Made by a program: the position numbers and the translations under genes. This document shows positions 1-64,000 of a stretch of DNA of 64,000 bases, in pieces. A model generated the notes under the pieces. That model was not told the DNA's origin. It did not search any database and was given only the letters and a program-made list of their open reading frames with translations. Each line of letters begins with the position of its first letter. Position 1 is the stretch's first letter. The DNA is from Rhizophagus irregularis (taxonomy: Eukaryota; Glomeromycota; Glomeromycetes; Glomerales; Glomeraceae), in contig NC_089452.1 of the NCBI RefSeq assembly GCF_026210795.1, forward strand, positions 1,736,001 to 1,800,000, in the 5' to 3' direction.

Positions 1-281
1 GATTGATGCTTATCATTTATTTAAAGGTAATATTAATTTTAGATTTGTAAAACTGCACAGCAGCCCTTCTATTATTACAATGATTCACATCCCGGAACGG
101 GATTTTGCATATTCCGATCAGCGTTATTACAAATATGAAACTTTATGCATTTTTATGTTGCACAGCCCGTCACCAGCATGATTTTATCAATTACTGAATT
201 TTTTTTTTTTTTTTTTTTTGTTTAATCTTCTTCTTCTCCCTTATTCGTTACAAAAAAAAAAAAAATTTTTTTCTTATTAAA
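1..281. other. 5' flank of first F-box gene
   Basis: No gene is seen. The stretch carries two short similar phrases (GCACAGCAGCCC near 55 and GCACAGCCCG near 160), a run of T at about 200-219 and a run of A just before the ATG at 282. The homopolymer tracts next to the start resemble the other F-box gene upstream regions in this window and may belong to the promoter or 5' UTR. Confidence 0.4.
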
Positions 282-1712
282 ATGTTACGACTCAATAAAG
301 ATGTATTAATATTAATTCTTGAAGAATTAAAAGAAGATGGAAATTCACTTTATTCTTGTCTTTTGGTTAATAAAACTTTATGCGATATCGCCGTTCTAAT
401 TTTATGGAAGAATCCTTGGAAATACGTAAAAAAAGACCAACCATTATTTAATGTGATCGTTTCACATTTATCAGATAAATCAAAAATGGAATTATATAAT
501 AATGGAATTGATTTATTCACGAATTCATGTGAGAGACTTACGTATAATTATATTAGTTTTTGTAGAAATTTATGCTTAAACGGGTTAAGTCAAATAATTT
601 ATACTAGTCATATTGCTGAACCTTTTAAGCGTATGATTGTAAAAGATGAATTATTGAAATTATTTATTAATAATAACACAAAATTTACGAGTCTTTCATT
701 ACCGGATCAATTAGGAGATAAAATACATCGTATCACGGGCGCCGAACAATGTTTTTCAGAACTTGAATATCTTTATTGTAGTACTAATACAAGTCAGGAG
801 ATATTGGAAGGATTTTCTACGATAAGTAGGTCCATCAAAAAATTGGAATTCGATGTTTCACAGATACATTATAATGCTGGAATTATTAAATTAATTGAAT
901 CTCAGAGAAATTTAAATTATTTAAGTGGTAATCTAGGAAAAAAGGACGTTTCTTTTTGTAAGGTTTTGGAAGATACTTTAATTAAGCATGCAAATAATAT
1001 TCAATATTTAAAAATTAGTTGGGAACCCGTTACAAAAATTCTTTCATATCTTGGGAATTTAAAAAGTTTAGAAATTAATTCACGTCACATCACAAATTGG
1101 GATCATTTAGTGAACGCTTCTACACCAAATTTAAAAATTTTAAGAACTCAAAATATTCCGTCTAAAATTTTGGCAAATTTTATTAAAAATACAAAAGGTC
1201 ATCTTACGGAAATATCGATTCAATTTCCAATGTACGATAGAGAGGATAAATATCCTGGGGAGAATAATAATTCTTTAATTCGTTCTATTTATGAAAATTG
1301 TTTAAAACTTCAATATCTTAAATTATCAATTAATAATGATGATATTGCGGAATTTGAAAAATTATTTATTAATTGTCAACATTTAGATGGTTTGATTTTA
1401 AATAATTCTACAAGAGAAAATTTTAATTGGGTGGATTTATTTAATTCGTTAACGAGATCTGCGCCCGCTAGTTTATATAAATTCAAATTTATTTTTAATG
1501 GCGATATTCTTTTAAGTACTTTTAGTTCATTTTTCGATAATTGGAAGAGAAATCGAAAGGATAGTAAACCAATTTTATTAAAAATATTTTATAGAATGGA
1601 TTTCACTCAAAATCATAAAGTATTATTTAATGAATATAAAAATGAGGGAATAATTAAAACGTTTAGTTATGATCCTGCAGAATTTGGATTTGATGAATTT
1701 GAGTGGACTTAA
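282..1712 (+). CDS. F-box protein with LRR-like repeats (copy 1)
   Basis: Intronless frame of 476 residues. The N-terminus (about residues 3-47) is an F-box: LNKDVLILILEELKEDGNSL, then a Cys/Leu/Val-rich helix and ILWKNPWKY. The rest is built of irregular leucine-rich segments (for example LKILRTQNIP and LQYLKLSINN), as in fungal F-box/LRR-like adaptors. By family knowledge such proteins bind Skp1 through the F-box and present substrates to an SCF ubiquitin ligase; the substrate is unknown. The start is chosen because MLRLNKD aligns with the starts of the three paralogues at 28058, 40467 and 45083. The C-terminus has the family signature GIIKTF...FDEFEW. No frame damage is seen and the gene is probably functional. 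Confidence 0.85.
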   Translation: MLRLNKDVLILILEELKEDGNSLYSCLLVNKTLCDIAVLILWKNPWKYVKKDQPLFNVIVSHLSDKSKMELYNNGIDLFTNSCERLTYNYISFCRNLCLNGLSQIIYTSHIAEPFKRMIVKDELLKLFINNNTKFTSLSLPDQLGDKIHRITGAEQCFSELEYLYCSTNTSQEILEGFSTISRSIKKLEFDVSQIHYNAGIIKLIESQRNLNYLSGNLGKKDVSFCKVLEDTLIKHANNIQYLKISWEPVTKILSYLGNLKSLEINSRHITNWDHLVNASTPNLKILRTQNIPSKILANFIKNTKGHLTEISIQFPMYDREDKYPGENNNSLIRSIYENCLKLQYLKLSINNDDIAEFEKLFINCQHLDGLILNNSTRENFNWVDLFNSLTRSAPASLYKFKFIFNGDILLSTFSSFFDNWKRNRKDSKPILLKIFYRMDFTQNHKVLFNEYKNEGIIKTFSYDPAEFGFDEFEWT

Positions 1713-3466
1713 GATATGTTGTATGATATGTGTATTTTATTATTATGTATTTATTATATCCTTTTTATACTATTTTATATATATATATAAATATATATTA
1801 TATATATGGGGGTGTATATATATATATTTTTTAATAACATTTTCAAAAATATGTATTTTTTTTTCTTATTTTTTTTTTCAGCGCCTTAATTGTAGCTGAT
1901 ATTAAGCAAATATTAAGATATTAAGCGAATTTTTAAGTTAGAATCTATATTAATTAGATAATAAATTTCTTTTTTTTTCTTTATTCGTAAAAAAATATAG
2001 AGTTGTTTTAATAAAATTTTATTCTTTTTTAACAATAATTATGAATAAACATTTCTTGATAATTTTTTAACATAGAGATGAATTGTTTTTATCTTAATTT
2101 ATTTTGCCTTAGATTATTAACAAATTATTTTATTAATTCCAGATTATTTTTAATTTCTTTAATACCGTATCATCGGTTTTTTATTTCTCAAATTAAAAAT
2201 TTTTGAAATAAAAAGTAAAAAAATATAAAATTATGAATAATAAAAATATATAAATTATAGGAATAAAAAGGATATTAAATTTGAATTTATTATGATGTGA
2301 ATTTTTTTATTTTTTAAAAAGATAATTTATAATTTGTAGCGTTCTTGATGCTACGATTGCTCGCTTTTTAGGTTAACCTACATCTATTTCTTTTGAGTAT
2401 CACGTAGTAGAGGTGGTGCCTTGTTCATGTTAAAATAATTAATAGTAGATAACTATACTCCATAGACAATAATCATTCTAAGATTAATAAATATTCTTAG
2501 ATAAAATACGCTGCGCCTCCCTATTAATATAATAAAAAATGTCATTAGCCCCACCGCACTATTATATATTTCTTGTTCCTCGCTAATTTTTTATTCTACC
2601 TATCGTACCTTTTTTTTTACTTTATCTTTCCGTCTTATTTTTTATTTTTTTTTATCTTATGCTTCTTTCTCTATTTTCATTTTATTTATAAATAAATGAC
2701 GCGTCAAGTAAACTAAAGGCATTTATAAAATCAGGAATACTATTACTGTTTCGGGCATTCAAATTTGGATATTATAAAATGGCAAGCATTATGAAAAAAA
2801 TGGAGAATATTTCCAAGCGGATCAAAGTACTTGGAAAAATATATAAAAAATATTTTTCTTATTTTTCTGCAATATTATAAAAAATTTGACAGCGTACCTT
2901 GAGGCATTGAAGACAGAATTAATTAATAAATTTATATATTATAAAATCAATGAATAACGATAATGACAAGATTTTTACTTTGAAAAGTAGCCGAATAATT
3001 TTGATAATGCCACACCAATCCATTATCGTTTATATTGTTTAATATAACAAGATTAAAATTTACCGGGGAGGAATTTAACAAAAAAGGCGGCCAGAATTAT
3101 TGTTAATTTTGGCCAGAATTAAGCGTTACAATTTATTAATTGAACACTTAAAAAATTATGGCCTAATTAGGAAATTTCTAATTTTAACCTAAATTATATG
3201 TTGAAAATTCTAAAAATTAAAAAAAAAGTGGGAGAGGGTTATGTTAAACAAGTATTAGATTTGATATACTTTACTATACAAATATTTTTTTTTTTTTTAA
3301 TTGATAAACGTATATTTTATTTCTGTAAATGTAGAACAAGTTACATGATAAATACAAAAAAATACATTGAAAATTAGCTGAAAATTAATTCTACTAAATT
3401 TCTCCATACCAAAATCTTCATATAATAAAACGACTAATGTAACTGATAAAATAAATTTAATGTATC
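1713..3466. other. AT-rich intergenic region
   Basis: No gene is supported. It contains (TA)n runs near 1770-1830, T-rich tracts, and two GGCCAGAATTA words at 3089 and 3111 that also occur in MITEs elsewhere in the window. The small open frame overlapping the F-box 3' end (1669-1899) is low-complexity Tyr/Ile and is not credible. Confidence 0.4.
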
Positions 3467-4025
3467 CTAAGTATTTACTAAATTACTAATTACTTTACTA
3501 CCCCATGATTTTCTATCGCGAATCCCTAATCTAAATACGTCATCCTTTTTATTTTCTTCTAAATTTATTTTTCTAATATTTTTTATCTTTTTTTCTTGTT
3601 TTTTTATTTTCTGATTTTTCTTCTCCTTCTGCCTTCTCCATCCATCATCTACCCTTTTCTTTTTTCTCTTGAGATCCTTTAAAATTCCTAATTGCCGTTC
3701 TGATTCGATCTTTCCACACACCTTCTATTCCATATCTGCATCTAAATCTTCTTCAAATAAACATCAAATATATCTTTAAGCACTTTGCATTGCCCTCTAA
3801 TTTTACATGTACGCCACCATTTCTCGTTAATTAGACCTCGTGTAATTTCTCTAATAAGGTTCTCTGGACCCATAATCATTAATTATGTAGCAGCCACTTC
3901 CCATAAATCTTCTTTCCATTGGTTCTTTTGATCCTTGTCAATTAATATCTACATATTGGCTAAGCACTTCATCAAGACTGGCCTTGAATATTTCACTTTC
4001 TGTATCACCTGTGCCATTTTTGTTA
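3467..4025 (-). pseudogene. decayed lysine-rich ORF, unknown
   Basis: An 84-codon open frame (3467-3721) encodes MCGKIESERQLGILKDLKRK followed by a Lys/Glu-rich segment and RDRKSWGSKVI. Upstream on the same strand, to about 4025, further broken coding-like phrases occur in changing frames, such as MERRFMGSGCYIINDYG and FKASLDEVLSQYVDI, separated by stops. This looks like the remains of one larger coding region, possibly of mobile-element origin. I do not recognise the family. Composition alone could mimic part of it. Confidence 0.3.
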
Positions 4026-4741
4026 CAAATCCACACTTAAATATGTTGTTACGTTATGCATAATATTAAATATACAGTAAATTACATCAGAACATTTTTT
4101 GAAATAATTCAAGATTGGCAGTAATTTTATGAAATTGTTCCATATTTTGATAAAGAATTAATTGTTTTCTTTCTGTATTCGAAATATTATAATCTTTCAA
4201 ATGTAATAATTAAAAAAAAAAGTGCTCATCGTACATTGTATCTTTTTTATTAACTTTTATAAAAAAACTAGTCCTGAAGGAAAATAGAAAGTAAAGTGAA
4301 AAAAATTATTTCGCTTTTTCAGATAATTGTCCGAAGCGTAGCGTAGGACTATACTGTTTGAACTCGATATCATGCAATGTCCGTCTGTCACGCCGCGTAT
4401 ATAACCAATGAAATTTTAGGATCAGTGTAACAGATAAACGCGTAAATAATTTATTAATTATAAAATAGTTTAAATAGTTTAATATATAGTATAATGGTAC
4501 TATATATAATAAATTTTTTAAACTAATGTTTTTATGGTTTTTATGTAGAAAAAACTATTATAAATAAAAATTTGAAAATTAATATCTCTTTTGCTAATAA
4601 ACCGTTGCTTTTAAAGTGTCAGTCTATAAATTGTACATTCAAAAAAAAATTAATAAATAATCCATAAAAAATAATTAAACAATTCGATAAATAGAAAAAG
4701 CAAATGAACAGATAACAAACCTGTCAACACTTCGTAAATGT
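4026..4741. other. AT-rich intergenic region
   Basis: Nothing with coding character is seen. A slightly more GC-rich patch (about 4325-4440) could be an old repeat fragment, but I see no terminal repeats around it. Confidence 0.35.
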
Positions 4742-5395
4742 AAATCCAGAGAAAATGAAACTGTTGAACATCATGAAATACGCCATTCAAAAAATCGAGA
4801 AAATAAACAAATGAAAAGGTCACCAGAAACACCAGATCAGCGTGACGCGTGGCTGAGCAGAGAACGTAAATGAAAGAGTAGTAAAAGAACGAGAGGTGTT
4901 TTAGAAAATAATAATGACCACATCAATAGACAGAATGAAAACCAGAATCGGGATGCCGTCAACCAGCAGCTTTCTGAAACTGATCGAGAACTTCTGTATA
5001 AGTTTCAAACAGAGATGAATAAACTTAAACATACTTTTTGCTTTAAATGTAATGAACGATTTCCATCCGTTGAACTTATAAAAGGAGAATATTGTCGACG
5101 CTGCCATAGTGATAACAGGAAGGTGAACAATACAGGGAACAATACATTGAAAAAGTTTTCTGCAGATAATAATATGGACCTGGGCGAAGTTCCAGAGGAA
5201 TTAAAAGGATTAACAGAAATAGAAGAAATGTTAATTGCCCAGATATTTCCCATTGCTTTGGTATATTGCCTTCACAAGATGTATTAGAGTTTGCAACGCA
5301 CCTCCCTCGAAATCCATCATTGCTTGATATTCTTGTCATACGGCGTCAGTCTTCAAATGGTTTGGCATTCAAAAATTTTCAACTATACATTTTTT
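4742..5395 (+). pseudogene. Helitron helicase N-terminal fragment
   Basis: One frame from about 4742 to 5263 reads an Arg/Glu-rich N-terminal tail (ENKQMKRSPETPDQRDAWLS), a stop at about 4870, then a zinc-binding pair CFKCNERFPSVE...YCRRCHSD and the block LTEIEEMLIAQIFPI. A neighbouring frame continues with LPSQDVLEFATHLPRNP and DILVIRRQSSNGLAF. This order (Cys pair, TxxEEMLIA, then PQDV..FATxLPR) is the N-terminal region of Helitron Rep/helicase proteins, which drive rolling-circle transposition. The segment that normally joins the last two blocks is missing, so the copy carries a stop, a deletion/frameshift and no Rep or helicase core. It is dead. Family assignment is from recall of the motif pattern. 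Confidence 0.72.
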
Positions 5396-7244
5396 AACTT
5401 CAGTGATACATTTAACTATACATTTTTTAGTGAAGCATTTTTTTAGTGATACATTTTTTAGTGATATTTTTTTAGATGGTCATGTGAAGAATATAATGCT
5501 TCGGACACTCCAACAGTTCCTGTTACCTAGTAAATATTTATTTTTTTTTTTGTAAAATTGATGAAAATGAGAAATGAAATATGAATAGTATGAACCCTAA
5601 TTACCTTATGGACTGTTTCCTGACAGTCGACCGGCCGTCTGATCACGTGACTCTATCTGGAAAATGTCGAAACATTTTCAAGTTTCTCTACTAGCTGGAT
5701 TTCCTCTTGTTGGCCTTCCATACCTTCAATACCTTAAAATAGTACCAAGTAGTATTAGAGTTTAATAATCGAAAAATCTGGTGGGAAATTTTAGAAGTTA
5801 TCTATTGAATCTCAAGATTGGTCGTTTTACAGCACACATGTTTATTATTTAATAATTTTACAAGTACCCTAAATATACATAATATTTTTGAAATCACTCA
5901 GATTTTTTAATAAATATATTACCTACTAATTTAAAAAGCTAATTTAACATTTGTCCTCGTGTCCTCATTATTGTTTGAAAAAAGCTTCCATAATTTTGTT
6001 GTCTATATAATTGTTTAATATCAAATTATAATTCATGTAGTATTTTAATATAAATTATTTTTAAATATAATATCATACAAAACATACTTATCAGTACAGC
6101 CTTTTCCATTTCAGTTGACAAGCTTCTACTGAAACAATGTTAACTATACTTTAACTATTTAAATAGTTTATATACATTTAGAAGCTTTTTTTACTTTATT
6201 CATGACTATTATACTATAGGAACCAGAACAAAAAAGTTGCCTAAAATATTACCGATGCATTTCTAAATGAAGTATGAATATAAATTATATCCTACAGCCA
6301 AATAGGATCATGCTTTTTTCATCATGCTGATATTTTATTAAGCTATAAATGAACTACGGTAAAAGGACGTGTTGGTCGTGTCGCATTAATATTTATAAGA
6401 ATGATCATCGGCGGCTGAAGGGTAATATTTTTATGAATTTTTTGTTCCTGTGAAAGAAATTTTATTCGAATATTTCTGTCTATCTTCATATAATTAATTT
6501 TCATGATTCGAGATAATGAACAAAAAATACAAAAAATAAATCTGTGAATTAATTTTTCTTGATGATAGGATGGATCATTATTCAGATACATTCTACAGTA
6601 AAAGCATCTTCCAACAAAGATTTGGTCTCTTGTGACAATGTTGATATTCAGTATGGTCACTTGGTTAATTTGCCATGGTCAAATTCTAGCATAGGTTATT
6701 AAATTTGGCTCAAAATCCATAACAAAATTTAGTCTTTTTCAGAACATGGATCGTTCGGAAATACTTACAAAATTTTTTGATGTAAACTTAAAACTTACGT
6801 AAATTTGTGTAAATTTACGTGAGATAACAAAGCTACGAATTCTTGCATCTAAAGATAATTTTCGGATGTACTTGATGTTATGATGAATGAAGTCATTAAT
6901 TTTAAATAAGTTCATATGATAATATAATTATTTAATAATTTTGATCTTTATATATCAGAACAAAATTTAATAATTTATTAAATATCGTAACAATTATTTC
7001 GTTATTCTATAACTACAGTATATATAAATAAAGTAAAAAATTAAAAAATATAATTAATGAAAATAAAAAGCCTAAATAACAAATTTCAACGATAATAAAT
7101 AATGAAATATATTTATAATATTTACTATTGTTAAATAAACTAGGATTCACTTGTTAACTACATAACAGTTAGTATTTAAAACTTAAAAACATATATAAAG
7201 TAAAATTATAATTATATATATATATAATATCTGCTCTTGTTTTT
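5396..7244. other. intergenic, short direct repeats
   Basis: At 5380-5475 the phrase ACATTTTTTAGTGA recurs in several imperfect copies. The remainder is AT-rich with no terminal repeats or convincing frame. A minus-strand frame at 6343-6660 has two CxxC pairs (CFYC, CIFC) but no recognisable fold and is left unannotated. Confidence 0.35.
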
Positions 7245-8040
7245 GTGCTCCTTCATTCTCTTTTTTCATTCTTTAGCTTCGTTTTACCTTTTTTTTTCTT
7301 TTTTTTTCTCTTAGGTCCCAGCTCTTCGGCATTTTGGCTCTTCAATTTTCGGCTCTTCGGTTCTAAGGTGCATCTTTTTTTCATCTTTTTTTCTCTTGCC
7401 TCTTTTTTTCCGTTCTTTCTGACTATTCTTTCCTCTCAGACATGACACACTTCAATAACAGATGGTTCAAATTCAAGTACATAAGGGTAACGGGGAGCTA
7501 TAATGTAAAAAATTTCCAACTCATTTAACACATCTCAAAAAAAGTAAGAAAAGCAAAAATTATATAATTTACCAAGGGGTTTAATTTTTGTTTTTATGTT
7601 TGTTCAATAGGTTCCAGCTCTTCAGCCTTGATATTTTGGTTCCAAGGTTCCAAGGTTCCAAGGTTCTAAGGTTCTAAGGTTCTAAGGTTCTAAGGTACTT
7701 TTTTTCATTTTTTTCTCTTTTTGTCTTTTTTTTCGTTCGTTCTATTGTTATAACTTCTCTTTCCTCTTAGATCCCAGCTCTTCGGCATTTTGGCTCTTCG
7801 GTTCTAAAGTACGTTTTTCATTTTTTTCTCTTTGTCTTTTTTTTCGTTTGTTCTATCATTCTATCTCTTCTTTCCTCTTAGGTCCCGGCTCTTTGGCAAC
7901 TTCAGCACTTTAACATTTTGGTTCCGTTCTTTTTTTAGTTTCTTCTCTCTTTTTGTTCTTTAACTTTGTGCTAACTTCACTTCATCTTAGATACTGGTTC
8001 TTCGGCAATTTCAGCGCTTTGGCATTTCGGTTCCATATAG
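7245..8040 (+). repeat. tandem array of an exon-like module
   Basis: Five imperfect modules begin at about 7315, 7611, 7771, 7882 and 7991. Each follows a long pyrimidine tract ending in TTAG or ATAG and opens with a variant of GTCCCAGCTCTTCGGC. The first three end in TCTAAGGT(G/A)C or TCTAAAGTAC and run into a new pyrimidine tract. The layout mimics repeated acceptor-miniexon-donor units. No long frame spans it, so it is annotated as a repeat. Spacing is irregular (about 296, 160, 111 and 109 bp). Confidence 0.6.
7638..7696 (+). repeat. 9-bp microsatellite, AAGGTTCTA type
   Basis: About six copies of AAGGTTC(C/T)A lie head to tail inside the second module of the array. The first copies carry C at the variable position and the later ones T. 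This looks like local expansion of the end of the module. Confidence 0.8.
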
Positions 8041-10859
8041 GTGACCCTTTATATTATAATAAAATCTATCGCAACTTTGATGCTTTTTTTTAAAATAGGC
8101 GGTTAATTAATGAATTTCTATATTACCATGAATTAATTAATGAATCTTATATTACCATGAGAACTAACCGAACGGTTAATAAAAATGAATTCAACTATTT
8201 CGATAAAAAAAATACGTACATACAAAAAAAGATCAGCGGCACGTCTTCTTCACATAATTCACCTTGATGTACTCGCTGCAATAATTCCTCATGCATTTGT
8301 TGTGCATTCATTTTTTGGCGCGGATTTGCCGTTCCTGTATGAAACATTATTTCTAATAATCGTTTGACTTCTGCGGTCATTCTTTTTGCTGGCTCACGCG
8401 ACTTAGTTTTCTCATTTTCTTTTAAAGCCCAACCCGAGAAAAAAAACCTATGACTATAAAATCAAATTTCAATAAAAATTTCCATAATTATCAATACACA
8501 ACAACATGATAATACCTTTGTGAGCTATATTGAACAGGTTCATGATTAACGCCTCCTTGGTTATTCATATCAACTATCGTTGTATCCTGACAATATTATT
8601 GATATTAGGACAGAATAGGCAATTATATCACTATTATATGGGATATTTATACATACTAAAGAATGGTGCAAATTAGTAGATAAGGTTAGTATTTTACAAC
8701 CAAAAATAATATCATTTTACCGGGTTTATCTACAATTGGCATAGTCCATAGTTTACTTGGTTCTGTATGTTGAGTATAACTTGGATCTGGCCTTTGAAAT
8801 TTTCGTTTTTTCATAACTTTCTCTATTTTATCAGGTGAATATTCCTTCCAGTTACCAATCACTGGTAGAGCACGAGCATATAAATATATCCATTTTTTTC
8901 GTCCTCTTGGGGCCAAGTCCACTCTTGAAAATTTGAAATTCCCGTTATGGTGCCTAATTTTTCTTTATCTGATTTTAAAATTATACATTATAAACACTAT
9001 TTACTAAACAATAAATGTATCAAATATAGGTAATAAACCCCATACCTGTATTTCGATCTGGATTCAAATTTGCCACATGTGTGCCTGCAATATCCCGAAT
9101 AGCATTCTCAATATCTTCTCCATTCTCCACCTCAAATCCCAGTTTAATATACCGTTTTATTGCTTGTGCAATCTGTACGTTTATTTATTTAGTAACAAAT
9201 TTTATTTGTAAAAACTAATAATGCATGTATTAATCACTCACTTGGGCGTGATGGGAATCAATTGCCGTTTTGGCCTCCACTGCCTCCAAAAAGAGCCATC
9301 GTCGTGGAATAACATCATACCATTCTTTCAAGTGACCTATAATAAGCATCAATTCTGTACAATGATAATGCATTCCATTATCAGACAAAATTGATATCCA
9401 TTTAGGTTTTGGTTCAAGATTTTCAAGATGTATAGAGGAGGCAGTGAACCACGCATCCTGATGCGTATCATCTGACCAATGATCAAACACCTGGATATTT
9501 AGACAATTCTTTTCTATATCCTTCGTGTATACTTAGGCTCCAACCCCGTTTACCGAAAAAATCCTTTTTTGTTTCTCTTGAACTTGTAGGTAAAATTTTC
9601 ATTTTATAATCTACTATTAATACTGCACCATCAGCATCAAGTTCTTCGAGATTGGTTCTTACATAAATATTAAGGTAAGTTTTACACGCATGATGACCCA
9701 TCCATGAAATAAGTTTTTCTTGATAATTAACAAGTGTATCATTAAATTCAGGACCTAATTGTTCTTTTAATTGTTCAAAAAAACTAAACAAATTTTCGCA
9801 ATTACTACAAGTATTGGGATGATCAATATTACAGTCTCCAAATGCATGTCGAATACAATGACTGATGCATGTATCATGTAGAGCCATGCCATCTGTTGTA
9901 ATAGTAAGTGATTTGCAATATTGATGATGGATGTAATGCCGTAAATTTTGTGATTTTTCCAGTAAATGCTTCTGTAATAAAGATTAATTATTAGGATTTT
10001 TTTGAAAATCAATTTTTATTATTTATTTTACATCAATTTTACTTACTCGCGTTGATTCATCAGTTATGTGTGCTGCAATTAGTGTATTAATGTCACTAAA
10101 CACTAGGTATCCATTTTCATTACATGTTGAACATAATCCACCAAGATTTTCTTGATATACAAAATGACCACCTTTTAGTTTTGTCATGAAAGAAGTTCTT
10201 CGCATGCCATTAGGATATTGTTCTGAAAATCGTTCCCATAGAGCCCTTTTTGTGATCTTGCAAATATAAAACTGGTTGCCCAGTAGAGGTATTTGTCTTA
10301 TATGAACTCATATTTACAATTTTTTTATTCGTAAAAAATTGTTCAAACTGATCTAATATTTCTGATGTAAATCTTTTTTGGTGAATAATAGGCTTTATTA
10401 ATACCGGAGCTCCATATCCATTAATACGTCCATGCTTGCGTGCTTCTGAAATTGTATGTCTTCCAACCTACATTGTGAAAATGAATTAGGTTTGAAATTT
10501 TTTTACATCATTTATAATAGTCAAAATTAGTACTTACGCCTAAATTGTTTTGTAATTCATCATAAGTGAAATCTTCTGCAATTATAGACAATATTTGATG
10601 ATTTCCATCATATGTTCTCTTATTATTTGATAGAGCTCGCTCAAAACAAGTCCAAAAAGTACGAGTCGCATTAGGCATATGAATTGGAATGGAGGTAAGT
10701 AATCCTATTTTGAATAAATCTGCTAAGGTTTCTCATTCGGTAGTTGGATCAGGTGATTTAGTCCACATTTCAATCTGATATATTTATGTTGAATTAGTTA
10801 TTTATATAGAAATACGAAAAACATGACACGAGTTCACCTCCGATCCATCATGTGACCAT

Positions 10860-11277
10860 TAGAGGTTGGAACCGGTCCAAAAAGTCTTAACCGGTTAATT
10901 AACCGGTTAAAACTCCATCCTAGTCAGAATTAAAATTCGGCCAGGATTAGCATCAAATATATTTTTAATCCCGGCCAAAATTAGGCCAGACCAAAACTCT
11001 AACTATCGAAACGAAACTCTAGCTGAAAGACGAAATTCAGGCCAAAATTGTCTGGCCGGCACTATGAATTTCCGCCCGCATTATGAATTTTATATAACAC
11101 AAAAAATTCCTTACCTGGTGGCTAAACTTTTATCTGAAGTCCCGTGATTTATAATTCTGGCCGGCACTGTAAATTTGGCCAGAATTACGCATTTTAACCG
11201 GTTAACAAATGTTTTAACCGGTTAACCGTTTTAACCGGTTAATTAACTGGTTAAGCTTAACCGGTTCCAACCTCTAG
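10860..11277. mobile_element. hAT-type MITE, TAGAGGTTGGAACC ends (copy 1)
   Basis: 418 bp bounded by TAGAGGTTGGAACCG and its reverse complement. The flanks are GTGACCAT (10852-10859) and GTGACCAC (11278-11285), an 8-bp target duplication with one mismatch, as expected for hAT-type elements. Several TTAACCGGTTAA words lie just inside both ends. The interior carries GGCCAGAATTA-type phrases and no coding frame. It is non-autonomous and inserted into the transposase pseudogene at its WSHD codons. Confidence 0.85.
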
Positions 11278-11706
11278 TGACCACAGAGTTATATTAGTAC
11301 ATCCAGATGCATGCAGCATTGATTTCCATGCTCTGAATTCACGCTCATCAAACTTGTAATTGTGTGGTATAGTGGCTTTAAATTAGATTTCAAATCAATT
11401 ATTGTAACATTAGATTCCGCCCAACTAATAAAAAATTGGTGCCGGTTGATATTTGCCAATGTTCTTCTTTTCAAGTGATAATAATCAAAAAGGATTTGCA
11501 TAATAGATTGATCTTGCCAATCTTGAAGCTTGCAAGTAGGAACTCAGTGCTTTTTTATGAGTTGTTGAATTATTGAATTATCTAACCCAAAAAGTTGAGT
11601 TCTATTGTAATTTTGAATTAGCCCAGTTTTTCGCCAAACATCATCTGGACTGGCGCCTATAACCCTTTTTTTTAATTGAGAATCCTGGTAAATTTCCACA
11701 ATACAG

Positions 11707-12552
11707 CAGTGTTTGTCAAATGACTTGAAATGAACAAATGACTCAAATGACAAGTCATTTGTCATTTGTCATTTGCAACTCAAATGACCTGTCATTTAAG
11801 TCATTTGAAAAATATTAAATATTCTGAGAATTCTTATTAATTATTTTATTTATTTTAATTAAGAAAACAAAAATATTAAAACAAAATTGGTTTAATATAT
11901 ATAATCAAAAAAGTTTCAATAGTAGTAAAGATTTTTTGATCACGTGATTTGTCATTATTTTTACAGGTTATTATTTGTTAATAATATTATTATAGACAGG
12001 ATTATTTCACTTATAATTATTTCACTAATGATCATTTTATCCATACAGATAAAAGTTAATTAATTATGCAATAAAATATTTAATTGTAACACATGTAGTG
12101 GATCCCATATATATAATTGTTGTCTTTATTTAATCATAAGATGGCCATAACATTTATTTATGCATATAATTATATAATAAAATTATATATAATAAATAAC
12201 ATATCAGATATTATTATCACTTTAATAATTATGGTTGTATTATTTATTATTTTCAGATTACAGTAAAAAATAAATAATTTTGTGAAATTGATTCTGTTTG
12301 TGATTATTTCGATTACGTCCTTCCTTTTTTATACATCACGTGATTATAAATTGTCCAATAATCTTTAAATATTTTAATGACAAATGACCAAATGACAAAG
12401 GACGCAAATGACATTCAAATGATACCCAATCATTTGGCATTTGTCATTTCACGAATAATTCAAATGCCAAATGCCAAATGATGGGGTGTCATTTGACCAA
12501 ATGACTCCTAATCCGAAAAATGGTCAAATGACCAGGTCATTTCCAAACACTG
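11707..12552. mobile_element. hAT-type MITE, CAGTGTTTG ends (copy 1)
   Basis: 846 bp starting CAGTGTTTGTCAAATGAC and ending in the inverted CAAACACTG. It is flanked by a perfect 8-bp duplication CAATACAG (11699-11706 and 12553-12560). The CAGTG start and 8-bp duplication are typical of hAT superfamily elements. Arrays of CAAATGAC and its complement GTCATTTG fill both subterminal regions. There is no coding frame, so it would need transposase from elsewhere. A second copy in the opposite orientation is at 32054-32890. Confidence 0.92.
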
Positions 12553-13231
12553 CAATACAGTCTTCATTTTCAATTTTGGATACCAAAATTCCTTGTTTCT
12601 TATCAAATACGTGAATAATAGAAGCTTCGTAACCTGATATCCAACCCTTATTTAAAGAATAACCAATAGCATATAAAAAAATTTTATATTTTCCAACCGT
12701 ACATATTACAGGAAAAAATTCAATATCATTTTTGAGTATTTCTAAAATATTTTCGTTATTCCAGCCCATAATTGCATGACCTGAATATCGCGTAAAACTT
12801 TTGAATATATCCTTATATACTATTACTACTGCTTTTGTTGGACTAGTTTCAAACACTTCTATCTCACCACTTTTGCAATGATATTCTGGAAGATTTCCTG
12901 CCCCCTTTTTAACTGTTAAAAAGAAGTCATTTCCATTTAAAAACACTTTAACTTGCTGATTTAAATGAATCGGAAAGTTTGCAACATTGTTTTCAGTTGA
13001 AAAGTCCCACCAAAATCGAGAATATGGCCCATAATGAAGTTCATTTACAAGTAAACCACTATTTTCAAGAAATACAGGCAATAAACGAGGTTTTTTAATC
13101 ATATTATAAATGGTTAGGTAATAAATAGTTTGAGATGTAAAAATGGACTTTATTTTATTATAATTCTTATCCCCGAATTTATTATTTATTTTCACGTGTT
13201 TAGTGCCGATCTCTGGTGGATCACGTCTTAA

Positions 13232-15350
13232 ATTAATTACTAATTATTTATTACAAATCACATGAAATATTCATTCATTTTTTTACTAACTAAAAACAAC
13301 TCATCTCGGAATAAAATGATTTTAATCAATTGGATAGTATGATAGTTTGATTACTGACTAATAGTAACTTTTTCTGATTTTAATCAGTTTTTAGCCAGAT
13401 TTTGGCAAATTTTTGTAAAAAATCTAACTAGTAGCGCGAAAAGTTTATCAATTTTAATAAATAAATGAATTTACTATTATTTAAGATCCCTACAATTTCT
13501 CAATGATACTAAAATTAATATTAGACAAGTATAATAAAATAAATTTAATAATATTAGTATCTATTATAGCAAGTGCAAAAGATACACAAATTTTTTTATA
13601 TAGTAAATAAAATAATCATGAAAAAAACCCTAACCACATATATCTTGAATAATCTTTTTTTTTTTTACAATGACAAACGCATATTTATTAATTAAAATAT
13701 CATGTAAGTGCGATTTAGATACAAATACAAGCAATAAAATAATCTCAATATACCCATTGAAATTGAGCAGTAAACTACTCAATCTCTCCATGCCAAGGCT
13801 ATGCCAAAACGGGATCTTCCATCATCACCGATCAACACCTTTAACCACAACACCACCCTATGTCTTGAATATATAATCTATCTGGTGGCGACGAAGTCAC
13901 CATACATAAACCTAATCTAATCTAGTTAATAAATAAAATTCGGGCATTCATTTAATTTATAATAATATATGGCATTTAATTAATTTAATATGTAATATTT
14001 AATTAATTAAATTCGTGGCATTTATTTAATCACATTACTGCAAAAAAAAGTTTATTGGATCCTTGTTTATTAGGAAAAATGGTATTTTTAAAACGTAATA
14101 TGCAAACTATGGATTATATTAATGTATTTCCACCAGATTTGGATGCAGAAAATAATGATTTTGTTAAGAATGTGTATGAATGTGATGAAGTGATAAGTGA
14201 ATAATATTTTAATTTTATTTTTATAAATAAAGTGATGATTTTTTTGTTAAATAATTCTTCTGTTCAAATAGCATAATATTTACTATATTATATAAATAAT
14301 TTTAATAATGAATGCGAATTTAATATTTTATATTCAAATTATGCGACAAATCTTGTGATATAAATTAAAATTTTTCCTTGTAGTTAATGAATAATTAAAA
14401 ATAATAAAAAAATATATTATTATATCTTTAAAGTAAAATCTAGCCTTTATATAATATGAATTTACCAAATTGAATCATAGTATTTAACTTATTCAAAAAT
14501 ATATGAAATGTTATGAAAATTAATAAGCGATTTAAATTTTTTTAAAAAAAATTTTTTTTTTATCTAGATTCCGGGTCAATCTTACCATTTTTTATCTGGA
14601 TATTTATCCGGGTAAAAACCGTAATTATCCGGATACCTAAAAAAAATTTATCCGGGTTTATCCGGTTGAATCTGAAAACAGATCGAAACACTAATGCATA
14701 GGCTGACAGCTTAATGCTGGCCATTTAAAACGTGTTTATGCATAGCTCTGCATAACTCTGGCCAAACAAATGTCCCGCTTTCAATTTTGTTTCATGGACA
14801 ATTCTATGAAAATGATAGTGAGTTCTTCTTCACAAGCCTCTCCCCCTGATCCTCCAAACAAAGCAATCATAAATCCTCTTGATACACTTATTTCAATAGC
14901 TGATTGTACTTAACAAAATATTTAAATAATATTAAAATAAAAGTCAACAAATATTAAATTAAGAAACTACACCAATGATATCTGCTGGATTATATAATGC
15001 ATCAGTTATTTTTTTTTTCTTGATAAACCAAAAGTTTTCTAACTTTATTCTATTTTGATGTACAAGTACAAATGTACATGCTAAAATGAATGCATATATT
15101 AATTTATTGCTTGATGTAATCAAATTAAAAAATTGAAATGTACAGTAAATTATAGGTTTGGTTTTTTTTATTACACCTACAAAATATCACATCCCATATA
15201 AAAGTCAAAAACATTATTATAAACTCCTTTATGTATTGTTACGCAGTAAAATGTTGCGCAGCAATCATGTGATATAACTGGACCCGGGATGCCGATCAAT
15301 GTAGCAAATGTCGAATATGTTTGACATGTTCGATTTGTTGCATATGTCCG
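13232..15350. other. AT-rich intergenic region with small remnants
   Basis: Two remnants are worth noting. At about 14053-14203 (+) a short frame reads LDPCLLGKMVFLKRNMQTMD and ends NDFVKNVYECDEVISE before a stop, which looks like the tail of a former coding exon of unknown family. At about 14568-14695 repeated ATCCGG(G/A)T words lead to GATCGAAACACTA, resembling the subterminal region and one end of a hAT-type MITE whose other end I cannot find. The rest shows nothing. Confidence 0.4.
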
Positions 15351-15485
15351 ATATGTAGAATATATAGAATATATGGAACATGTAGCATATATGAGATATA
15401 TAGAACATGTAGCATATATGGGATATATAGAACATGTAGTATATATGGAATATATAGAACATATAGCATATATAGGATATATAGC
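15351..15485 (+). repeat. 27-bp minisatellite
   Basis: About four copies of a 27-bp unit containing ATATATAGAACATGTAGCA. The period is a multiple of three, so the minus strand stays open and would read a 9-residue MFYISHICY-like repeat. That frame has no start context or flanking domain and is treated as a by-product of the repeat. Confidence 0.8.
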
Positions 15486-16110
15486 TTTTAGTTTAAAAAT
15501 TTATGTATATATAGACCTGTAATTAGACCTAAATTCAATATAGAACGTGTGTGAAGAATTTAATTAATAAAATGTTTACCCTTTAGTATACACCTTAATT
15601 TTAAGTTTGGTTTTATATGGTTAATCTGCCTTCCCTTATTTGTGTCTGATTGTATGCGCCAGTGTGAAGCGATTCTATTCACATCTGATTGGATTGATTT
15701 TAACATATACGTTGATCCTTAAAATTACCTTCTGCTTTATTAAATATAAACATTTTTTAATGTATAGCTCATTTTTAAGCTCATAAGAACTGACCTCTAA
15801 CAGTATCTATTGTAACACTTTTCGTAGTTTACCTTTTATTTAGTATATCAAAGTTTACGCCAAAAATGTAAAAAATCAAATAAAAATTGAGAATTAGAAA
15901 ATTTAAGTAGCTTTTAATATTGAATAGTTTTAACACTAACAGTCAAAATTTTAGCTTATTATTGATTGAAAGTGATTTTTATAAAGGAAAAAAAAAAAGA
16001 AACTATATAAACTGAAGGTATCTTTATAAGTAAATAGATAAATAATACTGAAGAAAATATTTTTTTACCATGATCATACATTATAATATTGTGTAATGCT
16101 GGCTAGGATA
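15486..16110. other. AT-rich intergenic region
   Basis: I see nothing that can be supported as a gene, repeat or RNA. This is the 3' flank of the minus-strand gene at 16111-16416. Confidence 0.35.
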
Positions 16111-16416
16111 TTAATAATATGACAGGGGGTATACAGTGACATGGAAAAGGTCTTCTGAAGGCTCCTCATTAAAATAATCGGAAATTGGAGCCCGTGGTTG
16201 CATACGCATTTTAATATCGATGGCAGGATGGATTTTTCGAACTTCTAAAGGAATGTTATTAAACGGTGTTCCCAGGTTGTTCTGAATTATAGACTCGAGT
16301 TCGCTAACTGCCTTAGTCTTGTCAATTGTAATTTTTTGTACAACTTTATCGTGTGGGAGATTATAAAATTGGCCTATAGGAATGATAAGACAATTGAGAG
16401 AAACAGTATTGCCCAT
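16111..16416 (-). CDS. Crinkler-type N-terminal domain protein, short
   Basis: A 101-residue frame: MGNTVSLNCLIIPIG, then ITIDKTKAVSELESIIQNNL, FNNIPLEVRKIHPAIDIK, and ISDYFNEEPSEDLFHVTVYP. The layout (beta-strand with LNCLI, a helix with VSELESII, a conserved Ile/Leu-rich strand, a terminal HVTVYP strand) matches the ubiquitin-like N-terminal domain of Crinkler (CRN) family proteins, which is common in Rhizophagus. CRNs normally continue into a variable C-terminal effector domain. Here a stop follows the N-domain directly, and I found no clear donor site or downstream exon. It is either a truncated gene or a stand-alone N-domain. Function unassigned. Confidence 0.6.
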   Translation of the reverse strand: MGNTVSLNCLIIPIGQFYNLPHDKVVQKITIDKTKAVSELESIIQNNLGTPFNNIPLEVRKIHPAIDIKMRMQPRAPISDYFNEEPSEDLFHVTVYPLSYY

Positions 16417-16927
16417 CTTGCTTTCTGAAACATGAGGGACGCCATAGTGAGAAATTACTTTGCACGTAAGTATAATGTACAGTATATACGTACCTTAATT
16501 TTTCGTGGGAAAGTTGGCTGAACTTCAACAGGTGTTTATCATGTACTGGAAGAATGTATGAATTCTTTTGCGCAAAAATCTGATAATTTATAATGTTTTG
16601 CAACAAATGGATTAGATATTACCAATGATACATCGATTAAAGAGGCTATTAATTGTATTTTCGCTTTACATTTTTCCTAGTAAAAATAAAGTAGAAAATA
16701 CAGGATGATTAACGTTATCATATGATAGCAAGAAATCTCCGAAAGTGGTATCAATGGTAACAAGCACATGCAAATGGAATTTTGATTCCTTTTAGTTTAG
16801 CCAAGACATCAAAGTTGGCTTTATGCCTGTCGATCACGGAGTTGCATCCTCAGCCCTCCATAAAATATGCTTTGACGTTAATATTTAATTTGTTATAAGG
16901 TAGGTCCTGTGTTACAACGAAGTATTT
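16417..16927. other. 5' flank of Crinkler-type gene
   Basis: AT-rich with no supported gene. A minus-strand frame overlapping it (16361-16606) shares no family signature and reads out of frame with the domain. Confidence 0.35.
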
Positions 16928-16929
16928 TA

Positions 16930-17140
16930 GGACCCCAAAATATATATGTAGAGGTCAGGTCCAGAAGTGGTCCAAAATACGCATTCTTTCAGGGCCGGAA
17001 TTACGATAATTTCAGCCATTATCTAAATTAGAAAATATTATTTTGGCTGGGATTATCCATAAAAGGAATGATCTACATGATTTTTTTGACTCATTATACG
17101 CAAACTCTGACCTGACCCTTTTATGTATATTTCGGGGTCC
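16930..17140. mobile_element. Tc1/mariner-type MITE, GGACCCC ends
   Basis: 211 bp flanked by TA (16928-16929 and 17141-17142). The terminal inverted repeats run about 36 bp: GGACCCCAAAATATATATGT...GGTCAGGTC at the left and its imperfect complement at the right. TA target duplication is the hallmark of Tc1/mariner elements. There is no transposase. The interior includes a GGCCGGAATTAC phrase related to the recurrent GGCCAGAATTAT word. Confidence 0.8.
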
Positions 17141-17142
17141 TA

Positions 17143-19241
17143 GAATTTTTCACATTCTTCTCGTATTTGTTTGGGAAAAAGATAGATGTTATGTAATTTT
17201 CTTACATTTGTTACTATTTCTGCATACTTAAAGTCCCACAATTTTTGATGAAAATATATATATATATAAGAACTAAATGATCGGATAGTTGATGGTCTAA
17301 ACTCTAGTGTATCATTATATTGTCTTAGAGAAGTAAGGTAGAAAATAAAAAAAGGCTCTGTCATAATTAATTTATTTATTTTGAATTAAACAAAATTTAC
17401 AATTAACTCTGCAATCATATTTTTAATTGATAATAATTTATTTAAATGGGCATTTATGGTATGATAAATAAGAGAGTATTAATGATTAAATACATTTCCT
17501 ATGAATATCAAACAAAATTTGGACTATTTTATTATAGAAGCACCCTTATAAAATTGATCACATACCCAAGTTTCACTTCTTTGATAATCAACTTCTGCTT
17601 CAAAGAGTATTTGGATTCCAAATAGCATGATTTTAGAAGAAAGACTTAATAAAAGCAATTAAATAATTTCTTTTTTATATGAAATTAATATAATTTTGTA
17701 TACAATGTATTAAGAAAGCCTAAAAAATTTTGTATAATTTGGTATCTACCGAAATTTTGCATAAAATATGTAGCCCACATTACCCACATTAATAAAGTTG
17801 TTTAATAAAAGTGTCTTTTAGGTTGAAATAACTCAGAGTAATGACAGGATATATAAATATATAACGAAAATATAATTCTAAATTTAAAAAAGAAAAACAA
17901 ACCTGTAATATAATAAAACAAGTTTCAAACAGTACCAAGGAACTTAAAGGTATATTGGGAACCCGGGACCTAAAATAAAAGAAATATGAACGTTCAGGTG
18001 GTTTAATATTCAAACTATTAAATAAAATTATTTATGAATAATAATTTCATTATACCTTACATGATATAAACATGTAATTTAAACTAACCATAATTTATTT
18101 TAATATTTTTAGCTCTTGAATTATTGTTTCATAAATCACTTCTGCACTTACGCAAGTCATTTAACTTACTTTTACTCACTTCTGGTCGCTATTTACAGTA
18201 ATAATAACCTAGTAAATCCTAAATTTCAATATATATATATATATATGGTCATGTAAGGAACAATGCTTTCTTGAGGTATTATTGCTGATAAAAGTAATTA
18301 AATAATGACACGAACTTCGTGAGATATTGTATGTTTAATTTTTTCAAACGATTGTTTCTAAATCAATAATATAAATGAAAGAGAAAATCGCTTATTAACC
18401 AAATAATGCCTTTTTTTCATCTACAAATCCAAGTACTTTTTAAAAATATTCTAAATAAAGATTTTTATAAAAAGTAAATTTATTGTAATATTTCGTAATC
18501 TAGTAATACAGTAAATGATGATCATTGATCTTCGCATTTAACAGATAATGTAATAATTTTGTCACGCAACAAAATAAAATATTATATACAAACTAGCAAA
18601 CGTTAACTTCAGTTTACGTATATGTGAAACAATATATTTTTGTATCTTCGGTAAGACTTTTTTCGGTTTAGGCAGATTTTCTTAAATTAGATTTTTTGAT
18701 GAAACGTTTCATCCAAATTTAGAATTGATCCAATTTGCTGTAAAACTTGTTTCATAATATCTTTTTGTATTATCCATATATAGTAAACAATATGTTTTTT
18801 GTTTACGCAGTAATTTAATGATCTACCTGTTTTTTTTTGACTAGGAACTTAACACGCTATATGATTGAAACTATAAAATTATCAAGTATATAATTTTAAT
18901 AGCCGTTAACATGAATAATTGTTGAATATGAAAACAATAATAACAATAAGGAGTCAATTCGAGACATTATTAAATTTTTTTTTTTAAAAATAACTTAGAA
19001 AATAAGGAAACCTAATATGGAATCCAAAGAATTTAGGTTTCGAATTATAGTATAGACTAATATTCTTAAGATGGAAAAAAAATGAAAGAGTTTTATAAAA
19101 TTGGTATTATAAAAGTGCGTGAAAATCTTTTTTTTTTAAAAAAAAAATTTTCTCATTTCTGTATATTTTTCTTTTTGTATAATTTTTTTTTCGTTCATTC
19201 TTTTTTCTTTTTTTTGTGAATTTTTGTAATCGTCAAACATT
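17143..19241. other. AT-rich intergenic region
   Basis: No gene, terminal repeats or RNA gene is seen. A (TA)n run lies at 18228-18246. The final ~120 bp before the ATG at 19242 are strongly pyrimidine-rich and probably act as promoter or 5' UTR of the membrane protein gene. Confidence 0.35.
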
Positions 19242-20462
19242 ATGGACTATACGATCGAATTAAATTGTTTTATGATACTTACATCATTAATGATTATGGT
19301 GAGTTTTTTAACCATTTTATACTTCAGTTCCTTTTAATTTTATTACTAATATTTATTAATCTAATCAATTAAAGGCTTCCATACATAATTTGATTAAATC
19401 GATCTTACTTTATCGCTCGAATAATTTAAAAATATCAAGTATATTAAAGATTATTCTCAATTCAAGTGGTCTCGCATGCGGTCTATCCAATATTGGATTA
19501 TTTCTTACGATAAATACCACTTCTTTATCGGAATGTTTGACGATTACTTATTTACAAGCTATATTAAATTTCATATTTTCAGAATCTGTCATCATTTTCT
19601 TAGTCTGGAAACTAAGACAATTCAGAAAATCAAAATTAGATGATTACATCGTATATGGTTTACTTTTAATTAGAAGTTTGTTCAATGTAAGTTATGAAAA
19701 TTTCAACGTTGATTATAAATAAATTAAAATTAACTGCTTTTGCAATTTATTTTTTTTTTCTAGATCATCTTCATTGCATTCGTACGACCACAAGTAGTGA
19801 TTTCACCTGATGTTAGTTTATGTGATAATGACGCACATTATGGAAGATGTTTCTTGTTGATTACGACTATAGCTGATCTTTTGATTGACCTTTATGTTGC
19901 TTTTCGTATTATTCAATACATATTGGGTTATTCAATTACAAATCAAAGTGAAAAACAACAACAACGACCTCAACGTCCTCATTCATTCTACAAATTAATT
20001 GTATTGAATTCGTTACCTATTTTAATGGCTTTATTATATCATATAAATACATTAATTTTCAAGTTGTCGATCGTTGGTTACATGATTAAAATAGTAATTT
20101 TCATTATCTTATCCTATGTAATAACTTTTATCATAGATTTACCATCTGAAAAAGTTCATATAAATGAATCTAATCTAGAAAATGGAAATTATGAAAAAAG
20201 TTTTATTCCAAAATTATCATTAAATAATCTTAAAGAACCTTCAATTCCTAATGAAGATATTGTATTAAGAGCTTCTAATGGAATGTTGGTAGATATGCCT
20301 TTAAAAAATGTTCGTGATGAAATTAAGATGGAACAACAATATAAAATTGAAAAGTTGGATCCTAATAGTGATGTTGGATTATTAAAACATTCTTTATCAT
20401 TTTATGAAGTAATATCTGTACTTTTTGGAAATGATAAGGATGATAAAAGACAATCTTCTTAA
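19242..20462 (+). CDS. polytopic membrane protein, fungal-specific
   Basis: Three exons: 19242-19298, 19375-19686 and 19764-20462. The introns are GTGAGT...AAAG and GTAAGT...CTAG, each with a CTAAT-like or pyrimidine-rich 3' end, and all junctions are phase 0. The product is about 355 residues. Hydrophobic segments suggest roughly six or seven membrane spans: one at the N-terminus (FMILTSLMIM), others around LACGLSNIGLFLTI, ILNFIFSESVIIFLVW, NIIFIAF, FLLITTIADLLIDLYVAF, VLNSLPILMALLY and IVIFIILSYVITFI. A charged cytoplasmic-type tail of about 100 residues follows. The ATG gives an in-frame first span. I do not recognise a named family; seven-span fungal receptors are possible but no diagnostic motif is visible. 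Confidence 0.72.
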
Positions 20463-22088
20463 ATTAATTTATTATATAGTATAGTTCTATTATTTCAGTA
20501 AAACATTTTTTTCAAATAAAAAAATTATTAAACTGCGGCGCAGTATAATAATAACATTATAATAATATTAATTTCGCAGGTCTGAACGTAAACTCCAACG
20601 GTCCAACAATCCATTCAAATAATATTTCTGTATCTTGGAAATATTCAAGATCAGTAACTTATAATAATTTTATACACGTTTATAAAATACACGTCTAGAA
20701 AAAATATACGTGAAAAGAAATGAAGTAAATTATGTTTCAGAGCAAAACGTTTCACCCATGGTTTCAACTATTCCGAAACTTCCGAAATTTCAGATTCCGA
20801 TAAAATTTCCGATACCTAGAGAAATTTCCGTACTAAATTGTCATGTGCAGTTGTGCATGTTTTTAATTGGCGGCAGAATTTATTCTCGCAATGATCTTTT
20901 CATAATTATATTCAACGCGTCCAATTATAAGTAAACATATCCTTGGTTAATCAATTACCTATACGGCCGAATATTGTTACCAACCGATATATCATATAAA
21001 TTTTATTTTATTTAGTTTTCTCTGCAATTCTTTTGATCTTTTTTTCTAAGTTTAGTTCATTGAATTCGTAATAAGTAATTTATATTTTCACTATCAATGC
21101 CAAAAAGAAGAATTTATAATTTATTCCTCAAAATTTTTCTTTAAAATTCCATTATATAATTCCTCTTAAAAATGTATTATTCATGTATTAAATTCGCCTC
21201 TTTCAATAATATTTCACTCGTTTTATATTGACCACCATTAATATAACTAAAAGGGAATCAATATAATGGTACAGTTAATTATTTAATCTTATTATTCACA
21301 AAACCTTTATATTGCATATTTATTATGAATTTTCCGTTAATTTAATAAATTATTATTAGAAAAATTCATACATGAGATGAAATAACTTTTAAATTTCAAT
21401 GTTATATGAAAATTTCATTACAATTAATTTTAGTTATAACGTCTCATTCTTTATTACTAATATTGTCACTAATGATAATTATAAACTATACCGTTTTATC
21501 TTTAAATTATTAATGATTGGTCGATTTAATTTTAAGAGTCCTTGTGGTAGAGTTGATAAGTATAAAAATAAGGAAGGTAACAAATAGACAAAAAACTTTA
21601 AAGTTCTTGATGTTAAAAAAAAATGATAGACAATTTTTAGGATTCAACCTTAATTGACGAAAAGGTGAAATAACAAAATGTGAACTAAAAGGCAAAATTA
21701 AGACAAATTTAGGTGAAATTCAAAAAAAAAAAAAAAATTCATTAATATTTTAAATTCAAATATAATATTTTATTTTTCTTTTATTACTTAGCTCAAGAAA
21801 ACTATAGAATGTAGGTCATGAAATCGTAAATAAAAATATAAATAATATATATATAGATATCATATAATTATGGTATGTAATAATTATTTATTGTAAAACA
21901 TTAATAAAGTTCATGAGGTTTATTATTTGTATTTTCGGTTCGTCACAATGAGTAATATGATTATCACGTTGAGTTACATTACATTTCTTGTGAAAAAAAT
22001 ATTGTAAAATTTTTCGGTAAATAATTTTATAAAATTTCGGTTATTTTCACAATTCCAAATGAACCAATAAAAATTTCCATTTAAAACT
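20463..22088. other. AT-rich intergenic region
   Basis: A patch at 20750-20835 repeats TTCCGAAA/TTCCGATA words and gives a short open frame (20710-20934) that I regard as an artefact of that repetition. Nothing else is supported. Confidence 0.35.
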
Positions 22089-22370
22089 TATAATCCTGTA
22101 CAACGAAGAATGATGCGAGATATTGATCCAACTGAATGTCTATCAAATCATGGACAAGTAGTCGAGTTGTATTATCAGGAGATGTTGCTGATAAGCTTTC
22201 TCAAGCATTACTTAAGTATATAGAATAATAATATTTCCTTTATTAAAGATTATGAAAAAGAAATGTTGAAACAAACATCTGCTGATGTATTAAAATGTAG
22301 TAGAAATGTCACGTTTAAGAATTCCACGCCACTTGGGCCTTTTGGCGTTGTTGTTAGATACAGCATTTTT
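22089..22370 (+). pseudogene. coding remnant, unknown family
   Basis: The phrase NPVQRRMMRDIDPTECLSNH shifts frame near 22155 to VLSGDVADKLSQALLKYIE with a stop. A further frame reads EMLKQTSADVLKCSRNVTF up to about 22370. The codon-like content and the clean restart after one frameshift argue for an old coding exon. I cannot name the family; it may belong to the mobile-element debris around it. Confidence 0.35.
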
Positions 22371-22523
22371 AAAGGTTATAAACGTTAACTTTTATAGTTT
22401 TTACGGATAACTTAATTTTAAGAATTAAAAACTATTAATATTATTGATTTTATCATATGTCATATACATATATAAGTATAGTACTGTACATTGAATGCAT
22501 GTTTATTGAAAAATGGATTAAGG

Positions 22524-22904
22524 TAGAGGTTGGAACCGACCAAAAAAACCTTAATCGATTAATAATCGATTAACCAAGGGCCCTAATCGATTAATAATCG
22601 ATTAATATTAAAATATTAAAAATTTTTTTTTTTTGACCGCAGATTGCACCAAATTGTTTTTGATCATACATTTAGTTATAGGAAAGTCTTATTTATTATT
22701 ATTATCATTAAAAAATTAATACAAATTCTTCCAAGTTCAGAGAACACGTGACCAAAAATTCACAGCTCTGGGCCGCATTAGATAATTTGACCAGAATTAT
22801 GGGTTGATAATTTTAATTGATTAACCGATTTTTGAGATACCTTAATCGATTAACCGTCTTAGTCGATTAATTAATCGATTAACCTTAATCGATTCCAAAC
22901 TCTA
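22524..22904. mobile_element. hAT-type MITE, TAGAGGTTGGAACC ends (copy 2)
   Basis: 381 bp beginning TAGAGGTTGGAACCG and ending in the near-complement CGATTCCAAACTCTA. It is flanked by a perfect 8-bp duplication GATTAAGG (22516-22523 and 22905-22912). It shares its termini with 10860-11277, but its subterminal repeats read TTAATCGATTAA instead of TTAACCGGTTAA. A GACCAGAATTAT phrase lies at 22789. Non-autonomous. Confidence 0.9.
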
Positions 22905-22912
22905 GATTAAGG

Positions 22913-23890
22913 AGCGAGAAGATTATAATCCAATGGAATTTAAATGGTTTAGATCGATGAAAGAAATATTTTGAAGAAAGTTTCGTTTGAATAAGTGAAT
23001 ATAGATTCAACTTAATTGCATATAACTTGTGTGAATCTATTTTGGAGATCAAAATTGACTTTTGGTGCTTTATAAGTTGGACGAAAAGTCGTACATATGC
23101 TTATTATTATAAAAATGAATTTAATAATTGCGATTTGACGGACAACATATTTTATTATAATATGTTACAAGAGTTTGATTGGAGATATATATCTAACAGA
23201 AATTAAGTTTTCAAATAAGCAAACTTCGTTACAAGATAATATTGAGCGATCGTTTAAAGTCAAGAATTTGTTAAAGGGTTTACCTACATATGATATAAAA
23301 GAAAGGCTAATTTTGTAGATAATAGCATAGCAATTTTTTAAGAATTTTTATTGTGGCATACGAAATAATTTTGGTGACGTAATATAAATATTAAGAACGG
23401 CTCAGCATGTATAAGGTGTAATTTGTATGAAGAAGACTGGTGTCATATATGGACATGTGAATGTAATTCTACATACACCCTTAATGAGTATCATCGTTTC
23501 AACTTTGAACATACTTGAAGAATTGATTATTTCAAAGAAATATGACATATTGCAGAACTTAAAACTAATTCACGTAGAATTTGTTCAAATCTTATATGAA
23601 GATACAAAAAATTTTTGGAGGGAGATATAATAACAAATTTAATCAAATAAGTAATAGTTCGGAAATGAGGTCGTTAGTTAAATATATTTGGACGCGTTGT
23701 TATAATAATTTTAAAATAGCATTTGAAAAGAACGTTGTAATGAAGTTATAAAAATAGAAAAAAGAAAAAATAGAAATATATATCTGATATGCTAAGGATA
23801 AAAAGAATTATAATGATAAAGATAAAAATATAGAAAATCACGAAAAAAAATCAAGATGATAATTATAAAAAGAAGAAACAAAAACAGTTA
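22913..23890 (+). pseudogene. LINE 3' end, heavily decayed
   Basis: Fragments in shifting frames read LNLIAYNLCESILEIK, SRTYAYYYKNEFNN, then CIRCNLYEEDWCHIWTCECN (about 23406-23470), FNFEHT and AELKTNSRRICSNLI. The block CxxCxxxEEDWxHIWTCE followed by a helical tail is, from recall, the C-terminal end of LINE-type reverse transcriptase proteins in Rhizophagus. Many stops and frameshifts are present and the RT core is not visible here. The longest remaining frame (23427-23630) is an out-of-frame shadow of this block. Confidence 0.5.
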
Positions 23891-24264
23891 GTAAATTATT
23901 GACGCTTGGCCGTATGATTGATAATATAATGGAAGACAAATGTAATGACAAAATTTAGCATTTAACATACGGATCTAGTTTGATTAATTAATTTTAATTG
24001 ATTAGTAATTTTAGATAGCTATGGATTATTTTAATATTTAATTTAGGTATAAGTCTTTTAATATCTAATTAGTTATATTAAGTTTTATCTCAGCTCCATG
24101 TATTTCTTTTATCTAGACTCATCTTAAGCTTTTTAAATGTAACCGATTATTTACAAGTTGGTTTTAACAAAAAAAATAATAATAAATTAATATTCAAAAT
24201 TACTTTTACCACTCTAAATAGTCTAGTAAAGTCAATAAAGCTTGATTAATTGACATATACTGTA

Positions 24265-24345
24265 CAGTCAGCCCCTCTACAGTCACACCCCTCGGGACCA
24301 TCCAATGGTGTGATTATAATGAGGTGTGCCTATTGGTGAGGGTTA
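24265..24345 (+). mobile_element. pogo/Tigger-like terminal repeat, single end
   Basis: CAGTCAGCCCCTCTACAGTC at a TA dinucleotide (24263-24264), followed by CACCCCTCGGGACC, has the form of pogo/Tigger-type terminal repeats (CAGTC..CTC....TCGGGAC). A partly mirrored GTGTGATTATAATGAGG sits just inside. I could not find the matching right end in the following 1.7 kb, so this is either a solo end or one end of a broken element that may have included the zinc-finger remnant at 24597. Confidence 0.5.
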
Positions 24346-24562
24346 ATTATATAATCACACATATAAGTAAACGTGATTTGTCAGAAATTTTGGCATTCGG
24401 CTGCGGCCAAGCAGCGCGTGATCACGTGCAGCATGGTCAAGGGAACTACGCGTAAATCATGTGATAATCACATATCACATGATTGTGATTAAAGAGTTAC
24501 GTAATTTACATAAATAATAATTAATTAAACTTTTATTAAAGTTTCGCTTTTCTACTTTCAAT

Positions 24563-24812
24563 ATGGAAATTGTAAGTATTTGTAACTACTAGTAATTTAC
24601 AAAAATGTAAAAAATGTCAAAAAAATTTACCTCTAGAAGCTTTCATTAACGAAAATACTCAGTAATTTAAAACTTGTAATATATGTCATCATAAAGCTAC
24701 TTTGCAATATGAACAATCTAATCAATCTAACACAGAGGTAGAACTGTTAACTCTAGAAGGAATGTCTAATTTATTCGTTGGCGCAAACGCGTCACTTGAT
24801 CGATCAAACTAA
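24563..24812 (+). pseudogene. Cys-pair zinc-finger ORF remnant
   Basis: From about 24597 the frame reads QKCKKCQKNLPLEAFINENT, one stop, then FKTCNICHHKATLQ and VELLTLEGMSNLFVGANASL before a stop at 24810. The pattern CxxC...LPLExF....KTCxxC is a small zinc-binding module that I recall at the N-terminus of mobile-element proteins in Rhizophagus. An upstream ATG at 24563 followed by GTAAGT could be a lost first exon. The in-frame stop and absent downstream domain make it a remnant. Confidence 0.45.
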
Positions 24813-25074
24813 AGTTAAAAATATAATATATATTTACATTTTTTTTTAATTTATTCTTCCTAGATGCTGCGTTGACCCTTTGACACCAAAAAATTCTGCG
24901 TAAATCATGTGATCATCACATATCACATTCGGATATTCAAAAAAAATTAAAGTATTTTATTATGAAACTTTAAAGAAAAAACTTTATTACTTTTATTACT
25001 TTTAAAAAAGAAAAATATTTAATAAATTTTATTAATTTACTGTCTATCTACAAAGTAAATCAATTAATTAAAAA

Positions 25075-25340
25075 CATCGTATGTTTGTTGTAGTGCGTGG
25101 ATTTGTAATCTGCCTTTCATACTTATTAATATCAGTTACTAAACTTTTAATTCCCTTAAAACTTGCTTGAACTACTTGTGCCTATCTTTTATTACCAATA
25201 TTTTCTTGTTCTTCTACAATTTTCAACGCTTAACATAGTATTAATTTGTAATCTTTAAAAAGTTGCATCTTTTGGTCATCATCATCATCATCACTCATTG
25301 AATTTACAATTGCGAATTGAGCAGTTCTATTATTATCCAT
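25075..25340 (-). pseudogene. small acidic ORF remnant, unknown
   Basis: From an ATG near 25340 the minus strand reads MDNNRTAQFAIVNSMSDDDD, QKMQLFKDYKLILC, a stop, ALKIVEEQENIGNKR, another stop, and VQASFKGIKSLVTDISKYER. Two stops interrupt an otherwise consistent helical frame. The family is not recognised; the position next to transposon debris suggests an accessory ORF of an element. Confidence 0.35.
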
Positions 25341-26009
25341 TAAATTTGTTATATTACTTTATCTAAAAAAAAAATCAAAAAAAAAGTTTATTTTTGTTAT
25401 TGACAATATGATAATATAAATATTATTTACCTCAAGGTGGATTTTGCATCGATTCTTCGCCTGGTAAAAATATAAATGGATATATCTCTTGACGTTGAAC
25501 TTTGTAAATAAAAAGAAGGATTAATTGTAAATCGAGAAGCATTAATTAAATGCTTACAAAGAAAAAATCAATTTTTTAAAAAGCCCAAACAAGAACATAT
25601 CCACTTTTCAGTAATTCATTATTAATTTAAATCCTTTCACCATGAAGGTTTTTTACAGCCACACAAATATTTATTATGTTGTTGTTGATGACGTGGAATC
25701 AAACAAGAAGAATATAAATTACTAAATCAAGATGTGATCGAAAAAATTTTTGAAACATTGGATTTCCAAAATTCTTTCATATTTCGTAAAAAAAAATTCG
25801 ACGGGAAGTGGAAATGTGGAAATAAAGATCGTGGCGCGGATTAGTAATACACCTCCTCATTACGTAAAAATGTGATTGAACCTAATTGGTTTTAGATCAT
25901 CTTATAATGTAAAAATAAGTGTTGGGAACTAATTGGTTCACCACGGACATATTAACGAATTTTTGTCTTATACAATTCTCTAAATATGAAATAAAATATC
26001 AATTTCAAT

Positions 26010-27069
26010 TTATACTTCATGTTGTCCTTCTGAATTATCAATTTTAATCAACTTCGCATCAACTTCATCAACTTCAGTTTCTTTCTTGTCAGCTTCAATA
26101 CATTTCACGTCAATTTCATCATCATCAATTAATTCCACATCAACATCAATTACATCAACTTCAGTTTCTTTCTTATCAGCTTTAATACATCTCACGTTAA
26201 TTTCATCATCATCAATCAATTCCGCATCAACATCATCATTTAATAAAGGAACAGTTTCCTCCTCATCATTTTGTTGAGAATTATCTTCAGATTTGGTATC
26301 CACTCTAATTACACATGAAAGGAACATTATCAAACATAAAATATAACCAATTATATGACTCATACAGCGAATTACACTAAATCCATAACACATATCATTC
26401 CAACTTGTAAAGAATGTAAGAGTGCTTATAATAACTATAACAAGATAGATTAAAATTAAAAAAAAGAAAAGTATAGTAAATAAAAATTTATATATTTCTT
26501 TACCTGCAAAAAACCAAAAAATCAATAATATTCTAATATATAAAATAAATATTTATAAATTATTAATATTTTTGACAAAATTTTCGTTTAATTAAAATTA
26601 ATAAAAATATTACGTACGAATCAAGATTATTATCATACATATTAAATACTAATCTCAAAGACCGTTTCACGAATTCTGGATTCTCTGCTCTAAATAAATT
26701 ATATGCTATCATATTTGAAATGGATGAAAGAATTAGAAAGAATATTAAGAATATTTTATAATTATTATTATTATTATTATTTTACGTACAAGTCATATAA
26801 AACATAATAATTATTTACCTAATGAAAATAATGAGGTAATTACAATCATGATATAAAAATTATTCAACCGTTCATACGAGTGAATTCTCGATGTATCTTT
26901 TTTTTAAAAAAAATAATAAAATACAGTATGTATAAATAAATATATATATATATATAAATTTCCGTTAAAATAAGCGACTTCAATTTAATTATATATTACC
27001 AATTAAACAAATGAGAAATGTTATTACGATTTGAAAAATTCTCAAATATCGAAATTTTACTGGATTCAT
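26010..27069 (-). CDS. membrane protein with acidic repeated tail
   Basis: Four exons on the minus strand: 27069-27000, 26896-26819, 26705-26618 and 26532-26010, about 252 residues. All junctions are GT-AG and phase-compatible. MNPVKFRYLRIFQIVITFLI opens the protein with a first membrane span; others are NNFYIMIVITSLFSL, SILLIFWFF, FLFTILFFFLILIYLVIVI and HIIGYILCLIMFLSCVI. After the last span a cytoplasmic-type tail of about 100 residues is acidic and contains an internal repeat of about 28 residues (VDVELIDDDEIDVKCIEADK, followed by KETEVD), ending in a DNSEGQHEV tail. The second intron uses a TAG acceptor inside a pyrimidine-rich stretch. No known family is recognised. A truncated copy lies at 53600-54078. 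Confidence 0.68.
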
Positions 27070-28057
27070 AATTTAAAGTTTTGTTTAGAAAATGTTATCG
27101 GAAATACGGAGAACGATAAAGAATTCGTGTGTAACATGGAATTTGGAATTTTCTTTATAGAAACAACCCCCTAATTTGTAAATCAAATATCAATATAAAC
27201 ATCACGGGACATTACTTAGTAATGTGGTATCACTGTAAATAGTTTTTGTTCAAGCGCTTAGAAAATGTTATGAAAGCATTATACGATTTTCTCTTATTTG
27301 GAATCATAATCATAGAAGAGCAGAAACGCAGCGTAATTATAAACCATTAATAGTAAAAATTCAATCTTCTCGTCAAATTTTTTTTTTTTATCGATTTTTT
27401 ATATAATTAGTCGACAAATAATTAAATCATAGATTTGTAACAATGAAAGATTTACTTTTGTTAGATAAAACGTATCAAAGTTATTATATACCAAACTTGT
27501 CGATTTTCTTCCTCTAACTTTTGATAATTTGGAATCATAGAAGAGCGGAGACACAACACAATTACAAACTATAAATAGTACAAAAATTTAATTATATTAA
27601 TAACCGATGAATAATTAAACTATCAAATTTTAACAATGAAAGATATGCTTTTGTTAGCATTCAATTGCATTATGTAATATGAATTATTATTTCCAATTTC
27701 ATTGACAATCAAACAAAAGATTCGTTACGTAATTAAAGTGTTTTTTCTGTTACCAAAAAAAATGAACTTCGGGCACCGGAGTTTTGTTGATTTTTTTATT
27801 GACATATTAGGAAGTGGTTGAAACAAAAGCACTAAATTAATAAAAACAAAAACCGTAAATCATTATCAAAAAAGTATAGATACGGCCGAAATTAAATCGA
27901 TTTAACCAAAAATGTATTCATTCAAAATGATGTTTTTATCAGCTGATCATAAGTTGATCAACTACGTAATCGGTTTAGACAAATAATTATAAATACAAAC
28001 AAAAAATTGAAATTTAAAAAATTTCATCAAAAAAAAATTCGAACAAAAAAAAAAATC
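27070..28057. other. intergenic region between divergent genes
   Basis: Upstream of both the minus-strand membrane protein gene and the plus-strand F-box gene. Two related stretches occur: GGAATCATAATCATAGAAGAGCAG... near 27300 and GGAATCATAGAAGAGCGGAG... near 27530, each followed by an ACAATGAAAGAT(T/A)T phrase. This is a direct duplication of roughly 230-bp period with drift. No frame is supported. Confidence 0.45.
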
Positions 28058-29683
28058 ATGTCAAATCTCAATAAAGATATCCTTCATTCAATATTTGAAG
28101 AGTTGCAAGACGATGGTAATTCTCTTTATAATTTATTATCGGTCGACATAGTTTGGTCAGAAACTATCATTCCAATTTTGTGGAGAAATCCCTGGAAATA
28201 CTTTAACGATAAGAAGAACGAAACAATTTCACGAGAGGAAAAAAGATTCTTATTAAATGATAAAAAGAAGAAGTCACTATTAGACGTAATTATTTCACAT
28301 TTATCGAATGAAACAAGAGATACTTTCAAACTAACCACGACATATGAGAAACCTTTATTTGATTATATTGGATATTGTAAACACTTGAATTTAAGTGATT
28401 TAGAAGAAATAATTGATATCATGGAGTACGAAGAACTAGACGTTTATAATGAAATATTCAAACTTTTTATTAATGAAAAAACGAGAATCACACATCTTTA
28501 TATACCTCGCCAATTCAATTATCAATTACATCTTATTCCTGGGGTTGAAAATTGCCTTTTAGGGCTTGAATATCTTCGATGCAGCACTTTAACAAAAGAC
28601 GATGTTTTAGATGGATTGGCAGAAATATGCAAATCAATCAAGGAATTAAATTTTAATATTTATAATATTTATAATCAAGAAGGACGGGAAGATTATAATT
28701 ATGATAATGTAACCGAAAATGGAATCGTTAAGTTAATTCAACGTCAAAAAAAATTAAATAAGGTTCATTTTTATTATGGAGAAAGTATGTATATGAGAAC
28801 GACGAACAGTAATTCTTTATATAAAAGTATTGAAAATTCTTTGATTGGACATGCAAAAAATATTCAATATTTTAGCGCAAATAAGAAACCCTTCACAAAT
28901 ATTCTTTCATCTTTTAAAAATTTAAAAAGTCTAGAAATATGTGACGATTATTATTCATCGATTCATGACCAGCCAAATTTTCCAATTTTTTATTTTCCTT
29001 TTTCATTACCTTCTTTACCTCTACCTCCTTTACCTCCTTTACCTTCTTTACAAATTCTAAAAGTTGGAGACATTCCTATAAATGATTTAATAAGTTTATT
29101 TAAAAGTTCAAAAGGACTTTGTGAAATCAAAATTGAATATTCTACTATAGATATTGAACATAACAAAAGGATTATTCAAGCTATTTATGAAAATTGTCCA
29201 AATTTGAAATATCTCGGAATTCCTTTTAACAATATTTATATATTGGAATTAGAAAAATTATTAATTAAATGCCAATATCTGGAAGGTTTATATCTTAACA
29301 TAGGAGAAGTAAATTATGAAGAGTTATTTGAAACATTGGCTAGATGTTCACCAAATAGTTTGTTTAGATTTAAATTCGAATTTAAATTTCAAACTAATCG
29401 GATTAAGAGAATAACATTAAAGTCATTTAAATTATTTTTTCATCATTGGCAAGGGAAACATCCTATGTTATTACAAACAATCGGAATGTCTCTTAATAAG
29501 TCAGAGGAACATTCGTATCTTATTGAAAATTATAAATTTTTAGGAGTAATTAAAAAGTACGATGATATTGAATTAGGAAAAAATAATTTTAAGGATTTTG
29601 AATGGATTAAACAAATGCCTTTTCATGAAACATCTTTCGATGGTAATATAGCGAATAGAGCAAGAGGCATTTATTTGATATGA
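28058..29683 (+). CDS. F-box protein with LRR-like repeats (copy 2)
   Basis: 541 residues from the ATG at 28058. The frame is open further upstream, but only with a non-ATG start and a Lys-rich leader, and MSNLNKDIL aligns with its paralogues. The F-box covers about residues 3-48 (LNKDILHSIFEELQDDGNSL ... ILWRNPWKYF). LRR-like segments follow (LEYLRCSTL, LKSLEICDD, LKYLGIPFNN, LEGLYLNIG). Near residue 308 an in-frame Pro/Leu expansion (SLPSLPLPPLPPLPSL) replaces the short SLP of the other copies. The signature GVIKKY...FKDFEW comes about 25 residues before the end, after which this copy alone has an extra tail. Expected role: SCF substrate adaptor. Confidence 0.85.
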   Translation: MSNLNKDILHSIFEELQDDGNSLYNLLSVDIVWSETIIPILWRNPWKYFNDKKNETISREEKRFLLNDKKKKSLLDVIISHLSNETRDTFKLTTTYEKPLFDYIGYCKHLNLSDLEEIIDIMEYEELDVYNEIFKLFINEKTRITHLYIPRQFNYQLHLIPGVENCLLGLEYLRCSTLTKDDVLDGLAEICKSIKELNFNIYNIYNQEGREDYNYDNVTENGIVKLIQRQKKLNKVHFYYGESMYMRTTNSNSLYKSIENSLIGHAKNIQYFSANKKPFTNILSSFKNLKSLEICDDYYSSIHDQPNFPIFYFPFSLPSLPLPPLPPLPSLQILKVGDIPINDLISLFKSSKGLCEIKIEYSTIDIEHNKRIIQAIYENCPNLKYLGIPFNNIYILELEKLLIKCQYLEGLYLNIGEVNYEELFETLARCSPNSLFRFKFEFKFQTNRIKRITLKSFKLFFHHWQGKHPMLLQTIGMSLNKSEEHSYLIENYKFLGVIKKYDDIELGKNNFKDFEWIKQMPFHETSFDGNIANRARGIYLI

Positions 29684-32045
29684 ATATATTTGCTATTTGA
29701 AATTAAAAAAGTTTATTGAGCAATTTAATTTAGATTTAATTAATTTAGTATAATATATGTATAGACTATTATAATAATAAATTTTATTCTTCAGTATGTT
29801 TTAAAAAATTTATTTTCTGTTTAATAAATTATAGTTATTGGATGAGGGTAAAATTATCGGTCACCCGTTACCCTCCCATTCAATAACTGTTATTATGCAT
29901 TCATGTGAAATTTGTGAAATTCGAGTATAATTTTTACCAATGTATTTAAATGTATATATATTTAGATTGCAATACACTGTAATTCTGTTGAAATGCTTCG
30001 TATATGAATTTTGAAACAAAATTTTATGATGGTTTTTGAAAATATTGTACGCAGAGAACGAAAGTTTACGAGATATAATTTTATATTATCCGGTACCCGT
30101 GATTTTTTCCAGTTTTTTTACGATATCATGTATCAGGCAGACAATAAATCTTTATACTGTATTATTATGCGTTATTACATATTACAATATTACAAATATA
30201 AATCGAATAATTATGATTTTTGATTTTCTTTATTAGAAACTTCTTGTAATGACCATGTTTTTTACTAAATCTGAAGCCTTTATAAAATCAGATAGTATAA
30301 TCCATCATACTGCGCTTCTTTATCAAATTTATTATTTTATTACTGATATATGCAAATATTAATCATTGAATTAAAATTTTCTATTGCATTTTTAAGTCAG
30401 CATCAGACATTTCTTCAGTACCGACGAACATTCTATGAAATATTTATTTTTTCTACGTTATATTAAATAAAGTTCACGAATAATTAAACACAAGAATCAA
30501 CTATCATTAATGATATTTGTTTATATTTTAAAGAATACTATGTTGTAATGAATTGAGTAGTTTATTGAACAAATTGAATTTAAAATTGAAAATACCATAT
30601 GTTTTTTCCTAATATTAATAATATTTTTGTAATGACTACCTAAAGAAGATATTTCATACTGATTTATCAGTATTAATTATATCATTTTCATCTTCGTTAC
30701 CACCTTCGTTAACTTTTCATCTCGCCTTCGCTATCTGACTTTGGTGACACCCAGACGGAAGAAATATTTGTTAGCTAAAAAGTATTGTTATCTAAATAAA
30801 TAAATTACTTTAAATTAAATAAAAGTCTTTTTTTACATGGCATTCTAGCTGAGATATTCTGAACAAATGTTTTTCCAGACTTGCTTTAGACATTATTTGT
30901 AAGGTTTTTATTTAGTGTATTGAAGATTTCTAACTAAACCATACTTTGGCGGTTTTTGAAATGGTAATCTTGCATTTTATTTGGATTATCATCGTCGCTT
31001 TCAGACTGTGTTATGAATTGTTCAGTCTTAACATCTACCAACTGGTAAAAATAATAAAATTATTATACAATAAAGTTTGTGAATCTACTTTTGCAAAAGT
31101 GAATAATATAGATCAAAATTTTAAGACTATTAGTAAATGAATATAATAAAAAGAATCAACTGAATCCTAATTATGTATGATAAGGGTATAGTTGTGTATT
31201 ATTATAAAACTATTTAGAGATTTTGTCTTGATCATATTTAGATTATAAGTTCATGAGAGAAAAATGAATGTATTATTTGAAAAGAATTTATTAATAATCT
31301 ACTAGTAGAAAGATGTTACATTCAATTATCACAATATTGAATATATTTTAACTCATTGTGATTACATAAATTATAATTATCTTTATTATATAACTCTCAT
31401 TAAATTTTTAAAGTTATTATTAAACTAATCATTTCTATTATATTCAGTTTTTAATTATATATGTTTTACAAATTTACTAAAAAATCTTTGTATTTAGATC
31501 ATATAACTAGACCTTATATTATAAAATATTTTTTTCAATAAATATATACAATATGTTTATTTCATTATATAATATTTTGTTATTCTATTATAGCAAATAT
31601 TATCTAGTAGTAATAATTTAATATTTTAATTTATTTTAAATTAATGGAAGCCGACCAATATATTATTATACCAATAAATTTTTGATTCGGGTCTGTTCCT
31701 AAAATGTTGAAATCACTAAAACATCTTTAATTTGTGGAGTATTCAAATTATCAAGCTTTACCAAATGCCATTTTTTTTCTTTAGTATGCTCTGACTTTAT
31801 ATATTTAGTTTAGTTAATTTTCTTGACTTTCTAGTTATTAATTTTTCTTTTTCCTGTTTTCTTTTTATATATTAAATAGAAAGCAAAATATTTATTTATA
31901 AGGTTAAATATTTATAAAATTTTTAGATTTTTTCTGTAATTTTTCTTGGGTAGTTTTATATTATTTGAATCAACTAATTTCATGTGATATTTATAATTAT
32001 AATTTGAATATTTATATATATATAAAGCATTAAATATTGTGTATA
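29684..32045. other. long AT-rich intergenic region
   Basis: No gene, terminal repeat pair or RNA gene is seen. Short open frames (for example 30011-30223 and 30946-31140) lack family signatures and codon character. A CACCTTCGTTA/CGCCTTCGCTA phrase near 30700 is the only GC-richer patch. Confidence 0.35.
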
Positions 32046-32053
32046 CAGTATAT

Positions 32054-32890
32054 CAGTGTTCGGAAATGACCTGGTCATTTGACCATTTTTCGGATTAGGA
32101 GTCATTTGGTCAAATGACACCCCATCATTTGGCATTTGGCATTTAAATTATTCGCGAAATGACAAATGCCAAATGATTGGGTATCATTTGATTGTCATTT
32201 GCGTCCTTTGTCATTTGGTCATTTGTCATTAAAATATTTAAAGATTATTGGACAATTTATAATCACGTGATGTACAAAAAAGGAAGGACGTAATCGAAAT
32301 AATCACAAATTATTTATTTTTTACTGTAATCTGAAAATAATAAATAACACAACCATAATTATTAAAGTGATAATAATATCTGATATGTTATTTATTATAT
32401 ATAATTTTATTATATAATTATATGCATAAATAAATGTTATGGCCATCTTATTATTAAATAAAGACAACAATTATACATAAAAATGGTGAAAAATGGGATC
32501 CACTACATGTGTCACAATTAAATATTTTATTGCAAAATTAATTAACTTTTATCTGTGTGGATAAAATGATCATTAGTGAAATAATTATAAGTGAAATAAT
32601 CCTGCCTATAATATTATTAACAAATAATAACCTGTAAAAATAATAACAAATCACGTGATTAAAAAATCTTTACTACTATTGGAACTTTTTTGATTATATA
32701 TATTAAACCAATTTTGTTTTAATATTTTTTTTTCTTGATTAAAATAAACAAAATAATTAATAAAAATTCGCAGAATATTTAATATTTTTCAAATGACTTA
32801 AATGACAGGTCATTTGAGTTGCAAATGACAAATGACAAATGACTTGTCATTTGAGTCATTTGTTCATTTCAAGTCATTTGCCGAACACTG
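32054..32890. mobile_element. hAT-type MITE, CAGTGTTCG ends (copy 2)
   Basis: 837 bp bounded by CAGTGTTCGG and its complement CCGAACACTG. It is flanked by a perfect 8-bp duplication CAGTATAT (32046-32053 and 32891-32898). It matches 11707-12552 along its length in inverted orientation, including the CAAATGAC/GTCATTTG arrays at both ends. The two differ by scattered substitutions and short indels, so they derive from one family. Confidence 0.93.
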
Positions 32891-33376
32891 CAGTATATAT
32901 ATATATTTCTTTTTTATTCATTGCCTTATTTAGCTTGATCGTTATCAAATGTGTTGTCAAAGTTGTAAATAAATAATAATAAATAACAATATATTATCGA
33001 ATTTATAAACACTTTAATCAAGTTTTGAAAAAACTATGTTGTTTAATAAATATAGTTATCAATTTTATAAAAATTTTTTGTCAAACTATATGAAAATATT
33101 GTATAGTGTAATTTAAGCACTTGAAAAAATATGACTGATTAAATTCCATTTTAATTATTTTAATGAATAACATGATTTATTTATAATTTATGGACAATTA
33201 TGTATCATAATAACATGGCAACATGATTTATGAAAATATAAAAAAATAATACAACTCTTATTATTGAAAATATTTTTTTATGGTACTTAAGAAATTTTTT
33301 ATTTAGGAAAGACTATTTATGTACACATATAAAATTAAATTCAATTACAAGAAAATTTTCAAATTATAATTGTATC

Positions 33377-33421
33377 CAGTGTTCGTGTAAATATTAATGA
33401 CCTGATCATTTGACCATTTAA
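33377..33421 (+). repeat. end fragment of CAGTG hAT-type MITE
   Basis: CAGTGTTCGTG, about 12 unrelated bases, then TGACCTGATCATTTGACCAT, which matches the start of 32054-32890 (CAGTGTTCGG...TGACCTGGTCATTTGACCAT). The remaining ~790 bp of the element and a second end are absent. It is a solo terminal fragment about 490 bp from the full copy. Confidence 0.65.
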
Positions 33422-33576
33422 AAGAATATTTACATTTATTAAAATGTTTCAATTGTATACAGTAATTGTATGTTATTGTACGAGCGTGCTTAATAATGGT
33501 ACGAAAGTGGTACTTCGTTTTCATAATCTTCATATTAAATTTAATAATATTAATATACGGTCATATAGGAATAAAA

Positions 33577-34766
33577 TGACTGAATTTATTATAAAGATTA
33601 TACATAGCAAACATTTTATAAGATGGTACGACGCAGGGAGTGGATTAAAGATGAGACAAGATTGGGACAATTGGCAATTAGTCAGAGACCTAACTATAGA
33701 TGAAATGGAGAGGAATTCAAGAGAGAAGATAATGAATACGAATTTATGAAGAAGTTGCAAAAGGAATATACCGCTGCTTTTATTAAAATTATCAAGATCA
33801 CACAAAATTGGAAAGTGATAGGATATTTTATTAATCAAAAATGATGGAAAACGCGGTCGAGCTTTCTTTGAAGAAGAACAATTTGAATTTAATTTGGATG
33901 GTGCGTAATTTTAAGACGATTTACAAGTTGTAAAAAAGAGAAGATAAACCCCTCAAACAAACCGTCACCACCACACAATAGTCCTCTAGAGGTAAATGTT
34001 TCTTCACTGCAGACACCTCCTGGTAGAATTTACATGGAGTTAACAAATATGGCATCAAGAAACAATAAAAATTTTCCACCTCCAGTCACGAGAAACGAGA
34101 ACGAGAAGAGCAATTTGGAGGAAGAAAAAGTGGTTGGTATGATTAAAGACTGGCGGAACAAGAAGAAAGAAGAATAGATAAAGTCGGATATCTCAGAAAG
34201 TGACGAGGAAGATTACGGAATCAATACGATGGAAGAAACAGCCAATAGACCCCTACGACGCGATAACGTTGATACGGAGGAAGTCGTAGATATTATAAGA
34301 GATTATCGCACGAATAAAATTTGTTTATAATTCAAAAAAAGGACCAATTACGTCCACAAATGAATTAAGGGAAAAATTGACTGTTTTAGAAGAAATATTC
34401 GAAGAGTCATCAAATTTGATGGAATGGGAACATATTAATTTGCAAGCAGTTATGGATGTCAAAAAAGAGAATGGTTTCAATGTCGGGGATGTATCACCTA
34501 AATTTAAAAATTGGGCGATGCAAACAAATAACTTCCTTCTTTTGGGAAATAAAATCATCAGTCATGCGGAACAAAACAAAATCCTGCAAGAATACACGAA
34601 ACTCAATGATGATTTTACACATAACCTTAAGGAGGAACACCGATGGACAGATGAAAAGGAGACAGGAGAGAAAAGGCCAAAGCCAGTATCGCCAAAGAAT
34701 GAGATTGTGATAGCAAGGCAGAAACAAGAACAGAAGGATAGAACGAAGAAGAAACGGGAGGAGTGA
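33577..34766 (+). pseudogene. decayed Lys/Glu-rich ORF, possible retroelement ORF1
   Basis: Coding phrases in successive frames: MTEFIIKIIHSKHFIRWYDA, DNWQLVRDLTIDEME, EDNEYEFMKKLQKEYTAAFI, RAFFEEEQFEFNLDGA, DDLQVVKKRR, MASRNNKNFPPPVTRNE, ISESDEEDYGINTMEE, then a clean stretch (34330-34766) with LEEIFEESSNLMEWEHINLQ and a basic C-terminus KQEQKDRTKKKREE. At least three frameshifts or stops separate them. The continuity of acidic/basic composition across frames argues for one original protein. The family is not recognised; a LINE ORF1-like role is a guess from context only. Confidence 0.5.
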
Positions 34767-35326
34767 GAAGGGCGTATTCGCGAACATTTATCAATCGAAG
34801 TCACGTGATTTCACGTTATAAAAAATTCCGATAGCAAATTTCAATTTTCAATAAAATGTAATTTTTTCTTCTTCTTTGGTTTTTAGTTTAAAATACTAAT
34901 ATTTTTTTTTGTAGGGTAATGGGAGAAAGATTGAATAATTGTTTACTGGGCGTGGGGGCGGTGGGGCCGTTGGGACTCATCTATTTTATAGCGTTAGGCT
35001 TCAGTCTTTATTACAAATTTCACTCATTTTTCCCTACGTAAGATTAGGTAGATTTAGTTAGGTCTCTTTTTAGTTTATAGTTGTTTTGGGAACGAAAAGG
35101 GTTTGTTTTTCTTATTTATTTTTTGTTTTTGTTTTTATTAGGATAGATATACTCTTGTTATAGAGGCGTTTCATGTTAGCATGGACGTTTCTAGGTATCT
35201 GTATTTATGGATCAATTAATTTATCCTAATAAAAGATGCGTTACAAGTTTTTTTTTTAAAAAAAAAGATTATACATTAAATTTAAAATTAATTGGTAATA
35301 TTAATTTGATATTAAAATCTGGATTT
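34767..35326. other. 3' flank of decayed ORF, GC-richer patch
   Basis: Holds a G-rich phrase near 34950 (GGGCGTGGGGGCGGTGGGGC) unlike its AT-rich surroundings, then T-rich DNA. It may be the 3' untranslated part of the element at 33577-34766. No gene is seen. Confidence 0.35.
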
Positions 35327-35334
35327 GATATTAG

Positions 35335-35855
35335 TAGGGATGCCAAAAGTTCGGTTATAACCGATTATAACCGGTTTTTATCGGTTCGGTTACGGTTCGG
35401 TTTCAGTCCAAGACCGACCGGTTAACCGTCGGTTTTATATATAAAAAAACCGACAAAAAAACCGATCAGTTAATCATATATTCCAAAAGAAAAGAATGTT
35501 TATTATATTGAGAATACTATTAAAAATTATGATTTTGGTGTTTATTTATATATATAGTATTCTTATTTTTGAAATAATAAGAAAATTTTTTACGCGTCGA
35601 TCACGTGATTTTTCGTTCCGCTGAAAAAAATCGCAAAATTGACATTATTATCGTAAAAAAAATTATAATTTTAAGGAATATTATCAAATAAAATTATAAT
35701 TAACACTTTCTAACATTAGTTCATTCAATTTTGCAGTAATTTGCGATCGGTTTTGCAATTCGGTTTTATCGGTCGGTTTTGCGGTCAGTTCGGTTTCAGC
35801 TGAAAACCGCGGTTTTAAAACCGAAACCGAACCGAACCGACCGTTGGCATCCCTA
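35335..35855. mobile_element. hAT-type MITE, TAGGGATGCCAA ends
   Basis: 521 bp bounded by TAGGGATGCCAA and TTGGCATCCCTA. It is flanked by a perfect 8-bp duplication GATATTAG (35327-35334 and 35856-35863). Subterminal regions are dense in CGGTT/AACCG words (GGTTATAACCG, CGGTTCGGTT). No coding capacity. The terminal TAGGGATG is shared with the eroded element at 61878-62169. Confidence 0.92.
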
Positions 35856-35863
35856 GATATTAG

Positions 35864-36285
35864 ATCTAATATAAAAGCTTATGAAAAATATAATTAAAAG
35901 CAAAGCATAGTTGATAATCAAATGATAATCGTATATTAATATTGTTATTGCACGGGTATCGCCGGTATCGTGCTTGATAAATGGATTCGTGCCACATCAT
36001 ACCATTAACAAGCACGCTCGTACAATAACTAATTTTTATAAAATCATGAAAATCATGTCACAATTCAATCATTACATAATGAACATGATATTGGTAAACA
36101 TGCATATGATAGCCTTATAACAATCAAGTTTAAAACATATTGTATATACATAAAAGCATGTTCCACAATCTGCTTCACAAAAAATAATTTATATATACTA
36201 CTAATTCTTATAAATATGACCATATATCCTTTTTTATTTTTTCTTTTATTTTTGAAATTATATTATTTTTGATTAAACTTTACAA
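35864..36285. other. 5' flank of the gene at 36286
   Basis: AT-rich, with two GGTATCG words near 35957 and T-rich sequence just before the ATG. Nothing else is seen. Confidence 0.35.
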
Positions 36286-36924
36286 ATGGGAACAAGCGGT
36301 CTTACAATTGTTCGTGAACGTAAAGCTAAAAGAGGAAATAAAACAAGTGCTTTAGGTGGTCCATCTGAAAGTCAATACTTTTATAAATATTATGTTTGTA
36401 TTTATCAACGGTATGATGGTTATGTTGAAGGTTGTGGTTTAGGTACATGGTTGGTTAATTTTCTATGCAAGTTCAAAGACAACTTAAAAAATGATCCGTC
36501 ATCATATCTTAATACTGGTTCTCTTGGAGCTAAATTAATTAATGAATTTATGACAAGTGAATATGATGCACACATCATTCCTATCATGTCTTTAAAGAAT
36601 TTATTCGCAATTCCTCCTGATCATACATATATAATTACCACTACATTAGATTCAGAATTTGATAATTCCATCATGTTGAGCGCGTTACATGGCGATGAAA
36701 TTATTCTAACGGCAAGACCAGAAAATTTTTTGGGAAAGTATGAGTATTATGACACTTTACAAAAGGATAAAGATAAGAAATCATTTACAGAGATTGATTA
36801 TGGAGATGAGGTGGTGAACGAAGGATATTTTTCAGAAGATCAACTTTTTAATAAATTTTTGAAAGATATACCTTTTGCTTTTACGATAAATGGATTAACC
36901 ATTAACATAGAAAAATCCTGGTAG
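36286..36924 (+). CDS. conserved hypothetical with a YRQxDGYP-like core
   Basis: Intronless, 212 residues. The core YYVCIYQRYDGYVEGCGLGT followed by WLVNFL resembles a family I recall from bacteria and phages with an i.iYrqxDGYpeGhGxeLaxFL signature. A GSLGAKLINEFMTSEYDAHI segment stands where that family has a gly/ala-rich element, and HTYIITTTLD matches its Y.Y.I strand. No signal peptide or membrane span. The C-terminal half (EIDYGDEVVNEGYFSEDQLF) is not recognised. No function is established for the family that I know of. Lack of introns and the phage/bacteria-like core make horizontal origin possible but unproven. Confidence 0.65.
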   Translation: MGTSGLTIVRERKAKRGNKTSALGGPSESQYFYKYYVCIYQRYDGYVEGCGLGTWLVNFLCKFKDNLKNDPSSYLNTGSLGAKLINEFMTSEYDAHIIPIMSLKNLFAIPPDHTYIITTTLDSEFDNSIMLSALHGDEIILTARPENFLGKYEYYDTLQKDKDKKSFTEIDYGDEVVNEGYFSEDQLFNKFLKDIPFAFTINGLTINIEKSW

Positions 36925-38043
36925 CACTTAAGATACATCCGGGATATTATTTTTATAAATATCACTTTTACTCTAGTACAATTCTAACATATTTGAAAAT
37001 ATTTACAAAGTTTTCATCTTCAAGCTCTATATTAAATTTCAGTAATGATCTTTTATTAATAAAGAAAAAAGATATTTTTTTGTGAATGATTTATAACAAT
37101 TTCCAATATTTTTAATTTCAATAACATCAATCATAATATAAACACACTAACGGATTTTAATCAGCCTTATAAAAATACCCTGGTGTTTAACGTCAACGGT
37201 TCATCGATTATACAGTATATTGTATATTGATCAATGATTTTTATTTATTCTCAAATGTTTCATTCAAATTATCCTTGATATTAATATTTATTGTCGAATC
37301 AAAGTACGTTCCTTTAGATAATACTAAAAGATAACAACTGATATTAGTGATAAAAAGATTGATCAACAATTTTTCTTAATGTAAAATTCAAAAGCTATTA
37401 TTATAAAAATATGTTTATTATTCATAATATCGGTCGTAAGAACCAAATATTTTCAGCCATTGATTATTGATTATCTAGATTCATTATATTTAAAGTATTA
37501 AACTAAAGTAACATACATATATTTGCTACAACAAGAGCCAAATAATTTGTGCATTATCTAGACAAAATGTCGGTAATATTTTATCATCTCTACCTAATAG
37601 CTACGTAATTTATACTTAAAATTATTCCCAATATGAATTAGATTTTCTTTTTACCAAAATGATCTTACCTAAACATTATTAATTGTGTTAATTATGTTTG
37701 TGAAAATAAGATGAAACAATGTGATTTTGAGTTAGATACGAACTTGCATATTTGGAAAACAAGAACAACGTTTAAATAAATTCTTTACATTTCTATTTAC
37801 CATCACATACTTTTCCCCTATCTTAGTTATCTATTGTCAAATACGTATATATTTAAAGAGGAATAATAATTAAATTATATGTGCCTGGTTCCGAGAAAAG
37901 GTAAAAGATGAAAATTTTCTTTTCCTTTATCTTCGAAACTGATAATTTTTTTCAGCCGACAAAACTCATGACAATTTGAATTTTTTGATATAAGCTGTCG
38001 ATCATTAACTTTTGTTTGGCGTGGCTTAGTCGGTTACAGCACG
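36925..38043. other. AT-rich intergenic region
   Basis: No gene seen. Near its end, TGGCTTAGTCGG (about 38025-38036) fits the pol III A-box consensus and sits directly before the CCCGAAT repeat, but no B-box or cloverleaf follows. Confidence 0.35.
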
Positions 38044-38222
38044 ATTTCCCGAATCCCAATTTTCCGAATATGCCTTTTCCCGAAACCAATATCCCGAATC
38101 CCATTATCCCAAAATGAACATTTTCCCGAAATGCTAATACCCGAATGCCATTATCCGAATCCTAATTTCCCAAATATACCTTTTCCCGAAGTCAATATCC
38201 CGAATCTCAGTTTCCCGAATGG
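38044..38222 (+). repeat. CCCGAAT-rich direct repeat
   Basis: About a dozen variants of TTCCCGAAT/ATCCCGAAT in roughly 180 bp. A longer unit is duplicated: one copy starts near 38055 (AATCCCAATTTTCCGAATAT) and another near 38158 (AATCCTAATTTCCCAAATAT), each followed by CCTTTTCCCGAA and CAATATCCCGAATC. GC content is well above the flanks. The array ends at TTTCCCGAATGGCG. Origin unknown. Confidence 0.75.
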
Positions 38223-40466
38223 CGTTTAGTTTAAATGCTTCTTAATAATTATAGCATTGCGGGAAAAACTAAGGTGTTGCTTTTGTGCAATGTAAATTAT
38301 AATAAAATTATAGCACCCTTTCAGTTCTGTGTACCGGTTTTGACGTATTGGATATCCTAATCACATTGTAGGCAGAGCATTGACCGAATTCACGTGATCC
38401 GAATTTGGACCTTATCTTAGATCCCAGACCTTGTGGTACAGCTGATTATTATCAGCCTCATTTCTACCATTTTCTTTTTCATTCTTTTTCACACGAAATA
38501 AATATACGCTCGCTCTCTTTCTTACACTACTCTTTCATTTGATATACTTTTCTTTTTTACATAAAATTTTTCTTTTTTTTTATATTAAATATTTTTTATT
38601 ACCATTATTTTCATAATAGTGTATATGAGAACAATAAAAAAAAAAATTTATCAAAATCTTTAACACTTGAAATAGGTAAATTTATTCTGGTTTCTTTGAG
38701 TTTTGTATTGTTTGAGATTTCTCTCAACTAAAGTTTGTGATATTACTAACATGTACATCGCTTTTTGTAGATTCATGGTATAGTTTTAACACTTTTGATT
38801 AAATTGGTGTTATTGAAAAATAAAATTGCTTGAATATTCATATTTAATGGAAATTTTGTGAATCTATTTTCGTTATTTTGTAAGAGAATAAATGAAAATA
38901 TAATAAATAATTCTTTACATCATTTTTTTTGTCATAAAAATTCCAAGATAAATGTTTAATACTTTATATCTCATTGTGAAATATTTTTAAAGAATTAATA
39001 TAAATGTTACGAGATAAAAAATGTTATGTGCGTGGTGTGAAAATTTTTAAGATAAATGTTACATGTGAATATGGAATATCGTGAATAATTTTCAGTGGCT
39101 GATTAAACCAATCATACTTAAGGAGTTCTAGGATAAGAAGCCTGAACTCCGAGGGTCTAGAATAAGAATCCTGAACCAGGGGTCTAGGATTAAAGACGTT
39201 CTTTTTTTAAACTGGAAATATGAACATAATTTCTACTATATACGATTAATCCGGATTTTTCTGTGACGGATGATGCATCCAGGAAATTATCAAATTATTA
39301 GTTATATAGGTTCGATTCGGATATAAGGATTATCCGGATGGACAGATTTTCGAATCGCATTATAAGGAAAGTTATTTATATGAAAAGAAAATGAATAATT
39401 ATGTTACAGATAAATGTTAAGAAGACCAAAGAAAAGTTAATTAAAAGTTTAAAAATGCTGGTTTTGCCGGAGTTACTATTAATGGAACCTCCGAAAAATA
39501 CCACTCGTGTTTTATCGTTCCATGTTTTTTCCGTGAATGTATCATTTTAACGGAATTTTTACGATATATTCGAATAAAAATTTTAGAAATGGTTTCTGAC
39601 GTTAAATATTTTCGTAAGATACCATAAAAAATCAAAATGTCATCCTAGCGTATGTATTTAGACCAACTATAATTGTTAATTCGCCTAAATCATTTTTAAC
39701 GATATACCGTATTAAAATATCAATTTACCGAATAACTTATATATAATCGGTCAAAAGGTTAAAAGTCAAATATGCGTGCATGATGGTAGTACACGTATAA
39801 ATATTTATCTTTACTTGAACAAATAATATCTCATTTTATATATTTTTAATAATTTATTATTATTATTTTGTTTTTTTTTTTTGCAACGAATCGAGGCTTA
39901 TTTTTACACTAAATATAGAGAACTCCGCGCACAGCACTTAAACTTTAAATCATCAAAATCGTTAGAATAAGGTTGGCGATCCTGAAAATTACAGGTTAAT
40001 TAAGATATAATTGGAAGGTTATGTAAACCTCACGTTTTTTTAATATTTTTTTTTAATTACTTATGCCACTCTTTTTAATAAATAATTAATTTATGTAATT
40101 TATATTAACAATATATGTAGGTATATATCGTATCTATCGTATCGCATGCGATACGAATAATTTCTCTTTTTTTTTCTGAATTCTATTCAATTTATTACAT
40201 TTATTTTTTTAAAAAAATTTATAATATTTTGACGAAAAAATAAAATGATTTTTTTTTGCGAATAATGATATCATAGATATAAAATATTAGGGATAATAAA
40301 CTCTGACACAATAATTATGTAATTATGTAATTATGTAATTACGTAATACAAATGTTTCATTTGATCGACTATTTAAATGTATTATGTACCAATCGTCTTT
40401 ACAAATATACCGTTTCCTCTTTACTTAATTGAAATATTAACAAAGGTCAAAAAAAATAAAAAAAAT
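38223..40466. other. intergenic region with minor repeats
   Basis: Two imperfect copies of GGGTCTAG(A/G)ATAAGAA.CCTGAA lie at 39125-39190. A short tandem AATTATGT array is at 40313-40340. The short minus-strand frame at 39441-39635 has no family features. The 60-90 bp before the F-box ATG are open in frame but lack conservation with the paralogues. Confidence 0.4.
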
Positions 40467-41885
40467 ATGTTAAAATTAAATAAAGATATCCTTTATTTGA
40501 TATTTGAACAATTACAAAATGATAAAAATACACTTTATTTATGCCTAACAGTTAATAAAATTTGGTGTGAAATTATTGTTCTAATTCTATGGAAAAATCC
40601 TTGGAAATATTTAAACGATGGAAAAGAAAAATCATTATTTAATATTATAACTTCACATATATCAGCGGAATCAAAAAGTAATTTAAATAGTAAAGGTATA
40701 CATTTTATGATGACTCAATATAGAAGACCTTTTTTTGATTATATTAATTTATGTAAGCATTTAAATTTAAATGAAATCAATAGAATAATTGAAATGATAT
40801 ATTTTCTTCAAGAGGATTCTACAATATCAAATATAAAAATTGTAATATTCAATCTCTTAATAAATGAGAATGCAAGATTTACTCATCTTTATATACCTCG
40901 AGAATTTGATTATCAGATACATCTTATTCCTGGAGCGAAATATTGCTTTTCACAACTTGAATTCCTTCATTGTAATACTAGCATAAATACGAATGTTTTA
41001 ATTGGATTAGCTGGAATGTGTGATACAATGAGAAAATTAGAACTCTGTATTGAAAAGTTCGATAATAATCGTGAGATTGTTAGATTAATTGAAACTCCAA
41101 AAAAATTATATAATGTTTATTTTCTAACTAATATTGAAATTGATGAACCATTTTGTGAGATTATTGAAAATTCATTAATTAAACATTCAAATAATATTCA
41201 ATGGTTTAAGATAACTAAACAACCTACTACAAATATTCTTTCCTCTTTAAAAAATTTAAGAATATTAGAATTGGATGATAAATTTCGTCAAATGAAATGG
41301 GATTGTTTAATAAATTTATCTTTACCTTATTTACAAATTTTAAAATCAAGAAGCGTACCAAATAATGTTTTGGCAAGTTTAATAGAAAATACTAAAGGAT
41401 TTCTTACAGATATTGTAATTGATTTTACTGATTTTCTTGATGATGATATTAGTAATAATAGATTAATTAGGGCAATTTATAAAAATTGTCCAATTCTTGA
41501 ATATCTTTTATTAAATATTAATACTCTTAATATTTTAGAAATGAAATCATTATTAATTAATTGTCAATATTTAAATGGTTTAGTAATTGTTTGTTTTGTA
41601 AGAGATCAAACTACATGGGATAAAATATTTGAATTATTAATTAATTATGCACCAAAAAATTTATTTAAATTTAAATTTGTTTCAGATTTTGAATGTAAAT
41701 TAGAATCTTTAAAAAATTTTTTTGATAATTGGAAACATCGAAAATCGATGTCATTACAAATTCATGAAATGCATTTTACTGATGATTATTTTAATTTAAT
41801 TGAAAAATATATTAAAAATGGTATAGTTAAAAATTTTCGTTATGATTTATCAAATATCTTTTTTGATGAATTTGATTGGAATTAG
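40467..41885 (+). CDS. F-box protein with LRR-like repeats (copy 3)
   Basis: 472 residues from the ATG at 40467, which follows an A-rich tract as in the paralogues. An in-frame ATG 30 codons upstream (40377) would add a hydrophobic leader not found in the others and is less likely. The F-box is MLKLNKDILYLIFEQLQNDK...ILWKNPWKYL (residues 1-47). LRR-like segments include LEFLHCNTS, LRILELDDK, LQILKSRSVP, LEYLLLNINT and LNGLVIVCF. It ends GIVKNF...FFDEFDWN, the family C-terminal signature. No damage seen. Probable SCF adaptor with unknown target. Confidence 0.85.
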   Translation: MLKLNKDILYLIFEQLQNDKNTLYLCLTVNKIWCEIIVLILWKNPWKYLNDGKEKSLFNIITSHISAESKSNLNSKGIHFMMTQYRRPFFDYINLCKHLNLNEINRIIEMIYFLQEDSTISNIKIVIFNLLINENARFTHLYIPREFDYQIHLIPGAKYCFSQLEFLHCNTSINTNVLIGLAGMCDTMRKLELCIEKFDNNREIVRLIETPKKLYNVYFLTNIEIDEPFCEIIENSLIKHSNNIQWFKITKQPTTNILSSLKNLRILELDDKFRQMKWDCLINLSLPYLQILKSRSVPNNVLASLIENTKGFLTDIVIDFTDFLDDDISNNRLIRAIYKNCPILEYLLLNINTLNILEMKSLLINCQYLNGLVIVCFVRDQTTWDKIFELLINYAPKNLFKFKFVSDFECKLESLKNFFDNWKHRKSMSLQIHEMHFTDDYFNLIEKYIKNGIVKNFRYDLSNIFFDEFDWN

Positions 41886-42929
41886 TATTATAAGATGGTT
41901 AAAGTTTATAAGATGTTTTATTTATTATATATTTTATTATTTCAATAAATTAATAAATTAATAAAGAATTATTATAATGTATCATGATAATTATGTTGAT
42001 TGGTGTTAGGGATAACGAAAATTTACGTATACGATCGTATGTCTATAGCGGTTTATAATATGATATTGACATATTTTATATCATAGTTCCGTAAAGCTGA
42101 TTGTTTGCTATCGCAAATTGATAATGTACAACCATTCGATTCGTCATGACGAAACGATTCTAATGGCGGTAAGATCTTCTTTCTAGCATTGAAATTGGCG
42201 GATCTCTATCTCTAATAAAAGTGATACGGAAATGATACAACTATCCCTATAAAAAAAATTATGGAAAAAAAAACTCCGATAAATGATCATTGTTTTTAAA
42301 CTCTGAAAAAAAAAAAATTCTGAAAAAAAATAACTCCGATAAATGATCATTTTCCGAGAAACTCAGACACGTGATCATTTCCTGAAAAAATTTTTTATAG
42401 TGATATTACGGACAATTTATAAATTTACAAGGCTATAAGCGTTATAATACTGTAATACTGTGATTTAGTATAACATCTTAAAAGTCAATTTTCAAAATTG
42501 TCTGCCTGAATTAACATGTCATCCGGCTGAAAATATGATAAGCACCGTAAGCACTGTGTTAACGTTCATAATACAATGAGTTTATCGATTATTTAGAAAC
42601 CTATTTAATTAATAATATAATTATTTATCAGAAGTTAGTCTGGAAATTTGATAGATAAAACGAACGGTTATATAGTTGGGATGGCTTAATTATATAAAAG
42701 GTCTAGGAATTTCTAAACGGAATGTAATTATAAATTACGTATATTATTAAATAATTCATAATTATTCTAATTTATTTATTTCTAATTAATATTACATTAG
42801 TGGTGGAAGCTACATCAAGTATTTACTCTTACGGCTTATTAATATTAAAAAAATTCGCCCTACTGCGTATATATTTTGTAATTGAAGCACGCTATATTAA
42901 TTGTATATATCTCTCATTATATCTAATTT
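41886..42929. other. AT-rich intergenic region
   Basis: Contains a short direct repeat, AACTCCGATAAATGATCATT, present at about 42271 and 42331, separated by A-rich sequence, with a third diverged ACACGTGATCATTTCC at 42368. No gene. Confidence 0.4.
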
Positions 42930-43690
42930 GCGTCTGATACAATTCCAGCCTCATGATGTCCTTGTACAACAGCATGTTTAGACCATTTTATAGCTTCTAC
43001 ATAATCTTGCTTGACTCCTTTGCCTTTAGAATACATTTGTCCAAGCATAAATTGAGCATCAGGATTTTCTAGTTCATCAGCAATTTTAATCCATTTTAAT
43101 GCTTTTTTATCATTTTATACCCATAATTATTTGCGCTTGAATATTATTGTTTAGCAGCTGATTCAATAATTTTATAGCTGTTTTGATATCTTTATCAAGA
43201 ATTCTTTCTTCATATAATAAATATCCGATGGTTTACGCTAATGGCAGATTTTTTTAACCATTTGTAAACTTCCTCATCATTTCTCGTGACACCAACACCT
43301 TCAAGATACATTAAACCAATATTATATTGTACCTTTGGATTATCACTGCTTGTGTGAACCATTTAAAAGCTTCCGTCTCATCTTTAGTAACACCTTTTCC
43401 TTCACGCAATAGATTTGCAATCGTTAATTGAGCGTTAACATCACCATGTTCAGCAGATTTTTTTAACCATTTTAAAGCTGCTTTAGCATCTTGATCTTAG
43501 TCCTCACCACCATCAATCCATCATCTGAAGCTTTTTGTTGAAGAACATTATTTATATTGTAAAGTGTTTCATTATCAGATGCTTTAAGAAATACCATATA
43601 AGATCCATCATCTCTCGTACAACTCTTGATATAATTTTTAATTTCATTTCGGAAATTTCGAAAAAATTATTATGAATATTTTCTGGATCA
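42930..43690 (-). pseudogene. Sel1-repeat protein fragment
   Basis: Minus-strand phrases in different frames form several Sel1-like repeats: ALKWLKKSAEHGDVNAQLTI, NLLREGKGVTKDETEAFKWF, YNIGLMYLEGVGVTRNDEEV, YKWLKKSA, then NPDAQFMLGQMYSKGKGVKQ and DYVEAIKWSKHAVVQGHHEA. Each shows the A.a...lg..Y..G.GV..d...A..W pattern of Sel1 (TPR-like) repeats, which act as protein-binding scaffolds. In Rhizophagus these often sit C-terminal to a kinase domain; none is visible here. Four or more frameshifts or stops and no start make it a pseudogene. Confidence 0.75.
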
Positions 43691-44444
43691 AATTTTCATT
43701 TCCTGTTATAAATTTTATACGAGTTATACGAGTTATTCCATTAGAAAGATTTTCTTGAACTGTTTTATTATGAGATTTTTAGATTAAGATCTTGTAGATC
43801 AACTGTAAGAAATAGTGCATGATTTCTAAAAAGAATAATCAGGTTGTAAAAAATTAATTTAAAGAAAGTTTAAAATATTTTCATTCACATAAAAGAAAAA
43901 AAGAATGTTCTTTGATTATTTTTATCTCGTACAAAGAAAAATCAATTTAATGAATTGAAAAGTAAAACGTGCATCGATTTCCTCTTTTCTTTCTTTAATT
44001 AAATTATGTGATCATCAAATGAAAATTATGAACATCTTCACAGATCATACAGATCATATGATTTCTTGAAAAAACATCATGTGACTCGAGAAACATAAGA
44101 ATTTACGGTAAGGAATTAAGAAAAAAAAAAAAAGAACATATATATTTATATATATAATGTTGAAAAATTTAACCTAAATAATTCTGATACTTATAAATTT
44201 TAAAAGTGACAAATCGAAATTCTATATTTTATTCTCTATCAATCGGGGAGAAACCGACTTTAGCATGGATAATCCAATATATGTTGGCTATGTAAAATCA
44301 CGATCATATGATTAATCAGCCTACAAAGGAATAAAACACTTTTAATCTTTCGTGTTTTTTCTAACTAGAATATTTATACTAAAATAAGCTTTTACATGGT
44401 AATTCTCTTATTTTATATTTCAGGGGTGAGAAATAATTATGATT
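43691..44444. other. AT-rich intergenic region
   Basis: Nothing that can be supported. Possibly includes the further-decayed 5' part of the Sel1 gene. Confidence 0.3.
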
Positions 44445-44446
44445 TA

Positions 44447-44580
44447 CCGTATTTTGCGGTAAGTAAGCACCCCGAAAGTAAGCACCCCTGGCCAGAATTA
44501 TGGCGATTTTGGCTAAAATTATGAGGATCTTAGCCGGCATCAAGTGCAAAAAAAGAGTGCTTATATACCGCAAAATACGG
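44447..44580. mobile_element. small mariner-type MITE, CCGTATTTTGCGG ends
   Basis: 134 bp flanked by TA (44445-44446 and 44581-44582). The terminal inverted repeats of about 24 bp open CCGTATTTTGCGGTA and include an AAGCAC block. TA duplication places it with Tc1/mariner-type elements. The ~85-bp interior is almost entirely GGCCAGAATTATGG, GGCTAAAATTAT and TTAGCCGGCA phrases. Confidence 0.85.
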
Positions 44581-44582
44581 TA

Positions 44583-45082
44583 TATGAAATTCCTAAAATT
44601 TTAATTCATTCATTCGTTTTGCACTTAATTAATATTAAAAAATTTTTTTTTTTTAAGGATAACTTTGATAACTTAGTTATTTTTTTTCGGTTTATTTATT
44701 TATTTATTTATTTATTTTTGAAAATCGTAACGATCATCGTAATTTCAATTAAAAAAAAAAATTATTAATAAATTAAAAAATTTTAGCGTCAAATAAAATT
44801 AATTCATTTATCTCATTATTCCATTATTCTTATTATTCTTGTTACAATTTTTTGGTATGGTCAAGTTAATACAACAACGTGGCACAGCACTGATTAATGT
44901 TTACGTAATTTTTTGATGATCGAATTTGATTAGTGCATTTACGTTATACAAATTGCATCATTTTTTAAAAACTCGTATTAAATGATTTAATGATCATCTT
45001 TTCACGCCAAAAACGCTAAAAATTTTTTCTTTCTCGTAAATATCGTTTTATATACTGTATATAAAAAACAAAAAAAATTAAC
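44583..45082. other. 5' flank of F-box copy 4
   Basis: AT-rich with a (TTTA)n run at 44693-44717. A TATA-like segment (TTTTATATACTGTATATAAA) ends about 16 bp before the ATG at 45083, so it may lie within the transcript leader or mark the promoter of a gene with a very short leader. Confidence 0.4.
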
Positions 45083-46510
45083 ATGTCAAAACTTAATAAA
45101 GATATACTTTTCTTAATATTCGAGGAGTTAAAAGATGATAAAGATTCTCTATTTTCTTCAATTTTGGTTAATAAAAATTGGTGTGAAGTCGCAATTCCAA
45201 TCTTATGGAAAGATCCTTGGAAAAATCTTATTAAAGAGAGATTATTATTAGAAACAGTTGTTTCATTTTTAACGAATGAATCAAGAGATTATATGATAAG
45301 TCATGGTTTAAATCTTTTAATAAAACCAGATAAACCACCTTTGTTTAATTATATTAGTTTTTGCAGATATTTGAATTTACATAAATTAGAAAGAATAATT
45401 TATACTATCCGAAATATTAAGGAAGAAATTAAATGGTCAATGATTAGTGAGGAAATATTCAAATTGTTTATTAATAAAAATAATAGATTTACTCATCTTA
45501 TTATACCATACGGATATAAACGTCAAATTCAATATCTTTCGGGGTTTGAACATTGTTTTTCGGAACTTGAATCTCTTCGTTGTGACGTAAAGACAAATCA
45601 GGGATTTTTAAATGGATTGGCTCAAGTTTGTAAATCAATCAAAAAATTGGTGGTGAATGTTAGAGTAATTAATAAACCTGGAATAATTGATCTTATTGAA
45701 GCTCAAACAAAATTAGAAGATGTTCGATTTGTATTTGATCTCATGACCAGAAGGATCGATGACATTTTATTTTATAGAATTTGTGGGAAATCATTGGTTA
45801 AACGTGCGAATACTATTCGTCATTTACAAGTTAATAATGAATTAATTCCAAATTTATCATCATATGTTAATTTAATAAGTTTGGAAATAGGTACTCATGA
45901 ACATAATGCTTCTTGGAATAATTTGGAAAATGTTTCTTTACCATCTTTACGAATATTAAAAGCTCATAAAGTACCAACAAATATTTTAGTAAATTTTATT
46001 GAAAATAATAAAGGAATTCTTTTAGAAATTAAAATTTCTGACATATCATTTGAAGTTCATACAAAAAAATTAATACAAGCAATTTATAATAATTGTCCTA
46101 ACCTTCAATACCTTGAATTAATAATTAATGATGATGATATATTAGAATTGGAAAATTTATTAATTAATTGTAGACATTTAGATGGATTGATTTTAAATGT
46201 TTTTAATATTAATACAGATGAAATGGGTTGGGATAGATTATTTGAAATATTAATTAAAAGGGCTTCAAAGAATTTATTCAAATTTAAATTCATTCATCGT
46301 ACTACAATTAAATTTGAAGCTTTAAAGAATTTTTTTGAAAATTGGAAGAATAGAAAACCTATGTTATTACATTTTATTGAAATGTTTCATTTATCTAGTA
46401 AACATTTAAGTTTGATAGAATCTTTTAAGAAGAAGGGAATTATTAAAATTTTTTATCATGATAAATTCTCTTATGGTTTTGATGATTTTGAATGGATTAA
46501 AATGAGATGA
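45083..46510 (+). CDS. F-box protein with LRR-like repeats (copy 4)
   Basis: 475 residues. The F-box is residues 1-46 (MSKLNKDILFLIFEELKDDK ... ILWKDPWKNL). LRR-like segments include LESLRCDVK, LISLEIGTH, LRILKAHKVP, LQYLELIIND and LDGLILNVF. C-terminal signature GIIKIF...GFDDFEWIK. Of the four copies it is close to copies 1 and 3 in layout, with no insertion or damage. The gene is followed by a long T run (46511-46530). Likely an SCF substrate adaptor; partner unknown. Confidence 0.85.
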   Translation: MSKLNKDILFLIFEELKDDKDSLFSSILVNKNWCEVAIPILWKDPWKNLIKERLLLETVVSFLTNESRDYMISHGLNLLIKPDKPPLFNYISFCRYLNLHKLERIIYTIRNIKEEIKWSMISEEIFKLFINKNNRFTHLIIPYGYKRQIQYLSGFEHCFSELESLRCDVKTNQGFLNGLAQVCKSIKKLVVNVRVINKPGIIDLIEAQTKLEDVRFVFDLMTRRIDDILFYRICGKSLVKRANTIRHLQVNNELIPNLSSYVNLISLEIGTHEHNASWNNLENVSLPSLRILKAHKVPTNILVNFIENNKGILLEIKISDISFEVHTKKLIQAIYNNCPNLQYLELIINDDDILELENLLINCRHLDGLILNVFNINTDEMGWDRLFEILIKRASKNLFKFKFIHRTTIKFEALKNFFENWKNRKPMLLHFIEMFHLSSKHLSLIESFKKKGIIKIFYHDKFSYGFDDFEWIKMR

Positions 46511-47125
46511 TTTTTTTTTTTTTTTTTTTACTTTTTTTGTATTATATTATATATATAAATACTACAATAAAAATATATTGAAAAGTTTATTCAAATAATA
46601 AATTTGGTATAAAAAAAAACATGTATTTTATAAATAAGTATGAATACTCCAATTTAATTGTTATGATTTTCAGAAATTTACAACGGAAAAGAGGGCAAAA
46701 AAGAAATAAGTGGTTTAATTTACTCGCTTTCATCCTGGTCATCCTCGTCATTCTCACTATAATATTCCACCAAATACATGTGCGTGGTCCTCCAAAAAAT
46801 TTCCTGAATTTCCTCAAAATTCCCAAAATTTATTATGCTTATTTCACTTAATTTGTTTATTATTGTAAACCATTCTCCCCTCATAAATTCTGGACATTAA
46901 ATAAAAAATTATGTTGGAGCGACGGACCTAAATAATGAATTTGAAAAATCCGAATTGTTATGATTACTGGATGAATATTTTATACTTGATTAACAATATT
47001 TGCAAATAGTATATTTGACTTGTAATATCGTGACTAAAAAGCAATTTTTTTCTTATATGTATATTGTGCATAAGATATTTATTATATACAGTATATATTA
47101 TATAAAAGTATTTGTCGGAAATATA
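46511..47125. other. intergenic; possible acidic tail remnant
   Basis: On the minus strand near 46720-46800 the phrase YLVEYYSENDEDDQDESE ends at a stop, which could be the C-terminus of a lost gene. Nothing upstream supports it. The overlapping open frames (46621-46851 +, 46587-46826 -) have no recognisable features. Confidence 0.3.
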
Positions 47126-47127
47126 TA

Positions 47128-47299
47128 CAGTCAACTTTCGACTCGCTTTATAACGAAATTTCACAACACGTGACATTTAACCAATCAAATACGTCAACTA
47201 TCTCCTCGTTATAACGAATAAATTCTTTGAATTCTTCGTTATAATCTTATAGCGAATTTGAGATGAAACCGGAGGATTCATTATATCGAGAGCTGACTG
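47128..47299. mobile_element. pogo/Tigger-like MITE
   Basis: 172 bp flanked by TA (47126-47127 and 47300-47301). Left end CAGTCAACTTTCGACTCGC, right end the complement of CAGTCAGCTCTCGAT. The CAGTC(A/G)(A/G)CTCTCG...TTATAACGAA pattern is typical of pogo/Tigger-type terminal repeats. Inner TCGTTATAACGAA palindromes strengthen this. Too short to code. Confidence 0.85.
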
Positions 47300-47301
47300 T
47301 A

Positions 47302-48517
47302 TATATATATTTATTAGCCAAGAAAAAAACTTTTCATCTTTGCTAATGGAAATTTTTCCTTCCATCCCTGACTCCGGAATCATCTAGTGAATTTATAATT
47401 ATGAGGCGCAGTTTTATATTTAGGTTAAGTATATAAATTTTATTTTTATTAATTGCAGTCCGGAATGATGTTAAACTATCAAACCTGTTCGATTGAAATA
47501 TAAGAGACCGTCATTATTTATTAATTGAGGCTTAGAATAATTGTGGCTTAGGAGAAAAAAGAAATCACCTGATTATAAGATCTATAAGTTAATCATCTGA
47601 ATGAAATGAGGCTTAGAGAATATTTTACAATGGAATTATAGGACAAAGGAAATGATCAATACTGTAAAATATCTATATAATGAGCACTTTTCCGAGTGTC
47701 TGAGAGATAAGAAATAATTCCCCTTTACCTTTATTATTATATTTTGATTCCTTTTGCCTTTTTTTTATGATGAACAAGTGCCTCCTTAATTAATTTAAGG
47801 ATTGATAGAAAGTATATGAAGGGAAACTATCAAAGTTTATTTTTAGATTAGATTTTAAGTTAATATAGTTATTATAGTTATTTTATGTGGTTAGAATATT
47901 TTATTTTTAAATAAAGAAACATTTTGTTAACGACTCAACGTGATGATGACCCACATCACAGGGTTGAGCATTATACTACCAATACTGATACTTAATATCC
48001 ACATGAGTACAAAAAAATTTTTAAAATAATTTATTAAATTTTAATCTCAGTATCATATATTAAAAAAGAGTTTTGCTAACTTGTCCCCTGGGTTAAATAA
48101 CCTGGGTTAAATCACCCCCCTAAAATTTATATTTTTCATCAATAATTTTTTTTTTTAAAAAAAATTATTTGTGTTATTATTCATTTCGCTTTATATAGAT
48201 TTTATTTATTTGGATATTATAGAACATAATGACCAAGTTTTCTTACATTTTTGATAATTTCTCTCATTTTTTATTGTAATCACAATTTACATTTTTTTTT
48301 TGAAAATTTGGGCAAAATTATATAATTATATAAAATTTACTAATAGATTAAATCATCCAGGTTAAATCACCCAGGGTTAAAATTATTCTTATACATTAAA
48401 AAATAGATAATTATATCTTTTTATGCAAAAAATTACTTTTATTTAATATAAAACAAAATTAAAATTTATTATGTAAATAATAATTTATGAAATTTTGCGA
48501 AATCTTATTAAAAATCA
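47302..48517. other. intergenic region upstream of the transposon
   Basis: AT-rich. The phrase GGTTAAATCACCC occurs at 48105 and, diverged, at 48360-48380, with a CCTGGGTTAAAT copy at 48090; these could be ends of a small unidentified repeat. No gene. Confidence 0.4.
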
Positions 48518-48521
48518 TTAA

Positions 48522-48690
48522 GATCCGATTCACATATGATCTACAGAAAATTACTATATATATCCGGGGAAAACAAACAGTTAAATTAATAAGATTTGCA
48601 TATCGTCATATATTATAAAAACTGTAGATAATAATGTTGTAGCACCAATGAACATGTGATAAGGCTTAAATGCAAAGAATAATATCAAAA
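48522..48690 (+). repeat. left terminal inverted repeat
   Basis: Opens GATCCGATTCACATATGATC and TACAGAAAATTACTA directly after TTAA. The inner part holds CCGGGGAA, ATAAAAACTGTAGAT and TTGTAGCACCAATG, each with a counterpart in the right repeat. The outer 35 bp are the best conserved part and are the likely transposase-binding site. Confidence 0.85.
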
Positions 48691-48743
48691 AAAAAATTTT
48701 ATATAAACCAACTCGTAAAAAACGCTAAAATCTGAAGCCAACC

Positions 48744-51700
48744 ATGTCTCAAACGTATGTTATTCTAGTAGAACTTGGCTCGCTTATAGAAAATCTTCAC
48801 TATGGACCTTATTCACGCTACTGGTGGGAAATTCTAAGTATTCCTGACGCAAATACCCAACTCAGATTTCCAATTAGAGCAGGCCAAAAAACTAATGCTT
48901 GTTTGAATGGACGTGACTTTTATATAATAGTACAGATTTCCAGTTCTAATCAAATGTTACCTGAGTATTTTTGTCAAAGTGGTGAGTTTTGGGTCATAGA
49001 AACAAGTGCAACTAAGGCAGTTTCTGAAGTTTATCAAAATATTTTTCAAAAAAAAACTCGTTATTCTGGTTCTATTATTATGGGATGGGATAATAAAAAT
49101 ATAATAGATGTTCTTTCATCTAATATTGATTTTTGTCCATTTTCATGTAAACTTGGTGATTATGAAATATTTATTTATGGATTGGGTTCATCTACACGTT
49201 CAGATTGGAATCAAGCAGGCAATGGTTACAAGTCATCAATTATTCACACATATAAGAAACGTGCAGCTATATTTGTATCTGAAATTAAAGATGATAAATG
49301 TTACATTTATATTTATCAAGATTTTAAAATTCAAAAAACATTTGTAGGAACTACCCCAGATGACGTCTGGAAAAATTCGGGTTATATTCAAAAATTTTCA
49401 GGAAAAGAATTATTTGGGTTGGAAGATCAAATTACGTTACAAAAATTAAATAAGCTACGTATTCCACAATGCGCTCCTCATGAATGGAATAATTTCAAAC
49501 TAATGAAAAAATTATATGAATATCATCTTCAGCATCAAACTTTTGCTAAAATTGAATGGTATAAATTATTTGTTAGATGGGATCAAAATGAGTGTAATGT
49601 AATAGAATTAAATTCAGAATTAAAATTATTATACCCACCAGAGCATCAATTTTCTGATCGTGAACTGGGTGCATGGTTATCTATGCTTCGTGCTGCAGGA
49701 TGCTCTGATATTACTCCTTGGTCCCATGATAAATCTGGTAAATCTGAGGTATGATTGAGTTGTATATTGAAAAATTATAAACACGAATAAAAAATAACTT
49801 TTAATTCTATAGTATCAACTTTGGACTAAATCACGAAATCCAATACAAGAAAAACAGATATTTACTACTCTTTACAAGATGGGATTTCTTTCCAGCAATC
49901 CTTCAAATTCTACAGAAACTTTTTGGTCTTGTTTTCGACAAGCATTGGATGATAATAAAAAAACCAGAGATGGAAAACGGCGTATTTTATCAATTATTGC
50001 CAATGATTTTACCTATGAAGAATTAGAATATAATTTAGGGGTAAGAATATGTTTTTGTAATTAGCATAATATTGGCAGTAATTTTGAACGCAATAACTAA
50101 TTATCTAATATTACAGGTAGCATCTTATACCGTTCTTGAATCAAGAAGACATGCTGTATTGAATGGTTTTGGTGCTCCACCTATTGAAAAGCCAAAATTT
50201 CATCGTCTAAAGTTTAAAATAGAGCAAATTGATCAGTTTGATAGTTTTTTCATGAGAAAGGATATTGTCAACATGAGCTCTTACCGAACTCATTCAAAAT
50301 CAGGATTACCTATAATGTATTTACAGGACCATAAGCAGGCTCTTTGGGAGAAATTTTCTGAAGAGTATCCAAATGGAATGCGTCGTACAGCATTTATGAC
50401 ACGTTTACAAGGTAGTAGATTTGTTTATCAAGATAATTTAAGTGGTCTTTGCTCAGAATGCAATGAATGTGGATATGAGAGCTTTGCGTCTATTAATACC
50501 ATTATTGCTACCCATGTAGAAGATGAATCTTTGAAGGTATTATATTCAAGAATTTTTTGTATTCAGAAATTTGATATTGAAATTAATCATATTCTATAAT
50601 GCAGGAGGAGTTAACTCGAAAATTGAATATTTTGAGAAGATATATGAGGCGTGAATACATAAAGGATTTGAAAATTACCTCATCAGGAATTCCGGCACAT
50701 AAATCTTGCATATGCCATTGCCTTAGCCATTCCTTTGGAATTTGTAATCTTCAGCATTTTGAAATATGTAACGATTGTGTAGAATTATTCCAATTTTTTG
50801 ATCTAATAAAAAATCAGGTAGATGAAGAATTACATGAATTATTAGATGATTATTTGAAAAAATTAATTTCATGGTTAGGACATCATGCACGAAAGTTTTA
50901 TTTAAATACTCACGTTCAGGTTAATCTTGATGAGTTAGATGAAGATGGAGCAGTTATTATAGTGGACTATAAAATGAGGATACTTCCGCACACTGCAAGG
51001 GAAACAAAATCTCAATTCTTTGGTAAAAGGGGTTGGACTCTACATTCATCACTAGTATATACAAAAGATATTACAAATAACAAGCTTGATATACAAGTAT
51101 ATGACCATTGGAGTGACGATACTGGCCAAGATGCCTGGTTTACAGCATCTTCTCTTCATACCGTGTTTGAAAATCTTGATCCAAAGCCAAAATGGATAAC
51201 AATAATGTCGGACAATGGGCCTCACTATCATTGTACAGAATTGATGCTGATAATAGGTCAATGGAAAGAATGGTATGATATTGTTCCTCGAAAATGGATC
51301 TTTTTGGAAGCTGGTGAGGCTAAAACACTGATAGATTCCCATCACGCTCAAGTAGTTATTATATTGCTTACTTCATTTATTATAAATTCTATTATTATTT
51401 TGTTTACCTTTGATTTATTCCTATTAGATATCACAAGCAATAAAACGTCATGTCAAACTGGGTTGTACAATTGAATCTGGTGATGATATAGAGGCAGCAA
51501 TTCATGATATTGCAGGAACAAAAGTTGCCAACTTGCTGCCAAATCGTAATCAAGGTATTTCAATAATTGAAGAAATTATGTACAATATTTTTGTTTGTCA
51601 GTAATAATATTTATTTCGTATAGGAAAAGAAAAAATTGGTACAATAGCTGGAATTAAAAGTCTACATGAATGGACGTGGCCAGCTCAAGGAGAGGATACA

Positions 51701-52491
51701 GGATTCGTATGTGCTAGGATTTTGCCTGGAATTGGAGAATGGAAGAAATGGTCTCCAGCTCAAATAAAAAAAATTCGAAAGCAGAGAAAAAATGAAAAGC
51801 CCAACCCAGAATATTCTACTCATACAGAACCATCTAAAAAATGGACGTTACCTATTGTTGTCAGTAAAGGTATGATAGTTTTTTGCATTTATTTCAAATT
51901 CCCCATGAAACTAATAATATTTCGTGATTCAGATGATTCTGTCACCAATGATGAATTGTTGGAATTGGTATGAACAATTTAAAATTGAAAAAAATTTTTT
52001 TTTCACAAAAATAAAAACTACTCAATATATAGGATCTTTTGAATTCAAGTTTGAATAGTATGGATATTACAAATGTAATAGGAAGTTCAAAAAAGCAAAT
52101 GTAAGATATTTTATTATAATAAAAGCTCATAAATCAATTATACTAACAATTGGTTTTGTTTGACAACAATAGTCACGATGTATTTGTATCTGGGTGGGCC
52201 CTAAAATCTAACAAGAATTACAAGCGGGAATCATGGAAGCGAATATCTAAAAGTGCGAAACATTTATTAGAAAATATGTTTCATACCGGAACAGCAAATC
52301 CAAATAACAAATTTTCAGCTCAACAAATGTATGAGGAACTTGTGCGACGTGTTCAACTTGGAGAATTAGACGAAAATGACGTACCTAAAATCTCTACTAT
52401 TCAGAATTGGATTACTGGTTTCTCCCGAAAATGGAAAGAAATCATGGCAATACGTGAATTAGAGGCAAGAGAAAATGAAATAATTGTATAA
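48744..52491 (+). CDS. DDE-type transposase, nine exons
   Basis: Exons: 48744-49748, 49813-50040, 50117-50536, 50605-51351, 51428-51554, 51624-51869, 51933-51967, 52033-52100 and 52173-52491. All introns are short (62-76 bp) GT-AG introns, and all phases agree, giving about 1064 residues. The N-terminal 335 residues have LHYGPYSRYWWEI and SIIMGWDNKNI. Exon 3 has a Cys cluster GLCSECNECGY. Exon 4 has C-I-x-H-C...FGxCNxxH....CxxC, then the candidate catalytic blocks VIIVDYKMRI (D), TIMSDNGPHYH (D) and FLEAGEAKTLIDSHHA (E/D). The C-terminal exon has a helical HTGTANPNNKFSAQQMYEEL and WITGFSRKWK module, possibly DNA-binding. It presumably cuts and pastes its own element. Triad assignment is inference from motif spacing. 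Confidence 0.8.
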
Positions 52492-52699
52492 AACAAACAG
52501 TTCTAAACGTATAAAAATGTGTAAAATATAGTTCTAATTGTTTTTATTTGTTAATTTATAAAAAATAATCATAGTGCGTGTTTTAAACATCGCAAATACA
52601 TATATATATATTTCCGCCAAATCTGACGCTGCCTCAAAGTAAAGTTTTTAAGAAATAAATAAAACTCCCAATTTTTTTTGATCATTATTATCTTTAGCA

Positions 52700-52849
52700 T
52701 TTAAGGTTTCATCACGTGAATTTTGGTGCTACAGCGTGATCATCTGCGGTTTTTATAATCTGTAATATTTTGCCAATTTTGCCATTTTTATAATAACCGT
52801 TCCCCGAATTTAAATAGTAATTTTCTGTAGTTCATACGCGAATCGGATC
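52700..52849 (+). repeat. right terminal inverted repeat
   Basis: Complement of the left repeat. It ends GAATCGGATC before TTAA. Relative to the left end, three of the outer 35 positions differ, and the inner part carries extra sequence around GCCAATTTTGCCATTT. An imperfect match in an otherwise intact element suggests it is not freshly inserted. Confidence 0.85.
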
Positions 52850-52853
52850 TTAA

Positions 52854-53600
52854 ATATTAATAAAAATTATAATTGCTAAAATAAACATTAATTTTTTGAA
52901 AATCTTTACATATTAATAAGATTATTTAATTGTTAATTTTTGCAATGTATTAATAAACAAATGTTAATTAATTAATATAATAAAATCATTAATTCTTGTG
53001 AAAAATTTTAAAATTACTACGTATTAATAAAAATATTCGTTATTACAAGAAAGTGATATTTAAACTACCTTTACCACTCTAAATAGACTTGTAAGTTGTA
53101 AAACTAAAGATATGTTTACTTATCATACTTAATGACTTTTAGAAGTTTATTTATTAAGAAGATTTTCTTTGATTTGTGATTTTGCTGCGTAACAATAAAG
53201 CTTGATAATCGACAATTATTTCTAATTTTAGAAGGAATAGTTAGTAATCTAGTAATATACTGTACAGTACATAAACCTTTTAACTAAGATAAAAAATTTT
53301 TTCTTTAATTTTTATTAATAATATAGCAACGTTAGTTAATTTGCATTAATATTAATAAAATTTGCAAACAATTTACATTAGTATTATAAAATTTACAAAT
53401 TATATTTTAATTATATTGAATAAATTAACCTGTTACTGCGTCTGCATTTTTAAGATTATGGTTTTATGGAAAATTTATATAATTTTTTTTTTTAAAAAAA
53501 AAACTTTGGTATTTTTACTGTCAAGATTTTTAACTGTTATTTCAATAGGATTTGGGCTTGTCAGGATCTTGGTTTCAGGATTGTAGACTGTCAATTTTAT
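52854..53600. other. intergenic, partial match to 24.2 kb
   Basis: Phrases CTTTTACCACTCTAAATAG at 24205 and CCTTTACCACTCTAAATAG at 53069 are followed in both places by ACAATAAAGCTTGAT or TCAATAAAGCTTGAT and then ATATACTGTACAGT. The spacing differs by more than 100 bp. This is an old, gapped duplication in the same orientation. No gene. Confidence 0.5.
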
Positions 53601-54078
53601 GGTTGTCAGGATTTTGTAATAAACCCCTTTTATTATAGTTATTATAAACACTCTTACAGTCTTAGTCTTACATTCTTTACAAGTTGGAATGATATGTGTT
53701 ATGAATTTAGTGTAATTCGATGTATGAGTCATATAATTGGTTATATTCTATGTTTGATAATGTTTCTTTCTTGTGTAATTAGAGTGGATACCAAATCTGA
53801 AGATAATTCTCAACAAAATGTTGATGAGAAAACTCCTATTAAATGATGAGGTTGATGCGAAATTAATTGATGATAAAGAAATTAATGTGAAATGTATAGA
53901 AGCTGATAAGAAAGAAACTGAAGTTGATGTAATTGATGTTGATGTAAAATTAATTGATGATGATGAAATTGACATGAAATGTATTAAAGCTGACAAGAAA
54001 GAAACTGAAGTTGATGTAGTTGATGCGAAGTTGATTAAAATTAAAATTGATAATTCAGAAGGACAACATGAAGTATAA
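53600..54078 (+). pseudogene. truncated copy of acidic-tail membrane protein
   Basis: Matches the last exon of the gene at 26010-27069, in opposite orientation. The membrane part (53630-53810) is broken by frameshifts and stops. From 53818 the tail is open: LLNDEVDAKLIDDKEINVKC, IEADKKETEVDVIDVDVKLI, ending DNSEGQHEV. Similarity continues past the stop for about 150 bp (GGTAAACCAATTAGTTCCCA). The tail differs mainly by substitutions and a short KIKI insertion. The first three exons and any start are absent. It is a dead partial duplicate. Confidence 0.8.
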
Positions 54079-54272
54079 ATTGAAATTGATATTTTTATTT
54101 TATATTTAAAGAATTGCATAAGACAAAAATTCGTTAATAGTGTATGTGGTAAACCAATTAGTTCCCAACACTTATTTTTACATTATAAGATGATTGAGAA
54201 CCAATTAGGTTCGACCACATTTTTACAGAGTATATAGATAACATGTAGTGTATGGATGACGAAGTATATAAT

Positions 54273-54460
54273 GTATGGCTTATTTTAAACCGGTTACGGG
54301 TACATTTCACCAAAAGCCATTTTGCCAAAAGGACGTTTCACCAAAAAATAGGGCCAACATTATGCAGAATTATAAATAACTCAGGCCAGAGATTATTTTT
54401 TGGCAAAATGGCTTTCGGCGAAATGTCCTGATACTTTTTAAGGTTTTTAAACCATACATA
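54273..54460. repeat. short inverted-repeat element, ATTTCACC type
   Basis: About 188 bp. Inner arms TACATTTCACCAAAAGCCAT and ATGGCTTTCGGCGAAATGTC pair imperfectly over about 27 bp, and outer arms TGTATGG...TTTTAAACC and GGTTTTTAAACCATACA extend the pairing. The left arm repeats GTTTCACCAAAA. No clear target duplication, so the class is undecided. It includes a GGCCAGAGATTAT phrase. Confidence 0.65.
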
Positions 54461-55025
54461 TATGTAAGCATCAAAATCATACATAATGTATGATGATCAG
54501 TATTGCAAGTGTAATATACATACATTGTGTATATGACTACTGACAATCAGTCTTGTGGAGTTTTGTGGCTTTTTAGTTTTTTACCATACACTTTTTACGC
54601 GTCATGTCTGTCAATTTTGAAAACTTTTAACCTTCACTAAATTTAATAAAATATTTTATATATAGTATCAGTTTTATAAACTCAAATAGTATCCAAGTTC
54701 TTATTTTTACATTTTTTTTATTCAAAAATGAGTTTATCACAGAAGGAAATAGTAGAATCTGTAAAGATTGTATTGAAGAAATAGGAGATGGAGAAATACC
54801 AACAGAAGAAAGATTAAAATGGTTATTAGAAATTTGTGAAAAAGCAGAAATAAGTATAACAGAAAGGGAAATGTTAAGGTTAATAAGTATGAGATATACA
54901 GATAGTGAAATTTTAAATGTGGAATTTATTAAATTATTCCAAGAAAATAAAAATGAATTGGAAAAAAATAAGAGAAGTATTAGATGAATATTTAGAAAGA
55001 ATAATGAAGGAAGAAATGGGCGGTG

Positions 55026-55687
55026 ACTATACTTGCCGCCCATTTAAATGGGATGGCTCCCATCCCAAATCCCAATTAAAATCTTAATTCCTTAATTCCG
55101 GCCAGAATCAAATGATCGGCATAAAATTTTCCATTTTGGAAACTAATGTAACCAAATTTTGTGATTCCAAAATTTTCCGGGAGAAAAATTCCTTTTTTTG
55201 GGGCACGGCTAAAGTGGAGCTAATGTGGCTCAAAAAATTTTCCAGATTTTCCCGATGTGGCACATACGGTAAAATATTTACCCGTGGCACCCAGCTGGCA
55301 CAACGTTGAGCTGTGGCTGAGCTTGGGAGGTCCTTCATGGGTGTAGTGAGTGCTGGCACAAGCCTCACCATCACGAAGGACCGGCCCTACCATGCCACAG
55401 CGATACTGTTGTGATGAGCTGGGCCACTGTGGGTAAATATTTTCCTGCTATGTGCCATCAGAAGAATCCGGTACAAAATTTTTAGAGCCACTGCAGCCCT
55501 GCCCGCTTTAGCCATGCCCTTTTTTGGAAATTTGTATAACGTCACGTGACTCTGATGCAAATGGATTAAATGGGATGGGATTTGGGATGGGATTCTAAAA
55601 TAAAATATAAATAAATTTGGGATGGGATTTGGAATGGGATGGAATATGGGATTCTCCCAATTCCATTATATAGGCGGTAAGTATAGT
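55026..55687. mobile_element. MITE with ACTATACTT ends
   Basis: 662 bp bounded by ACTATACTTGCCGCC and GGCGGTAAGTATAGT. Inside each end are GGGATGGGATT-type words in opposite orientation. The middle (about 55090-55510) is markedly GC-richer, with unusual phrases such as TGGCACCCAGCTGGCACAAC. The flanking bases do not show a convincing duplication (GTG left, GAG right). The right end reads TAGTG, which could be the CACTA class with its first base lost on the left, but this is unsettled. It interrupts the retroelement's acidic N-terminal frame. Confidence 0.7.
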
Positions 55688-56995
55688 GAGGACAGTAATG
55701 AAATGGATAATGAAGAAGAAACTGATGAATCAGTAAAGGTTGGAGAAATATTAAATCCAGAAGATGATGAATATTCAGACGAATATAATTTAGAGAAAGA
55801 ACCAGAAAAATGAGAAAATATTATAAATACAGGAGCTTTAGAAATGAATGAAGAATTGGATCAAGAAAGTTTGAATATTCAAAATTCTGATACTGAAAGT
55901 GAATTATTCAATTACTATTTACAAGAATTATTAGAATTATTTCAGGAAAATATAATAAACATGGTGGCAACTAGTGTGGAAGTTGAGACAGCTATAAGAA
56001 GAACATTGGAAAATGCTTTAGAATTACCAGCTAATGCATTGAATAATGCACTAGGAGCAGAAGTTAATTTAGCAGAAAGAATAGAAAATGCAGGAAATGA
56101 AACAGGAGGGATAGTCAGTATGCCAATGTTTTATGGAAAAGAAGAGGAAGATGTTAATGATTGGGTTAGACAATTTGAAATTGCATTTACAGCAATAGGA
56201 AAAGCAGCAGGAAATAATGGTGTAAGACAAGCAGCATTTGCAGCAACTTGTTTGAGAGGAGCAGCATTTACAATGGTATAATGAAGTGAAAGAGGCAAAT
56301 ATTGGTAATTTGACAAATTGGGCAGATGCAGATAATGATAATGATTTGAAGCATGATAAAATAAAAAGAAAATTTACCAGGGAAGATATAATAAATAGAA
56401 AATTACAGGAGTTAAGTATAATACAACAGGGAATAAATGAAAATGTTGAAGAATATATAGTTAGTAAGACAAAATCCAGCAACCTTAAATAACGCGATAA
56501 ATTTGGCTAGAACAGAAGAAAAGGCACTAAATGATTTAATTAGAGAAATGATACTTTCACAAACAAGTGGAAGCAATCAACAAGGTAATCAAGTTTTTGA
56601 AAAGATGAATGAACTATTGAAAGAGAACTATCAAGATGATCTTGTTAAGAAATTAGAAAAATTAAAATTAGCGAAATTAGAACAAGAAATTAACTCATTA
56701 AAAGGGAATTAAATGGATAAACAGGAGGAAATCAAGGATTTAAAAATAAGAAGCCACAAAAATTTAGAAATAATAATGGAAATAATCAAAGGGGTATAAT
56801 AATGGAAAAAACAATATAAATTGGAATGATATAGCATGTTTTAGTTATCAAAGAATAGGTTATACAGTGAAAATTTGTAACCAAAGACAAAATAATCAAA
56901 GGAATTATAATAATCAAAGAAATTATAGAAATAATCAAATGAATTACTTAGAGGAAGATAGTGATGATGACGAGCAATATATGTATCAAGTAAAT

Positions 56996-57768
56996 CACAT
57001 ATCTGCCAATCTGCGGAATTAACAAAATTCGTCTAAATTAAGGAATTTGACAATAATTTAATAAAAATTAGGTAAATTAAGTTCCGCAAAAATGATCACA
57101 CTTGTGCTACATGATCATATGACAGACATCAAGAAATTACTTCAACAAAAAGTAGCGTTAAAAATTTTTTTTCTTTTGTAAACTCCCTATTAAACTCCCC
57201 ATCAACTCCCCATCAACTTTTCAACCAGTTTTTACATTAAGTAAGTTGAGAATTTTTGCAAGTATATCAGTAATTATTTTATATTAGATATAACTTGGAG
57301 CTGTTTTTTTATTTTTTTTTTTATAGTTTATAAAAAAAATTTATTTAGAAAGCAAAATTATTCAAAAAAAAATTTTCAATAAATAAATAACTCTAAATAT
57401 TAATAATGATGTTTTAGTGAATTTAGATTATGTATTGATTAGTTGTTTAATTAAAATCTATTTGATATTTATTATTAATTATTTTTCAGTTAATTTTTTT
57501 TCATTAAATCATTAAATATTCTGGATTTTGTAAAGTTTTTCTTTTTTTTTTTAATAAACTAACTTTATAATATTTTTTTCCTTTTTTTTCTAGAAACTCC
57601 TTCTACTGGTTTCAGGTTAAAGAGGTAAATATTTTGGGAGAGGTCTTAAAAGTTTTTTTTATATATTTTTTGACATTTTTTCTTACGTAGGAATGGGTTT
57701 TGATTGATTTTAATTAGTACTGCGCCACATAACTGATGATTGGCAAATTCCGCAAATTAGCAGATATG
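56996..57768. mobile_element. MITE with CATATCTGC ends in the gag-pol remnant
   Basis: 773 bp flanked by an 8-bp duplication AAGTAAAT (56988-56995 and 57769-57776). Ends: CACATATCTGCCAATCTGCG and the complement of CATATCTGCTAATTTGCGG; the left end has two extra bases. The length of the duplication fits hAT-type elements. Removing it rejoins the retroelement frame through YMYQVNNNYDIYSE. The interior is AT-rich and non-coding. Confidence 0.8.
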
Positions 57769-59552
57769 AAGTAAATAATAACTATGACATTTATAGTGAA
57801 TCCAATAGTAGCGATAATAAATGAGACATATATCCAGTACCAGTTAGAAGAAGTGAAAGGAATAAGGATAGAGTAGCAAATAATGAAAGAGATAGGAGAA
57901 GAAATGAATAATGGGTAAATCAAGGTCAAAGAGCACAACAATTCAATAATCCAGTTTTTGAACAACCACCACGAAATGATATTCCAATGGATGAACCACC
58001 TAAAAAGAAAAAGAAAGGATTTACTGAAGAACAACGAAGAAAAGCAATGAAAACAAAGAGAAATAATAATATCTACACAAATTGTGGACAAGTAAAAAGG
58101 AATAACAAGATACCAAATGTAGAAGAATTTAATCCAGTAAATGCATGTTTGAATGCAAATGTACCTATTAATTGGACACAATATATTAATGAGAAACAAA
58201 ATGTCAAAAAGAAATTGAAGTCAGAATTGAAATATTGACTACACTTGGGCAAAATTGAAACATAAATCAAGAAAGAACTTAAGCAACTAGATGTAATGTT
58301 CGAGTTAATGGTATAAAATTAGAGTATTAATAAATATAGGAGCAGAACCATCCGCAATATCAAATGAATTAAGAAAAGATTTGAATGTACCAATAGTTAG
58401 GAAAAGTAATGTAATATTAAGAATAGCAAATGGAAAAAGTATAGCTTCATTAGGAATAGCAGAATTGGAAGTAGAAATCAATCAAGGATTAAAAATACCA
58501 CTGAAGGTGGAAGTAATTGAATCAAAACAGATGGATCTGATATTGGAAACAGATTTATTGAAGCATGGAGTAATAGATATGAAAGAAAGATTATTAACAA
58601 TTAAAATGAATGATGAAGAAAATGAAATACCAATAGATTGTAAAGTACAAAATAAGGAAGATGAATCAAGTAGCAAAAGTAATGACATAGTGAGATGAAG
58701 AAGATTCAGAAGATTTAGAAGGATCAGATGAATCAGAAAGTGAAAGCAATAAAGAATATGAAGAAGGAAATGAAGAAGAATTATTCATAGTATTAGAGGA
58801 AGAACAAAATAGGAAAATAAGAAATCAGCAAAATAAACAGTCTTGGCCTAATAACAGGAGAGACTGAAAAGATGCAAAGTAATCAAGAGAAATTTAATAA
58901 GAAGCTAAAGATTGGAGAAATGAGTAATGAGAATAGGAAAATTTTAGAAAAATTGATAAAAGAATATAAGGATATTTTTGAGTATAATGAGGAGAAAATA
59001 AGATGAGTAAATGTAGTACAGCATAGAATAGAAATTGAGGAAGGTCAAAAACCAATAGCTTAGAAAAGATATCAAGAAACAGAGGAAAAGCAGAAATTTA
59101 TCAAGAAGGAAGTAGAACAATTGTTAAGAATGGGAAAAATAAATAATCTTGGAGTTCTTGAACAGAATTAGAATACTTAGCAATATTTTGGGGAATATAA
59201 CATTTCCACAAATTTCTAATTGGTAGAAAATTTAAAGTAGTAACTGATCACGCAGCATTAAAAGAATTAATGGATAATAAAGTTCCAAAAGGAAGAAAAG
59301 TGAGATGGACAACAGAATTACAGCAATATAATTTTGAAATAGTATACAGAAGCGGTAAAGAAAATAAAAATGCAGATGCATTATCAAGATTGAAGTACAG
59401 TATGAGTCTTGTAATATGTATTGTTTATATACCCAGATAATAGATTCTCTTTCATCAATAGATTGGAGAATTTCTTTTCTTCTTACATGTTCATTTGAAA
59501 TAATGTCTCCATTAATACATCTCTCATAGTCAAAAACTAATATATCGGGTAG

Positions 59553-59790
59553 CAGATACACATATCGGTACCCAATTTTCTGCATTTTTACTACACATAA
59601 CAGGTACATATCTGATACATAAGATATGTGTAAATATATATATTGTCTACATATCATTTACATATCATATACATATCAGTACCCGATATATATATGATAT
59701 ATATATTTACATATATCTTACATATATTAGATACCCAATTTTCTGCATTTTTACTACACAAATCAGGTACAGTATATATCTGATACATAT
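59553..59790 (-). repeat. imperfect duplication of ~175-bp period
   Basis: ACCCAATTTTCTGCATTTTT followed by ACTACACA occurs at about 59569 and 59732, each followed by a CAGGTACA...CTGATACAT phrase. Between them lie many CATATC/GATATATA words. On the minus strand the copies read VVKMQKIGY. One copy continues into YVYLLPDILVFDYERCINGD and an ERESIIWVYKQY phrase (down to about 59420), which may be a lost exon. Confidence 0.6.
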
Positions 59791-59805
59791 CTGCTACTCA
59801 ATATA

Positions 59806-60170
59806 TTAGTTTTTGACCAGTGTCTTAAAGTGGTTATTTTGATAGGAAGTTTCTAAACAAGGAGTTTCAGGTATGAAAACTAAGGAGTCACATACAGTAC
59901 AATATATATAACTTGTTGGAAAATGGCTTTTTCTACCATTTTTATAATACTTTCCATACATTTTAATATATCCATTCTTAGAAAAGATTCTTGGATTCTC
60001 TTCTAGTATTTTCCTAAATGGATCATGAATATGAGAGCACCACATTTCTGGTGTTTCATGATCATATCAAACACTTAAAAGACATAATGCTTCAAATATT
60101 CTTTGATATTCTTCAAAGTTTACATTACCAAGTCTAACTGGACTAAGCTTAGAATAGGCTCTACTATCTA
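59806..60170 (-). pseudogene. hypothetical protein remnant, CxxC type
   Basis: The minus strand from an ATG near 60175 reads MDLDSRAYSKLSPVRLGNVN, FEEYQRIFEALCLLSV, a stop at about 60068, then YDHETPEMWCSHIHDPF, RKILEENPRIFSKNGYIKMY and a CTVCDSLVFIPETPCLETSY end, stopping at 59806. The stop could be spliced out by a short intron but no clear sites are seen. Family not recognised. The consistent composition on both sides of the stop suggests one gene. Confidence 0.45.
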
Positions 60171-60876
60171 AATCCATATCCCCTTCAAAGCTATGCTTCT
60201 TCAGGATGAAAAGACAAACTGTTATATAACAATATATTCAAAGATGTTTAAGTTATCACTCCACAGATCAAAGATCAAAGAGGCAGATTTATAGCAATTT
60301 ATTGATTTATAGTGAATTCTAGCACTTCTTTAATGATATATTGTAATAAAATATCAGATTCATTTTTATTTGAAACGAGCATAGATTCATACATTTTCCT
60401 GACATCATGGATCGGCTAAATCAGAACTGAGCCGATATAACAGCTAAATTATTTTCAGGTAAATTCAACTTAAATCATGAGGTGATCAGCCAATCAGATT
60501 TTGTGCAGTAACTAAGCCATTATTTTATTTCAATTTCATCACTCAATCTTTTTTCAGAAAACAGTCACTCTTCCCATGTTAGTCTTCCACCATGTGAAAA
60601 CGATGTCTTCTCTCAAATGGACTGATGTCCAGGTTTACTTCCTTATCAACAAAAGAAGGGCTTTTAAATCTTGTTAAAGCTGGTTAATTCTGATTCACTT
60701 ATCTGCTAATTTCAAATCGAGTAATGGTCTTAGTAAACTACAAAGTCTATTGAGTATTTCTTCTAGCAAGTTCCAGTTGTTATATTTTCATGATTACGAG
60801 TGGAGGCATTCAGAAAGTATAAAAACCCTATATTTTTACTCTTTTCCGTAAATTACATCTCAAAAAAAAAATACTA

Positions 60877-61770
60877 ATGGAATCAGAAAGATCAAATAGC
60901 AACGCTCCACAATGAACATTGCAGAAGAAATATTTGGGTCCCATGAGGGTATATTTGACAGAAGTATCCCCTATCTTCAGAAGAATCAACCCATCGCATC
61001 AACCGGAACCCAAAACATGTTCTTTGTGTAATGAACCTGATATATTATTCGAACCCAATGGAGCTAACTTGGAACCAATCATGAGATTGTCCTGCCTTCA
61101 TAACTTCTATCTTAGATGTATTAATATTTCTTTAAAAAATGATCCAGGCTATCCTCGTTGTCATCAACTATTTATTTTGAAGATGATGATGGTAAACAGA
61201 CACTTTCAGAAGATGAATATATGGTTGAAATCTTTTTAGAAACTTAGCTAAGGAACCACAAAACTTTGAACCGTTACCTAAGAACCTGGGTGTGGAAACA
61301 GAGAGCCCTACAACTTTAAAAGCAATTTTTGTCAGTTTATATGACAAAATAGTTCAGGCCGAGAAAATCCTTGAAGGAAGTATCTTATGTGGAATATAAA
61401 GTCCTTAATTCTTACTATTTTCTTAGGGAAGTATTAGTGAAAAAATTAGCTGAATTTACAGTTTATAAACCTCTTCAAATGGCACGAATCTTGCTTAATG
61501 ATGAAATTAAGCGTCAATTTCCCTCTATCACTTCTCGTAATGTCTTTAACATGAAGAAATGCTTAGCTATAAATATTTTCAAGATATTCAGTACAGAAGG
61601 TTTAGGAGAGATGATATCAAGCGAATTAGGAAATTTAGTCCATCGGCTTTTAGAAAAATTAAAGATAAAGTAATGAAAGATCATTCTAGAAAGGATTAGA
61701 ACTACTTTTTCTCGACTGGATGGGCTTGAAAACCAATTAGATGATTTAGATCTAAATGAAGAGAGAGAAC
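60877..61770 (+). pseudogene. RING-type protein, broken
   Basis: MESERSNSNAPQ is followed by an in-frame stop at 60913, then VYLTEVSPIFRRINPSHQPE and a RING-like set CSLCNEPD...MRLSCLHNFYLRCI...GYPRCHQ. The fold would need CxxC, C-x-H, and CxxC pairs; the second His and last Cys are degraded. Further frames give EDDDGKQTLSEDEYMVEIFL, LAKEPQNFEPLPKNL, LYDKIVQAEKILEG and ARILLNDEIKRQFPSITSRN, the last block recalling a helical module common in Rhizophagus proteins. At least three frame breaks. A TATAAAA box lies at about 60818. Former ubiquitin-ligase-like function is possible. Confidence 0.6.
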
Positions 61771-61877
61771 TGATTGAATAGCATTTGGCCGGCACTGTGC
61801 ATATTTAAATATATATAGATTCTAATAAATGATCTAATTTATTTTTGATGTAATAGAAATCATTAGCCCATATTTAC

Positions 61878-62169
61878 GCAACGGTCGATCACGGTCAGTC
61901 ATTGGTCGATCATGACCAGTTATAAACCTTTGACCGACCGACCATTTTGACTGACCGTTTTGGCCGACCATCTGACCAACTGCTTAACAACCGCTTAACT
62001 GATCATTTTTGCTAGAAAATGATTATCTGAATTATCTATTAAGTACTTTTTTTAAAAAACAATCAAATTTTAAATGTATTGTACTAATAAGATAATTTTT
62101 TTAATCATTTTGATTAAAATGACCGGTTAAACGGTTGGTCAGAGATAACCATGACCGTTGCCATCCCTA
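61878..62169. mobile_element. hAT-type MITE with eroded left end
   Basis: The right end reads GTTGCCATCCCTA, complementary to TAGGGATG(G)CAA, and shares its TAGGGATG end with 35335-35855. The left end starts at GCAACGGTCGATC, lacking the outermost TAGGGATG. The right flank is ATTTACAT and the left flank retains ATTTAC, consistent with an 8-bp duplication trimmed together with the lost end. Subterminal words are GACCGACC/GGTCGGTC-like. Confidence 0.75.
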
Positions 62170-62177
62170 ATTTACAT

Positions 62178-62639
62178 AGATTCTAAGGCATAACAAATAT
62201 GAAAAATTAGTTTTCAGATCCCACTGACCTAATTTTACAAAATGGCACAGATTTTATTTTATAATAAATGCAAAATTTGTGCCAATCAAATTTTATTATT
62301 TATTATCAGATTGTATGCGAAATGTTAGATAGCTTTTATTACATCAATAATTAAACATTTTATTTCAATACTATCACCTATATAATCTTTTTTTTCCTGG
62401 TGTTCATTATTTTTCAGTTAAGAAATAGTGTATTTCCATGCAAAATTCTTGTGTTAACAATAGGCATATTTAAAGAAAATAATCACGAGAAATTTTGTTA
62501 AATAATTCATTTATTTTTCACGTGACTTTTTGATATAAAATTTTTAATACAATAAAAATAAAAACACCAACCGCCGAACTTAAATTTTCACAAGATTATA
62601 TTGAGAACCAATTATTCATATTTGCTATGCCTTATCAGT
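62178..62639. other. AT-rich intergenic region
   Basis: No gene or repeat that can be supported. Confidence 0.3.
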
Positions 62640-62641
62640 TA

Positions 62642-62805
62642 TAGGTGTCATCAAAATTAATTACGCTTATACCGTAATACCATTCTACCACAATTATGCC
62701 GTAATTATTTTATAAATTATTGAATGCCGACCTTTATATTTTAAGGCCAAATTCCCATTTTGCCATAATGCCATAATTATAAATATGGCATTTTGATGAC
62801 ACCTA
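62642..62805. mobile_element. mariner-type MITE, TAGGTGTCATCAAAAT ends
   Basis: 164 bp. The ends TAGGTGTCATCAAAAT and ATTTTGATGACACCTA are perfect complements and TA lies on both sides. Inside, ATGCCATAATTAT and ATTATGCCGTAATTA words form a second imperfect pairing, so the whole could fold as one long hairpin. No coding capacity. Confidence 0.82.
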
Positions 62806-62807
62806 TA

Positions 62808-63379
62808 CTACGCCTAATATATGATCTGTTTTATTTTTATATGTAATAGAAAGCATTAGTCAAACATGTTTACATAGTTTCTAATAAATGATCTGATTTA
62901 TTTTTTGCACATGTGATGCTATTTATATTATGATACATATATTTCGCATGACACCTAAGTCTACGTAATACATATATTTCACATGACACCAATCCTTTAG
63001 GGAGCAGTATCATATGACACCGAGCCGGATCAATTTAAATTGGCCAATCAAATTTCATTTAGAGGTCACGTGACATGATGCGTTAAAATATTAAAATGTA
63101 ATTATTAAATTTATTAAATATAACTAGAGACAAAAGTAAGTCACTATACAGAAATGTAATCCGCTCATAATATGATCATTGTTACTAATATACTTTAATA
63201 GAAAGCATCTGTTTAATTGCGTATGTATTTATTTAAAAATAGATATGATTTAAAAAATGGGCAACAGAATAATTTTATTTCAAATCGCGTAGGTTAATAA
63301 ACAAAATTTACTATGATATACCAGAAAATATTTACACAATCTAAAGCTTACAATGTCCGTTACACATTTGCCAGATCCC
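62808..63379. other. 3' flank of secreted protein gene; short repeats
   Basis: ATACATATATTTC(G/A)CATGACACC occurs twice (62933-62955 and 62968-62990), and TGACACC a third time at 63015. The part just before 63380 also holds the displaced last Cys unit of the secreted protein (see findings). Confidence 0.45.
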
Positions 63380-63772
63380 TTACATGGTGCATGTTCCCAA
63401 CGTTGGTTGAATAGTTGAGCATACATATCCGGCTCCATATGCATCCACGCAATCACTATCAAATACACAAGAAAGGACACAATGCCCGTTAACACATTTG
63501 CCAGCCGGACAAGCGCTATCACTTCCGCAAGTACATGACCAAAAGGGATGTGTCGTCGTATCGCATTTCTGATTCTGGGTTGTGGTAGTATCGATAGCAC
63601 AATCGTTATCTCCATGGCACCCATAAACACATTGTTTTGGAGAAGTGTTAGCGGAACATACAGTTCCAAAGAAACAGTCACTATCAATTTGGCACGATAA
63701 AGAGAAAGCCAAGTATGTGAAGTTAAACAAGAGGATGACAAGGGTAAAAATTAAGAAATGCCGATTATTCAT
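63380..63772 (-). CDS. secreted cysteine-rich repeat protein
   Basis: 130 residues. The N-terminus MNNRHFLIFTLVILLFNFTY is a signal peptide with cleavage likely near residue 24-26, so the product should be exported. The mature part has about 16 Cys arranged in repeats with SDC/NDC/SAC elements: CQIDSDCFFGTVC, GCHGDNDCAIDT, CTCGSDSACPAGKCVNGHC, SCVFDSDCVDAYGAGYVC. This spacing implies disulfide-stabilised modules like those of small secreted fungal proteins. A stop follows GTCTM. The next ~45 bp in other frames encode another such unit, so the present C-terminus may be truncated. Family not named; function unknown. Confidence 0.72.
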   Translation of the reverse strand: MNNRHFLIFTLVILLFNFTYLAFSLSCQIDSDCFFGTVCSANTSPKQCVYGCHGDNDCAIDTTTTQNQKCDTTTHPFWSCTCGSDSACPAGKCVNGHCVLSCVFDSDCVDAYGAGYVCSTIQPTLGTCTM

Positions 63773-64000
63773 TTTGAAGAATGCTTTGTTGTGAAGTGAA
63801 CTCTTGTTCCTTTAAGGTATATGAAAAAATTATCCTTTTTATAGTTATGCGTGAATGACTGAATGATCAGGTAATTGATAATGTACGATTGAATTCGGCC
63901 ATAAAAATGTGGCCTGATGGTTCTGGCCTGACATGCTAACCGTAACACACACATCATATTATGTGCCACAGTCCCCTGTGTTGGGTTACAACAATACTCA
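63773..64000. other. 5' flank of secreted protein gene
   Basis: Upstream of the minus-strand gene. No clear TATA box and no further gene. The overlapping minus-strand frame at 63769-63969 is a chance opening. Confidence 0.35.

Follow-up and report, generated by a model that had tools for sequence, protein, structure and literature searches.

A TTAA-flanked DNA transposon of unplaced family with an apparently intact nine-exon transposase gene in Rhizophagus irregularis

A 64,000-bp stretch of the genome of Rhizophagus irregularis (contig NC_089452.1, positions 1,736,001 to 1,800,000; referred to here, at its full length, as the window) contains an element that we interpret, with a probability of roughly 0.88, as a class II DNA transposon that is autonomous and moves by cut-and-paste. 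Its single spliced gene would encode a transposase in which a Cys/His region and a DDD/E core of RNase-H-like type are combined with a helix-turn-helix (HTH) at the C-terminus. The element is apparently intact and comes from a large family with recent mobility; as a TTAA-specific, cut-and-paste transposon it is ordinary in mechanism, and it is unplaced with regard to family. An initial annotation of this DNA had proposed an apparently intact TTAA-flanked transposon with DDE-like blocks in its transposase, and the ends, the terminal inverted repeats (TIRs), the open frame, and the conserved blocks described below all support that proposal.

Direct reading of the sequence places the element at positions 48522-52849 of the window (4,328 bp) with TTAA on both sides, so that the edges given in the initial annotation are correct, and inverted repeats are found at both termini (Table 1), as expected of class II elements with TIRs. 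The outer 35 bp match at 32 of 35 positions, as had been claimed, compared to a best value of 22 among TTAA-bounded 35-bp inverted repeats in 60 block-shuffles of the region; additional inverted similarity extends from the left TIR to about position 48700. The ends also coincide with those of other copies, which had been set as a check on the element; the two closest copies, L012 and L013 (99.1% and 95.8% identical to the window copy in the coding exons, respectively), have the same two ends as the window copy and lie in unrelated flanks.

Table 1. Positions, in window coordinates, of the element's features and of a decayed relative located elsewhere in the window
Feature	Position	Strand	Remarks
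Left TTAA target-site duplication	48518..48521	.	Directly adjoins 48522; duplication nature from three related insertions
Left terminal inverted repeat	48522..48571	+	32/35 outer bp match; similarity about 50 bp
Exon 1	48744..49748	+	Residues 1-335, N-terminal domain; in order in 13/14 fetched long copies (not L025)
Exon 2	49813..50040	+	Spliced frame, copies
Exon 3	50117..50536	+	Conserved C523/C526 (50450-50461), the first of the Cys pairs
Exon 4	50605..51351	+	Residues 552-800; His/Cys cluster and presumed catalytic core
D672 codon	50965-50967	+	Exon 4, presumed core
D754 codon	51211-51213	+	Exon 4, presumed core
E786 codon	51307-51309	+	Exon 4, presumed core
D795 codon	51334-51336	+	Exon 4, presumed core
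Exon 5	51428..51554	+	Presumed last core helix continues here
Exon 6	51624..51869	+	Contains E858 (13/14 rows)
Exon 7	51933..51967	+	Spliced frame
Exon 8	52033..52100	+	Spliced frame
Exon 9 with stop	52173..52491	+	Homeodomain-like module at the C-terminus; three modelled helices between 52249 and 52485; may bind the element ends
Right terminal inverted repeat	52800..52849	-	Pair of left terminal inverted repeat
Right TTAA target-site duplication	52850..52853	.	Directly adjoins 52849
Decayed relative of transposase	8195..13075	-	Core frame broken; outside element

Nine exons between positions 48744 and 52491 join into 1064 codons plus a stop codon with no internal stop, and the eight introns of 63 to 76 bp all have GT-AG borders, which bears out the gene model of the initial annotation (nine exons, eight short introns, and about 1064 codons without a lesion) as far as the open frame is concerned; the gene is apparently spliced in this way, as judged from the open frame and from conservation among copies. 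In tblastn comparisons, the order of N-terminal domain, core, and C-terminal module was found with similar break points in 13 of the 14 fetched long copies, with the N-terminal block missing from L025. The N-terminal domain encoded by exon 1 did not match any Pfam family.

Conservation was assessed over 14 rows, i.e., the window copy and L013-L025; L012 was left out of both the alignment (A1) and the conservation rows because of its in-frame stops. Eight acidic residues of the core (D672, E684, D718, D723, D727, D754, E786, and D795) are invariant in all 14 rows, as are H583, C586, C590, C598, and C609 of the His/Cys cluster. C523 and C526 show no substitution in any of the rows (at least 11) that extend over them, and E858 is shared by 13 of the 14 rows. 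The string D795-S-H-H798 (DxxH), located after the second D, is likewise invariant. The blocks VDYKM, SDNGPHYH, and EAGEAKTLID as well as the Cys/His cluster, on which the initial annotation had based its description of the protein, are present and conserved among copies; the third of these blocks was described there as DDE-like, and while EAGEAKTLID is indeed present, the catalytic residue is ambiguous between E786 and D795. The most likely triad appears to be D672-D754-D795. D672 and D754 are situated in hydrophobic stretches of strand-like character or at the end of such stretches. E786 and E858 were also considered as the third catalytic residue, but D795 was preferred, being preceded by a strand-like stretch and standing at the start of a helix-like one. 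As the structure model of the core was poor (mean pLDDT 43.6), the RNase-H-like fold is presumed from motif order. The Cys/His region is probably zinc-binding.

For the C-terminal exon, a model built from window sequences only gave three helices (pLDDT 67.8). A Foldseek search with this model returned no match at an E-value of 0.001 or better (best 0.33, TnsB), and in a VIA comparison, in which no Z-score of 8 or more was obtained, TnsB came closest among the solved chains (Z 7.5), followed by the paired domain of Pax-6 (6.7) and numerous homeodomains (about 5-6). The likeness to TnsB of V-K CAST concerns this module only, where TnsB has, and the present transposase may have, a helical DNA-binding region (84 residues, rmsd 5.8); with 10% identity and a Z-score below 8, it may represent only a common arrangement. 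It is possible, from the model, that the C-terminal module is a homeodomain-like HTH that binds the element ends.

The genome searched for relatives comprises 146.7 Mb in 32 contigs. Searches with the exon-4 protein yielded 154 matches (172 candidates, 150 scored), and the 150 matches listed, once merged, fall at 123 places on 30 contigs, so that the family has exon-4 matches at 123 places or more. In total, 26 copies were examined, consisting of the window copy, 14 long copies (L012-L025), and 11 short stretches (L026-L036); in exon 4, the 13 long copies other than L012 are 51-95% identical to the window copy. An inverted-repeat search that did not assume TTAA found both ends in 11 of the 14 long and 8 of the 11 short copies; no TIR pair was found in the long copies L014, L017, and L025, and no end pair in the short stretches L033, L035, and L036, of which the latter two, as fetched, are too short to contain both ends of their matches. 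Block by block, the decayed relative that lies elsewhere in the window (Table 1) shares about 37-64% identity with the intact transposase.

TTAA is located directly outside both ends in all 20 elements for which two ends were found, as judged by a script that looked near ends already located by the inverted-repeat search, while the terminal bases differ among copies (GATCCG-like, GACGTGATCC, TTCGTGATCC, and others). To identify empty sites, the joined flanks were compared with the genome (3093 of 3268 joined letters queried, best 40 of 1457 candidates scored). Among the matches listed, joins were crossed for L020, a 4605-bp relative (at least 28 matches, 93-95% identity, continuing for 31 bases beyond the join and thereby into the adjacent query segment), and for the short copy L029 (at least 12 matches, 99%). 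With 400-base flanks, the L020 join was crossed in six of six fetched paralogous loci, with a single TTAA at the junction; five of these loci match over about 804 bp at 92.9-99.6% and one over 536 bp at 99.8%. For L029, an empty site with one TTAA was found in two of two loci, and for L026, two intact units of the tandem array in which it lies carry one TTAA at the insertion point. Since the empty sites of L020, L029, and L026 carry a single TTAA, the target duplication is exactly TTAA, i.e., a true 4-bp target-site duplication (TSD) of the fixed length that characterizes class II elements, as seen on three related insertions. Weak alignments across the joins designated W, L016, L020, L021, and L034 in the fetched loci or the window (65-79% identity) were rejected as empty sites. 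With regard to genomic context, L020 sits in a high-copy repeat, its joined site being matched at the places counted above, of which L037-L042 were fetched, and the flanks of L026 form a tandem array with a unit of roughly 80 bp and internal inverted similarity.

The initial annotation had also suggested that the element is still potentially mobile, and this is borne out for the wider family; for the window copy itself, by contrast, no empty site was found among the matches listed in the joined-flank search. A 1-kb non-autonomous family, whose similarity to the window element over its right half is about 75%, is represented in the genome by 13 matches of nearly full length, several of them identical. 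Among the eight short copies compared (L026-L032 and L034), the flanks of which share no cross-similarity, L027, L029, and L030, each on a different contig, show no differences over about 1008 bp, and this family has therefore been recently mobile. These short copies are, however, members of a sister lineage and not of the window copy's own; the end of the short family was found at 14 places in the genome with up to 3 mismatches, and a genome search for that end found no autonomous partner. For the window copy and L013, dN/dS is 0.24 over the coding sequence and 0.105 for exon 4, which points to selection on the transposase. Both of the nearest copies are damaged, L012 by four in-frame stops and L013 by gaps in the coding exons. 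L012 (G000:C24:2101783-2106110) is on the same contig as the window copy, about 317 kb away, and its four stops occur among only 28 coding differences, an excess over the expectation under random drift that perhaps reflects a mutational process.

Searches of reference libraries yielded no placement. The full-length 1064-aa protein matched 0 Pfam families at E-values up to 10; searches of the PDB by sequence and by profile found no credible match, and IMG/VR and GTDB yielded no relative at the sensitivities used. The profile scan also covered window exons 1, 3, and 9 and a set of five related C-terminal modules, of which one lies in the window and four in fetched loci. Scattered unrelated Pfam and PDB matches at E-values of 0.0056 to 10 were not used; these included zf-C2HE (0.0056), zf-AD (0.079), and rve (0.12), each in one of 14 members, as well as a PDB integrase chain (0.23). 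The names of the weak zf-C2HE and zf-AD matches agree with the reading of the Cys/His region given above. A viral match (L045; 21 residues, 62% identity, antisense to a 741-codon frame) was rejected as chance; upon retesting, the tblastn alignment covered 29 residues (48%) and the score of the exon-4 profile was 19 bits over 27 positions, with nothing else matching and with an E-value (4e-6) computed from 112 short frames of a contig chosen for that very motif. Six bacterial stretches with a motif match gave no profile hit at E-values up to 10. Because the libraries searched are poor in eukaryotic transposases, the absence of matches says little. Animal genomes presumably encode similar unnamed proteins, and a single motif search aimed at these found nothing. 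The element was not found described in the accessible text of openly licensed literature on Sola, TTAA superfamilies, and R. irregularis transposons, which is weak evidence for novelty.

An element that is dead, or that has been domesticated as a host gene, would accord with the damage in the two closest copies; we consider this very improbable, however, given the exact ends with TTAA, the large number of places with exon-4 matches, and the identical short copies at unrelated sites. As for family, the initial annotation had seen neither a piggyBac nor a Kolobok signature, and the features tested agree. Like piggyBac, the element has a TTAA TSD and three proposed acidic residues, but the negative Pfam result includes the piggyBac transposase domain (PF13843). 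Membership in the C/DxxH group as a divergent Kolobok-like element, with E858 as the last catalytic residue, would fit the TTAA TSD, the invariant DxxH string after the second D, the retention of E858 in 13 of 14 rows, and the ends of the window copy (5'-GA..TC-3', i.e., RR..YY). However, Kolobok termini follow the rule 5'-RR and YY-3' (PMC9587614), which the window copy and all eight short copies keep and which eight of 12 long elements break (RR..YY ends in only four; seven begin with TT and one with GT); moreover, no E downstream of DxxH is invariant, and E858 lies in a Trp/Pro-rich, non-helical-looking stretch and is absent from one row. A Kolobok affiliation is thus improbable.

In naming piggyBac and Kolobok as the families with TTAA specificity, the initial annotation had overlooked Sola, of which Sola3 is a third TTAA family. 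The element may represent a fungal branch of Sola, probably Sola3, in which case the superfamily is already named and only the branch is new; we regard this as close to an even proposition, although somewhat short of one. According to the description available in PMC10741241, Sola elements are mostly 2-9 kb in length and have a DDD transposase, 4-bp TSDs, and variable termini, and the 4-bp TTAA duplication and the D..D..D pattern found here resemble that description; D672, D754, and D795 are present in 14 of 14 rows, yet so is E786, and the poor core model described above applies here as well. A study of R. irregularis transposable elements used Sola-1, Sola-2, and Sola-3 profiles, reported new Sola-2 families, and mentioned Sola-1; its main text mentions 'Sola' at five places, where Sola-3 figures solely as the name of a profile (PMC11075540). 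The comparison with Sola was by description, and the element here differs from that description in being fungal, with a nine-exon gene and a homeodomain-like C-terminus. Alternatively, and as a somewhat more tentative proposal, the element could belong to a separate, as yet unnamed superfamily-level lineage of TTAA transposons, in line with the new or poorly described superfamily that the initial annotation had considered; the lack of credible matches in Pfam, the PDB, IMG/VR, and GTDB at the sensitivities used, the 335-aa N-terminal region, the Cys/His cluster, the homeodomain-like C-terminus, and termini mostly against the Kolobok rule are all consistent with this proposal, whereas the composition of the searched libraries and the similar animal proteins that presumably exist weigh against it.

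Whichever family it belongs to, we propose that this TTAA-specific transposon would move by a conventional mechanism, in which the HTH, and perhaps the N-terminal domain too, would bind the inverted repeats and the core would excise the element and join its 3' ends to TTAA with a 4-bp stagger, so that every insertion would be flanked by TTAA; the window copy may itself be active, and short copies whose ends are of this type could have been moved in trans. PiggyBac excision leaves no scar, and TTAA elements are therefore useful as tools. Much of the repeat content of R. irregularis has been described as unclassifiable in two studies (PMC8647823; PMC11075540). It is possible, and we suggest it with reservation, that a superfamily-level TTAA-specific lineage, its transposase combining an RNase-H-like DDD core with a Cys/His cluster and a homeodomain-like module for binding the ends, occupies more than 100 places in this genome, is still moving, and forms part of these unclassified repeats. 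This TTAA family, whose ends and target are exact and which includes an intact gene as well as identical non-autonomous copies at several loci, may represent a clear and testable piece of the unclassified repeats of R. irregularis.
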